From Methanobrevibacter sp. (lineage in GTDB: Archaea; Methanobacteriota; Methanobacteria; Methanobacteriales; Methanobacteriaceae): a stretch of DNA of 64,000 nt. This document shows positions 1-64,000 of this stretch, in pieces. Location: assembly GCA_022775905.1 (NCBI GenBank), contig JALFJX010000004.1, positions 1 through 64,000 of the forward strand. The letters run 5' to 3'. Numbering within the stretch: position 1 is the first letter of the stretch; every line of letters begins with the position of its first letter. A program made the position numbers and the translations under genes. A model generated the notes under the pieces. That model was not told where the DNA came from, searched no databases, and saw nothing but the letters and a program-made list of their open reading frames with translations.

Positions 1-184
1 GTGTAATCAAAAGAATATTCAATGGAACCAATAGAAGCAGAAGTCTACAACTATCCAATAAAGAAACAAAACTCAAAAACACAATTTACAACATTTACAG
101 AACAACACAAATTCAAGAAAAATAAGGATTTCTACAAAGCCTTTAATTTTAAAAAAAGAAATTAAAGATGAGTTAAAAACCCAT
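1..184. other. Left edge, no secure gene; possible gene remnant
   Basis: An A-rich stretch at the window edge. One plus-strand frame is closed by a stop at base 6, and a later in-frame ATG at 22 opens a 47-codon frame ending at 165 that is rich in Lys, Asn and Gln. A second plus frame is open from the edge to 125. Neither shows a recognisable domain, and no ribosome binding site precedes the ATG. This could be the tail of a gene lying to the left, a decayed gene, or 3' untranslated sequence. Confidence 0.3.
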
Positions 185-1885
185 CTACATTTTTTCAGGT
201 GCAACAACACCTAAAATATCTAAAGCATTTTTAATAGTAGTTTTAGCCCTATCGACTAAAATTAATCTAGTATCTTCTACATCAGAACCAATAACTTGTT
301 GTGATTTGTAGAATTTATTAAATGAACCAGCTAAATCTTGACAGTATTGAGTAATATTGTGAACTCTTTGTTTGTTCGCACAATCTTCAACAACTTGTGG
401 GAATTTAGCTATTTGTCTTACTAATTCTTGTTCATCTTCATTAGGAACCCAGTTATCACTAACTTCTAATGCGCTGATATCTTTACCTGATTTTGCAAGT
501 AATTTGCATGCTCTTGCATGAGCATATTGGATAGATGCACAACCTCTTTCAAAGCTTAAAGCTTCATCCCATTTGAAAGTTAAGTGTTTTTCAGGGGATA
601 ATTTAGCAATGAAGAATCTGATAGCTCCAACACCAATATCTTCAGCCATTGGTGCAATTTCTTCTTCAGACAAATCAGGGTTTCTGGATTTGATTTCATC
701 ATGAGCACGAGATACTGCTTCATCAATCAATTCATCAACAGATACAAATTTACCTCTTCTGGTAGACATTGAACCTTCTGGAAGAGTAATAAACTCGTAA
801 AAGATTACTTCAGGTGCTTCTAATCTTAAGATTTCTTCAAAAATAACTTTGATTTGTTTAGCTGCTAATTTGTGGTCTGAACCTAAGATATCAAGTACAG
901 TATCACCTAAAGTAGCTTTGTATTTGTGATATGCTAAATCTCTTGTGGAATAAAGAGAAGTTCCGTTTGATCTTCTAAGTACAAACTCTTTTTCAATATT
1001 GAAATCAGTCAAATCAATGAACATTACTTCTTCTTGTCTTGCAAATCCTTCTTTTTGGATGTAATTTACAAGGTCATTGACTTCTCCGCTTCTTACGAAT
1101 TGACCTTCCCATACGAAGTCATCGTGGACAATGTTCATTCTTAAAAGAGATTCTTTCATTCCGGAAATACATTTGGAAACTACATCTTCAAAGACTTTGT
1201 TCAATTCTTCGTCAGCACCTTCTTCGTATTTTTGGATTAATTCATCAACTTTAGCATTTAAAGCAGGATCTTCTTCAACAGTTTTGTTTGCATCGAAGTA
1301 TAATTTTCCAATTTTGTGGTCTATTTTATCTCCTTCATAGTCTTCGATTTTTAAACCACATTCAGTAATACCACATACGATAATAGCAATTTGTCTTCCC
1401 ATATCATTTACATAATATTGTGTTATGACATCTCTTCCTGCTAATTTTAATAATCTTGATAAAGAATCTCCAAAAATGGAGTTTCTGATGTGACCAATGT
1501 GTAATGGTCCATTTGGATTAGCTGAAGTGTGTTCTAAGACAATTTTTTCACCATATGCTGGAAGTTGTCCGTAGTTTTCATCAACTTTTTCCAATAACAA
1601 TTTTGAGAATTTAGAATAGTCAATGAAGAAATTTACATAAGGTCCAAAGTTTTGTACTTTGGAGAATATTTCAGGTACTTCAATTTTTTCAACTAAACCT
1701 TTTGCAACTTCAGGAGGAGAAGTTTTTAATTTTTTAGTAAGTGCAAATGCAATTGTACTTGCTAAATCACCTAAATTTGGGTTAGGTGGAAATTCTAATT
1801 TAAAATCTCTATCAACATCTACGTCATATTGATCTAATGCTTTGTTAATAGCATCAATAGCTTGCTTTTCAATTTCGAAATACAT
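185..1885 (-). CDS. argS: Arginyl-tRNA synthetase
   Basis: Class I aminoacyl-tRNA synthetase that charges tRNA-Arg with arginine in the cytoplasm. The 566-residue length is normal for the family. An Arg-tRNA synthetase N-terminal domain (about residues 1-90) precedes the Rossmann catalytic core with the HIGH motif at residues 129-132, just after the characteristic TSANPNGPL segment. MSTRRG near residue 375 stands where KMSKS normally lies, and the C-terminal third is the helical DALR anticodon-binding domain. The ATG is preceded by AAGGTGAG at proper spacing. The signal peptidase gene lies 19 bp upstream on the same strand, so co-transcription is likely. Confidence 0.97.
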   Translation of the reverse strand: MYFEIEKQAIDAINKALDQYDVDVDRDFKLEFPPNPNLGDLASTIAFALTKKLKTSPPEVAKGLVEKIEVPEIFSKVQNFGPYVNFFIDYSKFSKLLLEKVDENYGQLPAYGEKIVLEHTSANPNGPLHIGHIRNSIFGDSLSRLLKLAGRDVITQYYVNDMGRQIAIIVCGITECGLKIEDYEGDKIDHKIGKLYFDANKTVEEDPALNAKVDELIQKYEEGADEELNKVFEDVVSKCISGMKESLLRMNIVHDDFVWEGQFVRSGEVNDLVNYIQKEGFARQEEVMFIDLTDFNIEKEFVLRRSNGTSLYSTRDLAYHKYKATLGDTVLDILGSDHKLAAKQIKVIFEEILRLEAPEVIFYEFITLPEGSMSTRRGKFVSVDELIDEAVSRAHDEIKSRNPDLSEEEIAPMAEDIGVGAIRFFIAKLSPEKHLTFKWDEALSFERGCASIQYAHARACKLLAKSGKDISALEVSDNWVPNEDEQELVRQIAKFPQVVEDCANKQRVHNITQYCQDLAGSFNKFYKSQQVIGSDVEDTRLILVDRAKTTIKNALDILGVVAPEKM

Positions 1886-1904
1886 TAACTCACCTTAATA
1901 ATAA

Positions 1905-2330
1905 TTATAACCCTCTTAACCAAAGGGAAAGATAACCAATTTTTGGAATTACGACTAAATTATCGTCTACTGTTACAACTTTTTCTTTAATTTGGCTTGA
2001 AGTAACATAATACGGATCAGGAGAATCATTATTGTCCCCTTTAATTACATACATCGTAGTTCCGTTAATATCTGTAATATTAATAATTCTATGGATAACT
2101 GGTTGGTCATACCAAGCTGCATCATAAACAACTACATCACCAACTTTAACATCACTTGCATTGAACTCATTAATGCCTAAAAAATCTGCCTTTTCAACAA
2201 GAACAATGTCCCCTCTGTAAAATGCAGGTTCCATACTTCCAGATACTACCACATTCAAGTGTTGGGCAGCGATTAGAACTATAATAAGAATAACTACATA
2301 TGATGCAATTTCTTTAAAATCAATTTCCAT
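1905..2330 (-). CDS. Archaeal-type signal peptidase I (S26B)
   Basis: Membrane serine protease that removes Sec signal peptides from exported proteins. The 141-residue protein has one N-terminal membrane segment (about residues 9-26) followed by the catalytic SGSMEP box with the nucleophile Ser32. The archaeal/ER branch uses His instead of the bacterial Lys as general base, and His80 in the VIHRI box fits; GDNN near residue 100 supplies the conserved Asp. It is short compared with bacterial LepB, as usual for archaea. The gene begins 6 bp after hemL stops, suggesting one transcript with hemL and argS. Function is secure by motif; which subset of preproteins it cleaves cannot be told. Confidence 0.92.
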   Translation of the reverse strand: MEIDFKEIASYVVILIIVLIAAQHLNVVVSGSMEPAFYRGDIVLVEKADFLGINEFNASDVKVGDVVVYDAAWYDQPVIHRIINITDINGTTMYVIKGDNNDSPDPYYVTSSQIKEKVVTVDDNLVVIPKIGYLSLWLRGL

Positions 2331-2336
2331 TTTAAA

Positions 2337-3611
2337 TTACCTTCTTCTTTTTCTAAATGCCTCTTTTAAAGCAATTTCAATAGCATCGGAGGTTGTTTGT
2401 ATATCTTCCATACTATGAGCATTTGAAATAAAGTTACATTCAAATTGAGATGGTGGAATAAATACACCTTGTTTTAACAAGGATTTGAAATATCTTAAGA
2501 ATTGTTTTCTGTCAGATTCTTGAGCATCAGCATAATTGTAAACTGGTGCAGGATTGAAATAAATTTGGAACATTGATGCAAGTCCAACCGGTTGGATGTT
2601 GTATTCTTCATCATCGATTATGGATTGTATATTTCCTCTAAGGAACTTACCTTTTCTGTCTAACTCTTTGTAAAATACTTCGTCCAATTGAGTTAAAGTA
2701 GAAATACCTGCTTGAACAGATATAGGATTTCCTGCAAAAGTACCTGCCTGATAAACAGGACCATTAGGAGCAATCAATTCCATGATTTCCTTTTTACCAC
2801 AGAAAGCACCCATAGGAAGTCCACCACCAACAATTTTACCAAGAGTGGTTAAATCAGGAGTAACACCATAATATTCTTGAGCTCCACCTCTTGAAGCTCT
2901 AAAACCAGTGATAACTTCATCAAAAATTAAAACTATGTCATTTTCTTCTGTAATTTTTCTAATAAATTCTAAAAATCCTGGTTTTGGTTCAATACAACCA
3001 ACATTACCCATAACAACTTCCATGATGATACAAGCAATATTTTCTCCTTCTTTTTCAATTAACTCTGTCAAAGCTTCTTCATCATTGAATGGAACAGATA
3101 AAGTATTTTTAGTGGTATCGACTGGAATACCTGCACTATCAGGTAAAGTTGCAGCACCAGATCCACCTTTAACTAATACATAATCATGTGCTCCATGATA
3201 TGCTCCTTCAAATTTAACAATTTTGTCACGACCAGTAAAACCACGTGCTAATCTTATTGCACTCATAGTAGCTTCAGTACCACTATTACAGAATCTTACC
3301 ATTTCAGCTGATGGAACCCTATCAATAACTTCTTTTGCAAGAGTAATTTCATTTTCAGTTGGAGCACCATATGCACTACCAATAGTTAATTGATTAGATA
3401 CTTCTCTTACAACTTTAGGGTTAGCGTGTCCTAATATTAATGGACCATATGCTAAACAGTGATCAATGTAAGTTTTTCCATCTTCATCAGTAAGTTTTGA
3501 ACCTCCAGCACTTTTAACAAAAAATGGATAAGGTTTAAAAGCACGTACAGGAGAATTTACTCCTCCAGGGAAATAATTTTTAGATTCATTGAATAATTCT
3601 TCAGAATTCAT
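2337..3611 (-). CDS. hemL: Glutamate-1-semialdehyde 2,1-aminomutase
   Basis: PLP enzyme of the C5 pathway that converts glutamate-1-semialdehyde to 5-aminolevulinate, feeding tetrapyrroles (cobamide, F430, heme-like compounds). The 424-residue sequence shows the family start with [12 protein letters not shown] (about residues 14-25), the acyl pocket ILGHANP, the Asp of FDEVITGFR that contacts the PLP ring nitrogen, and the Schiff-base Lys in [11 protein letters not shown]. Length and motifs match HemL rather than a general class III aminotransferase. It lies 9 bp downstream of cbiC, a later-stage cobamide gene, which fits a tetrapyrrole operon. Confidence 0.96.
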
Positions 3612-3620
3612 TTTATCACA

Positions 3621-4250
3621 CTATAAATGTTGTATTAATGAATTTACACAAGCAACTGCAATTGGTGTTCCACCTTTAGGTCCTTCAACAATAACATTAG
3701 GAATATTGGAATTATGTAGAGCTTCTTTTGAATCAGCAGCACCGACAAAACCAACAGGAACTCCTACAATAGCTTTAAGATTCATTTCACCTTTTTCGTA
3801 TAAGTCCATAGCTTCAAAAACAGCAGTTGGAGCATTTCCAGAAACTACAATACCTTCAAAATCATTTGATGCAGCATAACGCATTGCAGCAGCTGCCCTT
3901 GTAATCTGATTTTCTTTAGCTATTTTAATTACTTCTTCATTTCTGATATAACACTCAACTTCCCCATCATATCTTGTAATACCATATTTAACCATATTAA
4001 TATCAGTTAAAATAGTTTCATTATTTTTTAGGGACGTCATAGCCACATCTACAAAATCAGGACTAATTTTTACTAGTTTTGCATATTCGGGATCTGCTGT
4101 TGAATGAACAATCCTTTCAACAATATCCCTTTCAGCAGGATTTAAATCTTTGACATCATCTCCAATAAGACCACGGATAATTTCTCTACTTTTATTAGCA
4201 ATATCCAAACCTTGTTTAGTTGATGCACCCATGAACATTTTGTCTGTCAT
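3621..4250 (-). CDS. cbiC: Cobalt-precorrin-8 methylmutase
   Basis: Moves the C11 methyl group to C12 to give cobyrinate in anaerobic cobamide synthesis. The 209-residue length is standard. The family features are visible: a central HSTADPEYAKL segment with the catalytic His, a conserved DINMVKYGI segment, and the C-terminal GVPVGFVGAADSKEAL and EGPKGGTPIAVA blocks. Translation may start at the first Met or at Met5, which is closer to the conserved domain start. It is followed immediately by hemL on the same strand. Cobamide genes cbiB, cbiG and cobJ lie elsewhere in this window, so the pathway is dispersed. Confidence 0.94.
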   Translation of the reverse strand: MTDKMFMGASTKQGLDIANKSREIIRGLIGDDVKDLNPAERDIVERIVHSTADPEYAKLVKISPDFVDVAMTSLKNNETILTDINMVKYGITRYDGEVECYIRNEEVIKIAKENQITRAAAAMRYAASNDFEGIVVSGNAPTAVFEAMDLYEKGEMNLKAIVGVPVGFVGAADSKEALHNSNIPNVIVEGPKGGTPIAVACVNSLIQHL

Positions 4251-4324
4251 AGATTAATTTTTGGATTAAATATATGTTAAATATTTTGATTATTTATAAA
4301 AAAAGATGAAAAATTAAGTAAAAA

Positions 4325-5524
4325 TTATTTATCACTTGCAGATAAACCTGCTAGATATCCAGTTGAAAAGGCAATTTTTAAATTATATCCTCCTGTTGGA
4401 CCATGAACATCCAAAACTTCACCTGCAAAGTATAAATTAGGAACAACAGTTGATTCCATAGTTTTTGAATTTATATTAGTTAAATCAATACCTCCAACAG
4501 TCACTTTAGCCAAATCCCCATTAAAACCAGTTATTTCAAATGAAAACCTTTTTAAATTTTCGATTAATCTGTTTTTACTTTTTTTATTGACTCTGGACAA
4601 TTGAGTTTCACCATCAATACCCGTTTCATTTAAAAAGAAGTCTATGAATCTATTTGTTAAGAATTGCTTCAAATAGTTTTTAATCATTGCTTTTCCTTTA
4701 AAATCTTGATTAAATTTTTCATTTAACTCCTCACGTGTGAAATCAGGACATAAATCTATAGCAATATTAAAATTAATATCAGGATTTTCCTTTTCTAATA
4801 AGTTATAACTTATAACTTCTGAGATTTCATTACTCAAATCAATTATTCCGGGACCTGTCATCCCAACATGTGAAATTAAAACATTACCTCGAACCTTAGT
4901 TTTCTTATAACTTATAACAACATCATACAACGTTACACCAGCAATACTTGACAAATCTTTCGCTGTAATTAAAGGAGATAGGCCATATTTGATGTCTGTC
5001 AATGGCTGTTCAGTAAGAGAATAATTCCCAATATTGCAACCTGTTTGCGGGTAAGTCATACCCCCTGTTGCAATAATAATCTTGTCTGCTTTTAACTTAT
5101 CATTAATAACAAAATCTTCACTTATACTTTTAACTTCAAAGTTATAACTTATAACTACATCTTTCAGGTAATCTATTAGAATATTAAGAACATCCTTAGA
5201 TTTCTCACTTTCAGGAAATATTCTATTATTATCTTCTTCAATGAAATTTAATCCTTTATTTTCAAAAAATGAGAGTAATTTTTCATTAGTAAGTGTATAA
5301 AAAGAGTGCTTTAAAAAATTTTTTTGAGGATAGAATTTTAATAGCTTTTTTATCGGTTTTGCATTGGTAATATTACACCTACCACCACCACTCATTAAGA
5401 GTTTACGACCTAGTTTAGAGTTTTTTTCAAGCAATATAACGCTTGAGGAATTCTGACTTGCAGCAATTGCCGCCATGATTCCCGCTGGTCCGCCGCCAAT
5501 AACAGCTATTTCATATTCATCCAT
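4325..5524 (-). CDS. BaiN/HI0933-family FAD-dependent oxidoreductase
   Basis: Flavoprotein of the HI0933 / BaiN family (399 residues); physiological substrate unknown. The N-terminal dinucleotide-binding motif GGGPAGIMAA (about residues 10-19) and MSGGGRCNITN near residue 45 are typical, as are GGMTYPQTG (about 155) and the C-terminal FAGEVLDVHGPTGGYNL block that closes the FAD site. The family has been linked to bile-acid double-bond reduction in bacteria, but that role should not be transferred here. Unusually, the coding DNA holds three copies of a 14-15 bp motif (minus strand GTTATAAGTTATAAC and a variant), each encoding V-I-S-Y; the motif also occurs near parA. It stands apart from neighbours by 22 bp and 75 bp. 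Confidence 0.88.
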   Translation of the reverse strand: MDEYEIAVIGGGPAGIMAAIAASQNSSSVILLEKNSKLGRKLLMSGGGRCNITNAKPIKKLLKFYPQKNFLKHSFYTLTNEKLLSFFENKGLNFIEEDNNRIFPESEKSKDVLNILIDYLKDVVISYNFEVKSISEDFVINDKLKADKIIIATGGMTYPQTGCNIGNYSLTEQPLTDIKYGLSPLITAKDLSSIAGVTLYDVVISYKKTKVRGNVLISHVGMTGPGIIDLSNEISEVISYNLLEKENPDINFNIAIDLCPDFTREELNEKFNQDFKGKAMIKNYLKQFLTNRFIDFFLNETGIDGETQLSRVNKKSKNRLIENLKRFSFEITGFNGDLAKVTVGGIDLTNINSKTMESTVVPNLYFAGEVLDVHGPTGGYNLKIAFSTGYLAGLSASDK

Positions 5525-5547
5525 AATATCTAAAAAAAGAAAAGAAA

Positions 5548-6867
5548 TTAAGGGGTTAATCTGTGTCTGTCTCTAGGGAAGAGTACACATTCACGGATGT
5601 TTTCAGATCCAGTAAGTACCATAGTTAATCTATCAGCACCTACACCCCAACCTGCGTGAGGAGGCATACCGTATTCAAATGCTTTAAGATAGCTTCCAAA
5701 TCCAGCAGGGTTTAATCCTCTTTCTTCGATTTGTTTTACGAGTAAATCGTATTGGTGTACACGAGTAGCACCGGAAGATAACTCTAAGTTGTTGTACATT
5801 AAATCGAAAGCATGGGAGTATTTTTCGTCTCCTTCTTGAGGCATTACATAGAATGGTTTAATTGCAGATGGCCATTCGGTTAAGAAGTAGAATCCACCCA
5901 TAGTGTCTCCTAATGCTTTTTCAGCTTCACGAGATAAGTCTTCTCCCCATTCCATTTCTACTCCACGAGAGTTAACAATATCAACTGCTTCGTCGTAGGT
6001 TACAACTGGGAAGTTTCCTTTAGGTACTTCTAATTCACGTCCTAAAACAGCTAATTCATCAGCACATTTATCATTGATATCAGTTAAGACGTTAATGAGC
6101 ATATCATTTAATACTTTCATTACATCAACATCGTCCATGAAGGAAGCTTCTGCATCGATGGAAACCGCTTCATTTAAGTGTCTTAAAGTATCATGTTCTT
6201 CTGCTCTGAAAATTTGACCAATTTCGAATACTTTGTCCATTCCAGCACCCATCATCATTTGTTTGTATAATTGAGGGGATTGTCCTAAGAATGCTTCTTT
6301 TTCAAAGTAAGTAATTGGGAATAATTCTGTTCCTCCTTCAGTAGCGGAAGCTACAAGTTTAGGAGTGTTAATTTCATAAAATCCATTATCATAGAAGTAA
6401 TCTCTGATGGTATGGAACATTTGACCTTTGATTTTGAAAATTGCTGAAACATTTTCTTTTCTTAAATCAATGAATCTTGAATCTAATCTGGTATCGATTC
6501 CAGCTTGAACTTTTTCAGTAGGATCCATTGGTAAAGGTTGATTGGATAAGTTTAATACTTTAATTTCTTTAGGAATAATTTCCACACCATTTGGTGCTTT
6601 TGGAGCTTCTTGAACTAATCCTTTAATAGCAACAACGGATTCTTTTCTGAATTTTCTAATATCTTCTAATATTTCTGCTTCTACTTTTTTACTTGGAGCG
6701 GTTAATTGAACTCTACCAGTAACATCTCTGATAATTACAAAGATAATTCCACCTAAGTCACGGATTTCATGTACCCACCCCATGATGGTAACGTCACTAC
6801 CTGCAATTTCTGGGGTAGTTTCTTTAGCGTAATGAGTTCTTCTCCAGTCATTTAATAAACCTTGCAA
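5548..6867 (-). CDS. aspS: Aspartyl-tRNA synthetase, probably non-discriminating (Asp/Asn)
   Basis: Class II synthetase that aspartylates tRNA-Asp and probably tRNA-Asn. An OB-fold anticodon domain (about residues 20-110) is followed by a class II core with the motif 2 loop [14 protein letters not shown] and motif 3 [11 protein letters not shown]. In the anticodon domain the sequence reads GWVHEI; in archaeal AspRS a His at this site is reported for non-discriminating enzymes, a Trp for strict ones. A gatA gene in the same window supports the indirect Asn-tRNA route. Start: a GTG lies at 6876, but GAGGTG overlaps it, while the TTG at 6867 has GAGGTG at six-base spacing, so TTG is preferred (439 residues). 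Confidence 0.93.
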
Positions 6868-6984
6868 ATTATTCACCTCGGTTATAAAAATAAAAATAAT
6901 GATAAAACTTTCATTATAAATGTAATTTATGTTTTAATGTTTAATAAATATATGTAAAAAAAGAAAGAATTTAAAAAATAAAAT

Positions 6985-7524
6985 TTATTCTTTAAATTTA
7001 GTTTTGTCTAATGTTTTAACAACCTTTGCTGGAACACCAACAGCAACTTCACAGTCCCCAACATCTTTTGTAACAACTGCACTGGCTCCAACAATAGCAT
7101 TTTCACCAATTGTTACTCCTGGAAGAATAGATGCACCAGCACCAATCCAAGCTCCTTTTTTAATATGAATTGGTTTGCATGTTAAAATATTACGTTCATA
7201 CTCATCATGATTATTTGATAACAATTGAACATTTGCGGCGATTAACACATCATCTTCAATTGTTATTCCACCACGAGCCATCAAAAGACTATTAGAGTTA
7301 ATATAAACATTTTTACCAATTTTAACCTTATTTAATGCAGCACCTGCAATAGGTGCCATTACAAATGAATTTTCATCCAAATCCAGTAATTCATTCATAA
7401 TTTCAATATACTCATCAGATCTTGGTAAAGTATGATTTAATTTAAAAATTAACTCTGTTTCGTGAGCATAGTAAATTAAATCTTCTTCCGTTTGTTCATC
7501 CATATTAACTTTTTCATAATCCAT
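6985..7524 (-). CDS. Hexapeptide-repeat acetyltransferase (maltose/galactoside O-acetyltransferase-like)
   Basis: Left-handed beta-helix acyltransferase, probably acetyl-CoA dependent, 179 residues. An N-terminal helical region (about residues 1-50) precedes imperfect hexapeptide repeats such as IGKNVYINSN, IEDDVLIAANV, IKKGAWIGAGA and IGENAIVGASAVV. The family catalytic His appears in SNNHDE near residue 107. It resembles LacA/Maa/NodL, but the acceptor cannot be told. The ATG abuts the hisD stop codon directly, so it is translated from the hisD transcript, although a role in histidine synthesis is not implied. Confidence 0.85.
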   Translation of the reverse strand: MDYEKVNMDEQTEEDLIYYAHETELIFKLNHTLPRSDEYIEIMNELLDLDENSFVMAPIAGAALNKVKIGKNVYINSNSLLMARGGITIEDDVLIAANVQLLSNNHDEYERNILTCKPIHIKKGAWIGAGASILPGVTIGENAIVGASAVVTKDVGDCEVAVGVPAKVVKTLDKTKFKE

Positions 7525-8802
7525 TTATTCATCTCTTAATCTAGTTTTAAATGAATTTGCATGTGCAAAGAATCCTTCATATTCCGCAATTGGTACTGAA
7601 GTTTTAGATAAGTCTTTAAGACCATCTTTTGTAATCCTTTGAACAGTCGGTTTTTTAATGAATGCTTCAGTAGATAAACCTGAATACATTTTAGCTCCCC
7701 CACCTGTTGGAAGAACGTGGTTAGTTCCAGACCCATAGTCTCCCGCTGCTACTGGAGAATAGGAACCTAAAAATATTGAACCTGCATTGTTGACTTGTGA
7801 CAATGTTTCATCATCATCTTTAGTGGTAATGATTAAATGTTCCGGAGCATACTCATTTGTAACATGAATAGCTTCTTCAAAAGTGTTAGTGATAATAATT
7901 TTTCCACTTTTAGATAATGATTCTTCAATGATTTCACGTCTAGGAGCAATTTCAGTTAATTGTTTTACGAATTCATCAGTTTTAAGAGCTAAATCTTCAG
8001 AGTCAGTGACTAAGAAACATGATGCATTAGGGTCATGTTCTGCTTGTGCCAAAATATCAGTTGCTAAAAATTCTGGATTTGCAGTATCATCAGCAAGGAT
8101 TAAAACTTCAGATGGACCTGCAGGGAATTCAATGTCAACTTGACCATAAACTAATTTCTTAGCTGCAGTAACGAATATATTTCCCGGACCTACAATTTTT
8201 TCTACACGAGGAATGGATTCAGTTCCATAAGCGAGTCCTGCAATAGCCTGTGCTCCTCCAACTTTATAGATTTCATCAGCACCAGCAATATCCGCTGCAA
8301 CAAGAATTGCATCTAAAATTTTACCGTCTTTTTGTGGAGGTGTAACACATACAACCTTTTTAACACCTGCAATTTTAGCAGGAATAACAGTCATTAAAAT
8401 TGATGAAGGATAAGCTGCTCTTCCTCCAGGAATGTAACATCCAGCAGAATTTATTGGTCTTACGATTTGACCTGCAACAATTCCAGGATTTACTTCAATT
8501 TCCCATTCACCAGGAATTTGTTTTTTATGGAATTTTTCAATATTTGCAGCTGCTTGTTTTAAAGCGACAAGTAACTCGTCATCTAAAGTATCATAAGCCT
8601 CTTTAATTTCATCTTCAGATACTTTCAAATCTTCTATTGTAACTCCATCAAATTTTTCAGTATACTCACGAATAGCTTTATCCTGATTGTTTTTAACATT
8701 GTCCAAAATATCTGAAACAATGTCTAAAACCTTATTTACGTCTTCTTCTGATCTTTTGATAGTTTCCACTAAATCAATGTCAGCATATCTTAATATTTCC
8801 AT
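7525..8802 (-). CDS. hisD: Histidinol dehydrogenase
   Basis: Zinc- and NAD-dependent enzyme that oxidises histidinol to histidine in two steps, the last reactions of histidine synthesis. At 425 residues it is full length. Recognisable blocks are CYIPGGRAAYPSS (about residue 122), the GPGNIFVTAAK nucleotide-binding stretch, GPSEVLILAD, the metal/substrate region QAEHDPNA (about 260) and the C-terminal EHLIITTKD and NHVLPTGGGA. The SD AAGGTAG precedes the ATG. The start lies 7 bp after ilvD, so ilvD-hisD-acetyltransferase form one transcript. hisG is found alone about 24 kb away. Confidence 0.97.
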   Translation of the reverse strand: MEILRYADIDLVETIKRSEEDVNKVLDIVSDILDNVKNNQDKAIREYTEKFDGVTIEDLKVSEDEIKEAYDTLDDELLVALKQAAANIEKFHKKQIPGEWEIEVNPGIVAGQIVRPINSAGCYIPGGRAAYPSSILMTVIPAKIAGVKKVVCVTPPQKDGKILDAILVAADIAGADEIYKVGGAQAIAGLAYGTESIPRVEKIVGPGNIFVTAAKKLVYGQVDIEFPAGPSEVLILADDTANPEFLATDILAQAEHDPNASCFLVTDSEDLALKTDEFVKQLTEIAPRREIIEESLSKSGKIIITNTFEEAIHVTNEYAPEHLIITTKDDDETLSQVNNAGSIFLGSYSPVAAGDYGSGTNHVLPTGGGAKMYSGLSTEAFIKKPTVQRITKDGLKDLSKTSVPIAEYEGFFAHANSFKTRLRDE

Positions 8803-8809
8803 TTTAAAA

Positions 8810-10459
8810 CTACCTTAAAATAGCACCTGTATCAGCAGAGTGAACTAATTTTTGATATAATCTTAACCAGCCATCTAAATCTCTTTCAGGATGTTTGACT
8901 GATTTTAATCTTTCTTCAATTTCTTCATCTGAAAGTTCTACATTAATAGACCTGTTAGCAATGTCAATTTCTATGATATCTCCATTTTGTACAGCTGCAA
9001 TTGGACCATCTTCCATTGCTTCAGGAGATACGTGACCTATACAAGGTCCTCTTGTTCCTCCAGAGAATCTACCGTCAGTAATTAAACCTACATCTTTGAT
9101 GTTCATACCAGCGAGAGCTGAAGTTGGGTTTAACATTTCTCTCATACCTGGACCTCCTTTTGGTCCTTCGTATCTGATTACAACAATGTCCCCTTCTTCG
9201 ATTTCATGGTTAAATATTGCTTTTGTGACATCTTCTTCACAGTTGTATACTTTTGCAGGTCCTTTAAGATGTAACAAGTGGTCTGCAACAGCGCCTTTTT
9301 TGACTACACTTCCATTTGGTGCAAGATTACCTTTTAAGATTGCAATTCCACCATCTTCATGGACAGGATTATCCAAAGTATGGATAACATCAGTATTTTT
9401 ATTTTCAACAGTCTCCAAGTTTTCTTTAATTGTTTTACCGGTTACTGTTAACTGATTAGTATCAATTTTATCGCCTAATGTTTTTAATACAGCTTGAATA
9501 CCACCAGCTAAGTGTAAATCCATCATTGAATCTTCACCAGCAGGAGAAATAAGAGCAATATGAGGCACATTTCTTGAAATTTTATCGAATAATTCTAAAT
9601 CAACAGACAAACCTTTAACTTCACTTGCAAGAGCAGGGATGTGAAGAGCAGTATTGGAAGATCCACCTAATGCCATATCAACTGCAATAGCATTGTTAAA
9701 TGATTCTTGAGTTAAGATATCAGATGGTTTAATGTCTTCTTCAACGAGTTTAACAATTTGTTTACCTGATTTTAATGCAATTTGATTGTTTTCTTCAGTT
9801 CTTGCATGAGTGGTTGCACAAGTTGGAAGGGATAAACCTAATGTTTCAGTAATACAAGCCATTGTATTTGCGGTAAATAAACCTGAACAGCTTCCAGCAC
9901 CAGGACAAGCACATTTTTCAAGTTCAGTTACTTCCTCTTCAGACATTTTACCAGCAGAACAAGCACCAACTGCTTCAAATACAGTAATTAAATCAGCAGG
10001 TTTACCTTTATATTCACCAGAAACCATTGGTCCACCAGTAACAACAATTGATGGAACATCTACTCTGGTTGCACCCATAATCATTCCAGGAACCACTTTA
10101 TCACAGCTTGGAATCAATACAAGTCCATCAAAAGCATGTCCTTTAGTCATACTTTCAACAGTAGCTGCAATGATTTCTCTAGAAGGCAAGGAATATTTCA
10201 TACCCTCATGGTTCATACTGATTCCATCACAGATTGCCATTGTGTCAAATTCAAATGGAATACCACCAGCAGAAATAATACCTTCTTTAACGAATTCAAC
10301 AAGTTCTTTTAAATGGATATGACCAGGTACGATGTCTGTAAAACTATTTGCAATACCAATAAATGGTTTTTTAAAATCATCATCATCGAGACCACAAGCT
10401 CTTAAAAGAGATCTGTGTGGAGCTCTTTGAATTCCTTTTTTTACACTATCACTTTTCAT
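8810..10459 (-). CDS. ilvD: Dihydroxy-acid dehydratase
   Basis: Fe-S enzyme that dehydrates 2,3-dihydroxy-isovalerate and 2,3-dihydroxy-3-methylvalerate to the keto acids that lead to valine, leucine and isoleucine. The 549-residue protein shows the IlvD/Edd family cysteines in [15 protein letters not shown] and [16 protein letters not shown], and the late [19 protein letters not shown] block. Length fits IlvD and not Edd. First gene of the ilvD-hisD-acetyltransferase set, transcribed divergently from the radical-SAM gene across an AT-rich 126-bp spacer. Confidence 0.97.
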
Positions 10460-10548
10460 TTAATCACACAATTAAATTAATCATTAATATATATTTAATT
10501 TATAACTATTATAATATTATGTAAAATAAACATTCCTTTAAATAAAAA

Positions 10549-10557
10549 GTTTATATT
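10549..10557 (+). promoter_or_regulatory. TATA box of the radical-SAM/HhH gene
   Basis: GTTTATATT, a good match to archaeal TATA boxes, lies about 30 bp before the ATG at 10586. This places transcription initiation within a few bases of the start codon, i.e. a very short leader, and explains the lack of a clear ribosome binding site. Confidence 0.5.
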
Positions 10558-10585
10558 GCAAATAAAATAAAATATATTGATTACT

Positions 10586-11698
10586 ATGAGTACATTAGAA
10601 AAGATGAAAATTCTTACAGATTCAGCCCAATATGACTTATGTGACTACGTTAGTCATCATAAGAGTTCTCAGATAAATTTACCAGGAATTTATGAAGCAA
10701 TAGGCCATAATGGATGTAAAATTCCCCTTTTCAAAACACTCATGAGCAATAAATGTAAAAATGACTGTAAATACTGCATTAACCAAGCAAAAAGAAACTT
10801 TACAAGACTAGAATTATCACCTGAAGAACTTGCAAAAGCATTTCTTGGATATTATAATAGAGGATTAGTAAACGGTTTATTTTTAAGTTCAGGTATTTCA
10901 GATGATATAGACTCAACTATGGAAAAACAAATAGAAACCGTGAGTCTACTTAGAATAAAATACGGTTATGATGATTATATTCATCTTAAAGTCATACCTG
11001 GAGCAAGTAGAGATGCAATTAAAAGAGCAATGGCCCTTGCTAATCGGGTCAGTATCAATATTGAAGCAGCAACACCTTCAGGACTTGCCGAATTGTCATC
11101 CACAAAAGATTACAATAAAGATATTTTGAAAAGATTATCCTGGATAAATTCTCTACAAAACAAAAGTACAACATACCCAAATTCTACTCATACAACACAA
11201 TTGATAGTTGGTGCAAACAACGAAACCGACAAGGAAATATTGAGTAGAATGGAAAAGATATACAAAAAGTCCGATTTAAAAAGAACCTATTTTTCAGCGT
11301 TTACTCCAATTGAGGAAACAGAATTTAAAGATAAGGAAGCATGTTCAACTGATAGAACATCAAAGCTATATAATGCAGATAGCTTGATTAATTCATATAA
11401 TTACAATGTCAAAGAATTAATTTTTGATGAAAATGACAAACTATCTCTTACACAAGATCCAAAGATATTGGCTGCAAAGAATATGAATATATTCCCAGTA
11501 GAGATAAATAGTGCACCTTTTAGAGAACTAATTAGAGTTCCAGGAATAGGTACAAAATCCGCTCGTGAGATAGTATCTATTCGAAAGAAAAAACCATTCT
11601 CCAATAAAGAACAACTTCACAGATTAGGAGTTATAATTGATAGGGCAGACCCATACATAAAAATTAATGGAGAATATCAAACTACTTTTGATTTTTAA
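10586..11698 (+). CDS. Radical-SAM protein with C-terminal helix-hairpin-helix (putative DNA modification/repair family)
   Basis: A 370-residue radical-SAM protein with the 4Fe-4S motif CX3CX2C at Cys57, Cys61 and Cys64, followed by a TIM-barrel core. The last 60 residues contain a helix-hairpin-helix of the type RVPGIGTKSAREIV, which usually binds DNA non-specifically. This architecture matches the family described as putative DNA modification/repair radical SAM proteins, which in bacteria usually sits beside a uracil-DNA-glycosylase-like partner; no such partner is adjacent here. The ATG at 10586 is preferred over an in-frame TTG nine bases upstream because of the TATA position. Substrate unknown. 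Confidence 0.82.
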   Translation: MSTLEKMKILTDSAQYDLCDYVSHHKSSQINLPGIYEAIGHNGCKIPLFKTLMSNKCKNDCKYCINQAKRNFTRLELSPEELAKAFLGYYNRGLVNGLFLSSGISDDIDSTMEKQIETVSLLRIKYGYDDYIHLKVIPGASRDAIKRAMALANRVSINIEAATPSGLAELSSTKDYNKDILKRLSWINSLQNKSTTYPNSTHTTQLIVGANNETDKEILSRMEKIYKKSDLKRTYFSAFTPIEETEFKDKEACSTDRTSKLYNADSLINSYNYNVKELIFDENDKLSLTQDPKILAAKNMNIFPVEINSAPFRELIRVPGIGTKSAREIVSIRKKKPFSNKEQLHRLGVIIDRADPYIKINGEYQTTFDF

Positions 11699-11822
11699 AC
11701 TTTTTTCAATATAATTTTACTATTTAAAGTAATAAATATGAGAATAAATTAGTCAAAAATTAAGTATAATGATAGAAAAAATTTGTATACAATATAGTTA
11801 TAATAAAATATATTAAGTATAA

Positions 11823-11834
11823 TTTCAAGTGTAA
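11823..11834 (+). other. Isolated origin-recognition-box-like site
   Basis: TTTCAAGTGTAA, exact match to the 12-mer repeated in the replication origin near 36.3-36.9 kb, here in the spacer between the convergent radical-SAM gene and the ParB-peptide gene. A potential Orc1/Cdc6 binding site outside the origin. Confidence 0.5.
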
Positions 11835-11881
11835 ATAGAATAAAAAAATATAATATAGAATAAAAATAAAAAGAATGAAAA

Positions 11882-12508
11882 TTAGTATTCATCAAATAAA
11901 GCCCATATTTCAGGGTATTTTTTAGCAACAGCTTCTTCAATTAACTTAGAAGCCTCTTTAGAAATACTAAACTCCGGTTCAGTTTTTCTTAAGTATCTGA
12001 AAACAGCCGAAGATCTTGAAGACCATAAAGTTATTCTTGGATTTTTATCGACAATTTCTTTAACTTCAGCTACATGTTCCTTAACTTTGAGTTCTTGTGG
12101 TGTCGGTAAACCCTCTTTGCCACCTTGTATGCCAGATACCACTTCGGATTCTTCAGTATCCACCTGTATCTCTTTTTTGATGACATCTTCATCGGAATCA
12201 ATAGAATTTTTTTGATCATTTTTTTCTTCCTCTATTTGTTCGAATATATTTTTTTGAGTATCATCATTGTCATTAGACACTTCAACAACAGGAGTCTCTT
12301 CTTCTATATCGCTGGAAAGTTCTTCATTAGGAGTATTTTCTTCATTAATATCTTCAGACTCTTCAATTATTGTTTCTTCTTCAGGAACTTTATCTTCAGT
12401 TTCATTCAACAAATCTTCAAGGGAAAGTGTTGAATTACTATCAAAATCTTCATTGTAAAAATCAGGAATTAATGAATCTAAACCTTTTCCAAGTCCTTTT
12501 CTAACCAT
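11882..12508 (-). CDS. ParA-partner protein with ParB-like N-terminal peptide, no ParB DNA-binding domain
   Basis: A 208-residue protein of unrecognised overall family. Its first residues, GLGKGLDSLIPD (5-16), closely resemble the N-terminal peptide with which bacterial ParB/Spo0J stimulates the ParA ATPase. About 110 residues of very acidic Glu/Asp/Ser-rich linker follow (roughly 20-130), then a compact C-terminal segment of about 70 residues (with TLWSSRSSAVFRYLRKTEP and EAVAKKYPEIWALF). No ParB nuclease-like fold, parS-binding helix-turn-helix or Walker motif is visible. Its ATG shares one base with the parA stop codon, so it is translationally coupled to parA; GGAGG lies just before the ATG. 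Inferred role: regulator or cargo adaptor of the ParA ATPase. Confidence 0.75.
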   Translation of the reverse strand: MVRKGLGKGLDSLIPDFYNEDFDSNSTLSLEDLLNETEDKVPEEETIIEESEDINEENTPNEELSSDIEEETPVVEVSNDNDDTQKNIFEQIEEEKNDQKNSIDSDEDVIKKEIQVDTEESEVVSGIQGGKEGLPTPQELKVKEHVAEVKEIVDKNPRITLWSSRSSAVFRYLRKTEPEFSISKEASKLIEEAVAKKYPEIWALFDEY

Positions 12509-13347
12509 TATTTTCCTCCAGCAACTTCAGAATTATTTTGAACTTTATCCATTGATTTGACCATATTCAATTGAATATTTTCATCTCTTTGAATAATTTC
12601 CTTTGCTAATTTTAAATAAGCTTTAGTACCAGTACTGTCTGGATCATAAATTAAACAAGGTTTACCATAACTAGGAGCTTCAGCTAACCTAATATTTCTT
12701 GGAATAATTGTTTTAAATAGTAAATTTGTTCCACCAAAGTATTTTTTAAGCTCTTTATGAACATCTTTACTAAGTCTAGTTCTTTTATCAAATAGAGTGA
12801 GGAGAATTCCTTTGATTGGAGTTGGACTTCTAAGTCTTTTTTCGACTAATTTAATAGTATTAATTAAATCAGCTACTCCCTCAAGTGCATAATATTCAGC
12901 TTGGATAGGTATTAAAACACTATCTGAAGCTACTAATGCATTGACTGTTATGACACCTAATGAAGGAGGTAAATCGATGAATATGTAATCAAATAATGGT
13001 GCAACATCTTTAAGAGTTTCCTGTAAAACTATATGATAGTTTTCACGTCTGGAAAGCTCCATTCCTGCTCCACTAAGAGATATATTACTTGGGATAATAA
13101 ATAAATTTTTAATAAACGTAGGAATTGTTGCTTTTTTAACACTAATATCCCCTATAAGAGCATCATATATTGTATTTTCTATCTTAGTTTTATCAATCCC
13201 AAAACTAGTTGTAGCATTAGCTTGGGGATCCATATCTACAACTAACACAGATTTACCCATTACAGCTAGAGATGTTGCAGTATTTACAACAGTAGTTGTC
13301 TTACCACAACCCCCTTTTTGATTCATCACCGCGATTATTTCACTCAT
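12508..13347 (-). CDS. parA: ParA/Soj-family ATPase
   Basis: Chromosome- or cargo-partitioning ATPase of the SIMIBI class, 279 residues. The deviant Walker A motif KGGCGKTT (residues 11-18) contains the signature Lys, followed by the switch I-like DMDPQANAT (about 40-48) and the Walker B-like FIDLPPSLG. Length and lack of an N-terminal helix-turn-helix resemble chromosomal Soj rather than plasmid P1-type ParA; MinD is less likely because no amphipathic C-terminal helix is evident. It is followed, with one-base overlap, by a protein carrying a ParB-type ParA-contact peptide, and is preceded by a 420-bp field of AACTT/AAGTT repeats. This arrangement suggests a partition-like cassette. Confidence 0.9.
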   Translation of the reverse strand: MSEIIAVMNQKGGCGKTTTVVNTATSLAVMGKSVLVVDMDPQANATTSFGIDKTKIENTIYDALIGDISVKKATIPTFIKNLFIIPSNISLSGAGMELSRRENYHIVLQETLKDVAPLFDYIFIDLPPSLGVITVNALVASDSVLIPIQAEYYALEGVADLINTIKLVEKRLRSPTPIKGILLTLFDKRTRLSKDVHKELKKYFGGTNLLFKTIIPRNIRLAEAPSYGKPCLIYDPDSTGTKAYLKLAKEIIQRDENIQLNMVKSMDKVQNNSEVAGGK

Positions 13348-13767
13348 TTAAGAATTCTCCTATATCTGATAAGTTTTAAGTAATCAGGTATAACTTAAAA
13401 CTTAAAAATTTAAAGGGTTAAAAGAATAACTTCTCAGTTATTCAGTATAAGTTAAAAGGATTAAGTTAAATCTTTTCAGGTAAAACTTAAAAGGAATGAC
13501 TTATCAGTTTTAACTTCTAAGGGATAGGAATTAAGTTTTAAGTTAAAACGTACAAGTTATAAAAAATAAGTTTTAAGAAATAACTTATCATAACTAACTT
13601 TTAACAAATAAGTTATATTTTATAACTTCTTCCTTATAAAGTATTTGTTTTCACAAATAAGTTATTAGTTATTTGTTAATAGTTATAAGTTATAAGTTGA
13701 ATAAAATGATAACTTATAAGTTATAACAATGAAAAATAATAAAAAAATAAAGAAAATAAAAGGGAAG
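13348..13767. repeat. AACTT/AAGTT repeat field between trpB2 and parA
   Basis: A 420-bp gene-free stretch in which AACTTA/TAAGTT words recur every 10-30 bases. Four related units begin TCAG at 13384, 13442, 13476 and 13504 (pattern TCAG-n-TAnAACTTAAAAGGA). AATAAC and GTTATT face each other at 13425-13442. At the trpB2 end there is a 16-bp perfect palindrome, ATAACTTATAAGTTAT (13709-13724), and two one-mismatch copies of GTTATAAGTTATAAC (13682-13696 and 13713-13727). The region also has to hold the parA promoter and the trpB2 terminator. Candidate centromere-like or autoregulatory binding region for the parA locus. Confidence 0.7.
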
Positions 13768-15069
13768 TTATTTGGAGTTAGGCATTAAGCCATCGAAATA
13801 ACTTGCATATCCTTTTAAATCTAACATTCCATGACCAGAGAAGTTCATAACAATAGTCTTTTCTTCTCCAGTTTGTTTACATTTCAATGCTTCATCAATA
13901 GCAACTTTAATTGCATGAGTAGTTTCAGGAGCAGGTAAGATACCTTCATTACGAGCAAAAGTAATACCAGCTTCAAATACATCTCTTTGATGAGCAGATC
14001 TAGGTTCAATGTAACCTTCTTTAGTTAAAAGAGAAACTTGTGGTGACATACCGTGATATCTTAATCCTCCAGCGTGTACAGAAGGTGCAACGAAATCGTG
14101 ACCTAAAGTAAACATTTTGAGCATTGGAGTAAATCCATTTACATCACCAAAGTCATATTCATAGCTTCCTTTAGTTAAGGTAGGACAAGCACTTGGTTCA
14201 ACCGCGATAAATTGAGTGTCTGATTTACCAGCAATTTTGTCTTTAATAAATGGGAATAAGGATCCTGCAAAGTTACTTCCACCACCAGCACAAGCAATCA
14301 TGACATCAGGTTCTTCATCAGCAATTTCTAATTGCTTTTTCAATTCTTGACCGATGATTGTTTGGTGTAACATTACGTGGTTTAATACACTACCTAAAGT
14401 GTATTTAACTTCATCATTTTCTAAAGCTTCTTCCATAGCTTCAGAAATAGCTACACCTAATGATCCAGGGTGATCTGGGTTTTGGGCTAGAATTTCACGG
14501 CCAATTTTTGTATTTTCACTTGGAGATGCAAAAACATTACCATTGTAAATGTTCATGATATTTTTTCTGTCAGGTTTTTGATTGAAAGAAACTTTAACCA
14601 TATAAACAGTGCATTCTAAATCAAGTAAGTTACATGCAAGTGATAATGCAGTACCCCATTGACCAGCACCAGTTTCAGTGGTTAATCTTTCAACACCTTC
14701 TTTTTTAGCAAAATATGCTTGAGGAATTGCGGAATTCAACTTGTGAGAACCAGTAGGTGAAGTATCTTCACGTTTATAATAGATTTTCGCAGGAGTTCCT
14801 AAATATTCTTCAAGTCTAGTAGCTCTAAATAATGGAGATGGTCTTCCCATCTGCATGTAGAGTTCTCTGACTTCTTTTGGAATTTTGATGTAACGTTCGG
14901 TTGCAAATTCTTGTTCTAAACCTGCTTTTGTAAATGCCTTTTGAAGTGAAGCAATTTGGTCTTTTCCTTCACTGTTTTGAGGCATTGGAAGCTCAACAGG
15001 CAAATCAGCATTAATATTATACCATTCCTTTGGCACTTCATTTGAGTTAAGAGTAATTTTATAATCCAT
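13768..15069 (-). CDS. trpB2: Tryptophan synthase beta chain, TrpB2 type
   Basis: PLP enzyme that condenses indole with serine (TrpB2 branch, which can also use O-phosphoserine and acts without TrpA). The 433-residue length is longer than TrpB1 and typical of TrpB2. The Schiff-base Lys is in SPTGSHKLNSA (about residue 108), with ETGAGQWGTAL just after and the glycine-rich phosphate loop CAGGGSNFAG. The gene stands alone, not in a trp operon, as usual for trpB2. Its promoter has TATA and three TGTACA-like boxes, consistent with TrpY-type repression by tryptophan. The ATG lies about 25 bp from the TATA element, so the mRNA is probably near leaderless. Confidence 0.95.
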   Translation of the reverse strand: MDYKITLNSNEVPKEWYNINADLPVELPMPQNSEGKDQIASLQKAFTKAGLEQEFATERYIKIPKEVRELYMQMGRPSPLFRATRLEEYLGTPAKIYYKREDTSPTGSHKLNSAIPQAYFAKKEGVERLTTETGAGQWGTALSLACNLLDLECTVYMVKVSFNQKPDRKNIMNIYNGNVFASPSENTKIGREILAQNPDHPGSLGVAISEAMEEALENDEVKYTLGSVLNHVMLHQTIIGQELKKQLEIADEEPDVMIACAGGGSNFAGSLFPFIKDKIAGKSDTQFIAVEPSACPTLTKGSYEYDFGDVNGFTPMLKMFTLGHDFVAPSVHAGGLRYHGMSPQVSLLTKEGYIEPRSAHQRDVFEAGITFARNEGILPAPETTHAIKVAIDEALKCKQTGEEKTIVMNFSGHGMLDLKGYASYFDGLMPNSK

Positions 15070-15086
15070 GATAATATTTACTTTAA

Positions 15087-15122
15087 TGTACTATTTAAAC
15101 CTTTTTTGTACAAATATGTACA
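15087..15122 (-). promoter_or_regulatory. trpB2 promoter with TATA and TRP-box-like operators
   Basis: Reading toward trpB2, two TGTACA hexamers (at 15117-15122 and 15107-15112) form the imperfect palindrome GTACAAATATGTAC, a TATA element (minus strand GTTTAAATAG, 15090-15099) follows, and a third TGTAC-like half site (15087-15092) overlaps its downstream edge. In Methanothermobacter the repressor TrpY binds TGTACA boxes at the trp operon and trpB2; the same logic is inferred here. Occupancy would block TBP/TFB access. Confidence 0.75.
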
Positions 15123-15159
15123 CTTTAATTATTAATAATATAAAAAACAATTAAAAAAT

Positions 15160-16188
15160 ATGAGAATTTTAGCTATTGATGTTGGAACCGGAACCCAAGA
15201 CATAATGATTTACAATACTGAAAAAGAACTAGAAAATTCAATTAAACTAGTTTTACCATCTCCCCACTTATTTATTTCCCAGCAAATCAGGGAACTTGAA
15301 AATGATATCTATTTTGAAGGAGAAATAATGGGAGGAGGAAAAATAAAAAAAAGTATTCTTGAACATATGGAAAAAGGATACAATGTAGTTATGGAACCAG
15401 TATGTGCTAAAACAATACGTGATGACTTAGAACAAGTAAAATCTTATGGAATAGAAATAGCTGATGAATCAAAAGACTACAGTGATTATACAAAAATCAA
15501 AATGGGTGACATTAACATAACAAAATTATCCGAATTTTTACTCGGATACGATTTAGAGTTTGATTTTGATAAAATTACAATAGCTGTACAAGACCACGGA
15601 TTTAATGAAAATATGGGTGACAGAGACTTCAGATTTGAAAAAATCAGAGAAAAAATATCTGAACCAATATCTCCATTAGAATTTGGATTTACAGACAATT
15701 TACCTGAATATTACACTAGAATGAATGCAGTGAGAAGAATTGTCAAAAATGAAGGAATAGATGAAGTTCCAATGTTGATGGATACAAAATTCGCATCAAT
15801 AGCAGGAATGTGCTTCGATGAAATTGTCGAAAAATTAGAGAGTTATATTGTAATTGACATAGGAAATGGTCACACCACTGCAGCATCAATTGAAAATGGA
15901 AAAATTCAAGGAGTATTTGAACATCACACCTCCAGTTTAACCGGAGAATCTCTTGAAAGATACCTCAAAAGATTAGCTGAAGGAACTATAACAAATGAAG
16001 AGGTATACAATGACCATGGACATGGTGCACATGTTTTAAACCCAATATCCAAAATTGAAAAAGTGATTGTAAGTGGACCAAAAAGAGAATTGATTGAAAA
16101 AACAAATCTTGACTGGCATCATGCGGCTCCAGGTGGAGATGTAATGATGACCGGTACAGTCGGTTTGATAAAAACAATACTTGGTTGA
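15160..16188 (+). CDS. DUF1786 family protein (ASKHA-like fold)
   Basis: A 342-residue archaeal protein of the DUF1786 family, sometimes annotated without proof as a pyruvate formate-lyase activating-like protein. The opening AIDVGTGTQDI and the internal VIDIGNGHTTAAS (about residue 232) look like the two phosphate-binding loops of the actin/Hsp70/sugar-kinase superfamily, so nucleotide binding is plausible. No radical-SAM cysteines are present. Its stop falls six bases before the next gene's start on the same strand, so the two are probably co-expressed. Specific reaction unknown. Confidence 0.75.
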   Translation: MRILAIDVGTGTQDIMIYNTEKELENSIKLVLPSPHLFISQQIRELENDIYFEGEIMGGGKIKKSILEHMEKGYNVVMEPVCAKTIRDDLEQVKSYGIEIADESKDYSDYTKIKMGDINITKLSEFLLGYDLEFDFDKITIAVQDHGFNENMGDRDFRFEKIREKISEPISPLEFGFTDNLPEYYTRMNAVRRIVKNEGIDEVPMLMDTKFASIAGMCFDEIVEKLESYIVIDIGNGHTTAASIENGKIQGVFEHHTSSLTGESLERYLKRLAEGTITNEEVYNDHGHGAHVLNPISKIEKVIVSGPKRELIEKTNLDWHHAAPGGDVMMTGTVGLIKTILG

Positions 16189-16193
16189 TTCAT

Positions 16194-16853
16194 ATGCTTA
16201 AGATGGATTCACACATTCACAGTGAATACTCACCTGACTCACATTCCAAAATTGATGATATACTAAAAGTAGCTAAAAATAAGAAAATTGACATAATAGC
16301 TATAAGCGATCACAATACAATAGATGGAACCAGCGAAGTTTTAAGAAAAACAAGGAATACAGATATACTTGCAATTCCATCAATTGAAATCTCTTCAACC
16401 CAAGGCCATATTCTTGGTTTTGGGTGTGAGGAAAACATACCTAAAGGCTTATCCCCTGCAGAAACAATAGACAAAATTCATGATTTAGCAGGGCTTGCAA
16501 TAATCCCTCATCCATATTGCTTTTACAGACATGGATTATTGTGTGAAAGTGAAAATGAAAATTTGAAAATTGATGCAATAGAAACAAAAAATGCAAGATT
16601 CATTATTGGGTACTGCAATAGAAAAGCAAAAAAGTTATCTATAAAAAAAAGTCTGCCAGCATTAGGTGCAAGTGATTCACATTACTGGAAATTCGTTGGT
16701 GATTGTTATAGTTTAATAAATTGTGAAAAAGATATTGACAGTGTCTTAAAAGCCATTGCGAAAGGAAATGTCGAAGCACATGGTAAAGGTACTTCAAATA
16801 TTTTGCTTTCAAAATACTTATTTGAGAAAAATGTATTAATGAAATTTAAATAA
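16194..16853 (+). CDS. PHP-domain phosphoesterase
   Basis: Metal-dependent phosphoesterase of the polymerase-and-histidinol-phosphatase superfamily, about 219 residues. The N terminus carries the metal ligands in DSHIHSEYSPDS, with AISDHNTIDG near residue 42, PHPYCFYR near 104 and GASDSHYW near 160, covering the expected PHP motifs. It resembles the short archaeal PHP proteins (TrpH/nucleoside 3',5'-bisphosphate or nucleic-acid type) more than HisK. The first ATG after the upstream stop is used; the next ATG three codons later is equally possible. Substrate unknown. Confidence 0.83.
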   Translation: MLKMDSHIHSEYSPDSHSKIDDILKVAKNKKIDIIAISDHNTIDGTSEVLRKTRNTDILAIPSIEISSTQGHILGFGCEENIPKGLSPAETIDKIHDLAGLAIIPHPYCFYRHGLLCESENENLKIDAIETKNARFIIGYCNRKAKKLSIKKSLPALGASDSHYWKFVGDCYSLINCEKDIDSVLKAIAKGNVEAHGKGTSNILLSKYLFEKNVLMKFK

Positions 16854-16876
16854 AAAGAGCAATTATTCACTCTTTT
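16853..16876. terminator. Convergent hairpin between PHP gene and alba
   Basis: Arms AAAAGAG (16853-16859) and CTCTTTT (16870-16876) can form a short stem between the convergent stop codons, with T-runs in both directions. Likely weak bidirectional termination signal. Confidence 0.4.
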
Positions 16877-17138
16877 CAATTAAAATTTCAATAATAGATA
16901 CATTTGTTTTTTCGTTGTTATAGTTTTCAATTTCTTCAGTAGAAATTTTAATATCTGTAACATCGGAATCAGGAACAAACCTATTTCTAACTATTTCAGC
17001 AGCATCTACAGCACGACTGATAGCTTTTCCCCTAGCCCTGAGAACAACACTATTAGATCCTTCATTGAATTGGGTAACGACTGCTAAAACATAGTTCATT
17101 ACAGGTTTGCTTCCAACAAAAATTGTATTATTCTCCAT
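16863..17138 (-). CDS. albA: Alba chromatin protein
   Basis: Small archaeal nucleic-acid-binding protein (91 residues), a dimer that coats DNA and RNA. The start reads [13 protein letters not shown], matching the Alba signature with the DNA-contacting Lys that is target of acetylation in Sulfolobus Alba (one of the usual paired lysines is Ser here). [20 protein letters not shown] is the central helix. The C-terminal beta-hairpin and IIEILIEK strand complete the IF3-C-like fold. A separate histone is encoded about 15 kb away, so this organism has both proteins. Own promoter with TATA and a GGTGA ribosome binding site. Confidence 0.95.
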
Positions 17139-17170
17139 TTAAAGTCACCGTAATAATATTTGTTATTGAT

Positions 17171-17180
17171 GTATATAAAA
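17171..17180 (-). promoter_or_regulatory. TATA box of alba
   Basis: Minus-strand TTTTATATAC about 33-42 bp upstream of the alba ATG, giving a leader of about 10-15 bases that includes the GGTGAC ribosome binding site. Confidence 0.55.
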
Positions 17181-17288
17181 TTTTACATAATCATTGATTA
17201 ATAATAGAAAAATATATTGATAATTTATAAAACAACTTAGTTATAAAATGAACAAAAAAATAAACAATGAACTATTACATACTGAATT

Positions 17289-17335
17289 AAAAAAAATATA
17301 AAAAAATTAGAAAAAAATTAGAAAAAAATTGAAAA
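17289..17335 (-). terminator. Oligo-T terminator of leuA
   Basis: On the coding strand of leuA the stop is followed by four T-runs of 5-8 bases separated by CTAA or similar triplets (direct repeats of TTTTTTTCTAA). Serial oligo-T tracts without a hairpin are the usual archaeal intrinsic terminator. Confidence 0.6.
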
Positions 17336-17338
17336 TTT

Positions 17339-18877
17339 TTAAATTGACCTTTTGATTAATAATAATTTATTAATTGAATCCAAAACAGCCAAAATACTTG
17401 CCATCACAATATCCTGATTAGTGGAACGACCGGTTGATTTGTTTCCATCAGGATCAGAAGTAATAACAAACACTTCCGCCAACGCATCAGTACCACCATT
17501 AACAGCTTCCAAGTTATATTCTTCCAATTCAATATCCATTGTATCCTGAATTAACTCACGAATAGCATTCAAAGCAGCATCAACTGGTCCAACACCTGTA
17601 CTTGCAGTTTCCTTTTCAACACCATCAATTTCCAATTTAACTGTAGCTGTTGGAGAAACATTAGCACCCATTGAAATACTTAAACCTTTAATGACAATTG
17701 GAGTTTCACGTGCAGAAGCAAGTTCAGTAATAGCAATAGCTATCAAATCATCATCAGTAACACATTTACCACTATCACCTAATGATTTAATATTCTTAAA
17801 TACTTTATTAAACTGTTCTTCATCCAAATCAATGTGATGTTCTTTTAATTTTGCACGAACAGCATTAGCCCCAGTATGTTTACCTAAAACAATTCTACGG
17901 GAATGACCAACCATTTCAGGAGACATCGGTTCATAAGTAGATGCATTGTTTAAAATTCCATGAACATGAATTCCAGATTCATGAGCAAAAGCATTATCTC
18001 CTACAATAGGTTTATTGACAGGCATCTTAACCCCAGTTAGACGTCCAACCAAATTAGATAAACTGTATAATCTGGTAGTATCCAATCCTAAATCTACATT
18101 ATATGCAGATTTAAGAGCCATTACGAATTCTTCAAGTGAACAGTTACCAGTTCTCTCACCTAACCCATTGATGGTTACATGAGCCTGATTAGCACCGCAT
18201 TCAATTGCAGTTAATGTATTAGCAGTAGCAAGACCAAAATCGTTGTGGAAATGAACGCTAATAGGTGTCTTGAAATTATTTTTAATATCAGTAATTAACT
18301 CATGAGTAACAATAGGAGTCAAAACACCAACTGTATCGGGAACATCCAAAAAGTCTGCACCAGCACTTACAACTTCATTAAATATTTCAAACAGATAATC
18401 CCTTTCAGTTCTTGTTGCATCTTCTGCTGAAAATTCAACGGTAAGGCCATGATCCTTAGCATATTCAACACCTTTTACAGCAGATTCAATAATTTCCTCT
18501 TTTGATTTTTTAAGCTTATAATCGCGATGCAATGGGGAAGTACCAATGAAAGTATGAACATAATCTAAATCTGCATCAATAACTGCATCAATATCATTTT
18601 TCAAAGAACGAGCCAAACCAACAAGAGTAGAATCTAAATCTCTAGCTTTAATAGCTTTTGAAGCTTCCATTTCACCAGCAGATGATGCTGGAAAGCCAAC
18701 TTCAATTTTATCTACACCCAAATTGTTTAGTTTTTGTGCAATTTGAATCTTTTCGTCAACAGTTAATGCAACTCCAGGAGTCTGCTCACCATCCCTTAAG
18801 GTGGTATCGAAAATATAAATTTTTTCAGCAAGATTCATATTTTCCTTCTTTAAAATTTCCATATCTTTAACACTCAT
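17339..18877 (-). CDS. leuA: 2-isopropylmalate synthase (LeuA/CimA/AksA family)
   Basis: Claisen-condensing acyltransferase, 512 residues, that adds acetyl-CoA to a 2-oxo acid. The DRE-TIM core opens with [13 protein letters not shown], where Arg and Asp bind substrate and metal; [13 protein letters not shown] supplies the metal His pair, and GLGERTGN and HESGIHVHG are typical. The C-terminal 130 residues form the regulatory LeuA dimer domain with feedback Gly-rich loops. LeuA is favoured by length and the EVGFPASS motif, but citramalate synthase and homocitrate synthase share this architecture and cannot be excluded without phylogeny. It stands alone, away from leuCDB at the right end. Confidence 0.85.
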
Positions 18878-18956
18878 AGTATTACTTCCCTAATACTAAA
18901 TGATTTAAAACTAAATATTATATAAATTTTTCATTAAAAAAAAGAAAAGATAGAAA

Positions 18957-20162
18957 TTATTTTCTACCTTTAACTTTACGAACAATTACAATAGCCAAAA
19001 CAATGACAACAATCAATACAGCTATTGAAAGATACATTTGTGTTGAAGCTGGTACTTCATGTTTATCAATATTTAAGGAATAAACATTACCAGAATCATC
19101 ACCAAACATCAAACTATTTCCATTGATTACAGGTGATGAAGTAATAGCTGAATTAAATAAAACTGTTCCTGGATTGTAGGTAAACTCTTCACTTCCAGTG
19201 TATTTATTTAAAACATACAAATTACCATTATTGGAACCAAATACAACCAGATCATTCTTGATTGCAGGAGTTGATTGAATCTTATCGCCAACAGAATGAC
19301 TCCATTTAACAGTTCCATCACGGTTATCAATACAGGTCAAGTTACCTTCATCTGAACCAATGAAAATATTATTGTCATGTTTATCAACAGCAGGAGAGGA
19401 AATAACTTTATTGTTTAAATCAACTTTCCAATTTAAAGCTCCATCAGATTCATTCAAACAATAGAAAGAACCATCGTTTGAACCAAATACAATAGTATCA
19501 TTTATGAAACTAGGTGAAGATAATATTGCATCTCCTGTTGTAAATTCCCAGTTTTTATCCTTGTCAGTACCTATACTGTACAATTTACCATTGGTAGATC
19601 CAATGTAAATATTCTTATCAACTACTATTGGAGATGATTTAAGTTCACCATCCAATTTTTTATTTAAGACGACTTTACCATCATCTTCATCAAGACCATA
19701 TAAATGACCATCATTGCTTCCAAAGTAAACAACATCCTTATAAACCACAGGAGTGGATTCTACATCATCACAGTCATAATCCCAGATGACTTCATGAGTA
19801 TTGGTATTAATAGCTTTAATACCATCTTCTGTTCCGATGAATAATTTGTTTGAGTTAATTACTGGTGATGAATTAGTTTCACCCTCCAAATCAATATCCC
19901 AATCTTCTTCGCCAGTTTCCATATCAATAGCTTTTAAAATACCTTGAGTTGAAGCTACATAAAGAAAGTCCTTGTAAATCGCAGGAGAAGAATGAATTGG
20001 AGATTCCATATTAAAAGTCCAAAGATTAGTTACAAAGTCTGAAGTGTCTTCTCTGTATGCATTATGGTCAGTTCCCCCTGCAAATGAATTCCAATTTTCA
20101 GCAGCAATTGGAGAAATTACCAAAAGACAAATTAATATTCCTATAAATAATTTTTTATACAT
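18957..20162 (-). CDS. Exported PQQ-like beta-propeller protein, membrane-anchored
   Basis: A 401-residue surface protein. After a signal peptide/membrane segment (about residues 4-21) come seven or so repeats of about 40 residues with the pattern GS-x-D/N-G-x-L-Y-x-L-D-x-x-x-G-x-x-x-W, i.e. the blades of a PQQ (BamB-like) beta-propeller. A C-terminal hydrophobic helix (about 375-395) ending in a basic KVKGRK tail anchors it, leaving the propeller outside. The start is chosen at the ATG preceded by AGGGGGT; a longer frame begins 13 codons upstream and would overlap the permease gene. Last gene of the padR-ABC exporter operon. It could bind substrate or cell-wall polymer; no catalytic site is evident. 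Confidence 0.85.
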   Translation of the reverse strand: MYKKLFIGILICLLVISPIAAENWNSFAGGTDHNAYREDTSDFVTNLWTFNMESPIHSSPAIYKDFLYVASTQGILKAIDMETGEEDWDIDLEGETNSSPVINSNKLFIGTEDGIKAINTNTHEVIWDYDCDDVESTPVVYKDVVYFGSNDGHLYGLDEDDGKVVLNKKLDGELKSSPIVVDKNIYIGSTNGKLYSIGTDKDKNWEFTTGDAILSSPSFINDTIVFGSNDGSFYCLNESDGALNWKVDLNNKVISSPAVDKHDNNIFIGSDEGNLTCIDNRDGTVKWSHSVGDKIQSTPAIKNDLVVFGSNNGNLYVLNKYTGSEEFTYNPGTVLFNSAITSSPVINGNSLMFGDDSGNVYSLNIDKHEVPASTQMYLSIAVLIVVIVLAIVIVRKVKGRK

Positions 20163-20172
20163 TTTAAACCCC

Positions 20173-21327
20173 CTAAACATCCCTATTAAATCTTTTAACA
20201 CCTAAAATAAAGAATAATGCAGTAAATCCTAAAAGTACAGCTAAATCTAGCCACACATCACCTAAAGTTTGACCCTTAAGCATTACTCCTCTCATTGCAT
20301 CATTCAAATAAGTGAGAGGGAAGATGTATGCGATTTTCTGTAAAATCCATGGCATTGTTTCGATTGGATAGAATACTCCAGAAATAAACATCATAGGCAT
20401 TGAAAATGGCATTACCAGCTGCACATAATCCTCTTGAGTGGATGTCCTTGCAGACAGCATCATTCCAAACCCAACAAAACACAATCCTCCAACAACTAAG
20501 ACAAGGAATGTTTGAAGTACACCTCCTTTGATGCTAACATGGAACAACAATATAGCCATTAAGATTAATATTATAGCTCTTACGAGTTCAATTAATAATT
20601 TGGCTACAATCTTACCACCTATTACAGTTGAAACAGATGTCGGAGTCATGAATAATCTTGCAAGCTCTCCGGTTTCACGTTCACCTGCAATGGTTGCTCC
20701 CATACCCATCATACAACTCATCATCAAGGTCATTCCTAAAACAGCAGGAACTAAAAAGTCAATATACTTAATATTTCCATAGATTCTGTTGATATGTAAG
20801 CTTATATCATCTTTAAAGTTGTTAAATGAATGAGATAATGATTGGTCAACATCCGCACTTTGATTAGTAACACTGGTTTGTGAAGCTACTATATTTGATA
20901 ATCTAGAGAAAATTGCCTGTGTGGAAGAATCCAATATTTGAGCAGCCATTTGATCGGAAGAATCCAAATACAGAGTAACGGCTTTCTGTTGAGACGAATT
21001 ATCATCATAATCAGATGGCAGTATAATAGCTGCTTTTACTTCACCTGAATCTACCAGCTCTTTACCCTCATCCAAATCGTCAATAACCTCAACTACCTTA
21101 TAAGTCTCAGTTGTTTTTATTGTATCTAATGTTAAATCAGTTAAATCACCATGACTTTGAGAAACAACAACTATCGGCAAGTCTGTCATTTCTCCACCCA
21201 TCCCATAACCAAAAAGTAAAATCATGATTATAGGAAATGCAATAATTGAAATTAATCTACCAGGATGTCTTTTAAGGCTAAGTAATTCCTTTTTAATCAT
21301 CCACCAGAATTTTTTAAACTCTAGCAT
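20173..21327 (-). CDS. ABC-2 type exporter permease
   Basis: Integral membrane subunit of an ABC exporter, about 384 residues. One membrane helix near the N terminus (IIAFPIIMILLFGYG) is followed by a large extracytoplasmic domain of about 170 residues (YhgE/Pip-like) and five further helices in the C-terminal half, with the ABC-2 signature ERETGELARLFMTP on the coupling side. This is the layout of DrrB/YbhS-like drug exporters. The ATG at 21327 follows GAGGTG with good spacing; it overlaps the ATPase gene end by 14 bp. It acts with the ATPase encoded just upstream. Confidence 0.9.
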   Translation of the reverse strand: MLEFKKFWWMIKKELLSLKRHPGRLISIIAFPIIMILLFGYGMGGEMTDLPIVVVSQSHGDLTDLTLDTIKTTETYKVVEVIDDLDEGKELVDSGEVKAAIILPSDYDDNSSQQKAVTLYLDSSDQMAAQILDSSTQAIFSRLSNIVASQTSVTNQSADVDQSLSHSFNNFKDDISLHINRIYGNIKYIDFLVPAVLGMTLMMSCMMGMGATIAGERETGELARLFMTPTSVSTVIGGKIVAKLLIELVRAIILILMAILLFHVSIKGGVLQTFLVLVVGGLCFVGFGMMLSARTSTQEDYVQLVMPFSMPMMFISGVFYPIETMPWILQKIAYIFPLTYLNDAMRGVMLKGQTLGDVWLDLAVLLGFTALFFILGVKRFNRDV

Positions 21328-22360
21328 TTTCATCCACCTCAGCAGTTGATTTAATGAAGACGTCTTCAAGTGAAGGCTCTTCAGTGTAAATTGACTTGAT
21401 TATCCCACCATAAGCATTAATATCATTTAAGACATTTTGAACAGCCATATCATCATAGCTATCAATTCTTAAGTTGATACGTCCATTATGAGCAATTTCA
21501 ATACTATTTACATTAGTAGATTTTTTGATTGCTTCAATAATCGCTTCATTTTGATTCTTCAAAAGTATGGACATTTTTCTTAAACTAAGATTTTCCATAT
21601 CTTCTTTAGTTGAAGTAGAAACTTTATTTTCAGCAGAAATCTTACCTAATGCTTCAGTCATTTCTTTCCTATTGCTTTCCAAAAGAGAATCTTTAAGACC
21701 TTGTGGTGTATCATATGCCACTAAATTACCAGTATTTATAATTCCAACATTATCACAAAGCATATCAACTTCATGCATGTCATGTGAACATAAAATAATA
21801 GTATGGCCTTCATCGTTTAAATCACGAATCAAATCCCATAATGTACGTTTAGTAGTAGGATCAAGACCAATAGTAGGTTCATCCAAAAACAAGATATCCG
21901 GCCTATGGACCAAACTAGCTACAAGAGAAGCTTTTTGTTTTTGACCTCCAGATAACTGACCAACACATTTATCCTTAGCATACTTAATGTCCACTAATTC
22001 CATTAAATCTTCAATACGAGAATCTCTTTCATCAGAAGGAATTCCATAATAATCTGCACACATCTGTGAATTTTCCATTACTGTCAAATCCTTATACAAA
22101 CTGACTTGCTGAGGAACCATACCCAAAAGATTTCTAACCTCATCAGGGTTCTTTTTAACATCATAGCCCCCAACAGTAGCTTGACCTGATGTTGGCTGTA
22201 TCAAACAAGTAAGCATTTTAATGGTAGTTGTTTTACCAGCACCATTTGGACCCAACATTCCAAAAATACTCTTATTAGGAATCTCTAAATTAAGAGAATT
22301 AACCGCAGTGAAGTTACCATAAACTTTGGTAAGATCTTTAGTTTCAATCGCGTTTTTCAT
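21314..22360 (-). CDS. ABC exporter ATP-binding protein
   Basis: Nucleotide-binding subunit, about 348 residues. Walker A GPNGAGKTTT (near residue 38), Q-loop VPQQVSLY, ABC signature LSGGQKQK, Walker B ILFLDEPTIGLD and the H-loop SHD are all present. The C-terminal extension of about 110 residues resembles the DrrA/CcmA-type exporter domain. Start chosen at ATG with GGGAGTT upstream; a longer frame would run 28 codons into the regulator gene. It overlaps padR by 17 bp. Together with the permease it forms a drug- or lipid-type exporter, substrate unknown. Confidence 0.93.
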   Translation of the reverse strand: MKNAIETKDLTKVYGNFTAVNSLNLEIPNKSIFGMLGPNGAGKTTTIKMLTCLIQPTSGQATVGGYDVKKNPDEVRNLLGMVPQQVSLYKDLTVMENSQMCADYYGIPSDERDSRIEDLMELVDIKYAKDKCVGQLSGGQKQKASLVASLVHRPDILFLDEPTIGLDPTTKRTLWDLIRDLNDEGHTIILCSHDMHEVDMLCDNVGIINTGNLVAYDTPQGLKDSLLESNRKEMTEALGKISAENKVSTSTKEDMENLSLRKMSILLKNQNEAIIEAIKKSTNVNSIEIAHNGRINLRIDSYDDMAVQNVLNDINAYGGIIKSIYTEEPSLEDVFIKSTAEVDENARV

Positions 22361-22754
22361 TGAGTTCAACTCCCATATCACCATAAAAAGCAATCCAAGC
22401 AGGATTTTTTGAAATAAAATTAAGAGAAAAACTAATTTTGTCAAGAATATTTAATCCCTTCTCAGTAATAGAATAGTATTTTACTCTCTTGTTATTTTCA
22501 TTAATATCCCATTCTCCAATGATCAATCCTTCTTCTTCCATCATTCTCAAAATTGGATATACTTTACTTGAAGTAATTTTAATATAATGATTAATATTTT
22601 CAAAGTCAAAAAACTCTTCTAACTTCTTCATAATTCCATAACCATGAATTTTCTCTTTTGAAATAATCCATAGTATTATATTACGAGTTAATCCATTAGC
22701 AAAATGTTTTAAAAACTTTGCTTGATATTTATCATGACATTTTTCTTCTGTCAT
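22344..22754 (-). CDS. PadR-family transcriptional regulator
   Basis: Winged-helix regulator, 136 residues, first gene of the exporter operon. Residues 25-110 carry the PadR fold: HGYGIMKKLEE (recognition side), SSKVYPILRMMEEEGLI (helix 3 and wing) and KYYSITEKGLNIL. PadR proteins typically repress adjacent drug exporters and are released by hydrophobic ligands, so autoregulation of padR-ABC-propeller is inferred. An imperfect inverted repeat CATATG...ATATATG lies at 22762-22784, just upstream, and may be the operator. The N-terminal 20 residues are less conserved. Confidence 0.88.
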   Translation of the reverse strand: MTEEKCHDKYQAKFLKHFANGLTRNIILWIISKEKIHGYGIMKKLEEFFDFENINHYIKITSSKVYPILRMMEEEGLIIGEWDINENNKRVKYYSITEKGLNILDKISFSLNFISKNPAWIAFYGDMGVELNEKRD

Positions 22755-22761
22755 ATTTCAC

Positions 22762-22784
22762 CATATGTAAAAATTTGATATATG
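22762..22784. promoter_or_regulatory. Possible PadR operator between padR and the epimerase gene
   Basis: Imperfect inverted repeat CATATG-n-ATATATG with an AT-rich centre, in the 67-bp spacer of two divergent genes. Only its position next to padR supports the assignment; AT-rich dyads are common in this genome. Confidence 0.3.
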
Positions 22785-22821
22785 TTAATATTTATTATAT
22801 GAATTGAAGTAATATATAAAC

Positions 22822-23535
22822 ATGAAGTTAGGTTTTACAACACTTGCACTATTCATGGAAGACAATAACAAAATAATCAATCTAGCAAAACAACATGGAT
22901 TTGAAATGATTGAAATTCTTGGAGAGAGTCCATTCTATGAAAAAGATAAAGGAGAATTCAAGGACTGCGGAATAGATATGAGAATTCATGCAGCAACAGT
23001 AGACATCAATATTGCAAGTCTAAATACTGGAATAAGAGCAGAAAGTGTAAGGCAAATGATTGAATGTGGCCATTATGCAGAAAAAATAAATGCAAATACA
23101 ATTACAGTTCATCCAGGAATAATTGGACGTAACGAACCGCATCTCAGAAAATGGGCTCTTGAAATTGCAGTCGAAAGCATTGGAGAAATCATCGACAATA
23201 CAAATGTTGAAGTATCAGTTGAAAACATGCCAGTTCGTGGTAAATTTCTTGGAAACATGGTTGAAGAAATTGAAATGATCCAGGAAGAAACAGGTTGCAG
23301 CCTTACAATTGATACCGGGCATGGAAACACATGTGGAAACTTAGAAGAAATGTTAAGTTTAAAAAACATTAGCTATTGCCATTTAAATGATAATGATGGT
23401 GTAAAAGACCAGCATATTGCAATTGGTAATGGTACACTTGATTTAAACTTACTTAAAAAGATTGATACCGCAATAATTGAGTTAAATGACTTTAATAACA
23501 TTTTAAAGAGTAAAAAAGTTATTGAAAACTTATAA
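22822..23535 (+). CDS. Sugar phosphate isomerase/epimerase (AP endonuclease 2-like TIM barrel)
   Basis: A 237-residue single TIM-barrel protein of the xylose isomerase-like superfamily. The start MKLGFTTLALF, the strand-end metal ligands in TVHPGI (near residue 94), VSVENMPV (near 133), LTIDTGHGNTCG (near 160) and YCHLNDNDG (near 182) reproduce the family's Glu/Asp/His metal site. These proteins isomerise sugars or cut DNA; the absence of the extra EndoIV histidines favours the sugar branch. A TATA-like ATATATAAAC lies only 5-10 bases before the ATG. Substrate unknown. Confidence 0.78.
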   Translation: MKLGFTTLALFMEDNNKIINLAKQHGFEMIEILGESPFYEKDKGEFKDCGIDMRIHAATVDINIASLNTGIRAESVRQMIECGHYAEKINANTITVHPGIIGRNEPHLRKWALEIAVESIGEIIDNTNVEVSVENMPVRGKFLGNMVEEIEMIQEETGCSLTIDTGHGNTCGNLEEMLSLKNISYCHLNDNDGVKDQHIAIGNGTLDLNLLKKIDTAIIELNDFNNILKSKKVIENL

Positions 23536-23560
23536 ATTATTATTTTTTTAAAGGTTATTA

Positions 23561-23630
23561 GTTATAACTTATAACTTATAATATATAAATCAAATAAAAA
23601 ATATAAATTACCAGTTATAACTTTTAAGTT
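23561..23630. repeat. Intergenic copy of the parA-region motif
   Basis: The 115-bp spacer between two convergent genes contains GTTATAACTTATAAC at 23561-23575 (exact reverse complement of the 15-mer found in the BaiN gene), immediately continued by another ACTTATAA, and CCAGTTATAACTTTTAAGTT at 23611-23630, which resembles the TCAG-led units next to parA. It may also act in termination of both genes. Confidence 0.6.
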
Positions 23631-23650
23631 AAAATAGTAAAAAATAAAAG

Positions 23651-24445
23651 TTAAAAGTCAATCATTGTAACTTCAAAAATATCATCAATAACATGGTCAG
23701 TTTTACCCATAATCTTAGGAGATACCTCTTCCTGCTGTTCTATAGTTAATACACTAACATCAGCATTTTTAAAAGCAAGCAAGTCATTAATACCATCTCC
23801 AACCATCATGACTTTATAGCCAGCATCCTTTAATATAGAGACGACTTCACATTTTCCCCTTGTTGAAACAGTCCCAAATGCATTATCCTCAGGAATATCA
23901 ATCAGATTAGCAAGTCTGTTAATAGCTCCTTTCCTATCACCTGAAGCAATGAATATTTCAACTCCACGTGATTTTAAAGTTTCGACAGTTTCAAAAACTT
24001 TTGGAAACAACATCCCCGCTGATGTGATAGTATAAGCAATAACTCCCAAATCCATATCAACAATCAATGCAGATCCATTACATAGTTCCATTCTCGGAAC
24101 TTTTTCCCTCAATATATCAAAACCATCAGTGATATCTGATACTGTAGATGATTTCTCATTATCAATTACATCTTTAACTTCCGCCTTTGAAACAGGATTT
24201 GTTGAAAAGCTAATATCAAAATCAATATCATATTCACGAATAACATCTGAAATTAAAGTATTTTGATCTAAATCCAATAATTTATTTGTATTATATTGAA
24301 GTACAACTAAAGCTAATGCATCTGCAGCATCAATTAACTCCAATGAATTAACATCCGTGAATAAATCACCATTTAAAACATCTTTAATAACCCTATACCT
24401 CTCAATCAATGTTCCTGAGTTATCAAATACGACAGCTTTTTTCAT
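23651..24445 (-). CDS. HAD-superfamily phosphatase, P-type-ATPase-like, with altered catalytic motif
   Basis: A 264-residue soluble haloacid-dehalogenase protein. Motif I reads VFDNSGTL: Asp8 is the expected nucleophile, but position +2, normally Asp or Thr, is Ser10. Motif II is FIASGDRKGAI (near residue 173), and motif III/IV is GDGINDLLAFKNADV near residue 220, identical in style to the hinge motif of P-type ATPases. A cap region of about 100 residues lies between. Similar archaeal soluble P-type-ATPase-like phosphatases are known; the physiological substrate is unknown. Monocistronic, convergent with the epimerase gene. Confidence 0.82.
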   Translation of the reverse strand: MKKAVVFDNSGTLIERYRVIKDVLNGDLFTDVNSLELIDAADALALVVLQYNTNKLLDLDQNTLISDVIREYDIDFDISFSTNPVSKAEVKDVIDNEKSSTVSDITDGFDILREKVPRMELCNGSALIVDMDLGVIAYTITSAGMLFPKVFETVETLKSRGVEIFIASGDRKGAINRLANLIDIPEDNAFGTVSTRGKCEVVSILKDAGYKVMMVGDGINDLLAFKNADVSVLTIEQQEEVSPKIMGKTDHVIDDIFEVTMIDF

Positions 24446-24494
24446 GATTAAATATAGTAAAAAAATAATATTTAAAATTATTTAAAAAAAACAA

Positions 24495-24504
24495 GTATAT
24501 AAAC
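24495..24504 (+). promoter_or_regulatory. TATA box of gatA
   Basis: GTATATAAAC, a strong archaeal TATA element about 52-61 bp before the gatA ATG, leaving a leader of about 30 bases that holds the AGGTG ribosome binding site. Confidence 0.6.
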
Positions 24505-24555
24505 CTTAAAAAATAAAATAATAATATTATAAATTACGATTATTCAGGTGTTTTA

Positions 24556-25926
24556 ATGAACGTTATTGAAAAGTTAAACTCCATAAAAAGTGGAGAAATA
24601 ACAGCTAAAGAAAATGTAGAAAACTTCATTAAAGTTATTGATGAAAATAACGAAAGCATTAATGCATTTATTGAATTGAATTATGAAAATGCATTAAAAC
24701 AGGCAGAAGCTATTGATGAAAAAATTGCTAACTGTGAAGATGTTGGTGCTTTAGCTGGATTAGTATTTGGTATTAAAGCAAACATTAATGTTGAAGATTT
24801 AGTTATTTCCGCAGCTTCAAAAACTTTAGAAAATTATCTCGGAAGTTACAATGCAACTGTTGTCAAAGAAATTTTAGCAGAAGACGGAATTATCATCGGT
24901 ATTTTAAATATGGATGAATTTGCAGCAGGAAGTTCAACTGAAACTTCATACTACGGACCTACACAAAACCCAGCAGCTATGGGAAGAATTCCTGGAGGTT
25001 CCTCTGGAGGATGTGCAGCAGCAATTGCAGGCAAAATGTGTGATATTTCAATTGGATCCGATACTGGTGGTTCCATCAGAAACCCAGCATCCCATTGTGG
25101 TGTAGTAGGATTTAAACCAACATACGGTGCAGTTTCAAGACAAGGATTACTTGACTTATCCATGAGTTTAGACCAAATCGGACCTCTTGCAAATGATGTA
25201 AGTGGTATTGCCCTTGCATTGAATACTATTGCTAAATACGATGAAACCGAATGTACCACTTTAAATTGGGATAAACCTGACTTTACTAGTGTATTGGATG
25301 ATACTAGCTTAGAAGGAATGAAAATTGCAGTATGTAAAGAATTCATTGACGTAACCGATGATGAAATTAACAAAACTGTAAACCAAGCAATCAATAAATT
25401 AGTTGAAGCTGGTGCTGAACTTGTTGAAGTAAGCTTTGACTACATTGACTTATGTTTACCAACCTATTACTTAATTAACTATGTAGAATTCTTCTCTGCA
25501 ACCAGAAAATACGATGGAAGAGAATACGGTTCAAGAATCGAAGAAGTATGTGGAGATGAAGTACTCAGAAGAATTAAAATAGGTTCCCACATTGCAGAAG
25601 CTGAATTTAGTGGTAAATACTACAAACAAGCATTAAAAGCTAGATCAGTAATCAGATCTGAAATCACTTCAATGCTTGAAAATGTGGATTTAATTGTAGG
25701 ACCAACCGTACCTAAACTTCCTCACGAAATTGGTGCTGAATTAGAACCAATGGAAATGTATGCTTACGATATTTTAACAGTAATTGCTAACTTAGCAGGT
25801 ATTCCTGCAGCAAGCATAAAAGCTGGTGAAGTAGACGGTATTCCAGTAGGATTACAATTACAAGCAAAACCATTAGATGACTTAAAAATTATTAAAGCTA
25901 TGAGTGTTTTCGAAAACACTCAATAA
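24556..25926 (+). CDS. gatA: Asp-tRNA(Asn)/Glu-tRNA(Gln) amidotransferase subunit A
   Basis: Glutaminase subunit of GatCAB (456 residues), which releases ammonia for conversion of Asp-tRNA-Asn to Asn-tRNA-Asn. The amidase signature is complete: Lys in VFGIKANINVED (near residue 75), the Gly/Ser loop GGSSGGCAAAIAG (near 149) and GSDTGGSIRNPAS (near 173), giving the Ser-cisSer-Lys triad. Length fits bacterial-type GatA. Glutamine is made by GatDE in archaea, so here the main job is asparagine, which agrees with the non-discriminating-type AspRS encoded in this window. gatB and gatC are not adjacent. Confidence 0.95.
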   Translation: MNVIEKLNSIKSGEITAKENVENFIKVIDENNESINAFIELNYENALKQAEAIDEKIANCEDVGALAGLVFGIKANINVEDLVISAASKTLENYLGSYNATVVKEILAEDGIIIGILNMDEFAAGSSTETSYYGPTQNPAAMGRIPGGSSGGCAAAIAGKMCDISIGSDTGGSIRNPASHCGVVGFKPTYGAVSRQGLLDLSMSLDQIGPLANDVSGIALALNTIAKYDETECTTLNWDKPDFTSVLDDTSLEGMKIAVCKEFIDVTDDEINKTVNQAINKLVEAGAELVEVSFDYIDLCLPTYYLINYVEFFSATRKYDGREYGSRIEEVCGDEVLRRIKIGSHIAEAEFSGKYYKQALKARSVIRSEITSMLENVDLIVGPTVPKLPHEIGAELEPMEMYAYDILTVIANLAGIPAASIKAGEVDGIPVGLQLQAKPLDDLKIIKAMSVFENTQ

Positions 25927-25964
25927 ACTCTTTTTTTCTTAATCTATTTTACAAATAGTATATT

Positions 25965-25976
25965 TTACACTTGAAA
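25965..25976 (-). other. Isolated origin-recognition-box-like site
   Basis: TTACACTTGAAA, exact 12-mer of the origin boxes, in the gatA-downstream spacer. It is followed by TTCACCTC, resembling the C-rich extension seen beside two origin copies. Confidence 0.5.
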
Positions 25977-26033
25977 TTCACCTCTATAATTTTATATCTA
26001 TAAAGATACAATAGATTATCAAGAGGTTATTTT

Positions 26034-27530
26034 ATGACAAGAATTGGACTTGTTTATGTTAGTGGAGCTGTTCCAGGATTTGAAGATTTTGGAAACTTGC
26101 CAACTGATATCGTTAAAGAGAATGGACTTGTTGATGGACTTAAAGCTAGTGATGAACTAGATGCATTGATTATTCCTGGAGGAACATTAATTGAATCCAA
26201 TGACATCAATATGGACTTAAATAATGAAATTAAAAAGATAGCTCGTGACGGAAAACCTATTGTTGGAATATGTGCAGGTTTTCAGTTATTGTCAAATCAA
26301 ATTGATATTGGTAGAAAATCACCAGTACCAATAATTAAGGAAGGTCTTGGATTAATTGACGTTAATTTTTCACCATTAATTACAAGTGACCGTGTAAAAG
26401 CAAAAGTATTTGACAACTCTTTTTTAGTAAAAGACCAGACAGAAGATGTTACCGGTTTCCACACACATACATACGGTAAGGTTGAAGGAAATGCAAAACC
26501 ATTATTCTATTCACAAGTCCAAAGAATGAATTACGGCGATACTAACAAAGGTGGAGAATATAATATCTTCTCAGGTGCATGCAATGATGACGGCAATGTA
26601 ATCGGTACCATGATTCACGGAATATTAGACGAAAATCCAGTTCTTGTAAAAAATCTGTTGGAACAAATAGATGCAAAAAATATTGATGACATATACAGTA
26701 GAAACAATAATGTAAAAAAAATATTACAAAGTGAAGTTGGGATTAACACAAACATTAAAGTTCCAAAACTTGAAAATAAACCTAAAAAACCTAAATATAT
26801 AATGATCGGAAGTAACGGTTCAGATTCAGGTAAAACATTCATTGTAACAGGACTTGCAGGTGCTTTAAGAAGAAAAGGATATAAAGTTGCACTCCTTAAA
26901 GTGGGTCCAGATGTACGTGACATCATCCCAGGATTATATTTGACAAAAGGAAAAATGGAAGAATATTCATCAATAAAAATTGGACATCTAGGATGGAGTG
27001 ATATCAAGTCTACAATATCAAAACTCAACACTTCAGACTATGATATTGTTTTAATTGAAGGTGTAATGAGCGTATTTACCGGTCTTTTAAATGAAAAAGT
27101 ACCATTCTCAGCTGCGGAAATTGCAATGTCTTCAAAAATACCAATGATATTAGCTTCAGGAGTTAACAAAGGAGGAATAGAATCTGCTGCAGTTGATTTA
27201 GTTTCTCATGCCAACATGCTTGAAAAATTCGGAATTCCAGTAGAAGCAATATTGCTCAATAAAGTATACAATGATGATATTTTCAACGAAGTGGTTCCTT
27301 ACATCAAAAACAATACAAATGTTGATACCGTGTTGAAATTGCCTAAACTAAGATCAGGAGACATGAGAGGATTTATCCCAGAAGTTGAAATAAGATACGA
27401 ATTATTTGCAACACATTCAATGGAACTTATTGAAAATAATTTAGATATTGATAAAATAATTAACATGGCGCGTGAAGTTGAATTCGAAAAAATATACTCA
27501 TTCGATGAAATTAAAAGCAAAATGATATAA
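26034..27530 (+). CDS. CobB/CobQ-like protein with swapped domain order (GATase then ATPase)
   Basis: A 498-residue protein related to cobyrinate diamide / cobyric acid synthases. Residues 1-220 are a class I glutamine amidotransferase-like domain: ALIIPGG near 45, the nucleophile elbow GICAGF (Cys near 81) and a late MIHGILDENP with the catalytic His. Residues 255-480 form a dethiobiotin-synthetase-like P-loop domain: GSNGSDSGKTF as Walker A and VLIEGVMSVFTG as the conserved acidic loop. CobB, CobQ and CfbB have these domains in the opposite order. SD AGAGGTT precedes the ATG. It probably amidates an acid with glutamine and ATP, but the substrate is not evident; it should not simply be called CobQ. 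Confidence 0.72.
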   Translation: MTRIGLVYVSGAVPGFEDFGNLPTDIVKENGLVDGLKASDELDALIIPGGTLIESNDINMDLNNEIKKIARDGKPIVGICAGFQLLSNQIDIGRKSPVPIIKEGLGLIDVNFSPLITSDRVKAKVFDNSFLVKDQTEDVTGFHTHTYGKVEGNAKPLFYSQVQRMNYGDTNKGGEYNIFSGACNDDGNVIGTMIHGILDENPVLVKNLLEQIDAKNIDDIYSRNNNVKKILQSEVGINTNIKVPKLENKPKKPKYIMIGSNGSDSGKTFIVTGLAGALRRKGYKVALLKVGPDVRDIIPGLYLTKGKMEEYSSIKIGHLGWSDIKSTISKLNTSDYDIVLIEGVMSVFTGLLNEKVPFSAAEIAMSSKIPMILASGVNKGGIESAAVDLVSHANMLEKFGIPVEAILLNKVYNDDIFNEVVPYIKNNTNVDTVLKLPKLRSGDMRGFIPEVEIRYELFATHSMELIENNLDIDKIINMAREVEFEKIYSFDEIKSKMI

Positions 27531-27943
27531 TGGCTCTTAATCTAAGTCCTGAAACCGGAGTAAAACTCACAAAAAAAGATAAATCCCATGTATTAAAAAA
27601 AATGAAACAGGGATGGAAAGCAACCTGCCTTATTCCGGATTACATTTTTGATAGTGAAGGCAATATCCAAATAGGATTAGATAAAAATCGAAGGAATATA
27701 AAAACAGTGAAAATCCTAAATGATGGAATTCATATTGAAAACGCATTGAAAAGTAAAACATTGCGAGTAAAATGGGAAAAAATAACTTCAATTACAAAAT
27801 CAAAAGAAATTAAAGATGCTTTAGAAATTAGAATGAAAGATGGGAGATATATTGCTTTTGGAATTTACAATTCATATAAACTCCAGCAAATAACCCAATT
27901 CATTGCAAATTATATTGCAGAAAAAGCTAATGAAAGAAATTAG
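27530..27943 (+). CDS. Hypothetical protein, possible PH-like domain
   Basis: A 137-residue soluble protein of unrecognised family. Its ATG shares one base with the stop of the preceding amidotransferase/ATPase gene, so the two are translationally coupled. The C-terminal 80 residues alternate short beta strands (TVKILNDGIHIEN, TLRVKWEKITSI, LEIRMKDGRYIAFGI) and end in a helix, a pattern like bacterial pleckstrin-homology domains. The N-terminal part is Lys-rich and contains one Cys. No catalytic motif is visible. Confidence 0.6.
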   Translation: MALNLSPETGVKLTKKDKSHVLKKMKQGWKATCLIPDYIFDSEGNIQIGLDKNRRNIKTVKILNDGIHIENALKSKTLRVKWEKITSITKSKEIKDALEIRMKDGRYIAFGIYNSYKLQQITQFIANYIAEKANERN

Positions 27944-27944
27944 C

Positions 27945-28628
27945 TTATTCTTCTAAATATTTATTAATGATGTCTTCACCTTTAAGTAAGACCAATCCGT
28001 TTTCTTCTGCGAATTTACGAGCATCAGCAACGGAAGTAGCTTGTCCAGTTTCACTGTCCATCATTTCACAAACTACACATACAGGAGTAACACCAGCCAT
28101 TTCACATAAAGCGAGACCTATTTCTGTGTGTCCTCTTCTATTTTTAACAAGTCCGTCTGCTCCTCTTAAAAGACATACGTGACCAGGTGATCTGAAAGTA
28201 GATCCGAATTCATCAAATCTTCCTTCTTTCATCATTATTGCACATTCTCTGATAGTCATTGCCCTATCATGATCAGTTACACCAGTGAATGATTTTCTGT
28301 GGTTTACCCAAATTGAAAATGAGGATCTTTCATCGTATGGAATGTCATTTGGTGCAAGTTCTGCTAATTCAGGATATTTTTCACTTGCAGCGTCCATAAT
28401 GTCTACCATGAAAGGTAATTTGATTTCATCACAGAAATCAGAGTGTATACAATTACAGATTAATCCACCTGCATTGTCTCTCATTGTAGCAATGGATTTA
28501 GGGGTTACAAATTCGGAAGCGATAATCATATCAACTTCTCCTTCCCTATCATCATCATCAAAAACTAGTACGAATTCTCCATTTCTAATAGCTTCTAAAG
28601 CTTTATCTAAGTTTGTTTCTTGATTCAT
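27945..28628 (-). CDS. ribB: 3,4-dihydroxy-2-butanone 4-phosphate synthase
   Basis: Makes the four-carbon precursor of riboflavin from ribulose 5-phosphate. The 227-residue monofunctional enzyme has the acidic metal-binding stretch DDDDREGEVDMI (about residues 24-35), the active-site Cys of CIHSD, GVTDHDRA near 130, and RRGHTEIGLALCEMAG near 165. Archaea often name this RibB. AAGGAGATATT precedes the ATG. It is preceded by a clear FMN riboswitch, so product FMN should lower expression. ribK lies just upstream, ribH 31 kb away. Confidence 0.96.
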   Translation of the reverse strand: MNQETNLDKALEAIRNGEFVLVFDDDDREGEVDMIIASEFVTPKSIATMRDNAGGLICNCIHSDFCDEIKLPFMVDIMDAASEKYPELAELAPNDIPYDERSSFSIWVNHRKSFTGVTDHDRAMTIRECAIMMKEGRFDEFGSTFRSPGHVCLLRGADGLVKNRRGHTEIGLALCEMAGVTPVCVVCEMMDSETGQATSVADARKFAEENGLVLLKGEDIINKYLEE

Positions 28629-28656
28629 AGTAATATCTCCTTTATAATACTAGAAC

Positions 28657-28662
28657 CAGGGC
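28657..28662 (-). promoter_or_regulatory. Putative expression-platform strand of the FMN riboswitch
   Basis: The minus strand reads GCCCTG here, an exact complement of the CAGGGC at the 5' side of the aptamer (28802-28807). Pairing of the two would disrupt the aptamer's closing region, so this is a candidate switching strand between aptamer and ribB start. Confidence 0.4.
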
Positions 28663-28686
28663 TAAAAATAACTAATTATTTATTTC

Positions 28687-28812
28687 TTCTCTTTCATCCG
28701 GACTGTAACCGTCGGTTTTGGAATCTCACCAAATCAACACAAAATTGTGCTCATGGACTTATTTTATCATAAAACTCACCACCGGTGGAGAATTTCACTC
28801 CGCCCTGAGAAC
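28687..28812 (-). ncRNA. FMN riboswitch (RFN element) upstream of ribB
   Basis: Read on the minus strand, the sequence holds the hallmark RFN blocks in order: AGGGCGGAGTGAAATTCTCC, ACCGGTGGT, AGTCCATGAGC, GATTTGGTGAGATTCCAAA, ACCGACGGTTACAGTCCGG and ATGAAAGAGAA. The outer helix can close by TTCTC (28807-28811) with GAGAA (28687-28691). This is an essentially complete six-helix FMN aptamer. It begins about 45 bases after the ribK stop and ends about 58 bases before the ribB ATG, so it controls ribB. RFN elements are common in bacteria and rare in archaea; transfer from a bacterium is a reasonable inference. Confidence 0.95.
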
Positions 28813-28855
28813 GTACTTGATAGATATATTGATTATATATAAAAAATTTTACTAT

Positions 28856-29236
28856 TTAATTTTGAAATTCAAGAGATACAATATCCCCATCATTTAAAAC
28901 TAATTCATCTCTTAACTTGTTTTTTGAAATAAATTCCAAATAGTTCTCTTCATGAGTGGTTTTTGCTGGAAATACAATAGCACCATCAACTGTATCATTT
29001 AATTTAGCTCTAATATATTTTACAGCACCAAATCCTTCATCAGGTTTAATCAAATTCTGACAATTATTTTTCAATTCATTAATCTTATCCAAATAATCAT
29101 CACTAACAACAACATTCAATGTTCCAGGGAAAGGAACAAAACCTAAATTTTTCTTAAATTCATTAGTGTAAAATTCCTGTGATAAGAAATATGCTGCTTT
29201 TCCCAAACCAGTTGTAACTTCACCATCGATTTTCAT
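28856..29236 (-). CDS. ribK: CTP-dependent riboflavin kinase
   Basis: Archaeal kinase that makes FMN from riboflavin with CTP, 126 residues, cradle-loop barrel fold. The family motifs are visible: GEVTTGLGKAAYF near residue 5, the GFVPFPGTLNV block near 34, and DGAIVFPAKTTHEENYLEFIS in the second half. The ATG with upstream GAGGCT is chosen; a longer frame starting 11 codons earlier is hydrophobic and less likely. The gene lies directly upstream of the FMN riboswitch and ribB, so it is transcribed before the aptamer and may escape its control. Confidence 0.93.
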   Translation of the reverse strand: MKIDGEVTTGLGKAAYFLSQEFYTNEFKKNLGFVPFPGTLNVVVSDDYLDKINELKNNCQNLIKPDEGFGAVKYIRAKLNDTVDGAIVFPAKTTHEENYLEFISKNKLRDELVLNDGDIVSLEFQN

Positions 29237-29463
29237 GAAATAGCCTCTAATTAAATAAATATATAACATAAATACTGCTTAAATTTTAATCATTTTTTCA
29301 ATTTAAACAATATCTAAAATAAAATAATCTAATTTCAACAAAGAAATGTAGATTCAATACTATAACTTAATACATTTTACTTAATAAATATTTTTGAAGT
29401 AATTTATTTAACAATTAAAAAATAAAGTATTACTATAATAATAAATTTTACAAGGTAATATAA

Positions 29464-31107
29464 ATGGAAATAAAAACTATCTCAACAGATGTATTAATTA
29501 TAGGATCTGGCGGAGCAGGTTCAAGAGCAGCTATTGAAGTTGATAATACCGGATTAAAAGCAACTATCGTATCAAAAGGTCTTTCATTTAGGTCAGGTTG
29601 TACAGGAATGGCAGAAGGCGGATACAATGCTGTATTTAAAACCGTAGATAAGGACGATTCAAAAGAAGCTCACATTCATGACACATTAAAAGGTGGAAGT
29701 TACCTTAACGATAAGGAACTTGTAGAAATTCTCGTCAATGAATCCCCACAAAGATTAATTGATTTGGAAAATTACGGTGCTTTATTCGACCGTCAGGAAT
29801 CAGGTGAAATTGACCAAAGACCTTTTGGTGGACAAATATACAGAAGAACCTGTTACCAAGGAGATAGAACAGGTGCTGAATTATTAAATGCACTTAAAGA
29901 AGAAATCATCAAAAGAGATATCGAATGCATCGAAGAAGTAATGATTACTTCACTTGTAACCGACGAAAATCAAGTTATTGGTGCAACTGGTCTTGATTTA
30001 AAGGATTCAAGTTTAATTTACTTTAAAGCAAAAGCTACAATCCTTGCTAGTGGAGGTGCTGGACAATTATACCCTGTAACATCAAACACCTTCCAAAAAA
30101 ATGGAGATGGATATGCAATAGCTTACAAAGCCGGAGCTAAATTAATTGATATGGAACAAGTTCAATTCCACCCAACTGGAATGGTAGCCCCTGAATCCAA
30201 AAAAGGAGTGCTTGTAACAGAAGCTGTAAGAGCAGAAGGTGGAAAGCTATTAAACAAAGATGGCGAAAGATTCATGAACAAATATGCACCTGAAAAAATG
30301 GAATTAGCCACTCGTGATGTAGTTGCCCGTTCAATTTACCAGGAAATCATTGAAGGTAGAGGAAGTGAAAATGGAGGAGTATACCTTGATATTTCCCACC
30401 TAGATGATGATTACATTGAAGAAAAACTCGAAACAATGGTTTTACAATTTAATAATGTTGGTATAGACATCAAACATGAACCAATTGAAGTGGCACCTAC
30501 CGCACATCACTTTATGGGCGGTTTAAAAATAAATACAGATGCATCCACATCATTGATGAATTTATATGGTGCGGGTGAAGTTTGTGGAGGAGTTCACGGT
30601 GCAAACCGTTTAGGTGGAAATGCATTAGCTGATACCCAAGTATTTGGAAAAATCGCCGGTGAAAGCGCAAGTAAAGCATGCGCTAACATTGAACTTAAAA
30701 CAAATGATGAACAAGTCCAAGCAGAAGCTTCCAGAATTGAAAGTTTAATTAAAAAAGGAAGTATCAAACCACAAAAATTCAAAGAAAACATTAAAAACTT
30801 AATGTGGGAAAAAGTAGCTATCGTAAGAGACGAAGAAACATTGAATAAAGGTTTAAAAGATCTCGAAGATATGAAAAAAGAGTTAGATAACTTGGATGTT
30901 AGTGATAAAAAACAATACAACACTGAATTAGTGACTGCTCTTGAAGTAATCAATATGGTTGAAATTTGTACTTTAGTTATAAAATCAGCAATATTACGTA
31001 AGGAAAGTAGAGGAGCTCACTATAGATCTGACTATCCTGAAACTAATAATGAATGGAAAAAGAGTATTGTATTCAATAAAAATAAAATAGAATTTGAAGC
31101 TAGATAA
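29464..31107 (+). CDS. tfrA: Fumarate reductase (CoM/CoB type) flavoprotein subunit
   Basis: FAD-containing catalytic subunit, 547 residues, of thiol:fumarate reductase, which reduces fumarate to succinate with coenzyme M and coenzyme B thiols in methanogens lacking a full TCA cycle. N-terminal FAD motif IIGSGGAGSRAA (about 12-23); QRPFGGQIYRRTCYQGDRTG corresponds to the His/Arg substrate region; QVQFHPTGM (near 233), GGGVHGANRLGGNAL-type block near 375 and the Arg-rich C terminus HYRSDYPE are typical of SdhA/FrdA/TfrA. The partner tfrB (Fe-S, CoM/CoB site) is not adjacent. Good SD AAGGTAAT. Confidence 0.92.
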   Translation: MEIKTISTDVLIIGSGGAGSRAAIEVDNTGLKATIVSKGLSFRSGCTGMAEGGYNAVFKTVDKDDSKEAHIHDTLKGGSYLNDKELVEILVNESPQRLIDLENYGALFDRQESGEIDQRPFGGQIYRRTCYQGDRTGAELLNALKEEIIKRDIECIEEVMITSLVTDENQVIGATGLDLKDSSLIYFKAKATILASGGAGQLYPVTSNTFQKNGDGYAIAYKAGAKLIDMEQVQFHPTGMVAPESKKGVLVTEAVRAEGGKLLNKDGERFMNKYAPEKMELATRDVVARSIYQEIIEGRGSENGGVYLDISHLDDDYIEEKLETMVLQFNNVGIDIKHEPIEVAPTAHHFMGGLKINTDASTSLMNLYGAGEVCGGVHGANRLGGNALADTQVFGKIAGESASKACANIELKTNDEQVQAEASRIESLIKKGSIKPQKFKENIKNLMWEKVAIVRDEETLNKGLKDLEDMKKELDNLDVSDKKQYNTELVTALEVINMVEICTLVIKSAILRKESRGAHYRSDYPETNNEWKKSIVFNKNKIEFEAR

Positions 31108-32404
31108 CTTCTTTTAATTCTTTTATTGCTTGTCTAGCTTTTTTATAAATTTCTTCTTCATTTAAAACAACTAATTTTTTATTTTCCATTAATATTTTAC
31201 CATCACAAATAGTAGTATCAACATTTGAACCATTTGCAGAGTAAATAATGTTTGAACTTAAAGAAGAACTGTCCGGAACCATATTAGCTGAGTTAGTATC
31301 AATCAAAATAATATCTGCTTTTTTACCAACTTCAATAGAACCAATTTCAGATTCAAGACCTAAAGTCTCTGCACCTTTGATAGTTCCCATAGCTACTGCT
31401 TCATCTGAAGTTAAAACTTTAGGATCTAATGTAGAAACTTTTTGAAGTAATGAAGCGGTTTTCAATTCTTCAATCAAATCTAAATTATTATTTGAAGAAG
31501 CACCATCAGTTCCAATGGAAACACAAATATCATTTTCAATTAATTTAGAAACAGGAGCAATTCCTGAAGCCAATTTCATGTTACTGCATGGATTATGTGA
31601 AATCTTTACATTGTTTTTCTTAATGATTTCAATCTCATTATCACTTAGCCATACACTATGTGCTGCAACAACATCAGGACCTAAAAATCCAATTTTATCT
31701 AAATACTCGAAAGGTCTTAAACCTTTTTCAGCTGATACGTCTTCAATTTCCTTTTGAGTCTCAGAAACATGTATATGAATACCCATATTATATTCATCAG
31801 CAAGTTCACGTACTTTGATTAATAACTCTTCTGAAGCAGTGTAGGGTGAATGAGGTCCAAAAAAGACTTTGATTCTTCCATCAGCCATTCCGTCACAAGC
31901 TTTGAATAAGGTTAAGTTTTCATTGATTTCGTTTTTTCTTTTCTCTTCATCGCCAAAATCAATCATACCATATGATAAAACAGCCCTAATTCCAGCTTCA
32001 TCAACAGCACGAGCAACATCTTCCATATAGAAATACATATCAGAAAATGTAGTGGTTCCTGATTTTATAAGTTCAACAGCTCCCAAAAGAGCACCAATAT
32101 AACAGTAATCTCCATTAAGATTAGCTTCCATTGGCCAGATATGATCATTTAACCAACTATCCAAACTTAAATCATCAGCTAATCCTCTAAATAAAGTCAT
32201 GGATAAATGAGTATGAGTATTAATTAATCCTGGAAGTACAATCTTACCAGTTGCATCTATAGTTTTACTAACATCACTCTCATCAATTTCCGGAGAAATT
32301 TCAGCAATTAAATTATCTTTGATTAAAATTGATTGTTTATTTTCAAAATTTGTATTTGGACTTAAAATTAATGCATTTTTAATTAAAATAGTATTATCAC
32401 TCAT
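31100..32404 (-). CDS. dadD: 5'-deoxyadenosine / S-adenosylhomocysteine-type deaminase
   Basis: Amidohydrolase of the MtaD/SAH deaminase family (434 residues). The metal site is complete: NTHTHLSMTLFRGLADD (near residue 60), HIHVSETQKE (near 210), AAHSVWLSD (near 240) and GTDGASSNNNLD (near 293). In Methanocaldococcus the homologue deaminates 5'-deoxyadenosine from radical-SAM reactions, as well as SAH and methylthioadenosine, and that role is likely here. Its stop overlaps the tail of tfrA by 8 bp, convergently. SD AGGTG. Confidence 0.88.
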   Translation of the reverse strand: MSDNTILIKNALILSPNTNFENKQSILIKDNLIAEISPEIDESDVSKTIDATGKIVLPGLINTHTHLSMTLFRGLADDLSLDSWLNDHIWPMEANLNGDYCYIGALLGAVELIKSGTTTFSDMYFYMEDVARAVDEAGIRAVLSYGMIDFGDEEKRKNEINENLTLFKACDGMADGRIKVFFGPHSPYTASEELLIKVRELADEYNMGIHIHVSETQKEIEDVSAEKGLRPFEYLDKIGFLGPDVVAAHSVWLSDNEIEIIKKNNVKISHNPCSNMKLASGIAPVSKLIENDICVSIGTDGASSNNNLDLIEELKTASLLQKVSTLDPKVLTSDEAVAMGTIKGAETLGLESEIGSIEVGKKADIILIDTNSANMVPDSSSLSSNIIYSANGSNVDTTICDGKILMENKKLVVLNEEEIYKKARQAIKELKEVI

Positions 32405-32436
32405 AATAACACCTAAAAAATAAAAAAAGAAAGCTA

Positions 32437-32454
32437 AAAAACTTATAAGTTTTT
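32437..32454. terminator. 18-bp perfect palindrome over the histone stop codon
   Basis: AAAAACTTATAAGTTTTT reads identically on both strands and covers the last codons and stop of the histone gene. The core AACTTATAAGTT also occurs in the palindrome near parA (13711-13722). With flanking A/T runs it can act as a terminator; the shared core also allows a protein-binding role. Confidence 0.5.
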
Positions 32455-32649
32455 GATAGCTAATTTGATATCTTCTGCTTTAACAGTTTTACGTTTTGCG
32501 ATTTTAGCTACAGCGTTTGCTTCTTTAGCTACTTCACGAGCAACTTCTTCTAAGTATGCTGCTAATTCAGCTTTTGCATCTTCGCTAACTCTTTCAGCAC
32601 CAGATTCTTTAATGATTCTTGCTACAGGAGCTTTTGGTATTTCAGACAT
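32443..32649 (-). CDS. Archaeal histone (HMf family)
   Basis: A 68-residue histone-fold protein that wraps DNA as dimers and longer polymers. Sequence features match HMfB/HMt[22 protein letters not shown] at the N terminus with the Arg that inserts in the minor groove, the long central helix [22 protein letters not shown], and the C-terminal [16 protein letters not shown] with the RKTV loop. No tails. The ATG is favoured because GAGGTG lies eight bases upstream; a GTG three codons earlier overlaps that signal. The gene is monocistronic with a strong TATA box. Confidence 0.97.
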
Positions 32650-32667
32650 GTTTTTCACCTCACAAGT

Positions 32668-32708
32668 GTTTATATAAACTTATGATTATACAGCCAAAAT
32701 CATAAGTT
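32668..32708 (-). promoter_or_regulatory. Histone promoter: TATA box plus 11-bp inverted repeat
   Basis: GTTTATATAAAC (32668-32679) is a symmetric TATA element about 20-30 bp before the histone ATG. Overlapping its outer edge lie perfect 11-bp arms AACTTATGATT (32677-32687) and AATCATAAGTT (32698-32708) with a 10-bp centre. Such a dyad next to TATA is a likely operator for a dimeric regulator. Confidence 0.6.
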
Positions 32709-32874
32709 AAATAACAATATAAGATAACTTAATATTTAAATATTTGGTATAATTAAAGGTGTTATCAAAAAATAAGAAATAATCATTTAAATAATTGGAA
32801 AAATAATAATAAAAAAATACTTATTTATAAAATAAATTTATAAAATAATATTAAGATAAAAAATTTGAGAAGAT

Positions 32875-33741
32875 ATGATGAAAATTAAAATTGCTATACC
32901 TTCTAAAGGAAGAATAAGTGAACCTTCTATAAATATATTGGAAAAAGCAGGATTAGGACTAATCGACAAAAATAACAGAAAACTAATTTCAAAAACATTT
33001 AATGAAGATATAGAAGTTATGTTTGCAAGAGCATCAGATATTCCAGAATTTGTCAACGATGGAGTTGCAGATATGGGAGTGACTGGTGTAGATTTAATTA
33101 ATGAAAATGAAGCTGACGTTTGTGAATTACTCGATTTAAGATTTGGACAAACAAAATTAGTTTTAGCAGCTCCAGAAGAATCAAATATAAACTCTGTTGA
33201 TGATATTACAGAAGATATGAAAGTGGCTACTGAATTTCCTGTATTAACCAGAAAATATTTAGATGAAAAAGGCTTAAACAACATTAAAATTGTTAAATTA
33301 AGTGGATCAACAGAAGCTGCACCATTTATTGGAATTGCTGATTTAATCACAGACTTAACCAGTACTGGAACAACTTTAAAAATGAATCATTTACAAATCA
33401 TTGATAAAATTTTAGACAGTACAATCAAACTCATTGCTAATAAAGATAGTTTAGAAAATAAAAAAGAATTAATTGAAGCTGTCAGCACAAGTATCAAAGG
33501 GGTTCTTGATGCTGATCGTAAAAAATTAATCATGATGAATGTAAAAACTGCTGATTTAGAAAAGGTTAAAGATGTAATGCCTTCAATGGGTGGTTTAACA
33601 ATATCTGAAGTATTATCAGATGAAGAAACTGTTGCTGTCCAGGCAGTAATTGATGAAAAAGAAGTATTTGAACTTGTAAACTGTTTAAGAAATGCAGGTG
33701 CTAAAGATATTCTTGTAGTACCGATTGAAAGAATAATATGA
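32875..33741 (+). CDS. hisG: ATP phosphoribosyltransferase, long form
   Basis: First enzyme of histidine synthesis, joining ATP and PRPP. The 288-residue long form includes the catalytic periplasmic-binding-like domains (IAIPSKGRISEPS at the start; GVTGVDLI near residue 70; the PRPP loop DLTSTGTTLKMNHL near 160) and a C-terminal ACT-like regulatory domain (about 215-288) that binds histidine. Long-form enzymes act without HisZ. The ATG or the one immediately after can serve as start. The next gene overlaps its stop by four bases. Confidence 0.95.
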   Translation: MMKIKIAIPSKGRISEPSINILEKAGLGLIDKNNRKLISKTFNEDIEVMFARASDIPEFVNDGVADMGVTGVDLINENEADVCELLDLRFGQTKLVLAAPEESNINSVDDITEDMKVATEFPVLTRKYLDEKGLNNIKIVKLSGSTEAAPFIGIADLITDLTSTGTTLKMNHLQIIDKILDSTIKLIANKDSLENKKELIEAVSTSIKGVLDADRKKLIMMNVKTADLEKVKDVMPSMGGLTISEVLSDEETVAVQAVIDEKEVFELVNCLRNAGAKDILVVPIERII

Positions 33742-34232
33742 ATATTGGAATAATTTACTCAACATCAAAAAAATCTACAAAAAAAGCTTGTAAAATATTA
33801 TCTAGCAAACTTAATGCAGATGTAAAGATGATACCAATTGACAAAGCAAAAACCAATTGTATCTTAAAATATAATTTCATTATATTCGTTGCTTCTGCAT
33901 ATAACGGCAAATTCCAAAGTAGTTTGAAAAGATATATTATCAGAAATATTAAAACTATAAAAGGAAAACCAATAGCATTAGCTATCAGCTGTGAAGAAAA
34001 TATTGATACAGAAAAGATATTCAACAAAATATTTACAGAAGAAATAGTAAATTCATCACGTATTAACTCAAATTTTGGATATGAACTGAACAGCAACGAA
34101 GGAAATTTTATTGAAAAAATGAAAACAAAAAGCAAGCTTAAAAATGATGAAGATATTCCAAGATTAAATATTGACGAAATTGATAAATTTAGCGATTATA
34201 TAAACAATTTGATTAAACAAAGGGTTGATTAA
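33738..34232 (+). CDS. Flavodoxin-like protein
   Basis: A 164-residue flavodoxin-fold protein resembling HemG-type or F420-side flavodoxins. MNIGIIYSTSKKSTKKACKI matches the phosphate-binding loop that holds FMN, and FIIFVASAYNGKFQSSLKRYI corresponds to the 50s/90s loops with the aromatic stacking position. The C-terminal 50 residues are basic and less conserved. Its ATGA start overlaps the hisG stop, and its own stop overlaps pyrB. Electron donor or acceptor unknown; no direct role in histidine synthesis is implied. Confidence 0.72.
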   Translation: MNIGIIYSTSKKSTKKACKILSSKLNADVKMIPIDKAKTNCILKYNFIIFVASAYNGKFQSSLKRYIIRNIKTIKGKPIALAISCEENIDTEKIFNKIFTEEIVNSSRINSNFGYELNSNEGNFIEKMKTKSKLKNDEDIPRLNIDEIDKFSDYINNLIKQRVD

Positions 34233-35160
34233 AATATTTAGATTAAAGAACATAATTTCCGTGAAAGATTTTGAAAGAGAAGATATTGAATATATTCTAA
34301 ATGAAGCATCAAAATTAGAAAATATTGCCAAATCTAGAGAAATATCTGAAGAACTTAAAGGAAAAATTCTTGGGTTAATGTTTTTTGAACCTTCAACAAG
34401 GACTAAAATGTCATTTGAAACATCCATGAAACGTTTAAGTGGAGAATGCATTGGATTTGAAAATAGTGGATCTAGTTCAGTTTCTAAAGGTGAAAGTATT
34501 GCAGATACTGCAAAAATGTTTGAAGGATACTGTGATGCATTAGTTATAAGACATGAACTTGAAGGAGTATCAAAGTTTATTTCAGATGTAGTGGACGTGC
34601 CTGTAATCAATGCAGGTGATGGTGCTGGTCAACATCCTACCCAAACATTACTCGATTTATATACTATTAAAAATGAAATTGGAGAAATTGACAATTTAAA
34701 AATAGCTTTAATCGGTGATTTAAAATTTGGACGTACAGTTCACTCATTATCACATGCTTTAGGATTATTCAAAAACATTAAAATATATTTAATTTCACCA
34801 CCTGAACTTAAAATGCCACAGGAAGTTCTTCATGATTTGAATAAAACAAATGTTGAATATGAAGAAGTAGGTTCAATTGAAGAAATAATCGATGATGTAA
34901 ACGTTTTATATGTAACTAGAATACAAAAAGAACGTTTTGCTGACGTTAATGATTATTTAAAAATAAAAGGTGCATATGTCATCAATAAAAAATTAGTTGA
35001 AGGAAAAGATTTAATCATAATGCATCCATTACCAAGAATTGATGAAATAGACACTGATGTTGATAATACAAAATATAATAAGTATTTCACACAGGCAGCA
35101 AATGCTGTTCCTGTGAGAATGGCTATTTTAAAAACATTGATAAAAAACAACCCTAAATAG
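34225..35160 (+). CDS. pyrB: Aspartate carbamoyltransferase catalytic subunit
   Basis: Condenses carbamoyl phosphate with aspartate in pyrimidine synthesis. The 311-residue sequence carries the carbamoyl-phosphate motif [12 protein letters not shown] (near residue 52), the [11 protein letters not shown] loop near 134, [12 protein letters not shown] and [10 protein letters not shown] near the C terminus. No ATG exists near the family N terminus, so the TTG overlapping the previous gene by 8 bp is taken; slightly later starts are possible. pyrI is not adjacent. Its stop codon overlaps that of orc1 within a shared hairpin. Confidence 0.95.
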
Positions 35161-35175
35161 AGAATAGGGTTGTTT
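35145..35175. terminator. Bidirectional hairpin across the pyrB and orc1 stops
   Basis: Perfect 11-bp arms AAACAACCCTA (35145-35155) and TAGGGTTGTTT (35165-35175) with a 9-base loop. The arms contain the coding ends and stop codons of both convergent genes, so one structure serves both. Confidence 0.65.
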
Positions 35176-36316
35176 CAAGTAATGTTTCATCGCATTGAAG
35201 CTTGATAATATTAGTTCTTCCTTTTCCACGACCACGTGAAATTGTGTTAGTAGATATTATTCCTAACATTTCAAGCTCGTTAATAAAGTCAAATATTCTT
35301 CTGTAAGTAACTGCATCTTTTTTATATAAATCTGTATAAGCTTCATATAATTTTCCAGATGTAATTTCTTCTTTTTGTTTAGTTAAATTTAAAATAGACT
35401 CTAAAACTCTTTGTTGTTGAAGAGGTAAAGTGGATATGATTTCAATGACTTTATTATGTTCAATTTTATCTTTTGCTCTTTTTACATGATCATTTGTAAC
35501 TTTTGGAGAATCTTCATCAAAAGCTAATTCACCAGCATTTTTAAGTAAATCAAGAGCATACCTTGCATCACCCTCTTCTTTAGCAGCCATTGCTGAACAT
35601 AAAGGAATAACATCACTTTCAAGTACATTTTCATTGAAAGATATTTCTGCCCTTTCATTTAAAATATCAGACAATTGACCTGCTCCATAAGGTGGGAAAA
35701 CAATTTCTTTATCATTTAAACTACTTGTAACTCTAGATTTAATTAAATTTTTGAAATCTAAATAGTTACTAATACATAAAATAGAAACATTGTCTGTTCT
35801 GGTAAGAGTATATAAGATTCCATCTCCATCTTTATCAAGTAAAATATCAATTTCATCTAAAATAACAATTAAATGTAATTTTTTACCAAAAGCATTAGTT
35901 GACTTGAAAATATCCCTAAATGTATTTACAACTTCACCTTTAGTCCAACCACGATTTGGAACATCACGTCCAAGTTTATTACATAATTCTGCAATTACTT
36001 GATATTCAGTTGTGTAATCAGTACATCTAACATATTCCACTTTTACAAAAATACTTTTTTTACGAGCAATATCCATTAATTGCTCACGAGCAAATTTAGA
36101 TGCAGCTGTTTTACCAGTTCCAGTTTTACCATACAAAGTTACATTTGAAGGAGTTACATCACTTAATACATCAACCCAATATTTTGCAATTTGTTTTATT
36201 TGCTCTTCCCTGTGAACTAACTTATCAGGTAACCACCTATGATCCAATGGACGTTTATCCTTAAATATACTGGGTCCCTTTTCATCATTTTCCAATTGTT
36301 CAAAAATATTTGTCAT
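35153..36316 (-). CDS. orc1: Orc1/Cdc6 replication initiator
   Basis: AAA+ ATPase (387 residues) that binds origin recognition boxes and loads the MCM helicase. GKTGTGKT at residues 63-70 is Walker [13 protein letters not shown] near 145 is Walker B with the initiator-specific extension, CISNYLDF near 180 includes sensor 1, and [14 protein letters not shown] near 255 is sensor 2. The C-terminal 90 residues are the winged helix that reads DNA. The gene is transcribed away from an adjacent 630-bp region with several exact boxes, the classic archaeal layout of an initiator beside its own origin. Confidence 0.96.
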
Positions 36317-36354
36317 ATATCCACCTTAAATTTATAAAAAAAATTAGAGTATAA

Positions 36355-36366
36355 TTTCCAGTGTTA
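36355..36366 (+). other. Degenerate mini-ORB
   Basis: TTTCCAGTGTTA, two changes from TTTCAAGTGTAA and close to the haloarchaeal/Pyrococcus core TTCCAGTG. It lies just upstream of orc1 on the far side of the A/T-rich stretch. Confidence 0.5.
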
Positions 36367-36582
36367 ATAGTATAAAATGTATCATAAATAAACATTTGTA
36401 TTACAATTTTATAAAAAATTAATAAAATTAAGAAAAATCTAAAAAATTAAATTAATTAAAATGGATTAAATTAACAAAAACAAATTAAAATAAAGTAAAT
36501 AAATCATTTAAATAATTAAATTGAATTATATTCAAAAATAATTATTTAAATTAAATTAAATTTTGAATATGGAATGATACTA

Positions 36583-36594
36583 TTTCAAATATAA
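36583..36594 (+). other. Degenerate mini-ORB
   Basis: TTTCAAATATAA, two changes from the consensus, 20 bp before an exact box. Confidence 0.35.
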
Positions 36595-36602
36595 GATAAC
36601 AA

Positions 36603-36614
36603 TTTCAAGTGTAA
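36603..36614 (+). other. Mini-ORB, exact
   Basis: TTTCAAGTGTAA, bordering the A/T-rich candidate unwinding region. Confidence 0.75.
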
Positions 36615-36711
36615 AATTATAGGATAAAAAGCAAAAATTAATCCTTAATTAGAATATAAACATTACTTTTAAAAAATTTATCATGATTTTAAACTAAGAG
36701 AGGGACATGTG

Positions 36712-36723
36712 TTTCAAGTGTAA
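36712..36723 (+). other. Mini-ORB, exact, with C/T-rich extension
   Basis: TTTCAAGTGTAA preceded by GAGAGGGACATGTG; on the other strand this is the 12-mer followed by a CCCTCTC tail, i.e. a fuller ORB. Confidence 0.78.
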
Positions 36724-36758
36724 GAAAATTTAGCAAAAAACAAAAATCAAGACATACA

Positions 36759-36770
36759 TTTCAAGTGTAA
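36759..36770 (+). other. Mini-ORB, exact
   Basis: TTTCAAGTGTAA in the same direction as the preceding two, 47 bp further on. Confidence 0.75.
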
Positions 36771-36875
36771 AAAAATTTCAAATTTTAAAAAAATATTTAA
36801 ATTTAAAAACAAAGAAAAATTAGAACTTTAAATAGAAAATTAAGTGGTGAAAAAATAGAGATAAATTTCAAATGT

Positions 36876-36887
36876 TTACACTTGAAA
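36876..36887 (-). other. Mini-ORB, exact, inverted
   Basis: TTACACTTGAAA followed by TAGACCCC. A degenerate box in the opposite direction (36866-36877) overlaps it, making an imperfect dyad. Confidence 0.78.
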
Positions 36888-36922
36888 TAGACCCCTTCAT
36901 TCTGAATATACCTTCGGAAATG

Positions 36923-36934
36923 TTATACTTGAAA
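36923..36934 (-). other. Mini-ORB, one mismatch, with C/T-rich extension
   Basis: TTATACTTGAAA followed by TGCACCTCCCTCTCTC, the longest C/T tail in the region, 17 bp from the stop codon of the DUF2299 gene. Confidence 0.7.
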
Positions 36935-36950
36935 TGCACCTCCCTCTCTC

Positions 36951-37424
36951 TTAAATGAACATATCATTTTCATTGTTTGGAAAAGAAACATTGCCAAATT
37001 TTTTGTCAATTAACCAGATACAATGTAATTTAGATTTAAAAACTCTTTTCAATGTTTTAATGAATGCATCTTTTGTCAATCCATCTTCAAATATTTGATC
37101 GGTTATAATAAATTGTTGTAACATTTCATTATTAACTTGGAGCTCATAATCAACCAAAAAATTATTCAATCCAAAATTCAAATCTAAAATAAAATCTTTT
37201 TTTGTTTGTTGATCTGCTGGAATCATCAAGTTAATATGTTCAGGTGAAACTTGAGTTGCACATGCAATTACAATACAATCTTTTTGTTTTGGTTTTACAA
37301 TATCCATTATATTTTCTTTTGGAAATTCAACAATAAAATGAAAATCAGCATTTTCATCATATTTCATTTCTCTTAACATATCTTCGTCAAGTAACCATTT
37401 TTTAATTGTTTTTTCATCAATCAT
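36951..37424 (-). CDS. DUF2299-like protein beside the origin
   Basis: A 157-residue soluble protein that resembles the uncharacterised archaeal DUF2299 family. It is predicted as mixed alpha/beta with no membrane segment, signal peptide or nucleotide-binding motif. The sequence begins with a short helical region (MIDEKTIKKWLLDED), continues with strands such as ADFHFIVEFP and DCIVIACATQVSPEHI, and ends with a helix and FKSKLHCIWLIDKK. It is read toward the origin and is not in an operon. A role in replication is suggested only by position. Confidence 0.6.
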   Translation of the reverse strand: MIDEKTIKKWLLDEDMLREMKYDENADFHFIVEFPKENIMDIVKPKQKDCIVIACATQVSPEHINLMIPADQQTKKDFILDLNFGLNNFLVDYELQVNNEMLQQFIITDQIFEDGLTKDAFIKTLKRVFKSKLHCIWLIDKKFGNVSFPNNENDMFI

Positions 37425-37488
37425 AGTATCATCATTAAATATAATATAATAATAAATTATTTATTTTTTTATAAATATATAATAAAAT

Positions 37489-38526
37489 ATGATAGAATAT
37501 AATGAATTAATAAATAATGTAATGTTAACAAATATTAATAATATTGTTTCATTTAGGTTATTTTTGTTTATTATATGTACATTTATTTTTTCACTTGCAA
37601 TTGATGTCCTGTTCGGTGAACTTCCAGGAAAAATTCATCCTGTAGTCATAATGGGTTCAATTATTAATTATTTTAAAAGAAAATTTATTAATATAAAAAA
37701 TAGATTATCTGGATTAATGCTTGTTTTTTGTACCAGTATAACTTCAAGTGTATTGTTATTGATAATTTATTTAATAATAAAAAATAATATTATTTTATTT
37801 ATTTTATTATTTTCAATTATTTTATCTTCAACATTTTCAATAAAAATGTTATTACAAACTGCAATTGATGTCAAAAATGATTTAAGTACAGATATTGAAA
37901 AAGCAAGAAGATCTGTTTCTTATCTTGTTAGCAGAAATACTGATGAATTGACAGAAAGTTTCATCGTCTCAGCTGTTGTTGAAAGTTTGACTGAAAACAT
38001 AACTGATTCTTATGTTGCTCCAATTTTTTATTATTTCATATTTGGAATTATTATTTTATTGTATCCAGTACCATTTCAATTGTATTTCTTATTGTTAGTT
38101 CCTGTGTTGTATAGATTATCAAATACACAAGATGCAATGCTTGGATATACTACTGATGAATTGATTCACATTGGTTTTGTTGTTGCAAAAATAGATGATA
38201 TTCTAAATTATATACCTTCAAGAATTGCCGGATTATTTGTTGTAATTTCTGCATATCTACTTAATTTAGATGGAAAAAACAGTTTTAGAATTATGATGAG
38301 GGATGCTAGAAATTGTCCATCTCCAAATTCAGGTTATACAATGGCATCAACAGCAGGAGCATTGAATATTCAACTGATAAAAAAAGATACATATATTTTA
38401 GGTGATAATAATAAAAAAATCACATCAGATGATATTTCAAAGGCTGTTAATTTATCTAAATTATCAATTATTTTATTTACAATAACAATTATTATTTTAT
38501 TTACATTAATTTATGTGATATTATGA
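37489..38526 (+). CDS. cbiB: Adenosylcobinamide-phosphate synthase
   Basis: Membrane enzyme that attaches aminopropanol phosphate (or a similar linker) to adenosylcobyric acid. The 345-residue sequence has family blocks AIDVLFGELPGKIHPVVIMG (near residue 37), VSYLVSRNTDELTES near 145, PIFYYFIFG, and RDARNCPSPNSGYTMAS near 280. Four to five membrane segments are spread along it. The first 20 residues are a non-conserved extension, so a later start is possible. cbiG overlaps its stop by four bases. Confidence 0.93.
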   Translation: MIEYNELINNVMLTNINNIVSFRLFLFIICTFIFSLAIDVLFGELPGKIHPVVIMGSIINYFKRKFINIKNRLSGLMLVFCTSITSSVLLLIIYLIIKNNIILFILLFSIILSSTFSIKMLLQTAIDVKNDLSTDIEKARRSVSYLVSRNTDELTESFIVSAVVESLTENITDSYVAPIFYYFIFGIIILLYPVPFQLYFLLLVPVLYRLSNTQDAMLGYTTDELIHIGFVVAKIDDILNYIPSRIAGLFVVISAYLLNLDGKNSFRIMMRDARNCPSPNSGYTMASTAGALNIQLIKKDTYILGDNNKKITSDDISKAVNLSKLSIILFTITIIILFTLIYVIL

Positions 38527-39536
38527 AAATAGCAATTATCTCTGTTTCAGATAAAGGACAAAAATTAGCTTTAAACTTAAAAGAACAATTAGATGATGAT
38601 TCAACTGTATTAAAAACAGACATATATCATAAAAATGTCAAAAAACATTTTCCATATCTGTTCTATGAATATGATGCAATAATTGCAATAATGGCTTCTG
38701 GAATTTTAATCAGAACAATTGCTCCATTAATTGAATCAAAAGTTACAGATCCTGCTATTTTAAATATTGATGATAATGGTAACTTTGTCATTTCAACTTT
38801 ATCAGGTCATCTAGGAGGTGCTAATAAATTAACAAAAAAAATTGCTAATTTAATTGATGCTATACCTGTTATTACAACTTCTACTGATGTCAATAAAAAG
38901 TTGGGAATTGATGTTTTAGCTAAAGATCTTTATTTATCAATTGATAATACAAAAGAAATATTATTCTTCAACAAAGCTATTTTAGATGGGAAAAAACTTG
39001 AATTTACTATTAATCCAGAAAAAAATTTCAAATATTTATTTGAGTATATTGAAAAAGTTACACTTGAAATGGATGTCTCATTTTCTCATTCAAATGATGT
39101 TAATACAAATGAAATACATGTTGCATGTGATAATCACAAAATAATATTAAAAGAGAAGAGTATTGTTGTTGGTATTGGTTGTAGACGTGGAAAAGAATGT
39201 TTTAAAATTTATGAAGGGCTTTCTGATTCAATTGATAAATTAGGTATTCATATATCAAGAATTAACATGTTGTCTTCTGCTGAGATAAAAAAAGATGAAC
39301 AAGGAATTTTGGAACTTTCAGATAAGTTAAATATACCTGTTAATTTTGTAGGTTTGGATAAACTAAAACTTTTTGAATCAAATGATATTCAAAAATCAGA
39401 GTTTGTATATTCAAAATTTGGTATCTATGGTGTATGTGAACCTTCTGCATTGATTACAGCAGGATTTGATTCAAAATTAATATATAAAAAGACATCTTAT
39501 GATGGTGTTACAATATCTGTTGCAATTTCAAAATGA
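38523..39536 (+). CDS. cbiG: Cobalt-precorrin-5A hydrolase
   Basis: Opens the delta-lactone ring of cobalt-precorrin-5A, releasing acetaldehyde. At 337 residues it has the N-terminal domain with IIAIMASGILIRTIAP (near residue 58), NFVISTLSGHLGGANKL (near 96) and a TSTDVNKK stretch, and the C-terminal CbiG domain with VVGIGCRRGKEC (near 216) and GVCEPSALITAG (near 305). The ATGA start overlaps cbiB. An exact 12-bp origin box sits inside the coding region (39058-39069). Confidence 0.94.
   Translation: MKIAIISVSDKGQKLALNLKEQLDDDSTVLKTDIYHKNVKKHFPYLFYEYDAIIAIMASGILIRTIAPLIESKVTDPAILNIDDNGNFVISTLSGHLGGANKLTKKIANLIDAIPVITTSTDVNKKLGIDVLAKDLYLSIDNTKEILFFNKAILDGKKLEFTINPEKNFKYLFEYIEKVTLEMDVSFSHSNDVNTNEIHVACDNHKIILKEKSIVVGIGCRRGKECFKIYEGLSDSIDKLGIHISRINMLSSAEIKKDEQGILELSDKLNIPVNFVGLDKLKLFESNDIQKSEFVYSKFGIYGVCEPSALITAGFDSKLIYKKTSYDGVTISVAISK
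39058..39069 (-). other. Origin-recognition-box-like site inside cbiG
   Basis: TTACACTTGAAA, exact 12-mer, followed by TGGATGTCTC. It encodes Val-Thr-Leu-Glu-Met in cbiG, about 2.2 kb from the origin. Confidence 0.45.
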
Positions 39537-39562
39537 AAATAATAAAAAAAAGAAAAATGGAA

Positions 39563-39808
39563 TTAGATTGATTCTAATTTAGATAAAACTTCCCAAATTA
39601 AAGTTCTTGCATGAACAGGGATGTTTGGATCATTACTAATTTCATCTAATTTTCCTAAAACAGTACTTATTCTTACAGATTGATCTTGTTCTTCATCTTT
39701 TAATAAGGTACTGGATTTTCCTGCAGCCTCTCTAATGTTACGAGGTACAGTGTTGTTATCTGCGATATATTCAAGTATTTCACAAACTTCGTCGATTTGA
39801 CTACTCAT
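39563..39808 (-). CDS. UPF0147 family protein
   Basis: An 81-residue all-helical protein of the conserved archaeal UPF0147 family. The pattern CEILEYIADNNTVPRNIREAA, the LLKDEEQDQSVRISTVLGKLDEIS centre and DPNIPVHARTLIWEVLSKLE are typical for the whole length. HEAT-like antiparallel helices are likely. Function is unknown; wide conservation suggests a basic archaeal role. SD GGAGG lies a few bases before the ATG. Confidence 0.9.
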   Translation of the reverse strand: MSSQIDEVCEILEYIADNNTVPRNIREAAGKSSTLLKDEEQDQSVRISTVLGKLDEISNDPNIPVHARTLIWEVLSKLESI

Positions 39809-39956
39809 AATACTCCTCCAAAATTATTAAAAATAGTTAATAAAATTATTAATATTATAATATATATTTGTTTGCAATCTCTTTAAATATTTTGTGGTAA
39901 ATACCTGTTTTTTTTAGTAGAAAAATATATATTATTATTTAAAAAAATTATATATC

Positions 39957-40133
39957 ATGTCAGATGTAAGTAGAACAACTATAAATATTCCTGTTGAATT
40001 GAAAAAAGAATTAAAAAAAATTGCTATTGATGAAGATACTTCTTTATCAGGATTAATCCTTAAAATGATTGATGAAGGAATGAAAAGTAGAAAAAATAGC
40101 AGTAATGTTGTTTCAGATGAAGATACAATTTAA
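39957..40133 (+). CDS. Small ribbon-helix-helix (CopG/Arc-type) protein
   Basis: A 58-residue protein starting MSDVSRTTINIPVELKKELK. The strand TTINIPVE followed by helix ELKKELKKIAIDE, turn DTSLSG and second helix LILKMIDEGMKS is the ribbon-helix-helix fold of dimeric repressors and antitoxins. The C-terminal 15 residues are polar. It is preceded by TATA-like sequence (about 25-40 bp upstream) and has little leader. The stop overlaps the convergent aldolase gene by four bases. No toxin gene is adjacent, so a stand-alone regulator is more likely. Confidence 0.75.
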   Translation: MSDVSRTTINIPVELKKELKKIAIDEDTSLSGLILKMIDEGMKSRKNSSNVVSDEDTI

Positions 40134-40711
40134 TCTTCAACTGAATCTAACATATAAGTAACAAATTGAGTTTTAGCAGTTTCTTCAACAAAAACTGCAA
40201 GTAATTTTGCTTCTTGTAAATTTTCATTAACGCAGATTACTCCATGATTTTTTAATATTAGTACATCTTCGTTTTTTATACCTTCACTAGCTCTTTCAGC
40301 TAATTCAATGGTACCTGGTTTTTCATATTCTATAGAAGCTAAATATGGATTTTTTATTTCTCCAAAACCTTCTAATCTTTTGAGTTTTTTATTTGAAAAA
40401 GCAAATCCTGTTGCATATGGTGAATGAGTGTGAACAATACCATTAACATCATGTCTTTTTTTATAGATTCCTAAATGCATGCCAACTTCAGAAGATGGTT
40501 TTCCATTAGTTAATAAATTTCCATCAAGATCGACTAATATAATGTCTTCTTCTTTCAAACCTGACAATGATTTTAATGTTGGAGTAATAGCAACAACATC
40601 ACCAGTACTTCCTTTTATTCTTTTACTGATATTTCCGGATTTCCCGGAAACTAATCCTTTGTCATAAATTTCATTTCCAACATTGATAATTTCATTAATA
40701 TGTTTTTTCAT
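40130..40711 (-). CDS. fucA: Class II aldolase, L-fuculose-phosphate aldolase-like
   Basis: Zinc aldolase of the AraD/FucA family, about 193 residues. SGKSGNISKRI binds the phosphate, the zinc ligands are Glu of SSEVGMH and the two His of VHTHSPYATGFAF, with the last His in ILKNHGVICV. In methanogens this enzyme is assigned to making lactaldehyde for coenzyme F420 synthesis. The ATG with GAGGTT seven bases upstream is selected; a TTG six codons earlier lies in the polD gene end. It follows the polD small subunit gene closely. Confidence 0.9.
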   Translation of the reverse strand: MKKHINEIINVGNEIYDKGLVSGKSGNISKRIKGSTGDVVAITPTLKSLSGLKEEDIILVDLDGNLLTNGKPSSEVGMHLGIYKKRHDVNGIVHTHSPYATGFAFSNKKLKRLEGFGEIKNPYLASIEYEKPGTIELAERASEGIKNEDVLILKNHGVICVNENLQEAKLLAVFVEETAKTQFVTYMLDSVED

Positions 40712-40721
40712 TAAAATAACC

Positions 40722-42515
40722 TCATTCAATAAATTTTAAATGTTTATATATTCCTTTATGAATTACTGGAACTTCTGCAGGTGTAGGTTCAATATTATAA
40801 ATTTTCTGGAACTCTGTCTGAGTCTGGAAAGTACCGGAATTAATTAAGTGAATTCCTTTGAATTTTCTATATGTATTAATGTGAACGTGACCTGTATGGA
40901 AAATGTCTGGTAATTCATCAATTACTAAATAATCTTCAAGTTCTGATGCAAGTGGAGTTCTTTCTCCATAAATTGGAGCTAAATGTCTTTTCTTCAATAA
41001 TTCTTCCATTAATAAATCATTTCTTTCGTGAGTAAATTGTTTAACTGCCATTACTAAATCATCGAAACTACGTCCGTGGTAAATTAGAACATTGATTCCA
41101 TCAAGTGATACAACACCTGGATTTGATATGAACTCTACATTGTCAAGTTCATAGAGTGCTTTTGCATACTCTTCAGGTACAGCCGGTTGTGGTTCTGCCA
41201 CTCTTGATGCATCGTGGTTTCCAGGAGCGATAATGATTTTAATATCACTTCTGATATTTCCTAAAAATCTTGCAGCTTCATTATATTGTTCAGTAATGTC
41301 TTTGATTGCCAATTCCTTGTCTTGGTTTGGATATACACCAATACCATCCACGATATCTCCACCAATAACAAGATATTTTACATCTTCAGCAATCCTTCTT
41401 TGCTCTTCTGAACCATATTCACAGTTAATCCAATCAATAAATCTTTGGAATGCATCTTCAAGGAATGTTAAGCTTCCGATATGGACATCAGATAAAAATA
41501 CTATTCCAAAGTCCATTTCTTTATTTGGAATTCTTAAAACTCCCGGATCAATAATTTGCTGACCGAATGCAAAGCCTTCATCATCACTTTTATTTGCAAT
41601 AACCCCAATAACTTCATCTTTTACGAGTTTTTCTGCTTCTGCAAACAATTCTTCATTATTTTTAGAGAATAAAATTGAAATTGTACCAGTATCATCTTCA
41701 AATTCAACAATTTTATGACCATTTTTACTGGTTCTTATCTCACGAATCATTAATATTAAGCTTAATGTATCCTGTGAATCATCGATATCAGCGATTTTTG
41801 TGTAGTTTCTGAGTTCTGGTCTTTTTGATAATATTTTAGCTAATTTTTCATATCTGCTTTTAAAGTAAGAAATCAAGTTTTCAAGTTCACCGCTTGTGTA
41901 TGATTTTTTAGAGGTGTCCTGTATGATTTTAAAGTCATAAGTAACATTGGATTTTTTTTCATTTCTTTTAAACTTGATTTTTTCATCTTTAATTGTTTCA
42001 GATGCTTCTAAAATCTCTTTGTTTATGTATTTTTCTGGTGTATCAGTATCTTTTTTCAGATTATCAATTGTATCTTTTTTATCAACAGCTGGTACATCAG
42101 GTTTTATTTCAGGTTTTTTGTCAACAGGAGCTTTAGGTTTAATCTCTTTTTTAGGTGGTGTTTGAGATTTTATTTCAGGTTTTTTGTCAACCGGTACGTT
42201 AGGTATTGTTTCTTTTTTGATTTCTTGATTTTCTGTTTTTTTAGGTTTAATTTCCTCTTTTATTTCAGGAGTTATTTCATCTGTTAATGTTTTTTGAGTG
42301 TTTGGCTCTTCTTTTTTAACTCCATTAATTTCATCAACAATTTCACCACTAACTGATACTAAATCTTTTGATGAATATTTATCGCTTTTTAATTTAACAA
42401 TTAATGAAGAAGCATAATTTACAGGGTCTTCAGCACTCATAACCTTATTAAATGCTTCAGGTGATAGGTTGATTCCTTTTTTTGCGAATTTTAATAAAAT
42501 TTTATTAGTTGACAT
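40722..42515 (-). CDS. polB: DNA polymerase D small subunit (DP1)
   Basis: Exonuclease/scaffold subunit of the euryarchaeal replicative polymerase D, 597 residues. The C-terminal phosphoesterase carries [12 protein letters not shown] (near 346), GGDIVDGIG, the GNHDASR box (near 440), YHGRSF and the last HTGHVHINT; these are the metal ligands giving 3'-5' proofreading. An OB-fold precedes it (about 245-330). Residues 70-165 are a low-complexity linker with repeated KPEIK and APVDKK units. The N-terminal 60 residues are a small helical domain. The large subunit gene is not in the window. Confidence 0.95.
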
Positions 42516-42672
42516 ATTAGTTAAAATTTTTATTTTTTATATTAATAAACTTTGAGAATTTTATTTTTAAATTTTTATTTTTAATTATAAAATTTTCTAA
42601 ATGAGTTATATTTATTATATATTAAAAATAAAAACTATTTCATTATAAAGTTAAAATAATGATTGTGATAAA

Positions 42673-43173
42673 ATGGCGAATAAATTTGTTAGAATTATTT
42701 TAATAGTTGTTTTATTTGTTATATTTTTTGAAATAGGTCTCTTTAGTTCATATACTATTGTTACAGCTGAAGCACCTAATATTCAAGGATTAATTGATAT
42801 GCAAATACAAAAGATTGCATCTATCTTAAATCCTGAAAATGTTAATGAAGCTTTAATTAAAGACCCGACTCCAATTAATATTACTAATAAAAAAGATGTT
42901 GCACTGAAAATGCAAGACCTGTCAAAGGTTGATGGAGTTAATATTGATTCAATGAACATATCCACTCGTGATGATCCAAGTGATGACAAAAATTTCACTG
43001 TAATCATTGAAGCTTTAGGTTATGCTTCTCCAAATTCAACTTCAGGACAAATTGTCATTAGTCAGGACCCATCCTATAAGATCATAGCTTCTGCTCCTGC
43101 ATCTTATAAAGGAGATGGAATAATGGCTGATACAAATTCCATGACCATAACTTCAGTTTTAAAATTATATTAG
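42673..43173 (+). CDS. Hypothetical membrane-anchored extracytoplasmic protein
   Basis: A 166-residue protein with one N-terminal membrane helix (IILIVVLFVIFFEIGLF) and an external region of about 140 residues. No family recognised. The external part contains an NVNEALI and TITNKKDV-like helix/strand mix and ends in strands FTVIIEALGYAS and SMTITSVLKL. It precedes cobJ by 12 bp on the same strand, so it may share that transcript. Non-cleavable anchor or signal peptide cannot be told apart. Confidence 0.65.
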   Translation: MANKFVRIILIVVLFVIFFEIGLFSSYTIVTAEAPNIQGLIDMQIQKIASILNPENVNEALIKDPTPINITNKKDVALKMQDLSKVDGVNIDSMNISTRDDPSDDKNFTVIIEALGYASPNSTSGQIVISQDPSYKIIASAPASYKGDGIMADTNSMTITSVLKLY

Positions 43174-43185
43174 GGAAATAAAAAA

Positions 43186-44259
43186 ATGATTAATGTAATA
43201 GGCATAGGCCAAAATAGAGAAAACATGACTTTAGGAGCTTTAAAAGCTATTGAAGAGTCTGATGTTATTATTGGATATAAAAAATATATTAACCAGATTG
43301 AAGATTTAATTCAAGGTAAAGAAATAGTTAAAAAAGGTATGGGTGATGAAATAGCAAGAGCTGAATTTGCTATTCAAAAAAGCCTAGAAGGTAAAACTGT
43401 TTCATTAGTTAGTTCTGGAGATCCTGGTGTTTTTGGAATGGCCAATGTATTATATCAAATTGTAAGCAAATATGAAGATATTGAAATAAAAGTTTATCCA
43501 GGTGTTTCTGCACTTAATTATGCTTCTAGTCACTTAGGAGCACCTTTAAACGATTTTGCTGCAATAAGTTTAAGTAATATTTTAACTCCTTTATCTGAAA
43601 TTGAAAAAAAATTAAGATATGCTCTTGAGGCTGATTTGATTGTTGCTATATATAATCCTTTAAGTAAAACTCGTAAGGAACCATTTAAAAGGTTCAAACA
43701 ATGTGTTTTAGATATTAGAGGAGAAAATGCGTTAATAGGTATTATTGATAGTACTTATGAACCTCCAAAGGCAACAGTTGTTGAAATTAAGGACTTAACT
43801 GAAGATATAGTTAATATGTCTTGTACTTTAATCGTTGGAAATGATTTAACTTATGTTCAAGATGGAAAGATTGTAACACCTAGAGGATATGTGATTAGGT
43901 CAGGAATTCATGAATTATCACAGAATCATTATGAAAAATTCTTGAATGGTGAAGTTGCACACGGTCCTAATAGGGAATGTGAATATTATCCATGTCACTA
44001 TGAGGGTCAGTATTGTGATTTCTGTTATTGTCCATTTTATCCATGTGGTGACTCTTCAACTGGTGGGGAATGGATTAAAGGTAAGAATGTTTGGAATTGT
44101 AAAAATTGTAACTGGTTACATGATAAAAATAGTGTTGAATGTTTACGTCCACCTTTAGAAAACATTTTAGAAGATGTTGAAGATTTAAAATCAAAGAAAA
44201 AATCATTATTGAAACTTAGAAGAGCTTGTTTATTGAAAAATAATCCAAATGATCTTTAG
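43186..44259 (+). CDS. cobJ: Precorrin-3B/cobalt-factor III C17-methyltransferase fused to a Cys-rich domain
   Basis: SAM-dependent methyltransferase that contracts the corrin ring. Residues 1-240 are the TP-methylase domain with the VIGIGQNRENMT opening, SSGDPGVFGMA (near residue 84), YPGVSALNYASS and AIYNPLSKTRKEPF. Residues 262-320 add an unusual segment with about nine Cys in CEYYPCHY, CDFCYCPFYPC, CKNCNW and CLRPP, resembling the Cys-rich small domain found with cobamide genes in other methanogens. It may bind Zn or Co. The last 30 residues are basic helix. Follows a small membrane protein gene. Confidence 0.9.
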   Translation: MINVIGIGQNRENMTLGALKAIEESDVIIGYKKYINQIEDLIQGKEIVKKGMGDEIARAEFAIQKSLEGKTVSLVSSGDPGVFGMANVLYQIVSKYEDIEIKVYPGVSALNYASSHLGAPLNDFAAISLSNILTPLSEIEKKLRYALEADLIVAIYNPLSKTRKEPFKRFKQCVLDIRGENALIGIIDSTYEPPKATVVEIKDLTEDIVNMSCTLIVGNDLTYVQDGKIVTPRGYVIRSGIHELSQNHYEKFLNGEVAHGPNRECEYYPCHYEGQYCDFCYCPFYPCGDSSTGGEWIKGKNVWNCKNCNWLHDKNSVECLRPPLENILEDVEDLKSKKKSLLKLRRACLLKNNPNDL

Positions 44260-44270
44260 GGGTATTATAA

Positions 44271-44873
44271 TTGTCAATTAAAAATCTTTTAATCGAAATG
44301 AAAAATATGTCGGAATTGATGGTAGATTTAGCTTATTCTGCTGTATTGTTTAATAGTAAAGCAGCTGCAGAAGAAGTAATTACCTTAGAAAATGAAGTTA
44401 ATTCAATGAATTATGAAATTAAAAAAGAATCATTGGTTGCAGCACGTTCTTATGAAGATGCTGAAAAATTAACTGCATTACTTGAGATTGCAGAAGCTGC
44501 TGAGACCATGGCAAATGCTGCAAAAGATTTAGCTGACTTAGTTATCACTGGTTTTAAACCACATCCAGTATTTAAAATGGTAATGGAAGAATCAGATAAA
44601 AGTATTGCAAGAGTTACAATTGATGAATCATCTGAATTAGCTAATAATACATTAGGTGATTTACTTTTAGTTAATCGTACTGGTATGAGAGTAATCGCTA
44701 TTAGAAGAGGTGTATCTTGGATTTATGGTCCAGATAAAAATACCATGCTTTTAGCTCATGACGTATTAATTTTAAAAGGTACTGATGAAGGTGCCGATTT
44801 ATTAGAAAAACTTGCTTCCGGAGCTTGTTCATTAGAAGACATTCCAGAAGAATTAGAAGATGAATTAGAGTGA
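44271..44873 (+). CDS. PhoU-like/TrkA-C domain protein
   Basis: A 200-residue cytoplasmic regulator-type protein. Residues 1-95 are helical PhoU-like ([22 protein letters not shown]), and residues 110-185 form a TrkA-C domain ([16 protein letters not shown] to [13 protein letters not shown]), which senses nucleotides or ions. It begins with TTG preceded by AGGGG and is followed by a divalent cation transporter; this pairing (COG3273 with COG1824) recurs in archaea, suggesting control of the transporter. Confidence 0.82.
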
Positions 44874-44900
44874 TTAAAATGATTATAGGTAGTGATATGT

Positions 44901-46163
44901 GTGAAAGAAAAACAGAAGAAGATACGCAGTTCACTATCTACTCGAGCATTAACTGAATTTTTCAGTGAACATAATCAGGTTATAAAAGAAGGTTTAATTG
45001 CTCTTTTAATTTGTGCTGTTGGAGATTTAATAGCAGGTATTGTCTTAGGTAAGATGACCTTTTTCCTTGAAGCATTTCCAGGTTTATTAGTTGTTATTCC
45101 TGGTGCTATTGGAATGAGGGGAAATATCTTTGGATCTTTTGCTTCAAGATTATCTACTAGCTTACACATTGGTTTAATTGCTCCACATTTTGAATTTTCA
45201 GAGGATTTAGACAATAATATCTTCGCATCATTTGTTTTAACATTGGTTTTATCAATATTTTTAGGTATTGTAGCTAAGCTATTCTGCATTTTATTACATT
45301 ATGAATCAATTGCATTAATGGATTTCATATTAATTTGTACAATTGCGGGCTTAATTTCTAATTTAATCATGCTTCCAATTACAATGCTTATTTCATTTAA
45401 AAGTTTTGAAAATGGATGGGATCCTGACAATATCACAAGTCCAATCATTGCGGGATTCGGTGATTTATTCACTCTTCCAGCTATTATAGCTTCAATTTTT
45501 CTTCTTCAAGCATTGAATGTTAATTTAATGATTAAAAATATTGTTTTTGTAATTCTTGTAATTGTTATTTTAGTAGGATTTATCCATTGTTACAGATTAT
45601 CTGATGAAACTAAAACAATTTTAAAACAATCTACTCCGACATTGATTTTATGTTCCTTTTTAGGAGGTTCTGCAGGCGGAATTTTAAACAGTTCAGTTGA
45701 AACATTACTTACTAATCCTAGTCTGCTTACATTGATACCATTATTCTCCGGTGAGTGTGGAAGTTTAATCAGTATTTTAGGTGCTAGATTATCATCAGGT
45801 CTTCACTCCGGTTTGGTTGAACCTTTATCAAGACCTACAGGTATTGCTCTTCATAACTTTGGAATTTGTTATATCTTGGCAATAATTGTTTTCCCATTGA
45901 TTGGAATACTTGCTGAAGCATCAACAATTTCTGTTGGAACAATTGGTGTTGGATTTGATAAAATCATTCCAATCAGTACATTATCTGGTCTTATTTTAGT
46001 TTCAATTATGATATTTGTTGTTTATTACATTTCAATAACCTCTTATAACAATAATTTGGATCCGGATAATATTGTAATTCCAATTTCAACCAGTGTTACT
46101 GATTCAATATCTAGTTTGATTTTAATTTCAATATCTTTGTTGATATTAGGTGCTTTAATTTAA
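44901..46163 (+). CDS. SLC41/MgtE-like divalent cation transporter
   Basis: Membrane protein of about 420 residues made of two homologous halves, each with an MgtE-type core of about five helices. The first contains PGAIGMRGNIFGSFASRLSTSLHIG and the WDPDNITSPIIAG motif; the second GECGSLISILGARLSSGLHSG and LDPDNIVIPISTS. The paired Asp of DPDN line the Mg pore in MgtE. No cytosolic CBS domains are attached. GTG at 44901 is preferred over GTG at 44892 from the AGGT spacing. It acts with the PhoU/TrkA-C protein upstream. Mg or another divalent ion is likely. Confidence 0.87.
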   Translation: MKEKQKKIRSSLSTRALTEFFSEHNQVIKEGLIALLICAVGDLIAGIVLGKMTFFLEAFPGLLVVIPGAIGMRGNIFGSFASRLSTSLHIGLIAPHFEFSEDLDNNIFASFVLTLVLSIFLGIVAKLFCILLHYESIALMDFILICTIAGLISNLIMLPITMLISFKSFENGWDPDNITSPIIAGFGDLFTLPAIIASIFLLQALNVNLMIKNIVFVILVIVILVGFIHCYRLSDETKTILKQSTPTLILCSFLGGSAGGILNSSVETLLTNPSLLTLIPLFSGECGSLISILGARLSSGLHSGLVEPLSRPTGIALHNFGICYILAIIVFPLIGILAEASTISVGTIGVGFDKIIPISTLSGLILVSIMIFVVYYISITSYNNNLDPDNIVIPISTSVTDSISSLILISISLLILGALI

Positions 46164-47026
46164 TACCAAGCCTTTAAGACAAATTGACATTCATTTATCC
46201 TAAAATAATCATAACTTAATTTATTTTTATCAAAATTTTTAGGAACACTAACTAAAACGGCCTTGGCTTTGGGTTTGTCAATGTGAATAAATACAATTGC
46301 ATCTGTATCATCATAAAAATCAATCTTATCATTTAAATAGATTTGATTGGACATTGTATTTTCCCAATATTTTTCTTTAACAACTCTTGTCGTATCAATA
46401 ATGAATTTTAAGTTATATTTTTCATTATCATCAATCAACAAATAGTAATCTGACTTTTTTAGATTGCTCTTAAAGACTTTAAAATAGTTGCAGCTATGGG
46501 ATTTTTGGTCGTGGTCGTGGTTGCATTTTCCATCATTTTGAAAGTCTTTTATGACATATTTTTTGTAAAAATCGCATTTGACTAATCTGTTAACTGAAAA
46601 GATGTTACTTGGTTCATTTTCTTCACCAATTTTTACACTTGAAATAGACCTCTCGAGAGGTATTAATTCCATTGAAGAATGAATCTTCGAGTCGAATAAC
46701 TTTTCATATCCTAACTGTTTGTAATTTTTTCCAAGGGCAATCAGTTTTACATATGAAACGCTATTGGGAATAGATTCCCCTCCTTCATTTACAATTGAAA
46801 GACCTGGTGTTCCTTTTTCATATTCAAACCATTTTTCAGGTATTCCAGGATTGTTAATTAAATTGTCAATAACTTCGGATGTTAAAATTTCCATATGTTC
46901 CTGTTCTTGTGTTTTAATAATTTTGTTAGTGGTATTTTCATAGGATGTTAAAAAAACACCAAAAATCAATAAGATAATTACTAAAACAACTGTAATTTCT
47001 ATTGTTATGCTTCCTTTACTGTCCAT
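46160..47026 (-). CDS. Pilin-like membrane protein with Cys/His cluster
   Basis: A 288-residue protein of unrecognised family. The start MDSKGSITIEITVVLVIILLIF looks like an archaeal class III (pilin-type) signal or a TadE-like anchor: a short basic head, then a Glu followed by an uninterrupted hydrophobic helix. The remaining 255 residues are extracytoplasmic and beta-rich, with a KCNHDHDQKSHSC segment near residue 180 that may bind metal. It is the second gene of a pair with a similar protein, overlapping it by 11 bp, and GGTTG precedes the start. An origin-box-like site lies in the coding region. Confidence 0.7.
   Translation of the reverse strand: MDSKGSITIEITVVLVIILLIFGVFLTSYENTTNKIIKTQEQEHMEILTSEVIDNLINNPGIPEKWFEYEKGTPGLSIVNEGGESIPNSVSYVKLIALGKNYKQLGYEKLFDSKIHSSMELIPLERSISSVKIGEENEPSNIFSVNRLVKCDFYKKYVIKDFQNDGKCNHDHDQKSHSCNYFKVFKSNLKKSDYYLLIDDNEKYNLKFIIDTTRVVKEKYWENTMSNQIYLNDKIDFYDDTDAIVFIHIDKPKAKAVLVSVPKNFDKNKLSYDYFRINECQFVLKAWY
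46633..46660 (-). other. ORB-like site with adjoining palindrome inside a pilin-like gene
   Basis: TTACACTTGAAA (46633-46644) followed by TAGACC and the perfect palindrome CCTCTCGAGAGG (46649-46660). The 19 bases TTTACACTTGAAATAGACC are identical to those at 36875-36893 in the origin, so this looks like a fuller ORB copy, not chance. Confidence 0.55.
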
Positions 47027-47960
47027 CATCTTCAACCAATCCATATTTTTTTCTGTGAGAATCATCTAAAATCAAGCTATTCCAGTCATCGGGATCTATT
47101 TTTTCTCCGTTATAGTGGTCTGCAAAAACAACATGGTCCGAACAGGATAGTGACTCGTTTGTTAGTGGAGTATGAGTTTGAATAAACACTTCAAATCCAT
47201 AATGGGGACACTTCCCTTTTCCCTCTAGTCTGCATAGATAACAGCTTCCATCAGCACTTTCATGAAAATATCCCTGTTTAAGGCAATCATCAAGAACTCC
47301 TGGATCTCCATGATGAATGTAAGGGTCATAAGGGCATTTTTTAATGTATAATGGTGCTGTTGCTTCAATGTATGATTCGGGTGATTTGAAATTGTGCAAA
47401 AGCATATATGCAGATAATCCGGTTTTATAATGAATTTGATTGTCATATGTTAGAATTCCAGATGCTATTGTCAGTTTAGCTATCGGGAGTGGATCTCTTA
47501 ATCCTTCAACAGATGCATTCTTCTCAACAATCTTTGAATATCTTTCATTTCCTTTCTGTATGTTCAGTTTAATTTTAAAAAGTATTTGCCATGGTGAGTC
47601 TGTTGGTTCTACAGAAATGGTTTCAGAAGTAATTTTAATACCATATTTCTCTTTATATTCCTTATTTTTTTCATCAAGAATATTATTTAAGTTTTTCTTG
47701 ATTTGATTTGGACTATTTGTCACTGGAAGGCCATTAAAAACTTTTTGTGTAGCTTCAGCTATTGCATTCCTTCCGTCAATCTTTAGGTTTTGAGTGTAAT
47801 CATCGATTATATATTTGAAATTATCATTTTGCTGAGAGTCAATATTTTCATTTTGAATGTAATTTATGGATGTTACAACAAAAATACAAATTAATAATAA
47901 TGCTACAATTAAAATAGCAGTTGTTCCTACAATTAAATTTCCTTTAGAGCCGATTTTCAT
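47016..47960 (-). CDS. Pilin-like membrane protein, first gene of the pair
   Basis: A 314-residue protein with the start MKIGSKGNLIVGTTAILIVALLLIC, a short basic head and a long hydrophobic helix as in pilin/TadE-like proteins, then an extracytoplasmic region of about 280 residues. Cys and His occur together in KKCPYDPYIHHGDPG, GSCYLCRLEGKGKCPHYG and SCSDHV (about residues 205-275), suggesting metal binding or disulfides. No known domain is visible. Co-transcribed with the following pilin-like gene. A shared surface or secretion role is inferred from the pair alone. Confidence 0.7.
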   Translation of the reverse strand: MKIGSKGNLIVGTTAILIVALLLICIFVVTSINYIQNENIDSQQNDNFKYIIDDYTQNLKIDGRNAIAEATQKVFNGLPVTNSPNQIKKNLNNILDEKNKEYKEKYGIKITSETISVEPTDSPWQILFKIKLNIQKGNERYSKIVEKNASVEGLRDPLPIAKLTIASGILTYDNQIHYKTGLSAYMLLHNFKSPESYIEATAPLYIKKCPYDPYIHHGDPGVLDDCLKQGYFHESADGSCYLCRLEGKGKCPHYGFEVFIQTHTPLTNESLSCSDHVVFADHYNGEKIDPDDWNSLILDDSHRKKYGLVEDDGQ

Positions 47961-48133
47961 TTTTAAAAATTTATACTGAAATTTATAAATTTATTTTGAA
48001 AGTGTGCCTGGATGATTTTACACATAAACGTATTACTTTTTTTTAAAAAAGTTCAAAATTTGTAATAAAAAAAATAGTTATTTATATTATTTAATATAAA
48101 TTATACTTATTAGAAAATATATGGAGGATTAAC

Positions 48134-48532
48134 ATGTCAGATACTGTAAGAACTTGGCGTCATATTCAACAAAGATATAATCTCATTGGTACTAAATGTA
48201 ACACTTGTGGTGAATTATTTTTCCCATCTCGTGTAGTTTGTCCTAATTGTAGAAGAAAAGGAGACCTTGAACCTTTCCAATTTTCAGGAAAAGGAAAAAT
48301 TTACACTTATTCAGTAATTAGATCAGCGTCTGATGATTTCAAAAAATCAGCACCATATGCTGTAGCTGTTATTGAACTTGAAGAAGGTGCAAAATTAACT
48401 TCACAACTTGTAGACTGTGATGTTGATGACCTTGAAATCGGCGATGATGTCGAAATGGTATTTAGAAAAATAAGAGAAGATGGAAAAGACGGAGTTATCT
48501 CTTATGGATACAAATTCAAAGTTATCAAATAA
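48134..48532 (+). CDS. Zn-ribbon/OB-fold protein, DUF35 family
   Basis: A 132-residue protein of the DUF35 family. Residues 20-45 hold the zinc ribbon KCNTCGELFFPSRVVCPNC; the rest is an OB-fold (GKIYTYSVIRSA, APYAVAVIELEEGA, GDDVEMVFRKI). In archaea such proteins bridge acetoacetyl-CoA thiolase and HMG-CoA synthase so that intermediates are channelled into mevalonate. Those two enzymes are not encoded beside it here. SD GGAGGATT. The next gene starts inside its 3' end. Confidence 0.88.
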   Translation: MSDTVRTWRHIQQRYNLIGTKCNTCGELFFPSRVVCPNCRRKGDLEPFQFSGKGKIYTYSVIRSASDDFKKSAPYAVAVIELEEGAKLTSQLVDCDVDDLEIGDDVEMVFRKIREDGKDGVISYGYKFKVIK

Positions 48533-49430
48533 TACTGGTGTAATTTTAGTAAGTCATGGTAGTACATTACCTTTTGCTGAAGAAGTCTTCACAGAAATCA
48601 AAGAAAAATTTATCAAAAAAAGTGGTTTGGCTGCTGAAATTGGATATATGAAAGTATCCGAACCAACTATTGCTGGTGCAGTTGAAATATTAAAAGAAGA
48701 AGTTGATGATTTAGATAATATTATTGCTCTTCCAGTATTTTTAGCTCCAGGAATTCATACTAATATTGATATTCCGCAATTATTAGGTCTTGAACCTTTA
48801 GAAGAAGATCCGAGATGTCCAGATGGAAACTATCCTGCTGAACATTACTTATCAATCGCAGACGATGTTGATTTTGATGGTGAGATTAAGTTATTGAGTT
48901 CCATTGGGCCTCGTGATGAACTTTTAGATATTATTGATAAAAGAATCAATGAAGCATTATCAGAATCTAAATTGGATGATGATGCAAAAACTGGTATTTT
49001 GCTTGTAACTCATGGTTCCAGATTAAACTATAATAAAGAATTCGCTACTGCATTATATAATAAATTCGAAAAAACTTGTGAATTACCTTCCAGTTTTGGA
49101 TTTATGGAATTATGTGGTCCTAGTATTCCTGAATCTATTAATAAATTGGTAGATGAAAATGGATTGGAAAGATTAGTTGTTGTTCCTGTATTTATTGCTC
49201 CGGGAATGCACACAACTCATGATATTCCACATATTTTAGGATTTTTGGATGACCATGTACATGAACACAAACATGAACATGAACACGAGCATGGTCACGG
49301 TCATGGACATGATCATACACATGATTTGACTCCAGTTGACTTTGATGGGGAAATTCTCTATCCAGAACCTATTAAAGCGGATGATATTTTAATTGATATG
49401 TTGATTACAATGATTAATGAAGCTTTATAG
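48504..49430 (+). CDS. Sirohydrochlorin cobalt/nickel chelatase, two-domain with His-rich tail
   Basis: CbiX/CfbA-family chelatase, 308 residues, holding two complete CbiX domains. Each has the HGS-x-L start (about residues 17 and 165) and the G-x-HTxxDIP metal His (about 85 and 235). A cluster of His alternating with Glu/Gly (EHEHEHGHGHGHDHTH, about 255-270) interrupts the second domain and likely binds Ni or Co. CfbA inserts Ni into sirohydrochlorin for F430, and cobalt for cobamides. The ATG is chosen for its GGAG nine bases upstream, 29 bp inside the previous gene. Confidence 0.9.
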   Translation: MDTNSKLSNNTGVILVSHGSTLPFAEEVFTEIKEKFIKKSGLAAEIGYMKVSEPTIAGAVEILKEEVDDLDNIIALPVFLAPGIHTNIDIPQLLGLEPLEEDPRCPDGNYPAEHYLSIADDVDFDGEIKLLSSIGPRDELLDIIDKRINEALSESKLDDDAKTGILLVTHGSRLNYNKEFATALYNKFEKTCELPSSFGFMELCGPSIPESINKLVDENGLERLVVVPVFIAPGMHTTHDIPHILGFLDDHVHEHKHEHEHEHGHGHGHDHTHDLTPVDFDGEILYPEPIKADDILIDMLITMINEAL

Positions 49431-49513
49431 CTTCAATATTTTTTTTGAAAAATTATTTTTTCAAGATAACTTAATAAAATTTAATTTTAAATTAATAAGA
49501 AGGAGATTATATT

Positions 49514-49993
49514 ATGGCAGATAAAAAAACAGGAATTTTACTTTTAAGTCACGGTTCTAGATTACCGGATGGTAAAGAGGTAATTGAAGCTTATAAAAAT
49601 ATGTATTTAGAAGAATTTCCGGATGCAATTGTAGATTATGCGTTTATGGAAATCAGAAAACCGGGTATTCCAGAAACAATCAAAAAATTAGCTACTGAAA
49701 ATGATTTAGAAAAAATAATTGTTGTACCGGTATTTGTTGCTCATGGATTACATACCAAAAGAGATATTCCAGGATTGCTTGGTATTGAAAGTGATTTTGA
49801 AGAAGATGACCACGGTCACCACCATCATGACCATGACCATGGACACGATCACGGACATCACCATCACCATCATGACCACAATCATGATGAAGAGGAATTT
49901 GAATTTGATGGTGAAATCATTTTGACTGATCCTCTTGGAATCGACAAACGTATGTATGAAATCATTAAAGACAGAGTTTCAGAACACTTATAA
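49514..49993 (+). CDS. cfbA: Sirohydrochlorin nickel/cobalt chelatase, short form
   Basis: A single-domain CbiX-type chelatase of 159 residues, the usual CfbA size with a His-rich insert of about 30 residues (DHGHHHHDHDHGHDHGHH-type, about 97-127). HGSRLPDGKEV contains the N-terminal metal His and VAHGLHTKRDIPG the second one. CfbA catalyses the first step of coenzyme F430 synthesis and also serves cobamides. It lies 83 bp after the two-domain chelatase, and the three domains look like products of tandem duplication. SD AAGGAGATT. Confidence 0.92.
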   Translation: MADKKTGILLLSHGSRLPDGKEVIEAYKNMYLEEFPDAIVDYAFMEIRKPGIPETIKKLATENDLEKIIVVPVFVAHGLHTKRDIPGLLGIESDFEEDDHGHHHHDHDHGHDHGHHHHHHDHNHDEEEFEFDGEIILTDPLGIDKRMYEIIKDRVSEHL

Positions 49994-50059
49994 TTCTGAA
50001 ACCATTTTTTTTACTTTTTTTACTAAAATTTATTTATTTTAAAAATTATACTAATATTT

Positions 50060-50986
50060 ATGACTCTAAAAGTCTCTGATATTGGTGAAAAGGAATTAGT
50101 TAAGTATATTATTGCTAATTCAAGAGAAATTACTCCGGATGATACTGCAATCACTCCTTTTAATGGTTCTAATTTAATTTCCACTTGCGACATGCTTATT
50201 CAATCTAGACATTTTCCAGAAAACATGTCTTATTTTGATATGGGATTTAAATCTGTAACTGTTAATGTAAGTGATTTGGCTGCTATGGGTGCTAAACCTT
50301 TAGGATTTTTATTATCAATGGCAATACCTAAGGATTTGGAACTTGATGATTTTAAGGAGATTATTGATGGGGTTTTACAGGCCTGTGACTATTATTCAAT
50401 TCCACTAATTGGTGGGGATACTAATGAGGCTTCTGAAATAATAATTTCAGGTACTGCATTAGGATTGTGCGATGCACCATTAATGAAAAATAATTATAAA
50501 AAAGATGATTTGATAGCTATTACTGGGGATATTGGACTTGCAGCATTAGGATTTGAGTTGAATACATTAGATAATGTTTATGTCAAACATGCTCTTAAAC
50601 CAAAAGCCAGAATCAGCGAAGGCCAAATTTTAAAAGAACATGGTGCAACTTCTGCTACTGACATTACTGATGGACTTGCAAGTGAATTATATGAAATCAA
50701 AAAAGATGGCTTTGGATTTATGATTCATGAAGAGCTATTGGGAATTACAGATGAATATAAGGATTTGGCCGGCAGTCTTAAGTTGGATTATCTGGACTTG
50801 GTTCTTCATGTTGGTGAAGATTTTGAGTTGCTTTTTACAATATCAAAAGATGATTTGGAGAAATTACCTATTGATTACAAGGTCATTGGTAGTGTAACAG
50901 ATTCTGATGTTATCGAGCTTACATTAGAAAATGGATTTGTTGAAAAAATTGAAAATAGGGGCTATGAACATTATGTTAGTGAGTAA
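50060..50986 (+). CDS. thiL: Thiamine-monophosphate kinase
   Basis: Phosphorylates thiamine monophosphate to thiamine diphosphate, 308 residues, PurM-like fold. Features: PDDTAITPF near residue 27, ISTCDMLIQSRHF near 45, VNVSDLAAMGAKPL near 72, LIGGDTNEA near 118 and ATDITDGLASELYE near 197. No SD is visible; the transcript may be leaderless. The radical-SAM gene starts within its last codons. Confidence 0.92.
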   Translation: MTLKVSDIGEKELVKYIIANSREITPDDTAITPFNGSNLISTCDMLIQSRHFPENMSYFDMGFKSVTVNVSDLAAMGAKPLGFLLSMAIPKDLELDDFKEIIDGVLQACDYYSIPLIGGDTNEASEIIISGTALGLCDAPLMKNNYKKDDLIAITGDIGLAALGFELNTLDNVYVKHALKPKARISEGQILKEHGATSATDITDGLASELYEIKKDGFGFMIHEELLGITDEYKDLAGSLKLDYLDLVLHVGEDFELLFTISKDDLEKLPIDYKVIGSVTDSDVIELTLENGFVEKIENRGYEHYVSE

Positions 50987-51845
50987 TGAATTATATAAGA
51001 AAAGTTCCAAAACACAAAAGATTCGTTGTGAAATTTGTGCTAACTATTGTAAAATAGCTGACGGCAAAGAAGGGATTTGCAGACAGCATAAAAATGTTAA
51101 TGGTGAACTATTTGATGAATCATATGGTATTGTTTCATCATTAAGTCCGGATCCAGTTGAAAAAAAGCCATTAAAAAAATTTTTACCGGGTACATTAACA
51201 TATTCAATTGGTGGTTTTGGGTGTAATATGGGTTGTTTACACTGTCAGAACTATATGATATCCCAAGAATATGGTAATTATTCAAGAGGTATTCAAATAA
51301 CACCAGAAGCAATAGTGGAAAATGCACTTAATTACAATTGTAAGTCAATTGCTTGGACATATAATGAACCTACTATACACTTACCGTTCAACAAAAAAAC
51401 TTCTCTACTTGCAAAGCAAAAAAACTTGAAAGTAATCTATGTAAGCAATGGATATTTTTCAGATAAATCCTTACAAGAAGTTTTAGGTTTTGTTGATGCA
51501 TTCAATATTGACGTGAAATCCATGGCTAGTGATTTTTATAAAAAAATATGCGGTGCAGATTTGGATGTTGTTTTGGATAACATAAGAATGATCTATTTGG
51601 AGGGCAAACATTTGGAAATTACCAATCTTATAATTAATGACTATAATGATTCAATTGAAGAGATTGTTGAATTATGTGATTTTATTGTTGAAGAATTGGG
51701 TCCTGAAGTTCCTATACATTTTTCAAGGGCATTTCCTTATTATAAAATGGATTGCATCTCACCAACCAATCCTGAAACTTTGTTTAAAGCAAGAGAAATA
51801 GCTTTAGATAAAGGAATTGAGAATGTATATTTGGGAAATATTTAA
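50964..51845 (+). CDS. Radical-SAM protein, AmmeMemoRadiSam/PflA-like family
   Basis: A radical-SAM enzyme of about 293 residues, COG1180. An N-terminal Cys set, CEICANYCKIADGKEGIC (near residues 20-37), is followed by the canonical CNMGCLHC motif (near 85), which gives CX3CX2C for the cluster. ITWTYNEPTIHL-like block near 125 and NIDVKSMASDFYKKI near 175 are typical of the subfamily named after neighbours AMMECR1 and MEMO. No Memo gene adjoins here. The start could also be the ATG three codons later; AGGGG lies closest to the one used. It overlaps thiL by 23 bp. Confidence 0.82.
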   Translation: MNIMLVSNELYKKSSKTQKIRCEICANYCKIADGKEGICRQHKNVNGELFDESYGIVSSLSPDPVEKKPLKKFLPGTLTYSIGGFGCNMGCLHCQNYMISQEYGNYSRGIQITPEAIVENALNYNCKSIAWTYNEPTIHLPFNKKTSLLAKQKNLKVIYVSNGYFSDKSLQEVLGFVDAFNIDVKSMASDFYKKICGADLDVVLDNIRMIYLEGKHLEITNLIINDYNDSIEEIVELCDFIVEELGPEVPIHFSRAFPYYKMDCISPTNPETLFKAREIALDKGIENVYLGNI

Positions 51846-51863
51846 TAAAAAAAGTAAATTAAA

Positions 51864-51890
51864 AGTTAGTTTTATTCTGAAAAACTAACT
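51864..51890. terminator. Hairpin at the ubiD end, convergent with the radical-SAM gene
   Basis: Arms AGTTAGTTTT (51864-51873) and AAAACTAACT (51881-51890) form a perfect 10-bp stem. It lies just beyond the radical-SAM stop and covers the ubiD stop codon. Confidence 0.5.
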
Positions 51891-53128
51891 CTTTCGAATT
51901 TTTCAAGTGTTTTAAGTGATTTGGTAGCGTCTACTCCAATTTTAGTAGTTGTTCCATCACTTTCAGCTACAGGATCAAGGGATGAACCACGTACATTAGG
52001 AACAATCATTATGTCTCTATCACCTTTCACACGTGTAGCTATTGCATATTCAACATCTTCAGCATCAAAGACGTCAACGTCAGTGTCAACTACAACACAG
52101 TGTTTAAGTGAAGGGTGTGCAGATAACGCTGCCATAATAGCGTTTTTACCGTCACCTTCAGTCTGTTTATTGATTGAAACAACAGAATGTAACCAGCAGC
52201 AACCGCCTTCGGTTAAAACAACATTTTCAATTGTAGGAACTGCATTTTTAACAGCTTTGAATATTCTAGGTTCTTGTGGAAGACCTTGCAATAATTTGTG
52301 TTCGAATCCTGCTGGTAAAATTGCATGATATGCTGCATTTTCCTTTTTAATATGCATTTTTTCCAAGTTAATTATTGGCTGGTCACGAATAATGTCATAG
52401 GTATCAGTTAAATCCACAAATGGACCTTCTGCTACAGTTTCAGTTACAGAAATTTTACCTTCTAAAATAATGTCTGCTTGTGGAACTTCTAATTCTCCAC
52501 ATTTGATTAATTCGAGTTCACCATTTTTAAATGCATTAGCAACATCCATTTCATTGTAATCGATTGGAATTGAAGTAGTACTTGCAAGTAAAATTGCGGG
52601 ATCCATTCCAATAGCTATTGCAATTTGTAAGTCTTCGCCTGCTTTTTGAGCATTCTGGAAATAAGTATAGAGGTTTCTTGGAACAATTCTGATAACTAAT
52701 CTTTTATTGTCAAGAACCATCATTCTGTGGATTGATGCATTTTGAATTCCGGTTACAGGGTCACGTGCAAACACAACACCTGCAGTTATGTATGCTCCGC
52801 CGTCTCTTGTATAATGGGTTAAAATAGGTATTTTATCTAAATCAATATCTAAAGTATCATATTCTGAAAAATCAGTGTATTTATCTACTTTAATTGGTTT
52901 TTCCATAGCTTCGATAATTTTTTCAGTAATTTCAGATACTTCACAATTAATTGATTTTGCGATTTTATCTCTAGTATTACAGATTCCTGAAATAACTGGA
53001 ATGTCAAAACCTTTCACATTTTTAATAAGAACGGTGTCTTTTGGGTATTTTCTCAAAACTTTTGCTACTTCGAATTCACTTGAAAGTTCTTCAGTGATTT
53101 CTATAATGTTTTCGTCTTTTGGTATCAT
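51872..53128 (-). CDS. UbiD-family decarboxylase, probable anhydromevalonate phosphate decarboxylase
   Basis: A prenylated-FMN-dependent decarboxylase, 418 residues. The family signatures are [23 protein letters not shown] (near residue 115), the prFMN region with IRIVPRNL, and the catalytic [12 protein letters not shown] (Glu and Arg partners), plus [20 protein letters not shown]. Archaeal members of this size were shown to act on trans-anhydromevalonate 5-phosphate in the modified mevalonate pathway; that role is inferred here. The partner UbiX is not in view. SD AGGGGATAG. Eight bp separate it from purE. Confidence 0.85.
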
Positions 53129-53136
53129 ACTATCCC

Positions 53137-54162
53137 CTATAAATTGATTTTTTTATTTTTTATTTTTCCAAGAAGTTCTGTAATAGAAGGATCATTAATT
53201 GATAAGATTTCTCCTGCAAGGACTGCTGCATTTTTACCGTTGTTTATTCCCACTGTTGCAACAGGAACTCCAGGGGGCATACTTACGGTTGTGAGCATAT
53301 AATCATATCCATTTTCATTAGTACAAGGAACACCGATTACAGGTCTGTCGGTTAATCCCACGATTCCTCCAGTTACTTGGGAAGAATTAGAACTGATTCC
53401 AATGAAAATTTTTGCATTTGACATGGATTTAACATAATTTGTGAATTTTTTAGTGGATCTGATAGGGCAGACAACTTTAGTGTCATGTGTAATTTTAAGT
53501 CTATCTAAGATTACTGCTACTTTTTTAGCTGTTACAACATCAGTCTGTCTTCCAACAATAATTACAACTTCAGCATCTCTATTTTTGCAGCAACATTTGT
53601 TTTCATCATATTCAACTTCATTGATGACAAGATCTTTTACCCTTAAAAAGTCGTTTTGGAGGAATTTTTTATCTTCAATATTTTGTACAATTTCCTCATT
53701 GCTGTTTTTAACTTTTAAAGCATAATCTTTTCTTAAATTAATTACTTTTTGACGTACTTCTTCATCGTGAAGTCCAATAAACTGTGCAGCAAGTATTGCA
53801 GCATTATCTCCTCTATCGATTCCTACAGTAGCAATTGGAGATGGATAAGGCATTTGAACTATTGATTCTAATGCATCAATACCTCCTGTTTTAACGTCTA
53901 CTGGCACACCAATAACTGGTCTTGGTGTATATGCTGCAATTGCTCCAGGTAGATGTGCAGCAAGTCCTGCAATACCAATAAATACTTCAATTCCAGCATC
54001 AGTACCTTGAATGACAATTTCACGAACTAAATCAGGTGTTCTATGTGCTGATGCTATTTTTAAACTGTATGGAATTTCTAGTTTTTCTAGAATGTTCATA
54101 CTTTTTTCAGCAATAGTGATATCTGATCCGCTTCCAAGAATAATCATTATCTTTGGTGTCAT
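53137..54162 (-). CDS. purE: N5-carboxyaminoimidazole ribonucleotide mutase, tandem PurE domains
   Basis: Purine-synthesis enzyme of 341 residues made of two PurE domains. The first (1-155) is canonical: [15 protein letters not shown], the ASAHRTPD catalytic loop with His45-equivalent, and [28 protein letters not shown]. The second (about 195-341) keeps [27 protein letters not shown] and [18 protein letters not shown], but the loop reads CPIRSTKK instead of SAHRTP, so it has probably lost catalysis. Similar double-PurE proteins exist in related methanogens. SD GGAGG. Confidence 0.9.
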
Positions 54163-54225
54163 TTAAATCCTCCTTTTATCAATTAATTTATTCACTATTA
54201 ACTATTGATTTTAAAATATATAATA

Positions 54226-56373
54226 TTAAAGTATCATTGAAAGATTAATTCTATTTCTGTTCAAATCAACATCTAAAACTTTAACATCAACAATATCTCC
54301 AACACTTACAATATCCAGTGGATGTTTTACAAATTTATCTGCAACTAATTGTGATATGTGGACTAATCCATCCTGATGAACCCCAATATCTACAAATGCT
54401 CCAAAATCAACGATATTTCTTACAGTTCCTTGCATTATCATGCCTATTTCTAAATCTTCAATTGACAACACATTTTTTCTAAGCATTGGTTTTGGCATAT
54501 CATCACGAGGGTCACGACCAGGTTTTTTAAGTTCTTTAATAATGTCCTTAAGTGTTTCTTGACCGATATCCAATTCTTCTGAAATTTCTTCAAGGTTAAT
54601 ATTATCCAGTTTTAAATTGGAACTTCCAATATCCTCTACACTGTAATTAAGTTTTTTGAGCAATTTGTAGGTAGCATCATATGATTCTGGATGTATTGTA
54701 GTATTATCAAGGGGATATTCTGGATTATTGACTTTAATAAATCCTGCACATTGTTCATATGTTTTTTTACCGAGTTTTTTAACTTTTAACAATTCTTTTC
54801 TAGAGTTAAAACTTCCATTTTCCTCTCTGTAGTTTATGATATTTTTTGCAGTAGTATTTCCAATTCCAGAAACGTAATTGAGTAAGCTTACAGAGGCAGT
54901 GTTCAGGTCAACTCCCACTTCGTTTACTACCTTTTCAACAACTCCTGTTAATGATTCTGTCAGTTGTTTTTGGTTCATGTCATGCTGGTACTGGCCGACA
55001 CCAATTGATTTAGGGTCAATTTTTACAAGTTCCGCCAATGGGTCTTGAAGTCTTCTTGCAATTGAAACAGCACTTCTTTCACCTTCTGTAAAGTCAGGGA
55101 ATTCTTCATCAGCATATTTTGAAGCTGAATAAACAGATGCACCTGCTTCATTTACGATAATGTATTCCACATTAGTGTTTTTGATTATTTTTGCAACAAT
55201 TTCTTCAGATTCTCTTGATGCAGTTCCATTTCCAATAGCTATCACGTTAATGTTGTATTTTTCAATTAATTCACGCACGGTTTTAATTGATTCTGCAACT
55301 TTATTTTGTGGCTGTGTTGGATAGATTAATGCAGTATCAAGAACTTTACCTGTTTCATCGATAATTGCTAACTTACAGCCTGTTCTAAAAGCAGGGTCCC
55401 AGCCTAAAATGGTTTTTCCAACAAGTGGGCTTTCCATCAATAGCTGATTTAAGTTTTTTGCAAATACTTCAATTGATTTTTCTTCAGCTTTTTCAGTAAG
55501 GTAATTTCTAATCTCACGTTCAATTGCAGGGGATATTAGTCTTTTATAAGCATCTACAACAGATTCTTTTATAATTGGTGTTGTATTAGGGTTATATTCA
55601 ATTTTATGAGGATTATTGGATACATTTTTTAGGATGTGTCTGTTTAGATATTCAATTATCTCGTCACTATCACAGGTTATTTTTCCTTTAATGACTCCTT
55701 CTTTTTCAGCTCTGTTTATTGCTAAAATCCTGTGCGGAGGTATCTTTTTGATGTTTTCTGAATAATTGTAGTAAAGATCATATTCAGTGGATTCTTCTTT
55801 ATTTTTTGCTTTTGTTTCAATCTGACCTGTATAGAAAGTGTTTTGTCTGATTTTCTTTCTGAATTCAGAATTATCTGAAATTTCTTCAGCTATAATGTCT
55901 TGTGCACCCTGAATAGCATCTTCTGCAGTTTTCACTTCTTCTGTTATGTAGTTTTCAGCAAGGTTTTTAATATTTTCATTAGTTTCCTGTTTTAATATTA
56001 CTAAAGCCAAAGGTTCAAGACCTTTTTCACGTGCTTTTGTTGCTCTTGTCTGTTTTTTACTTTTATAAGGGCGGTATAAATCTTCAAGTTCAACTAAAGT
56101 GCTGGCATTTTGGATTTTGGTTTTTAGGCTGTCGTCTAATTTTCCAAGTTCATTTATTCTTTTTATGATTTTTTCTTTCTTATCTTCTAAATTTCTAAGG
56201 TATTTTAACCTTTCATCAAATTTTCTTAATGTTGTATCATTTAAAGAACCAGTAACATCTTTTCTATATCTTGCAATAAATGGGATGGTATTTCCTTCAT
56301 CAATTAAGTTGATTACTTTTTTAACTTGCCAATTAGATAGGTTCAATTCTTTTTCTAGTGTTTTAGCTATCAT
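54226..56373 (-). CDS. Tex-family RNA-binding protein
   Basis: Transcription accessory factor of 715 residues. The usual order is seen: an N-terminal helical Tex domain (about 1-230), a YqgF/RNase H-like domain with GWDPAFRTGCKLAIID (near 325), a helix-hairpin-helix unit (LNYVSGIGNTTAKNIINYRE, near 500), and a C-terminal S1 domain (GTVRNIVDFGAFVDIGVHQDGLVHISQL, near 650). It binds single-stranded nucleic acids. No SD is obvious. Rare in archaea compared with bacteria, so an origin by transfer is possible but not shown. Confidence 0.92.
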   Translation of the reverse strand: MIAKTLEKELNLSNWQVKKVINLIDEGNTIPFIARYRKDVTGSLNDTTLRKFDERLKYLRNLEDKKEKIIKRINELGKLDDSLKTKIQNASTLVELEDLYRPYKSKKQTRATKAREKGLEPLALVILKQETNENIKNLAENYITEEVKTAEDAIQGAQDIIAEEISDNSEFRKKIRQNTFYTGQIETKAKNKEESTEYDLYYNYSENIKKIPPHRILAINRAEKEGVIKGKITCDSDEIIEYLNRHILKNVSNNPHKIEYNPNTTPIIKESVVDAYKRLISPAIEREIRNYLTEKAEEKSIEVFAKNLNQLLMESPLVGKTILGWDPAFRTGCKLAIIDETGKVLDTALIYPTQPQNKVAESIKTVRELIEKYNINVIAIGNGTASRESEEIVAKIIKNTNVEYIIVNEAGASVYSASKYADEEFPDFTEGERSAVSIARRLQDPLAELVKIDPKSIGVGQYQHDMNQKQLTESLTGVVEKVVNEVGVDLNTASVSLLNYVSGIGNTTAKNIINYREENGSFNSRKELLKVKKLGKKTYEQCAGFIKVNNPEYPLDNTTIHPESYDATYKLLKKLNYSVEDIGSSNLKLDNINLEEISEELDIGQETLKDIIKELKKPGRDPRDDMPKPMLRKNVLSIEDLEIGMIMQGTVRNIVDFGAFVDIGVHQDGLVHISQLVADKFVKHPLDIVSVGDIVDVKVLDVDLNRNRINLSMIL

Positions 56374-56501
56374 TTTTTCACTTAAATTAATTAAATATAT
56401 TTAATGTTATTTTTGAGTTTTATTTAATCTTTCTATTATCAATTTATATGTTATAAAAAATAAAATTAATAATAATAGTAATTTGTTGATGGAGAATTTT
56501 A

Positions 56502-58202
56502 ATGTATTGGTTTTTTGTAATTCTTTCTTTTTTGCTTGCGAGTATAAAAACTCAAAAACCTAAGTATCAAAAAGTTTCAGTTATCATTCCCGCATATAAT
56601 GAAGAAGAAACTGTTGCTAATGTTGTAGGGGTAGTCAAGAAAGTATCTTTTGTTGATGAGATTATCGTTGTTAATGATGGGTCATCTGATAATACCGAAG
56701 CAGAAGCTCTAAAAGCCGGAGCTATTGTAATCAACCATGAAGTCAACAAGGGAAAAGGTGAAGCTTTACAAACCGGATACAAGGAATCTGAATGTGATAT
56801 TATTGCATTTATTGATGCAGATATTCATAATTTGACTTCCAATAAAGTTGAAGCTATGATTAAACCTATTTTAGATGGAAAAACTGATATTACTAAAACT
56901 AAATTCTCTCGTGCAAGTGGCCGTGTCACTGAACTCACTGCTAAACCGTTACTTAACTTTTTCTTCCCGGAAATTTCATTTGAGCAGCCATTAAGCGGTC
57001 AGTTTGCAGCACGTAAGGATGTATTAAGGAAAATTAATTTTGAAAGTGATTATGGTGTGGATGTTGGTATTGTTATTGATGCTGATGTTCAGGGAATTTC
57101 AATCATGGAGGTTGACATTGGTGCTATTGAGCATGACATGTCTCCGCTTTCTGATTTGAATTTAATGGCTAATGAGGTTGTAAGAACTATTATCGGTCGT
57201 GCTAATAAGTACGGAAGAGTAACAATGATTGATGATATCGGGTATTATATCAGAATGTCCATTGTTGGTTTATCTTTAGTTATTCTCGGTTTATTTACAA
57301 TATTCTTCGTAAGATTTGTACCATTAGCTATCGGGGTTATAATCTCTATCCTTGGTCTTTTAATTGCAATATTCTATATTTTCAAAGTTATTATTCAATC
57401 AATTGTAATGTTTAAAAAGACACCTGGCCGTAGTTTAATAAAATCTTTTGTTAAAATTCATTTTCCAATGATTATCTCTATTATTATTTTGCTTTTAATG
57501 ATTTCAACATTTATTGGTGCGGCTCACTTTGACCATGGTGTTTTATCAATTGAACCTAATTCAAGAAATTTAATTATTTATGCGGATAATTCACCAAGAT
57601 ATGATGCCATTTCTGTTAGGGGACCATATACAGTTGATGCAGCTATTGAAAATGAATCAGATCAAATACGTATGCCTTCGGATGCTATGATGACATTGGG
57701 TGCAACTGTTAATGATACTATTAAAATTGGTGAGGATGTTTATAAAATCAATGAAACTAGATTTGGCGAGCCTGATGTTTTAAGATTACCTCATGATGCT
57801 AAAAAGGTATTATATGTTTCAGATGGAGATGTAATTCAGGATAGTCGCCTAAAAGATGTCTTTGAAGGTTCCGTTATTACTCATACTCATGAATTGGAAA
57901 ATAATGCAACTACTAAAGAAAAGTACACTGTCGGATCTGTAGACAGAAATTCTTCTGTATTTGAAATACTACTTGACAATGAGTCTATTGGAAGTTCATT
58001 TGGTACTTTTAAGTATGGTGAAACCTACAGCATTTCCGTTGATGGGGAGTACATAACTTCATTTGATTATAAGAATAATTTGACTAAAACATTTAAAAGC
58101 AATGATCATACTGTAAAAATAGTATTTATGGATACAAATTCCACTTCAATCAAACAGTTCAATAATGCAAATCAAGGCAATTTCCTTGATTTTAGTTTTT
58201 AA
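56502..58202 (+). CDS. Membrane glycosyltransferase family 2 with large C-terminal ectodomain
   Basis: A 566-residue protein. A short N-terminal membrane segment is followed by a GT-A domain (about 25-230) with VSVIIPAYNEEETV, DEIIVVNDGSSDNT, the metal-binding FIDADIH and a GQFAARKDVL acceptor loop. Three membrane helices follow (about 252-272, 275-300, 322-345). The last 210 residues face outside, with predicted strands and several Asn-x-Thr/Ser sequons. The ectodomain matches no family I recognise. Likely a lipid- or polyprenyl-linked sugar transferase at the cell envelope. SD GGAG. Confidence 0.85.
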   Translation: MYWFFVILSFLLASIKTQKPKYQKVSVIIPAYNEEETVANVVGVVKKVSFVDEIIVVNDGSSDNTEAEALKAGAIVINHEVNKGKGEALQTGYKESECDIIAFIDADIHNLTSNKVEAMIKPILDGKTDITKTKFSRASGRVTELTAKPLLNFFFPEISFEQPLSGQFAARKDVLRKINFESDYGVDVGIVIDADVQGISIMEVDIGAIEHDMSPLSDLNLMANEVVRTIIGRANKYGRVTMIDDIGYYIRMSIVGLSLVILGLFTIFFVRFVPLAIGVIISILGLLIAIFYIFKVIIQSIVMFKKTPGRSLIKSFVKIHFPMIISIIILLLMISTFIGAAHFDHGVLSIEPNSRNLIIYADNSPRYDAISVRGPYTVDAAIENESDQIRMPSDAMMTLGATVNDTIKIGEDVYKINETRFGEPDVLRLPHDAKKVLYVSDGDVIQDSRLKDVFEGSVITHTHELENNATTKEKYTVGSVDRNSSVFEILLDNESIGSSFGTFKYGETYSISVDGEYITSFDYKNNLTKTFKSNDHTVKIVFMDTNSTSIKQFNNANQGNFLDFSF

Positions 58203-58213
58203 AAAAATAGTAT

Positions 58214-58248
58214 ATAAATCTAAAAAGAATAATCTCTTTTAGATTTAT
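58214..58248. terminator. Bidirectional hairpin between the glycosyltransferase and mmp11 genes
   Basis: Perfect 12-bp arms ATAAATCTAAAA (58214-58225) and TTTTAGATTTAT (58237-58248), 11-base loop, between convergent stops with A/T runs on both sides. Confidence 0.6.
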
Positions 58249-59180
58249 TTATCATAAGCTTTTACTGCTTCTTCAACATCGTCATAAAGACCTAAAGCAG
58301 CAAGTGCACCAACTTTTCCTTGTTCGCCAGTAACTGCAATTAATGGAATATTTAATTCTTTTGCAACTGTTTCAGCAGTTTCAACTTCCATCATTCCAGA
58401 TTTTGTAGCTATGGAATATTCTCTTAGTTTTTCAGGAATATCTAAACCTTCTAAAATAGCTATTGCTGTTTTATCGGATAAGGTATCTCTTTTAAGAATT
58501 TCAATAACTCTATTTATCAAATCTTCTTTTTTGGATTCTTCAACAGCGAATGTTAAAGCAATTGATACACAATTTTGAGTTTTATGTGGGTTGTGCGGGT
58601 ATAATTGGACAATAATGTGATCTAAGTATTCAAAACCTTCATTTGCAAGTTCAACACCTAAATTATGTGCCATGGTCCAAGTAGCTCCAGCATCTTTAAC
58701 GTCAGTATCGTCAACACCAATAACTACTTTTTCAAGTTTCGGGGTAACAACTGTAGCTTTTCCAGCTTTTGAACCGCCTCCAACTTGGATAAGTTCAATG
58801 TATTTGACACCTTCACCCATTCCTCTGCACATTCCAGCTCCAACACCAGCACCTGCAAGTCCACTGTGGGTTACTTTAACTTCATCGCCATCAATAACGA
58901 TTTCATCAATTCCAGCTGCGTTAAAACTTGCTTTAAGGTCTAATGGTGCTTTCCCAACATGACATTTGTAAACATGTTTGTTACCGTCACGGTATGCTGA
59001 ATCAATTAACTCAGAATTATTTCTGTATTGATTTAATAACCAATGGGATCCAGAAATACATGGATGGTATTCAACGAGTTCTACTTTATCACCATCTACC
59101 ATTGTCAATACTTTTTTGTATGGAGCAATCCATGGATCATCAAATCTTTCTTTTAATTCTTCAGGTTTTAAGATTTCCAT
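58245..59180 (-). CDS. Methanogenesis marker protein 11 (TiaS-related)
   Basis: Conserved protein of methanogens (about 311 residues) with no proven role. The C-terminal half carries VIGVDDTDVKDAGATWTMAHNLG (near residue 170), the signature of the TiaS/DUF1743 ATP-binding domain that makes agmatidine in tRNA-Ile2, but the OB and zinc parts of TiaS are lacking. The first half has SGLAGAGVGAGMCRGM. The start is set at the ATG after the ribH stop; a longer frame overlaps ribH. It follows ribH and leuCDB on the same strand, which does not reveal its function. Confidence 0.88.
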   Translation of the reverse strand: MEILKPEELKERFDDPWIAPYKKVLTMVDGDKVELVEYHPCISGSHWLLNQYRNNSELIDSAYRDGNKHVYKCHVGKAPLDLKASFNAAGIDEIVIDGDEVKVTHSGLAGAGVGAGMCRGMGEGVKYIELIQVGGGSKAGKATVVTPKLEKVVIGVDDTDVKDAGATWTMAHNLGVELANEGFEYLDHIIVQLYPHNPHKTQNCVSIALTFAVEESKKEDLINRVIEILKRDTLSDKTAIAILEGLDIPEKLREYSIATKSGMMEVETAETVAKELNIPLIAVTGEQGKVGALAALGLYDDVEEAVKAYDK

Positions 59181-59188
59181 GTAATCAT

Positions 59189-59611
59189 CTATTCGTCTAA
59201 TTCGCTTAATCTGTCGCACATTTTAATAGCTGCTTCAACTGCACTTTTTGCGTTTTTAACACGTCTGTGAGCATCTAATCTGGTCATACCAGGACCAGTG
59301 ATACCAAGTGCTACTGGAGTGTCATATTCTAATGCTAAATCAGCGATTTTACGAGAAGCATGTTGTGCTACGATTTGATCGTGGTCAGTTGCACCTTCGA
59401 TTACTGCACCTAAGGTTACAAGAGCATCGTATTTTCCTGATTTTAATAATTTTTTAATTACAAGTGGCATATCGAATACACCAGGAACAGCGACTACTTT
59501 TGTAATTTTGCATCCTCTATTTTTTGCTTCTGCTTTTGCGAGTTCTAACATCATTTGTGTAATATCATAATTAAATTCTGCAACTACTGCTGCTATTTCA
59601 TATCTTGCCAT
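59189..59611 (-). CDS. ribH: 6,7-dimethyl-8-ribityllumazine synthase
   Basis: Penultimate riboflavin enzyme, joining the pyrimidine with the RibB product. At 140 residues it has EFNYDITQMM near residue 12, PGVFDMPLVIKKL near 44 (substrate loop), LGAVIEGATDHDQIVAQHA near 72 (catalytic His in the DHD region) and a GITGPGMTRLDA C-terminal part. SD GAGGTAG. It is separated from ribB/ribK by about 31 kb and lacks a riboswitch of its own, so flavin control is split. Confidence 0.95.
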   Translation of the reverse strand: MARYEIAAVVAEFNYDITQMMLELAKAEAKNRGCKITKVVAVPGVFDMPLVIKKLLKSGKYDALVTLGAVIEGATDHDQIVAQHASRKIADLALEYDTPVALGITGPGMTRLDAHRRVKNAKSAVEAAIKMCDRLSELDE

Positions 59612-59634
59612 TTTATCTACCTCTATAATTTTAT

Positions 59635-59748
59635 TTACATGCTTCCACTAAATAATATGAGCATGAATCCTGCAACTCCACTTAATACCATAATGAATAT
59701 GATAAAGAGTGCTGCAAATTGAATTTTGGTTAATTTTTTGAAATCCAT
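59635..59748 (-). CDS. 37-residue single-span membrane protein
   Basis: A short frame not overlapping neighbours: MDFKKLTKIQ followed by a single hydrophobic helix of about 25 residues and a SGSM end. GGAGAG lies 8 bases before the ATG, which is good evidence of translation. It sits between leuB (17 bp upstream) and ribH (23 bp downstream) on one transcript. No family recognised; the basic head suggests an N-in membrane microprotein. Confidence 0.65.
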   Translation of the reverse strand: MDFKKLTKIQFAALFIIFIMVLSGVAGFMLILFSGSM

Positions 59749-59765
59749 TGAATTTCTCTCCATTT

Positions 59766-60773
59766 TTATAAATTATTTTTAACTTCCTCAGCTAGTTCCA
59801 TAGTGGTAGCAGAACCACCTAAATCACCAGTTAAAATATCAGCGTCATTAAGTACTTTTAATATTGCATTATCAAATTTATCTGCTGCTTCATTTTCACC
59901 AAGATATCTGAGCATCATGATAGCTGAAAGCATCATTGCAATAGGATTAGCCTTGCCTTGACCAGCAATATCCGGTGCTGAACCATGAACAGGTTCAAAT
60001 AATGCTGCATCTTCACCAATATTTGCGGATGGAATTAAACCAAGTCCTCCAACAAGACCAGCGCCTTCATCAGAAAGTATATCTCCGAAAAGATTGGTTG
60101 TCACAATAACATCAAAGCTTTCAGGTTTTGTAATAAGATACATTGCTGTTGCATCTACATAATAATCCTCGGTTGCAATTTCAGGATATCTTTTAGCAAC
60201 TTCATAGAATACTTCTTTGAATAATCCATCACTTTTTTTCAATACATTAGCTTTGTGAACACCAGTTACTTTATTTTTGTTATTTTCTTTTGCATATTTA
60301 AATGCATAGTCAATAATGTGTTCTTCTGCTTCACGGGTAATAATACGTCTAGCTACTGCACCTTTGTCAGTATAGCTCTCTTCACCTGCAATATATAGTC
60401 CTTCTGTATTTTCACGCACTATCATAAAGTCTATATCATCAGATAATGAGTTTGTATTAGGATATGCTTTTACAGGTCTTAAGTTAGCAAACATTTTCAT
60501 TTCTTGACGTATTTTTACAATTACGTCAGCTGCAGTCTCACCTGCTGCACCAAATAAACAAGCATCAGATTCTCTAATGATATCCAAGGTTTTTGTAGGT
60601 AATGCAGTACCGTTTTTTTCAAGGCATTCATCACCTGCTTCACCGTAAACATAATCAAAATCGATGTCTAAAGCATCTAAAACATATATTGCTGCTTTCA
60701 TTACTTCATTACCTATTCCATCACCTGGAATAACAGCAATTTGATATTTATCTTTTGTTTTTGAGGTATTCAA
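59766..60773 (-). CDS. leuB: 3-isopropylmalate dehydrogenase (LeuB/AksF type)
   Basis: NAD-dependent beta-decarboxylating dehydrogenase, 335 residues. AVIPGDGIGNEVM near residue 13, RENTEGLYIAGEE near 115, GVHKANVLKKSDGLF near 170, DATAMYLI, NLFGDILSDEGAGLVGG near 230, and EPVHGSAPDIAGQGKANP near 272 are typical. The TTG start has GGTGG five bases upstream and lies inside the leuD end. Third gene of leuC-leuD-leuB. Methanogens also use close relatives for coenzyme B (homoisocitrate); given a leuD of isopropylmalate type, leucine synthesis is the likely job. Confidence 0.88.
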   Translation of the reverse strand: MNTSKTKDKYQIAVIPGDGIGNEVMKAAIYVLDALDIDFDYVYGEAGDECLEKNGTALPTKTLDIIRESDACLFGAAGETAADVIVKIRQEMKMFANLRPVKAYPNTNSLSDDIDFMIVRENTEGLYIAGEESYTDKGAVARRIITREAEEHIIDYAFKYAKENNKNKVTGVHKANVLKKSDGLFKEVFYEVAKRYPEIATEDYYVDATAMYLITKPESFDVIVTTNLFGDILSDEGAGLVGGLGLIPSANIGEDAALFEPVHGSAPDIAGQGKANPIAMMLSAIMMLRYLGENEAADKFDNAILKVLNDADILTGDLGGSATTMELAEEVKNNL

Positions 60774-61227
60774 TTAAACCACCTTGTTCTAATATTTCTA
60801 ACATGAATGGAGGTAATTTTTTAAAGGTTATTTCTTCTCCATTTTGAGATTTTATGGTTGCATTTTCCATATCCACTTCAATCTCTTCTCCATCTTCTAT
60901 AAGTTTACTGATTCCTGGAGCTTCTAAAAGTGGAATTCCAACATTTGTAGCATTTCTATAAAAGATTCTTGCAAAAGATTCGGCAATTACAGCAGAGACT
61001 CCGGCACCTTTAAGTGCTATTGGAGCATGTTCTCTTGAAGATCCGCATCCAAAGTTAGTTCCTGCAACAATAAAATCTCCTTTTTTACATTTTTTATTGA
61101 AGTCAGGATCCAAACCTTCCATACAATGTTGGGATAATCTTTCTTCATCAGTATAAATCAAGTATCTTCCTGGGACAATGATGTCTGTATCAATGTCATT
61201 TCCGAATTTCCATGCTGTTCCTTTCAT
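60748..61227 (-). CDS. leuD: 3-isopropylmalate dehydratase small subunit
   Basis: Swivel-domain subunit, about 159 residues, that completes the isomerase with LeuC. The start [22 protein letters not shown] and the [22 protein letters not shown] substrate loop are typical. The residues after GR read YLIY; in the Methanocaldococcus pair, isopropylmalate isomerase has a hydrophobic YL-x-Y/M loop and homoaconitase an Arg-bearing loop, so isopropylmalate is favoured. ATG at 61227 is chosen for GGAG eight bases upstream; a GTG 9 bp earlier is the alternative. Confidence 0.9.
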
Positions 61228-61232
61228 ATTAA

Positions 61233-62477
61233 TCACTCCGGAGCCACAATTCTTCCTTCAATTGCTGAAGCGGCAGCAACAGCAGCAGAGGATAAGAATA
61301 CTTTTCCATCAGGACTTCCTTGTCTTCCTTTAAAGTTTCTGTTAGATGTTGAAAGACTTACTTCACCAGGTCCAATAATTCCTGTATGGCCTCCAAGACA
61401 TGGGCCACAACATGGAGCAGATACAAGCGCTCCAGCTTCAACAAATATTTTGATTAGTCCTTCATCTAATGCTTGCATGTAAATTTCTCTAGATGCTGGA
61501 ATAACTAACATTCTAGTATCTTTAGCTACTTTATTTCCTTTCAATATTTTAGCCGCATCTCTCAAATCGCTTAATCTACCATTGGTACAAGATCCTAAGA
61601 ATACTTGGTCGATCTCTTGGTCAACTTCACTTATTGGTTTTACATTATCTACATTGTGAGGACAAGCGATTTGTGGCTCTAAGTCACTTACATCAATGTC
61701 AATTACATTAAGTGAAGATGAATCTAAATCAGTTTTAAATATTTTATAAGGTTTATTAGAATGTTTTTCAACATAATCAATTGTTTTTTGGTCAGGTTCT
61801 ACTAAACCAGTTTTTCCACCCATTTCAATTGCCATATTACATAATACCATTCTATCTGAAATACTCATATTTGATATGGTTTCACCGGCAAATTCACAGG
61901 CTTTGTAAGTTGAACCGTCCGCACCCACTTTTCCAATGATATTCAAAATAACATCTTTAGCGTGGACATTTTCTTTTAAATCTCCAGTAATATTGAATCT
62001 GTTGGTTTCAGGTACTTTTAACCATAAATTACCTTCGGCAAATACCATTGCCATATCTGTTGATCCAATCCCTGTTGAAAATGCACCTAATGCTCCATGG
62101 GTACAGGTATGTGAGTCTGCACCTACAATGACTTCTCCAGGCACTACATGTCCTTTTTCAGGTAAGATTTGGTGACAAACTCCTGCATTAACATCATAAA
62201 AGTTTTCGATGTTGTATTTTTTAACAAATTCTCTCATTATTATATGATTATTAGCTGAGTCGATAGAATCTGCTGGAACCTGATGATCGAAAGGAATGAC
62301 AATCTTTGATGCATCCCAAACATTTTCAGCTCCAATTTTTTCAAAAGATTCTACTGAAAGAGGCCCAGTTAAATCATGAGTCATCGCTACATCAATATTT
62401 GCTATAACTATGTCTCCAGCTTCTACTTTTTCTTTTCCAGAAGCTCTGGCTAATATTTTCTCTGACATTGTTGGCAT
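61233..62477 (-). CDS. leuC: 3-isopropylmalate dehydratase large subunit
   Basis: Aconitase-family Fe-S subunit, 414 residues, that isomerises 2- and 3-isopropylmalate. Cluster cysteines are in [13 protein letters not shown] (near residue 293) and [14 protein letters not shown] (near 355), with [23 protein letters not shown] near 121 supplying substrate contacts. Length fits the archaeal two-subunit type. SD GAGGTTTATATT. The leuD start lies 6 bp upstream of its stop. The homoaconitase (HacA) type for coenzyme B cannot be fully excluded from this subunit alone. Confidence 0.9.
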
Positions 62478-62599
62478 AATATAAACCTCTTTATTAATGA
62501 TAAATATATATTCATTATAAAATATATAATGATTGCTTTATTTTCAAAAATTTGATTATTTTATAGATTTATATAATATGTTTTTCAAAAATATATAGC

Positions 62600-63808
62600 A
62601 TGAGTAACTCAATTTTTAAAAGATTCAAAAAAAAAGAAGCTCCTGTTATTGAGGAGAAACCTCCTATTTTGGAAGATAGGATCTTTTGGGTTTCAACATT
62701 ACAAAAAGTTGCTTTCCCTGTATTAAACAATTTGGCAAGAGATTCTCTTAAAAAAAACATGCCTATTGAAGCAGTCTCTGCTGAAAGTCATAATATTGCT
62801 TATTTAGATGCTTTTACAAGAGTGTTCAATGGAATTGCACCTTGGTTGGAACTTGGTGTTGATGCTTCTGAAGAAGGAAAAATTCGTGAAAAATACATTT
62901 ATTTAACTTTAAAAGCTATTTCTAATGTTATTAATCCAAAGAGTAATGATTATATTTTTGTTGTAGAACCTAAACAATCTTTAGTTGATGTTGCTTTATT
63001 TGCTCAAGGATTACTCAGAGCTAAAAATCAAATTTGGGTAAATTTACCTATTAAAATTCAAGCTAGAATAATTGGTGAACTTAAACGTACAAGAGTTATT
63101 GCTCCTTATGAAAATCATTGGTTATTATACACTTCAATGATTGAAGCAGCCCTTTTAGAATTCACTGGTGAATGTGATAAGGAACGTTTAGTATATGGTA
63201 TTCGTAAATTTAGGGATGAGCTATATATTGGTGATGCAAAATACTCTGATGGTGAAGAGTTTGAATTAGGTTATTATAACAGTTTATTTATTCATCCTAT
63301 GCTTAATGATATTTTAGGTGTAATGAGAAAATATGGCCTTGAAGATGGTGAATTCTTGGATGTGCAATTAATGAGGTCTTCAAGATTAGCATCTCAACTT
63401 GAAAGGGTTATTTCACCTGAAGGAACTTATCCATTAGTTGGAAAATTCTTATCTTATCGTTGTGGTATTTTCCATTTGATGTCTCAAGCTGCATTGCTTA
63501 AAATATTGCCAAGAAACATCAATCCTACTCAAGTTAGGTCTGCTCTTACAAAAATATTAAGAAATCAATTTGAATCATATAAAAATTTCAATTCACAAGG
63601 ATGGTTGGTTATTGGTTTAAATGGTTCACAAGTGGATATTGCTGATGATAACACAAGCACTGGTACTCTTTATTCCTGTTGTTTCATATTCTTAGCTTTA
63701 GGTTTGGATATGAATGATCAGTTCTGGCAAGCACCGGCTGCAGAATGGAGTAGTCTTAAAGCATGGAGTGGACATCCAATTCAAAAAGATCAATCTATTA
63801 ATTTTTAG
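62600..63808 (+). CDS. DUF2264 family protein
   Basis: A 402-residue soluble protein that matches the DUF2264 family, which is distantly related to alpha/alpha-toroid glycosidases and lyases. After a basic head (SIFKRFKKKEAP) the helices carry FTRVFNGIAPWLELG (near residue 72), NHWLLYTSMIEAALL (near 172) and FELGYYNSLFIHPML (near 213), then PEGTYPLVGKFLSYRCGIFHLMSQAAL near 275. The aromatic-lined core suggests carbohydrate binding. It faces the convergent sugar dehydrogenase gene. Enzymatic role unproven. Confidence 0.8.
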   Translation: MSNSIFKRFKKKEAPVIEEKPPILEDRIFWVSTLQKVAFPVLNNLARDSLKKNMPIEAVSAESHNIAYLDAFTRVFNGIAPWLELGVDASEEGKIREKYIYLTLKAISNVINPKSNDYIFVVEPKQSLVDVALFAQGLLRAKNQIWVNLPIKIQARIIGELKRTRVIAPYENHWLLYTSMIEAALLEFTGECDKERLVYGIRKFRDELYIGDAKYSDGEEFELGYYNSLFIHPMLNDILGVMRKYGLEDGEFLDVQLMRSSRLASQLERVISPEGTYPLVGKFLSYRCGIFHLMSQAALLKILPRNINPTQVRSALTKILRNQFESYKNFNSQGWLVIGLNGSQVDIADDNTSTGTLYSCCFIFLALGLDMNDQFWQAPAAEWSSLKAWSGHPIQKDQSINF

Positions 63809-64000
63809 TTTAATTCATATAAGTTCCCGTAATTATATAATTTAATTTCGTCTGGAACTTCTTTTATTATATTTTTTGTATCAAAGATTATTGGACTTTT
63901 CATACTACTTTTAATTAAATCATAGTCTAAATCTTTAAATTCGTCATGGTCACAAAGTACCAAAATCAAGTCACTATCTTTTACAGCCTCTTCAAGACTT
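63805..64000 (-). CDS. wecC: Nucleotide-sugar dehydrogenase, C-terminal part (cut by the window)
   Basis: The last 64 codons of a minus-strand gene that continues past the window. The text SLEEAVKDSDLILVLCDHDEFKD and IIFDTKNII matches the C-terminal UDP-binding domain of UDP-GlcNAc/ManNAc or UDP-glucose 6-dehydrogenases, of which the WecC type is common in Methanobacteriales. It overlaps the convergent DUF2264 stop by four bases. The exact sugar cannot be told from this fragment. Confidence 0.7.
   Translation of the reverse strand, partial: SLEEAVKDSDLILVLCDHDEFKDLDYDLIKSSMKSPIIFDTKNIIKEVPDEIKLYNYGNLYELN

Follow-up and report, generated by a model that had tools for sequence, protein, structure and literature searches.

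The locus described here probably encodes a methanobacterial SegAB chromosome-partition system with an origin-proximal centromere of 7-bp repeats, in which DNA binding and function are predicted from the genes and sites reported below. It lies in a window of 64,000 nucleotides from Methanobrevibacter sp. (contig JALFJX010000004.1). The system is probably a hybrid machine, in which a bacterial-type ParA and a genuine ParB ParA-activation motif, carried by an archaeal SegB ribbon-helix-helix (RHH) protein, act on an origin-proximal TAA(C/G)TTA iteron centromere. If true, this would be, as far as known, the first defined euryarchaeal chromosomal centromere.

The segAB gene pair and the putative DNA-binding domain of SegB

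The ORF check showed that segA (12508-13347) and segB (11882-12508) lie on the minus strand and overlap by one base (TAATG), just as the first-pass annotation had read their coordinates, strand and overlap. The segA gene encodes a ParA-type Walker ATPase of 279 aa (Pfam AAA_31, E = 1.6e-62), and segB, supported by its ORF and orthologues, encodes a SegA partner of 208 aa. The neighbour beyond segA is a trpB-like gene, and the 420-bp gap in between holds the heptad array. The N-terminus of SegB reads MVRKGLGKGLDSLIPD and is followed by an acidic low-complexity linker and a compact C-terminal domain (residues 142-208; 11885-12085, minus strand).

A profile of this domain, made from the last 70 residues of 29 sequences, was compared with all PDB sequences by hmmsearch. 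The only significant matches were SegB structures 7dv2 (E = 1.4e-10) and 7duv (E = 2.1e-10), spanning 65 positions, and omega of pSM19035 was absent from the matches of this search. The residues common to the profile and SegB were PxI..WS....vLxYL..TxPxF..S..A.......K..YP. In the PDB sequence search, a profile built over the full length of 14 short members matched SegB with E = 5.4e-13, and the match reached the SegB N-terminus. The AF2 monomer of the domain (pLDDT 81.6) showed the expected helices and no strand, which is expectable for a single chain of an intertwined dimer. The top two Foldseek matches of the predicted domain were 7duv and 7dv2, both weak (E = 1.6 and 4.2). Because the AF2 monomer lacks the strand and the Foldseek match is weak, the assignment to the RHH DNA-binding domain of SegB, with FSIS as the putative beta strand, rests on sequence profiles. 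SegB has been described as an RHH protein whose N-terminus is unstructured (PMC12284271), and it wraps DNA in the manner of omega (PMC9178275); in 7dv2 it was solved in complex with DNA.

Other assignments of the partner were rejected. The Pfam matches of segB to DUF6735, DUF5800 and Rap1a were scattered and below cut-offs. The helix-loop-helix pattern of the domain also suggested a histone fold (H2B matches with E of 0.06-0.5), and SegB was the better match by at least 8 orders of magnitude.

The segB protein had no Pfam or NCBIfam match above cut-off and ParB_N (PF02195) was not found in the genome, in agreement with the earlier view that the partner has no ParB fold. The first-pass annotation was also literally right that the domain has no helix-turn-helix, but the domain is still related to a DNA-binding RHH protein. 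Its proposal of an undescribed, unrelated domain does not hold, as the profiles matched SegB at 1e-10 to 5e-13. Because the partner domain matches SegB in the profile searches, the gene pair is, by homology, the methanobacterial segAB. Its proposal of an undescribed partition system falls as well, since SegAB is published from crenarchaea and euryarchaea (PMC5120986, PMC12284271).

The organization of the locus resembled that of SegAB of Saccharolobus solfataricus (SegB 7duv and 7dv2; SegA 7dut). The two systems share the segA-segB order and overlap, homology of the SegB domain across about 65 residues and an unstructured SegB N-terminus. The candidate sites upstream of the methanobacterial segA resemble the S. 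solfataricus sites in being based on a 7-bp palindrome with a central G/C.

The cargo of the system is most likely the chromosome, through the heptad array, which the first-pass annotation had not mentioned. ParA/MinD ATPases position many cargoes (PMC12462528), and an adaptor composed of tail, linker and domain would suit any of them, as in McdAB- or MinD-like systems. The C-terminal domain would then bind a protein cargo, which the first-pass annotation had allowed for. Such non-chromosomal positioning is very improbable, as the domain is homologous to SegB, solved with DNA (7dv2), and the heptad array and the proximity to orc1 indicate DNA.

The ParB-type motif and the bacterial-type SegA

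The motif LGKGLDSLI occupies residues 6-14 of SegB (12467-12493, minus strand). An LGxGLxxL(I/F)-type motif was present near the start of all intact partners examined except one, which has GLGKGINSLF; some ParBs also have a variant of this type. L6, G7, G9, L10 and L13 were invariant among 36 aligned full-length partners, whose mean column identity was only 28%. Near-universal presence and five invariant residues at such low identity indicate that the motif is not a chance resemblance. We take its likeness to the ParA-activating motif of ParB from established knowledge of Spo0J/ParB N-termini. A direct search of the 20-residue N-terminal peptide against PDB sequences gave no match, the query being too short. 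The first-pass annotation had regarded this N-terminus as nearly the ParA-activating peptide of ParB/Spo0J, with no relation to ParB in the part of the protein that would bind DNA. Both parts of this view are borne out: MVRKGLGKGLDSLIPD is a near match, and its motif is conserved in the orthologues. SegB probably stimulates SegA. Given the full ParB-type motif found here, the published statement that SegB has nothing in common with ParB should be qualified.

The segB linker (residues 20-136; 12101-12451, minus strand) is acidic, variable and probably disordered, with pLDDT mostly <50. Its length ranged from almost nil to about 200 residues among orthologues, and the total length of the partner was 94-288 aa across the class Methanobacteria. 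The acidic linker of the first-pass annotation is therefore real, and the orthologue lengths and pLDDT show it to be variable and predicted disordered.

The closest solved relatives of SegA were bacterial chromosomal ParA/Soj proteins. SegA matched bacterial ParA 8ray with E = 3.7e-71 and Sulfolobus SegA 7dut with E = 8e-18. In M. xanthus ParA, the leucines L150 and L152 contact ParB (PMC12462528). With residue 60 used to align the numbering, these leucines appear to fall within the PPSLGLLTLN loop of M. xanthus ParA. SegA retains this PPSLG loop, which reads PPSLG(V/I/L)(I/L)T(V/I/L)N in nearly all methanobacterial SegAs.

These features set the methanobacterial proteins apart from those of S. 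solfataricus. Methanobacterial SegA is far more like bacterial ParA than like S. solfataricus SegA. Methanobacterial SegB has the full LGxGLxxLI, whereas S. solfataricus SegB, with its N-terminus taken from the 7duv alignment alone, aligns only from LDFLLKKK onward, which corresponds to the latter half of the motif (LDALIKK). Bacterial ParABS (Soj/Spo0J) shares the ParA type, the N-terminal ParA-contact motif and the origin-proximal position, but the methanobacterial partner has neither the ParB/Srx CTPase domain nor a helix-turn-helix, and the genome has no ParB_N gene. The full ParB-type motif and the bacterial-type ParA look like new variant features of SegAB, a known system, in this little-studied branch.

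The heptad array and its position near orc1

The heptad array TAA(C/G)TTA (13371-13723, no strand) is a candidate SegB centromere and segAB operator. The 420-bp gap contained 21 AASTT cores (S = C/G), compared with a mean of 2.1 per 420 bp in the window. Sixteen of the 21 shared one strict 7-bp phase over 266 bp (13428-13698), in both orientations. The aligned unit was TAASTTA, a palindromic heptad with a central C/G that tiles seamlessly. Methanobrevibacter-type loci had 5-21 phased cores within 300 bp upstream of segA, and 100 dinucleotide shuffles gave at most 5 for any locus. Periods of 5, 6, 8, 9, 10 and 11 gave far fewer phased cores than period 7. With one mismatch allowed, the maximum was 26 phased units, upstream of segA in one Methanobrevibacter locus.

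Forty further loci, including those of Methanosphaera-like and Methanothermobacter-like genomes, were scanned. TAASTTA ranked first among the 64 palindromic heptads upstream of segA in 39 of them. Its density was 16.45/kb upstream of segA and 0.37/kb in the remainder of the loci; outside Methanobrevibacter, the values were 5.18/kb and 0.31/kb. Seven composition-matched palindromes showed no comparable excess upstream of segA. Of 2037 heptad pairs, 1686 were spaced by a multiple of 7 (291 expected), as were 48 of the 72 pairs from outside Methanobrevibacter (10.3 expected). Nearly all other genera had only 2-6 copies of TAASTTA upstream of segA, mostly phased. No description of the array, or of SegB in Methanobrevibacter, was found in the open-access literature. 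The array is conserved and apparently undescribed, and it is a strong candidate centromere.

One locus among the 40 scanned (L224, genome G139) has segAB and no TAASTTA upstream. In its SegB, the strand that putatively contacts DNA reads PGFSIS and not PEFSIS, and Sulfolobus SegB likewise has PGF. From this genome, it is possible that the SegB strand and the DNA site covary.

Published work on SegB and omega bears on what binds the array. For SegB, the core site in the literature is AGA(g/c)TCT, a 7-bp palindrome with a central G/C, clustered near segAB (PMC12284271). Sulfolobus sites carry AGASTCT in imperfect palindromes, whereas the candidate methanobacterial sites are TAASTTA in phased arrays. 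The 2025 SegB study anticipated that euryarchaeal sites near segAB would have diverged, and it found none; in Thermococcus it reported no sites near segAB and supposed sites of quite different sequence (PMC12284271). Omega of pSM19035, the best studied RHH partition protein, binds contiguous arrays of 7-bp sites with one dimer each, and at least 4 heptads are needed for full activation of its ParA (PMC9499535). The parS of pSM19035 consists of 7-10 contiguous heptads (PMC9499535, PMC9178275). Because of the published SegB core, the heptad arrays of omega and the diverged sites expected near segAB, SegB is the likely binder of the array. The euryarchaeal SegAB cis-site was previously unknown, and the array in Methanobrevibacter and its relatives is a testable centromere candidate.

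The resemblance to delta-omega of pSM19035 is an analogy of working only, and we claim no homology of omega to SegB. On the reading proposed here, both systems have an RHH centromere-binding protein with an N-terminal ATPase-activating tail. In both, the region upstream of the par genes carries 7-bp repeats that are contiguous and occur in either orientation. Delta-omega differs in being from a bacterial plasmid, in its non-palindromic heptad WATCACW (versus TAASTTA) and in its N-terminal peptide.

A pattern search found hundreds (454) of single TAASTTA copies genome-wide. In the source genome, adjacent heptad pairs formed clusters on this contig, at 4.8-5.2, 13.4-13.7 and 23.6 kb, whereas those found elsewhere were isolated. 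Of the clusters, only that next to segA forms a long phased array. One minor cluster (4799-5151, no strand) has five perfect heptads and lies about 8 kb from segA, within the coding sequence for a flavoprotein. The other (23565-23631, no strand) consists of adjacent heptads between convergent genes, about 10 kb from segA. The genome-wide count of adjacent heptads was not above the reversed control, so that we claim only the local clusters.

With so many copies in the genome, and with the link between SegB and the sequence being one that we infer, the heptads might bind a protein other than SegB, such as a different RHH regulator or a factor that binds the origin. We regard this as improbable: the array tracks segA across genera, its tiling of palindromic heptads fits both the core site of SegB and the architecture known from SegB and omega, and it lies about 22 kb from orc1 and not beside it.

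The orc1/cdc6 replication initiator gene (35153-36316, minus strand; TIGR02928, E = 4.2e-119, and ORF) is about 23 kb from segAB and likely marks the origin region. Distances were determined in 17 genomes with segAB and orc1 on one contig, as circular distances for single-contig genomes. In 11 of the 17, segAB was no more than 25 kb from the best orc1 match. Three Methanothermobacter-like genomes had a distance of about 40 kb and G019 one of 84 kb, and in G139 and G141 (2/17) it was about 200-310 kb.

In another genome (G036), a cluster like that at 4799-5151 of the window was observed at a similar distance from segAB (C1:371093-371445). More adjacent heptads were found in this genome at C1:603428-603519, about 3.5 kb from a second orc1/cdc6 gene (C1:607004).

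The position of the array directly upstream of segA could also mean that the heptads are an operator only, with SegB repressing its own operon and the centromere lying elsewhere, or SegAB mainly compacting the chromosome. The omega sites of pSM19035 overlap promoters (PMC9499535), and the 2-6 copies in genera other than Methanobrevibacter would suit an operator. On the other side, about 20-26 copies over 300 bp are far beyond the needs of an operator, the minor clusters no more than 10 kb away and the proximity to orc1 suit a centromere, and in pSM19035 the operator and centromere roles coincide. We consider the operator-only reading possible but rather unlikely.

Proposed mechanism and distribution of segAB

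Under the SegAB partition reading, SegB would bind DNA, stimulate the ATPase of SegA and serve segregation. SegB dimers would grip the TAA(C/G)TTA heptads beside segA and in the smaller nearby clusters through their RHH domains. There would probably be one dimer per heptad, giving a nucleoprotein filament at the origin-proximal centromere. From this filament, the flexible acidic linkers would hold out many copies of the LGKGLDSLI motif, which would contact the SegA dimer in its ATP- and DNA-bound state and set off ATP hydrolysis. The origin region would most likely be moved or positioned in this way, through a diffusion ratchet of the ParA type. The array upstream of segA probably also autoregulates segAB.

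The partner was detected in 123 of the 139 family genomes, with all 17 genera represented. Across the phylum, 108 of the 115 better genomes had its C-terminal domain, and three additional families were among them. In nearly all fetched partner loci, parA was directly upstream on the same strand, with a spacing of -20 to +451 bp. The profile search of the C-terminal domain, which had been suggested in the first-pass annotation, thus placed the domain next to parA across the class Methanobacteria. In 16 family genomes, one of which is 99% complete, segB was undetected; there the gene may be dispensable or may have fallen into gaps of the assembly. Since 14 of the 16 also lacked this ParA, SegA and its partner were lost, or missed by assembly, together.

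Related proteins were observed on two contigs of the IMG/VR viral collection. One (L156:953-2468) encodes a ParA and a SegB-domain protein starting with MAKRSVMGKGMDALF, a variant of the motif, with repeats in its linker. From this contig, segAB-like cassettes may occur on mobile elements. On the other (L155:5027-6204), ParA overlaps a SegB-domain protein whose start has no clear LGxGL and instead carries repeated KxLxLKDKGL-like units.

The Methanohalobium plasmid pMETEV01 (L187:1760-3285) encodes a SegB-like domain protein after an ATPase that is not ParA, and it was set aside as evidence for SegAB for this reason. Upstream of this locus is a 7-bp direct repeat, TATAAAG, in three copies. Judging by this plasmid, heptad arrays may accompany the SegB-like domain more widely.

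Follow-up and report, generated by a model that had tools for sequence, protein, structure and literature searches.

A probable replication origin beside orc1/cdc6 in Methanobrevibacter and a conserved set of the same sites outside it

The origin region and its relatives

The window analysed here, the whole 64,000-nucleotide stretch of DNA from the gut methanogen Methanobrevibacter sp., is part of contig C4 (79,831 bp) of a 1.83-Mb genome in 37 contigs. Its minus strand carries the orc1/cdc6 initiator gene (Orc1-1) at 35153-36316, with matches to TIGR02928 (E 8e-119), the Cdc6 winged helix PF09079 and PF22703, which bears out the view that an initiator gene adjoins the sites described below. 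Its identity to Orc1 in named records of Methanobrevibacter, Methanosphaera and other members of the Methanobacteriaceae is 62-88%. The gene for the DNA polymerase D small subunit (NF003120; 40722-42515, minus strand) lies near the origin, and linkage of this gene with the origin region is described in PMC2643942. Several genomes of other genera of the family also encode a third, shorter Orc1-like protein, covering only the first ~270 profile positions.

Next to orc1, five sites of the 12-mer TTTCAAGTGTAA, which we take to be the mini-ORB of Methanothermobacter, occupy 36603-36934 and point both ways about an A/T-rich core; four are exact and one has a single mismatch. Mini-ORB A (36603-36614, plus strand, exact) is kept in most genomes of the genus. 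It is followed by the exact plus-strand sites B (36712-36723) and C (36759-36770), 47 bp apart with conserved spacing, which face the minus-strand sites D (36876-36887, exact) and E (36923-36934, one mismatch), again 47 bp apart. Two weaker plus-strand matches, each with two mismatches, complete the picture: one at 36355-36366, near chance level alone, and one at 36583-36594, also present in the closed relative G029. Such two-mismatch sites carry little weight alone, as the window holds 38 matches with up to two mismatches vs 21 expected. The sequence-only reading had claimed at least four exact and three degenerate 12-mers in two orientations, and this is confirmed. When the 634-bp stretch was simulated 200,000 times with a first-order Markov model, at least two exact sites never occurred, and a single exact site occurred in 67 simulations. 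Genome-wide, TTTCAAGTGTAA occurs exactly 16 times, whereas the reversed control is absent.

The same reading described an A/T-only stretch, which holds for short runs of 31 bp (36534-36564) and 30 bp (36780-36809) but not beyond them. The 200 bp of lowest G+C in the whole window, 36371-36570, still contain 8% G+C, and the nearly coincident A/T-rich stretch between orc1 and the sites (36381-36580) contains 9.5%. The core between the conserved facing pairs, at 36771-36875, has 13.3% G+C and is likely the unwinding element. An Rfam search of 36000-37500 returned no match to an RNA element at oriC.

This facing layout recurs in the genus, with two plus-strand sites 47-49 bp apart opposite two minus-strand sites 47-49 bp apart. 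Among 31 genus genomes, 27 (+,+) pairs and 20 (-,-) pairs show this spacing. The gap between facing sites, 105 bp in the window, ranges from 93 to 152 bp in the 27 genomes that have both kinds with at most one mismatch; where the gap is longer, a weaker site has probably been passed over. At the family level, 80 named loci were compared. The upstream side of orc1 extends for at least 1 kb in 70 of them, and all but one of these 70, hence 69, display at least two sites (at most one mismatch) there. In the sole exception, L042, an inserted ORF displaces the cluster: a 1782-aa ORF at L042:4326-9674 splits orc1 from its mini-ORBs, which are retained ~5.4 kb off. The Methanosphaera and related loci L077, L080, L082-L084 and L086 have five minus-strand oriC sites ~50-56 bp apart, and these arrays much resemble a second array in the window's own genus, described below.

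GC skew offers a further view of the region. In the window itself the cumulative skew displays just a broad floor at ~20-44 kb. In the closed genome of the relative G029, whose Orc1 is 88% identical to that of the window, 25 stretches were sampled. The skew is negative in both stretches sampled before orc1 (41 kb), positive in 13 of 14 between 40 kb and 1.07 Mb (the exception being -0.007 at 170 kb), and negative in 9 of 9 from 1.2 Mb to the end. The sign hence switches at orc1 and again about half-way round, in a sample of one relative and with gene direction contributing to the skew. This check, proposed with the sequence-only reading, could have placed the origin elsewhere and did not. Recurrence of the clusters beside orc1 in the family and the skew switch in G029 both support the origin reading, and the flagged stretch is very probably the chromosomal replication origin.

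Conserved sites outside the origin

The origin interpretation is right yet incomplete: our results support that the same sites also form a conserved set outside the origin. Beyond the flagged stretch, C4 carries another five exact copies that the sequence-only reading missed, and it also missed a second cluster on contig C34. On C4 these copies start at 11823, 25965, 39058 and 46633 in the window and at 69114 beyond it, near -24, -10, +2.7, +10 and +33 kb. When the motif is extended to the 21-mer AGAGGTGNATTTCAAGTGTAA and up to three mismatches are allowed, 14 places are found in the genome, whereas the control gives 1. Among the 14 are every one of the three C34 copies and the satellites at 25965, 46633, 39058 and C4:69114.

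The left satellite (25965-25985, minus strand, -10 kb) is a full 21-mer, and the ORF of a cobB-like gene starts 57 bp after it. In the set of 31 genomes, the gene of G008 and G037 lies at the edge of or outside the sequence compared; the site is exact in 26 of the other 29 and has one mismatch in three (G017, G024 and G030). Across 11 aligned genomes, 13 of its bases are invariant while the flanks have diverged. In most genomes ~70 bp separate the site from the cobB-like match, and more in G011, G021 and G034; its distance from orc1 varies from -9.8 to -13.1 kb. TATA-like bases are seen at window positions 25977-26033, between the satellite and the cobB-like ORF.

The right satellite (46633-46653, minus strand, +10 kb) resides inside an ORF at 46160-47065 (minus strand). 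It is exact in 24 of 27 genomes and has one mismatch in two (G016 and G021); G030 has neither the gene match nor the site, and G007, G008, G017 and G032 are not covered. Its codons ATT TCA AGT GTA never vary in genomes that retain the residue (24-25 of 26), in an alignment where G021, with its one-mismatch site, is out of register and G016 has one base changed. As a background, none of 27 sixfold and none of 27 fourfold conserved columns reaches 95% codon identity. In genomes having both serines, the two are always encoded from two codon families, so that protein constraint offers no explanation.

The satellite at +2.7 kb (39058-39078, minus strand) lies inside cbiG, exact in 5 and with one mismatch in 19 of 29 genomes, and absent in G015, G019, G024, G030 and G031. 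All 25 genomes that have the residues in question encode them by the same ACA and CTT codons; of the background columns, none of 59 fourfold and none of 55 sixfold ones is so conserved. The two outermost sites are weaker than the other satellites. The one at -24 kb (11823-11834, plus strand) consists of the core only, between convergent ORFs, and is found in 6 of 11 covered genomes. The one at +33 kb has a homologous site in 6 of 10 aligned genomes; two others share a different site, and two have further exact sites.

Could the origin alone matter, with the outside copies being chance matches preserved by synteny or protein constraint? The region is indeed syntenic, and any 12-mer turns up occasionally in an A/T-rich genome. 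However, the reversed control is absent from the genome, and across the genus (41 genomes) it totals 36 copies vs 471 exact copies of TTTCAAGTGTAA. For both 10-kb sites chance is contradicted directly, by the 13 invariant bases in drifting intergenic DNA on the left and by the invariant codons on the right. This explanation is therefore very improbable, and we have hardly any doubt that the outside sites are functional. Judged from their sequence, they are very likely bound by Orc1.

The sites are also unevenly distributed along the chromosome. In the four closed genus genomes with exact lengths, on which we rely, 3, 6, 5 and 3 sites lie 2.5-50 kb from orc1 vs 0.15, 0.23, 0.39 and 0.11 expected from the rest; as the genomes are related, the four are not independent. 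Outside the genus, lengths are approximate (G041, G051, G052 and G054), and a clear near-origin excess is seen in two of these four closed genomes, being absent or weak in G041 (P 0.24) and G052 (P 0.044). A fixed distance from the origin is ruled out as the conserved quantity, as the left satellite reaches -13.1 kb and the right one +12.9 kb in some genomes with unchanged gene context. Since the distances vary and the left site moves along with its gene, gene order may be all that lies behind the ±10 kb symmetry. Nor do the satellites appear family-wide: among the matches listed for other genera, none lies at the ±10 kb places. In four loci of a sister clade (L051, L059, L066 and L069) a separate exact site is located upstream of orc1, at ~4.6-5.0 kb, which hints that satellites may be lineage-specific. 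Farther from the origin, an isolated full 21-mer at G000:C36:75092 and G010:C3:78028, common to two species, precedes a conserved ORF by ~50 bp. Another far site lies inside homologous genes of G000, G014 and G034, ~118 kb from orc1 in G014 and G034.

The position of some sites is reminiscent of operators, through which Orc1, or a protein of the same specificity, would regulate neighbouring genes and link metabolism or cell-wall genes to replication. The left satellite with TATA-like bases between it and the cobB-like ORF, the C36 site just before an ORF, and the location of the second array upstream of a YtfJ-like gene all agree with such a role. The most constrained satellite, in contrast, is placed ~420 bp inside an ORF with a convergent downstream neighbour, the cbiG site is placed likewise, and the -24 kb site separates convergent ORFs; a near-origin excess is also unexpected of a regulon. 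Promoter-like positions are compatible with a role in transcription, and the sites inside genes with convergent neighbours argue against it as a complete explanation. As an account of the outside sites, we consider regulation unlikely.

Bacterial parS sites are likewise short and dispersed near the origin, some of them in genes. The outside sites might organise or segregate the origin region in a parS-like manner, bound by Orc1 or another protein, and their dispersed single occurrence, near-origin excess and codon constraint within genes would all suit this role. ParB/parS itself we reject, as the PF02195 profile detects no ParB_N protein in the genome (control genomes were positive in 10 of 14). 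Moreover, the outside sites are the same as those at oriC, which makes Orc1 the simpler binder. A parS-like function appears improbable.

The array near the second orc1/cdc6 gene

Contig C34 carries three exact TTTCAAGTGTAA copies, the second cluster of the genome. An array of this kind is present in 15 of 20 assessable genomes (G016, where the region is cut short, is outside these 20); its 2-5 exact copies all have the same orientation and are mostly spaced by 46-57 bp. It is flanked by the YtfJ-like gene and an aminotransferase gene, and the second orc1/cdc6 gene lies ~3-5 kb away. The five genomes without the array (G034, G011, G014, G020 and G021) keep cdc6-2. Their Orc1 is at most 76% identical to that of the window in every case, and identity is at least 80% in the 14 measured of the 15 genomes with the array. 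Judged by these Orc1 identities, the array may have been gained or lost a single time.

Proximity to a second initiator gene and a spacing of ~53 bp, as in the Methanosphaera oriC arrays, could be explained by a second origin at this position. Against this, the skew remains steady at the array in G029 (272 kb; 25 sampled stretches), although weak origin use is compatible with that, the sites all point one way, and the array is missing from a quarter of the genomes that keep cdc6-2. We set the second origin aside as improbable.

Possible initiator titration and comparison with known systems

To our knowledge, it is poorly understood how double firing is prevented in archaea with a single origin. 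The origin described here is itself ordinary; its conserved satellites hint that DNA replication may be controlled at a further level. We favor, at a probability of roughly 55%, one oriC together with dispersed Orc1 sites that most likely titrate the initiator after firing. This reading builds on site positions, conservation, codon-level constraint and the skew at orc1 in a relative, from which we infer Orc1 binding, core unwinding and titration. Orc1 would bind the mini-ORBs at oriC, whose A/T-rich core lies between the facing pairs B,C and D,E, and oriC would be the place of helicase loading. Selection would keep the same sites outside the origin, as single satellites and as a directional array near the second orc1/cdc6 gene, and these would hold Orc1 away from the origin. 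As most of them are close to the origin, we propose that they are doubled soon after firing, so that free Orc1 drops and a second start is hindered, much as has been put forward for Haloarcula oriC2D and E. coli datA; the near-origin excess suits titration by such early doubling. Against this reading, Haloarcula oriC2D has 11 ORBs and the outside sites here are few by comparison, and 5 of 20 genomes lack the second array. That titration is their main role is, taken by itself, close to an even bet and somewhat short of it.

More tentatively, the initiator sites might form a conserved chromosomal map, with two of them in coding genes at the expense of codon freedom and with the array, acting as a dosage clock or centromere-like organiser that ensures one start per cycle. 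In the open-licence literature searched we found no mention of such outside sites in Methanobacteria, and as far as that literature shows, the conserved set appears undescribed for this group. Having named conserved sites outside oriC makes once-per-cycle control of the origin directly testable, and the in-gene sites clearly exemplify how a signal for chromosome maintenance can constrain codon choice.

The locus resembles archaeal oriC of Methanothermobacter and Sulfolobus oriC1, with its initiator gene, opposed clustered sites, A/T-rich core and nearby polymerase D small subunit gene. Of the features of an Orc1-type oriC, it has the adjacent orc1/cdc6, opposed repeats around an A/T-rich core and, in the relative G029, a skew switch. 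In the archaeal ORB consensus, as given in Table 2 of PMC4153887, GGGG follows GAAAC on the same strand, whereas here a G-rich AGAGGT precedes TTTCAAGTGTAA, an apparent difference that depends on which orientations correspond. The satellites resemble bacterial parS in being dispersed near the origin, some in genes, and differ in that no ParB is found in the genome.

A close parallel for the outside sites is oriC2D of Haloarcula hispanica, where, according to PMC3936714, genetics shows that extra ORBs restrain an origin without being one themselves, and titration is the authors' likely mechanism. The extra initiator sites of that species form an array which is regarded as separate from the origin and not as an origin in its own right, and by sequence the C34 array and satellites would likewise represent clustered initiator sites outside an origin. 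In oriC2D, however, the 11 ORBs are directly downstream of the same cdc6, whereas here single sites spread over tens of kb and the array is near the other orc1/cdc6. PMC4010727 compares oriC2D-type titration with E. coli datA, where sites away from the origin are likewise proposed to titrate the initiator; at datA this initiator is DnaA, whereas the initiator here would be archaeal Orc1, held at mostly single sites. Finally, PMC2643942 describes an ORB/mini-ORB inside the DP1 gene of Thermococcales, which similarly places initiator sites within a coding gene near the origin. The genes involved here are different ones, cbiG and an unnamed ORF, and constraint on the sites within them is seen at the level of individual codons.
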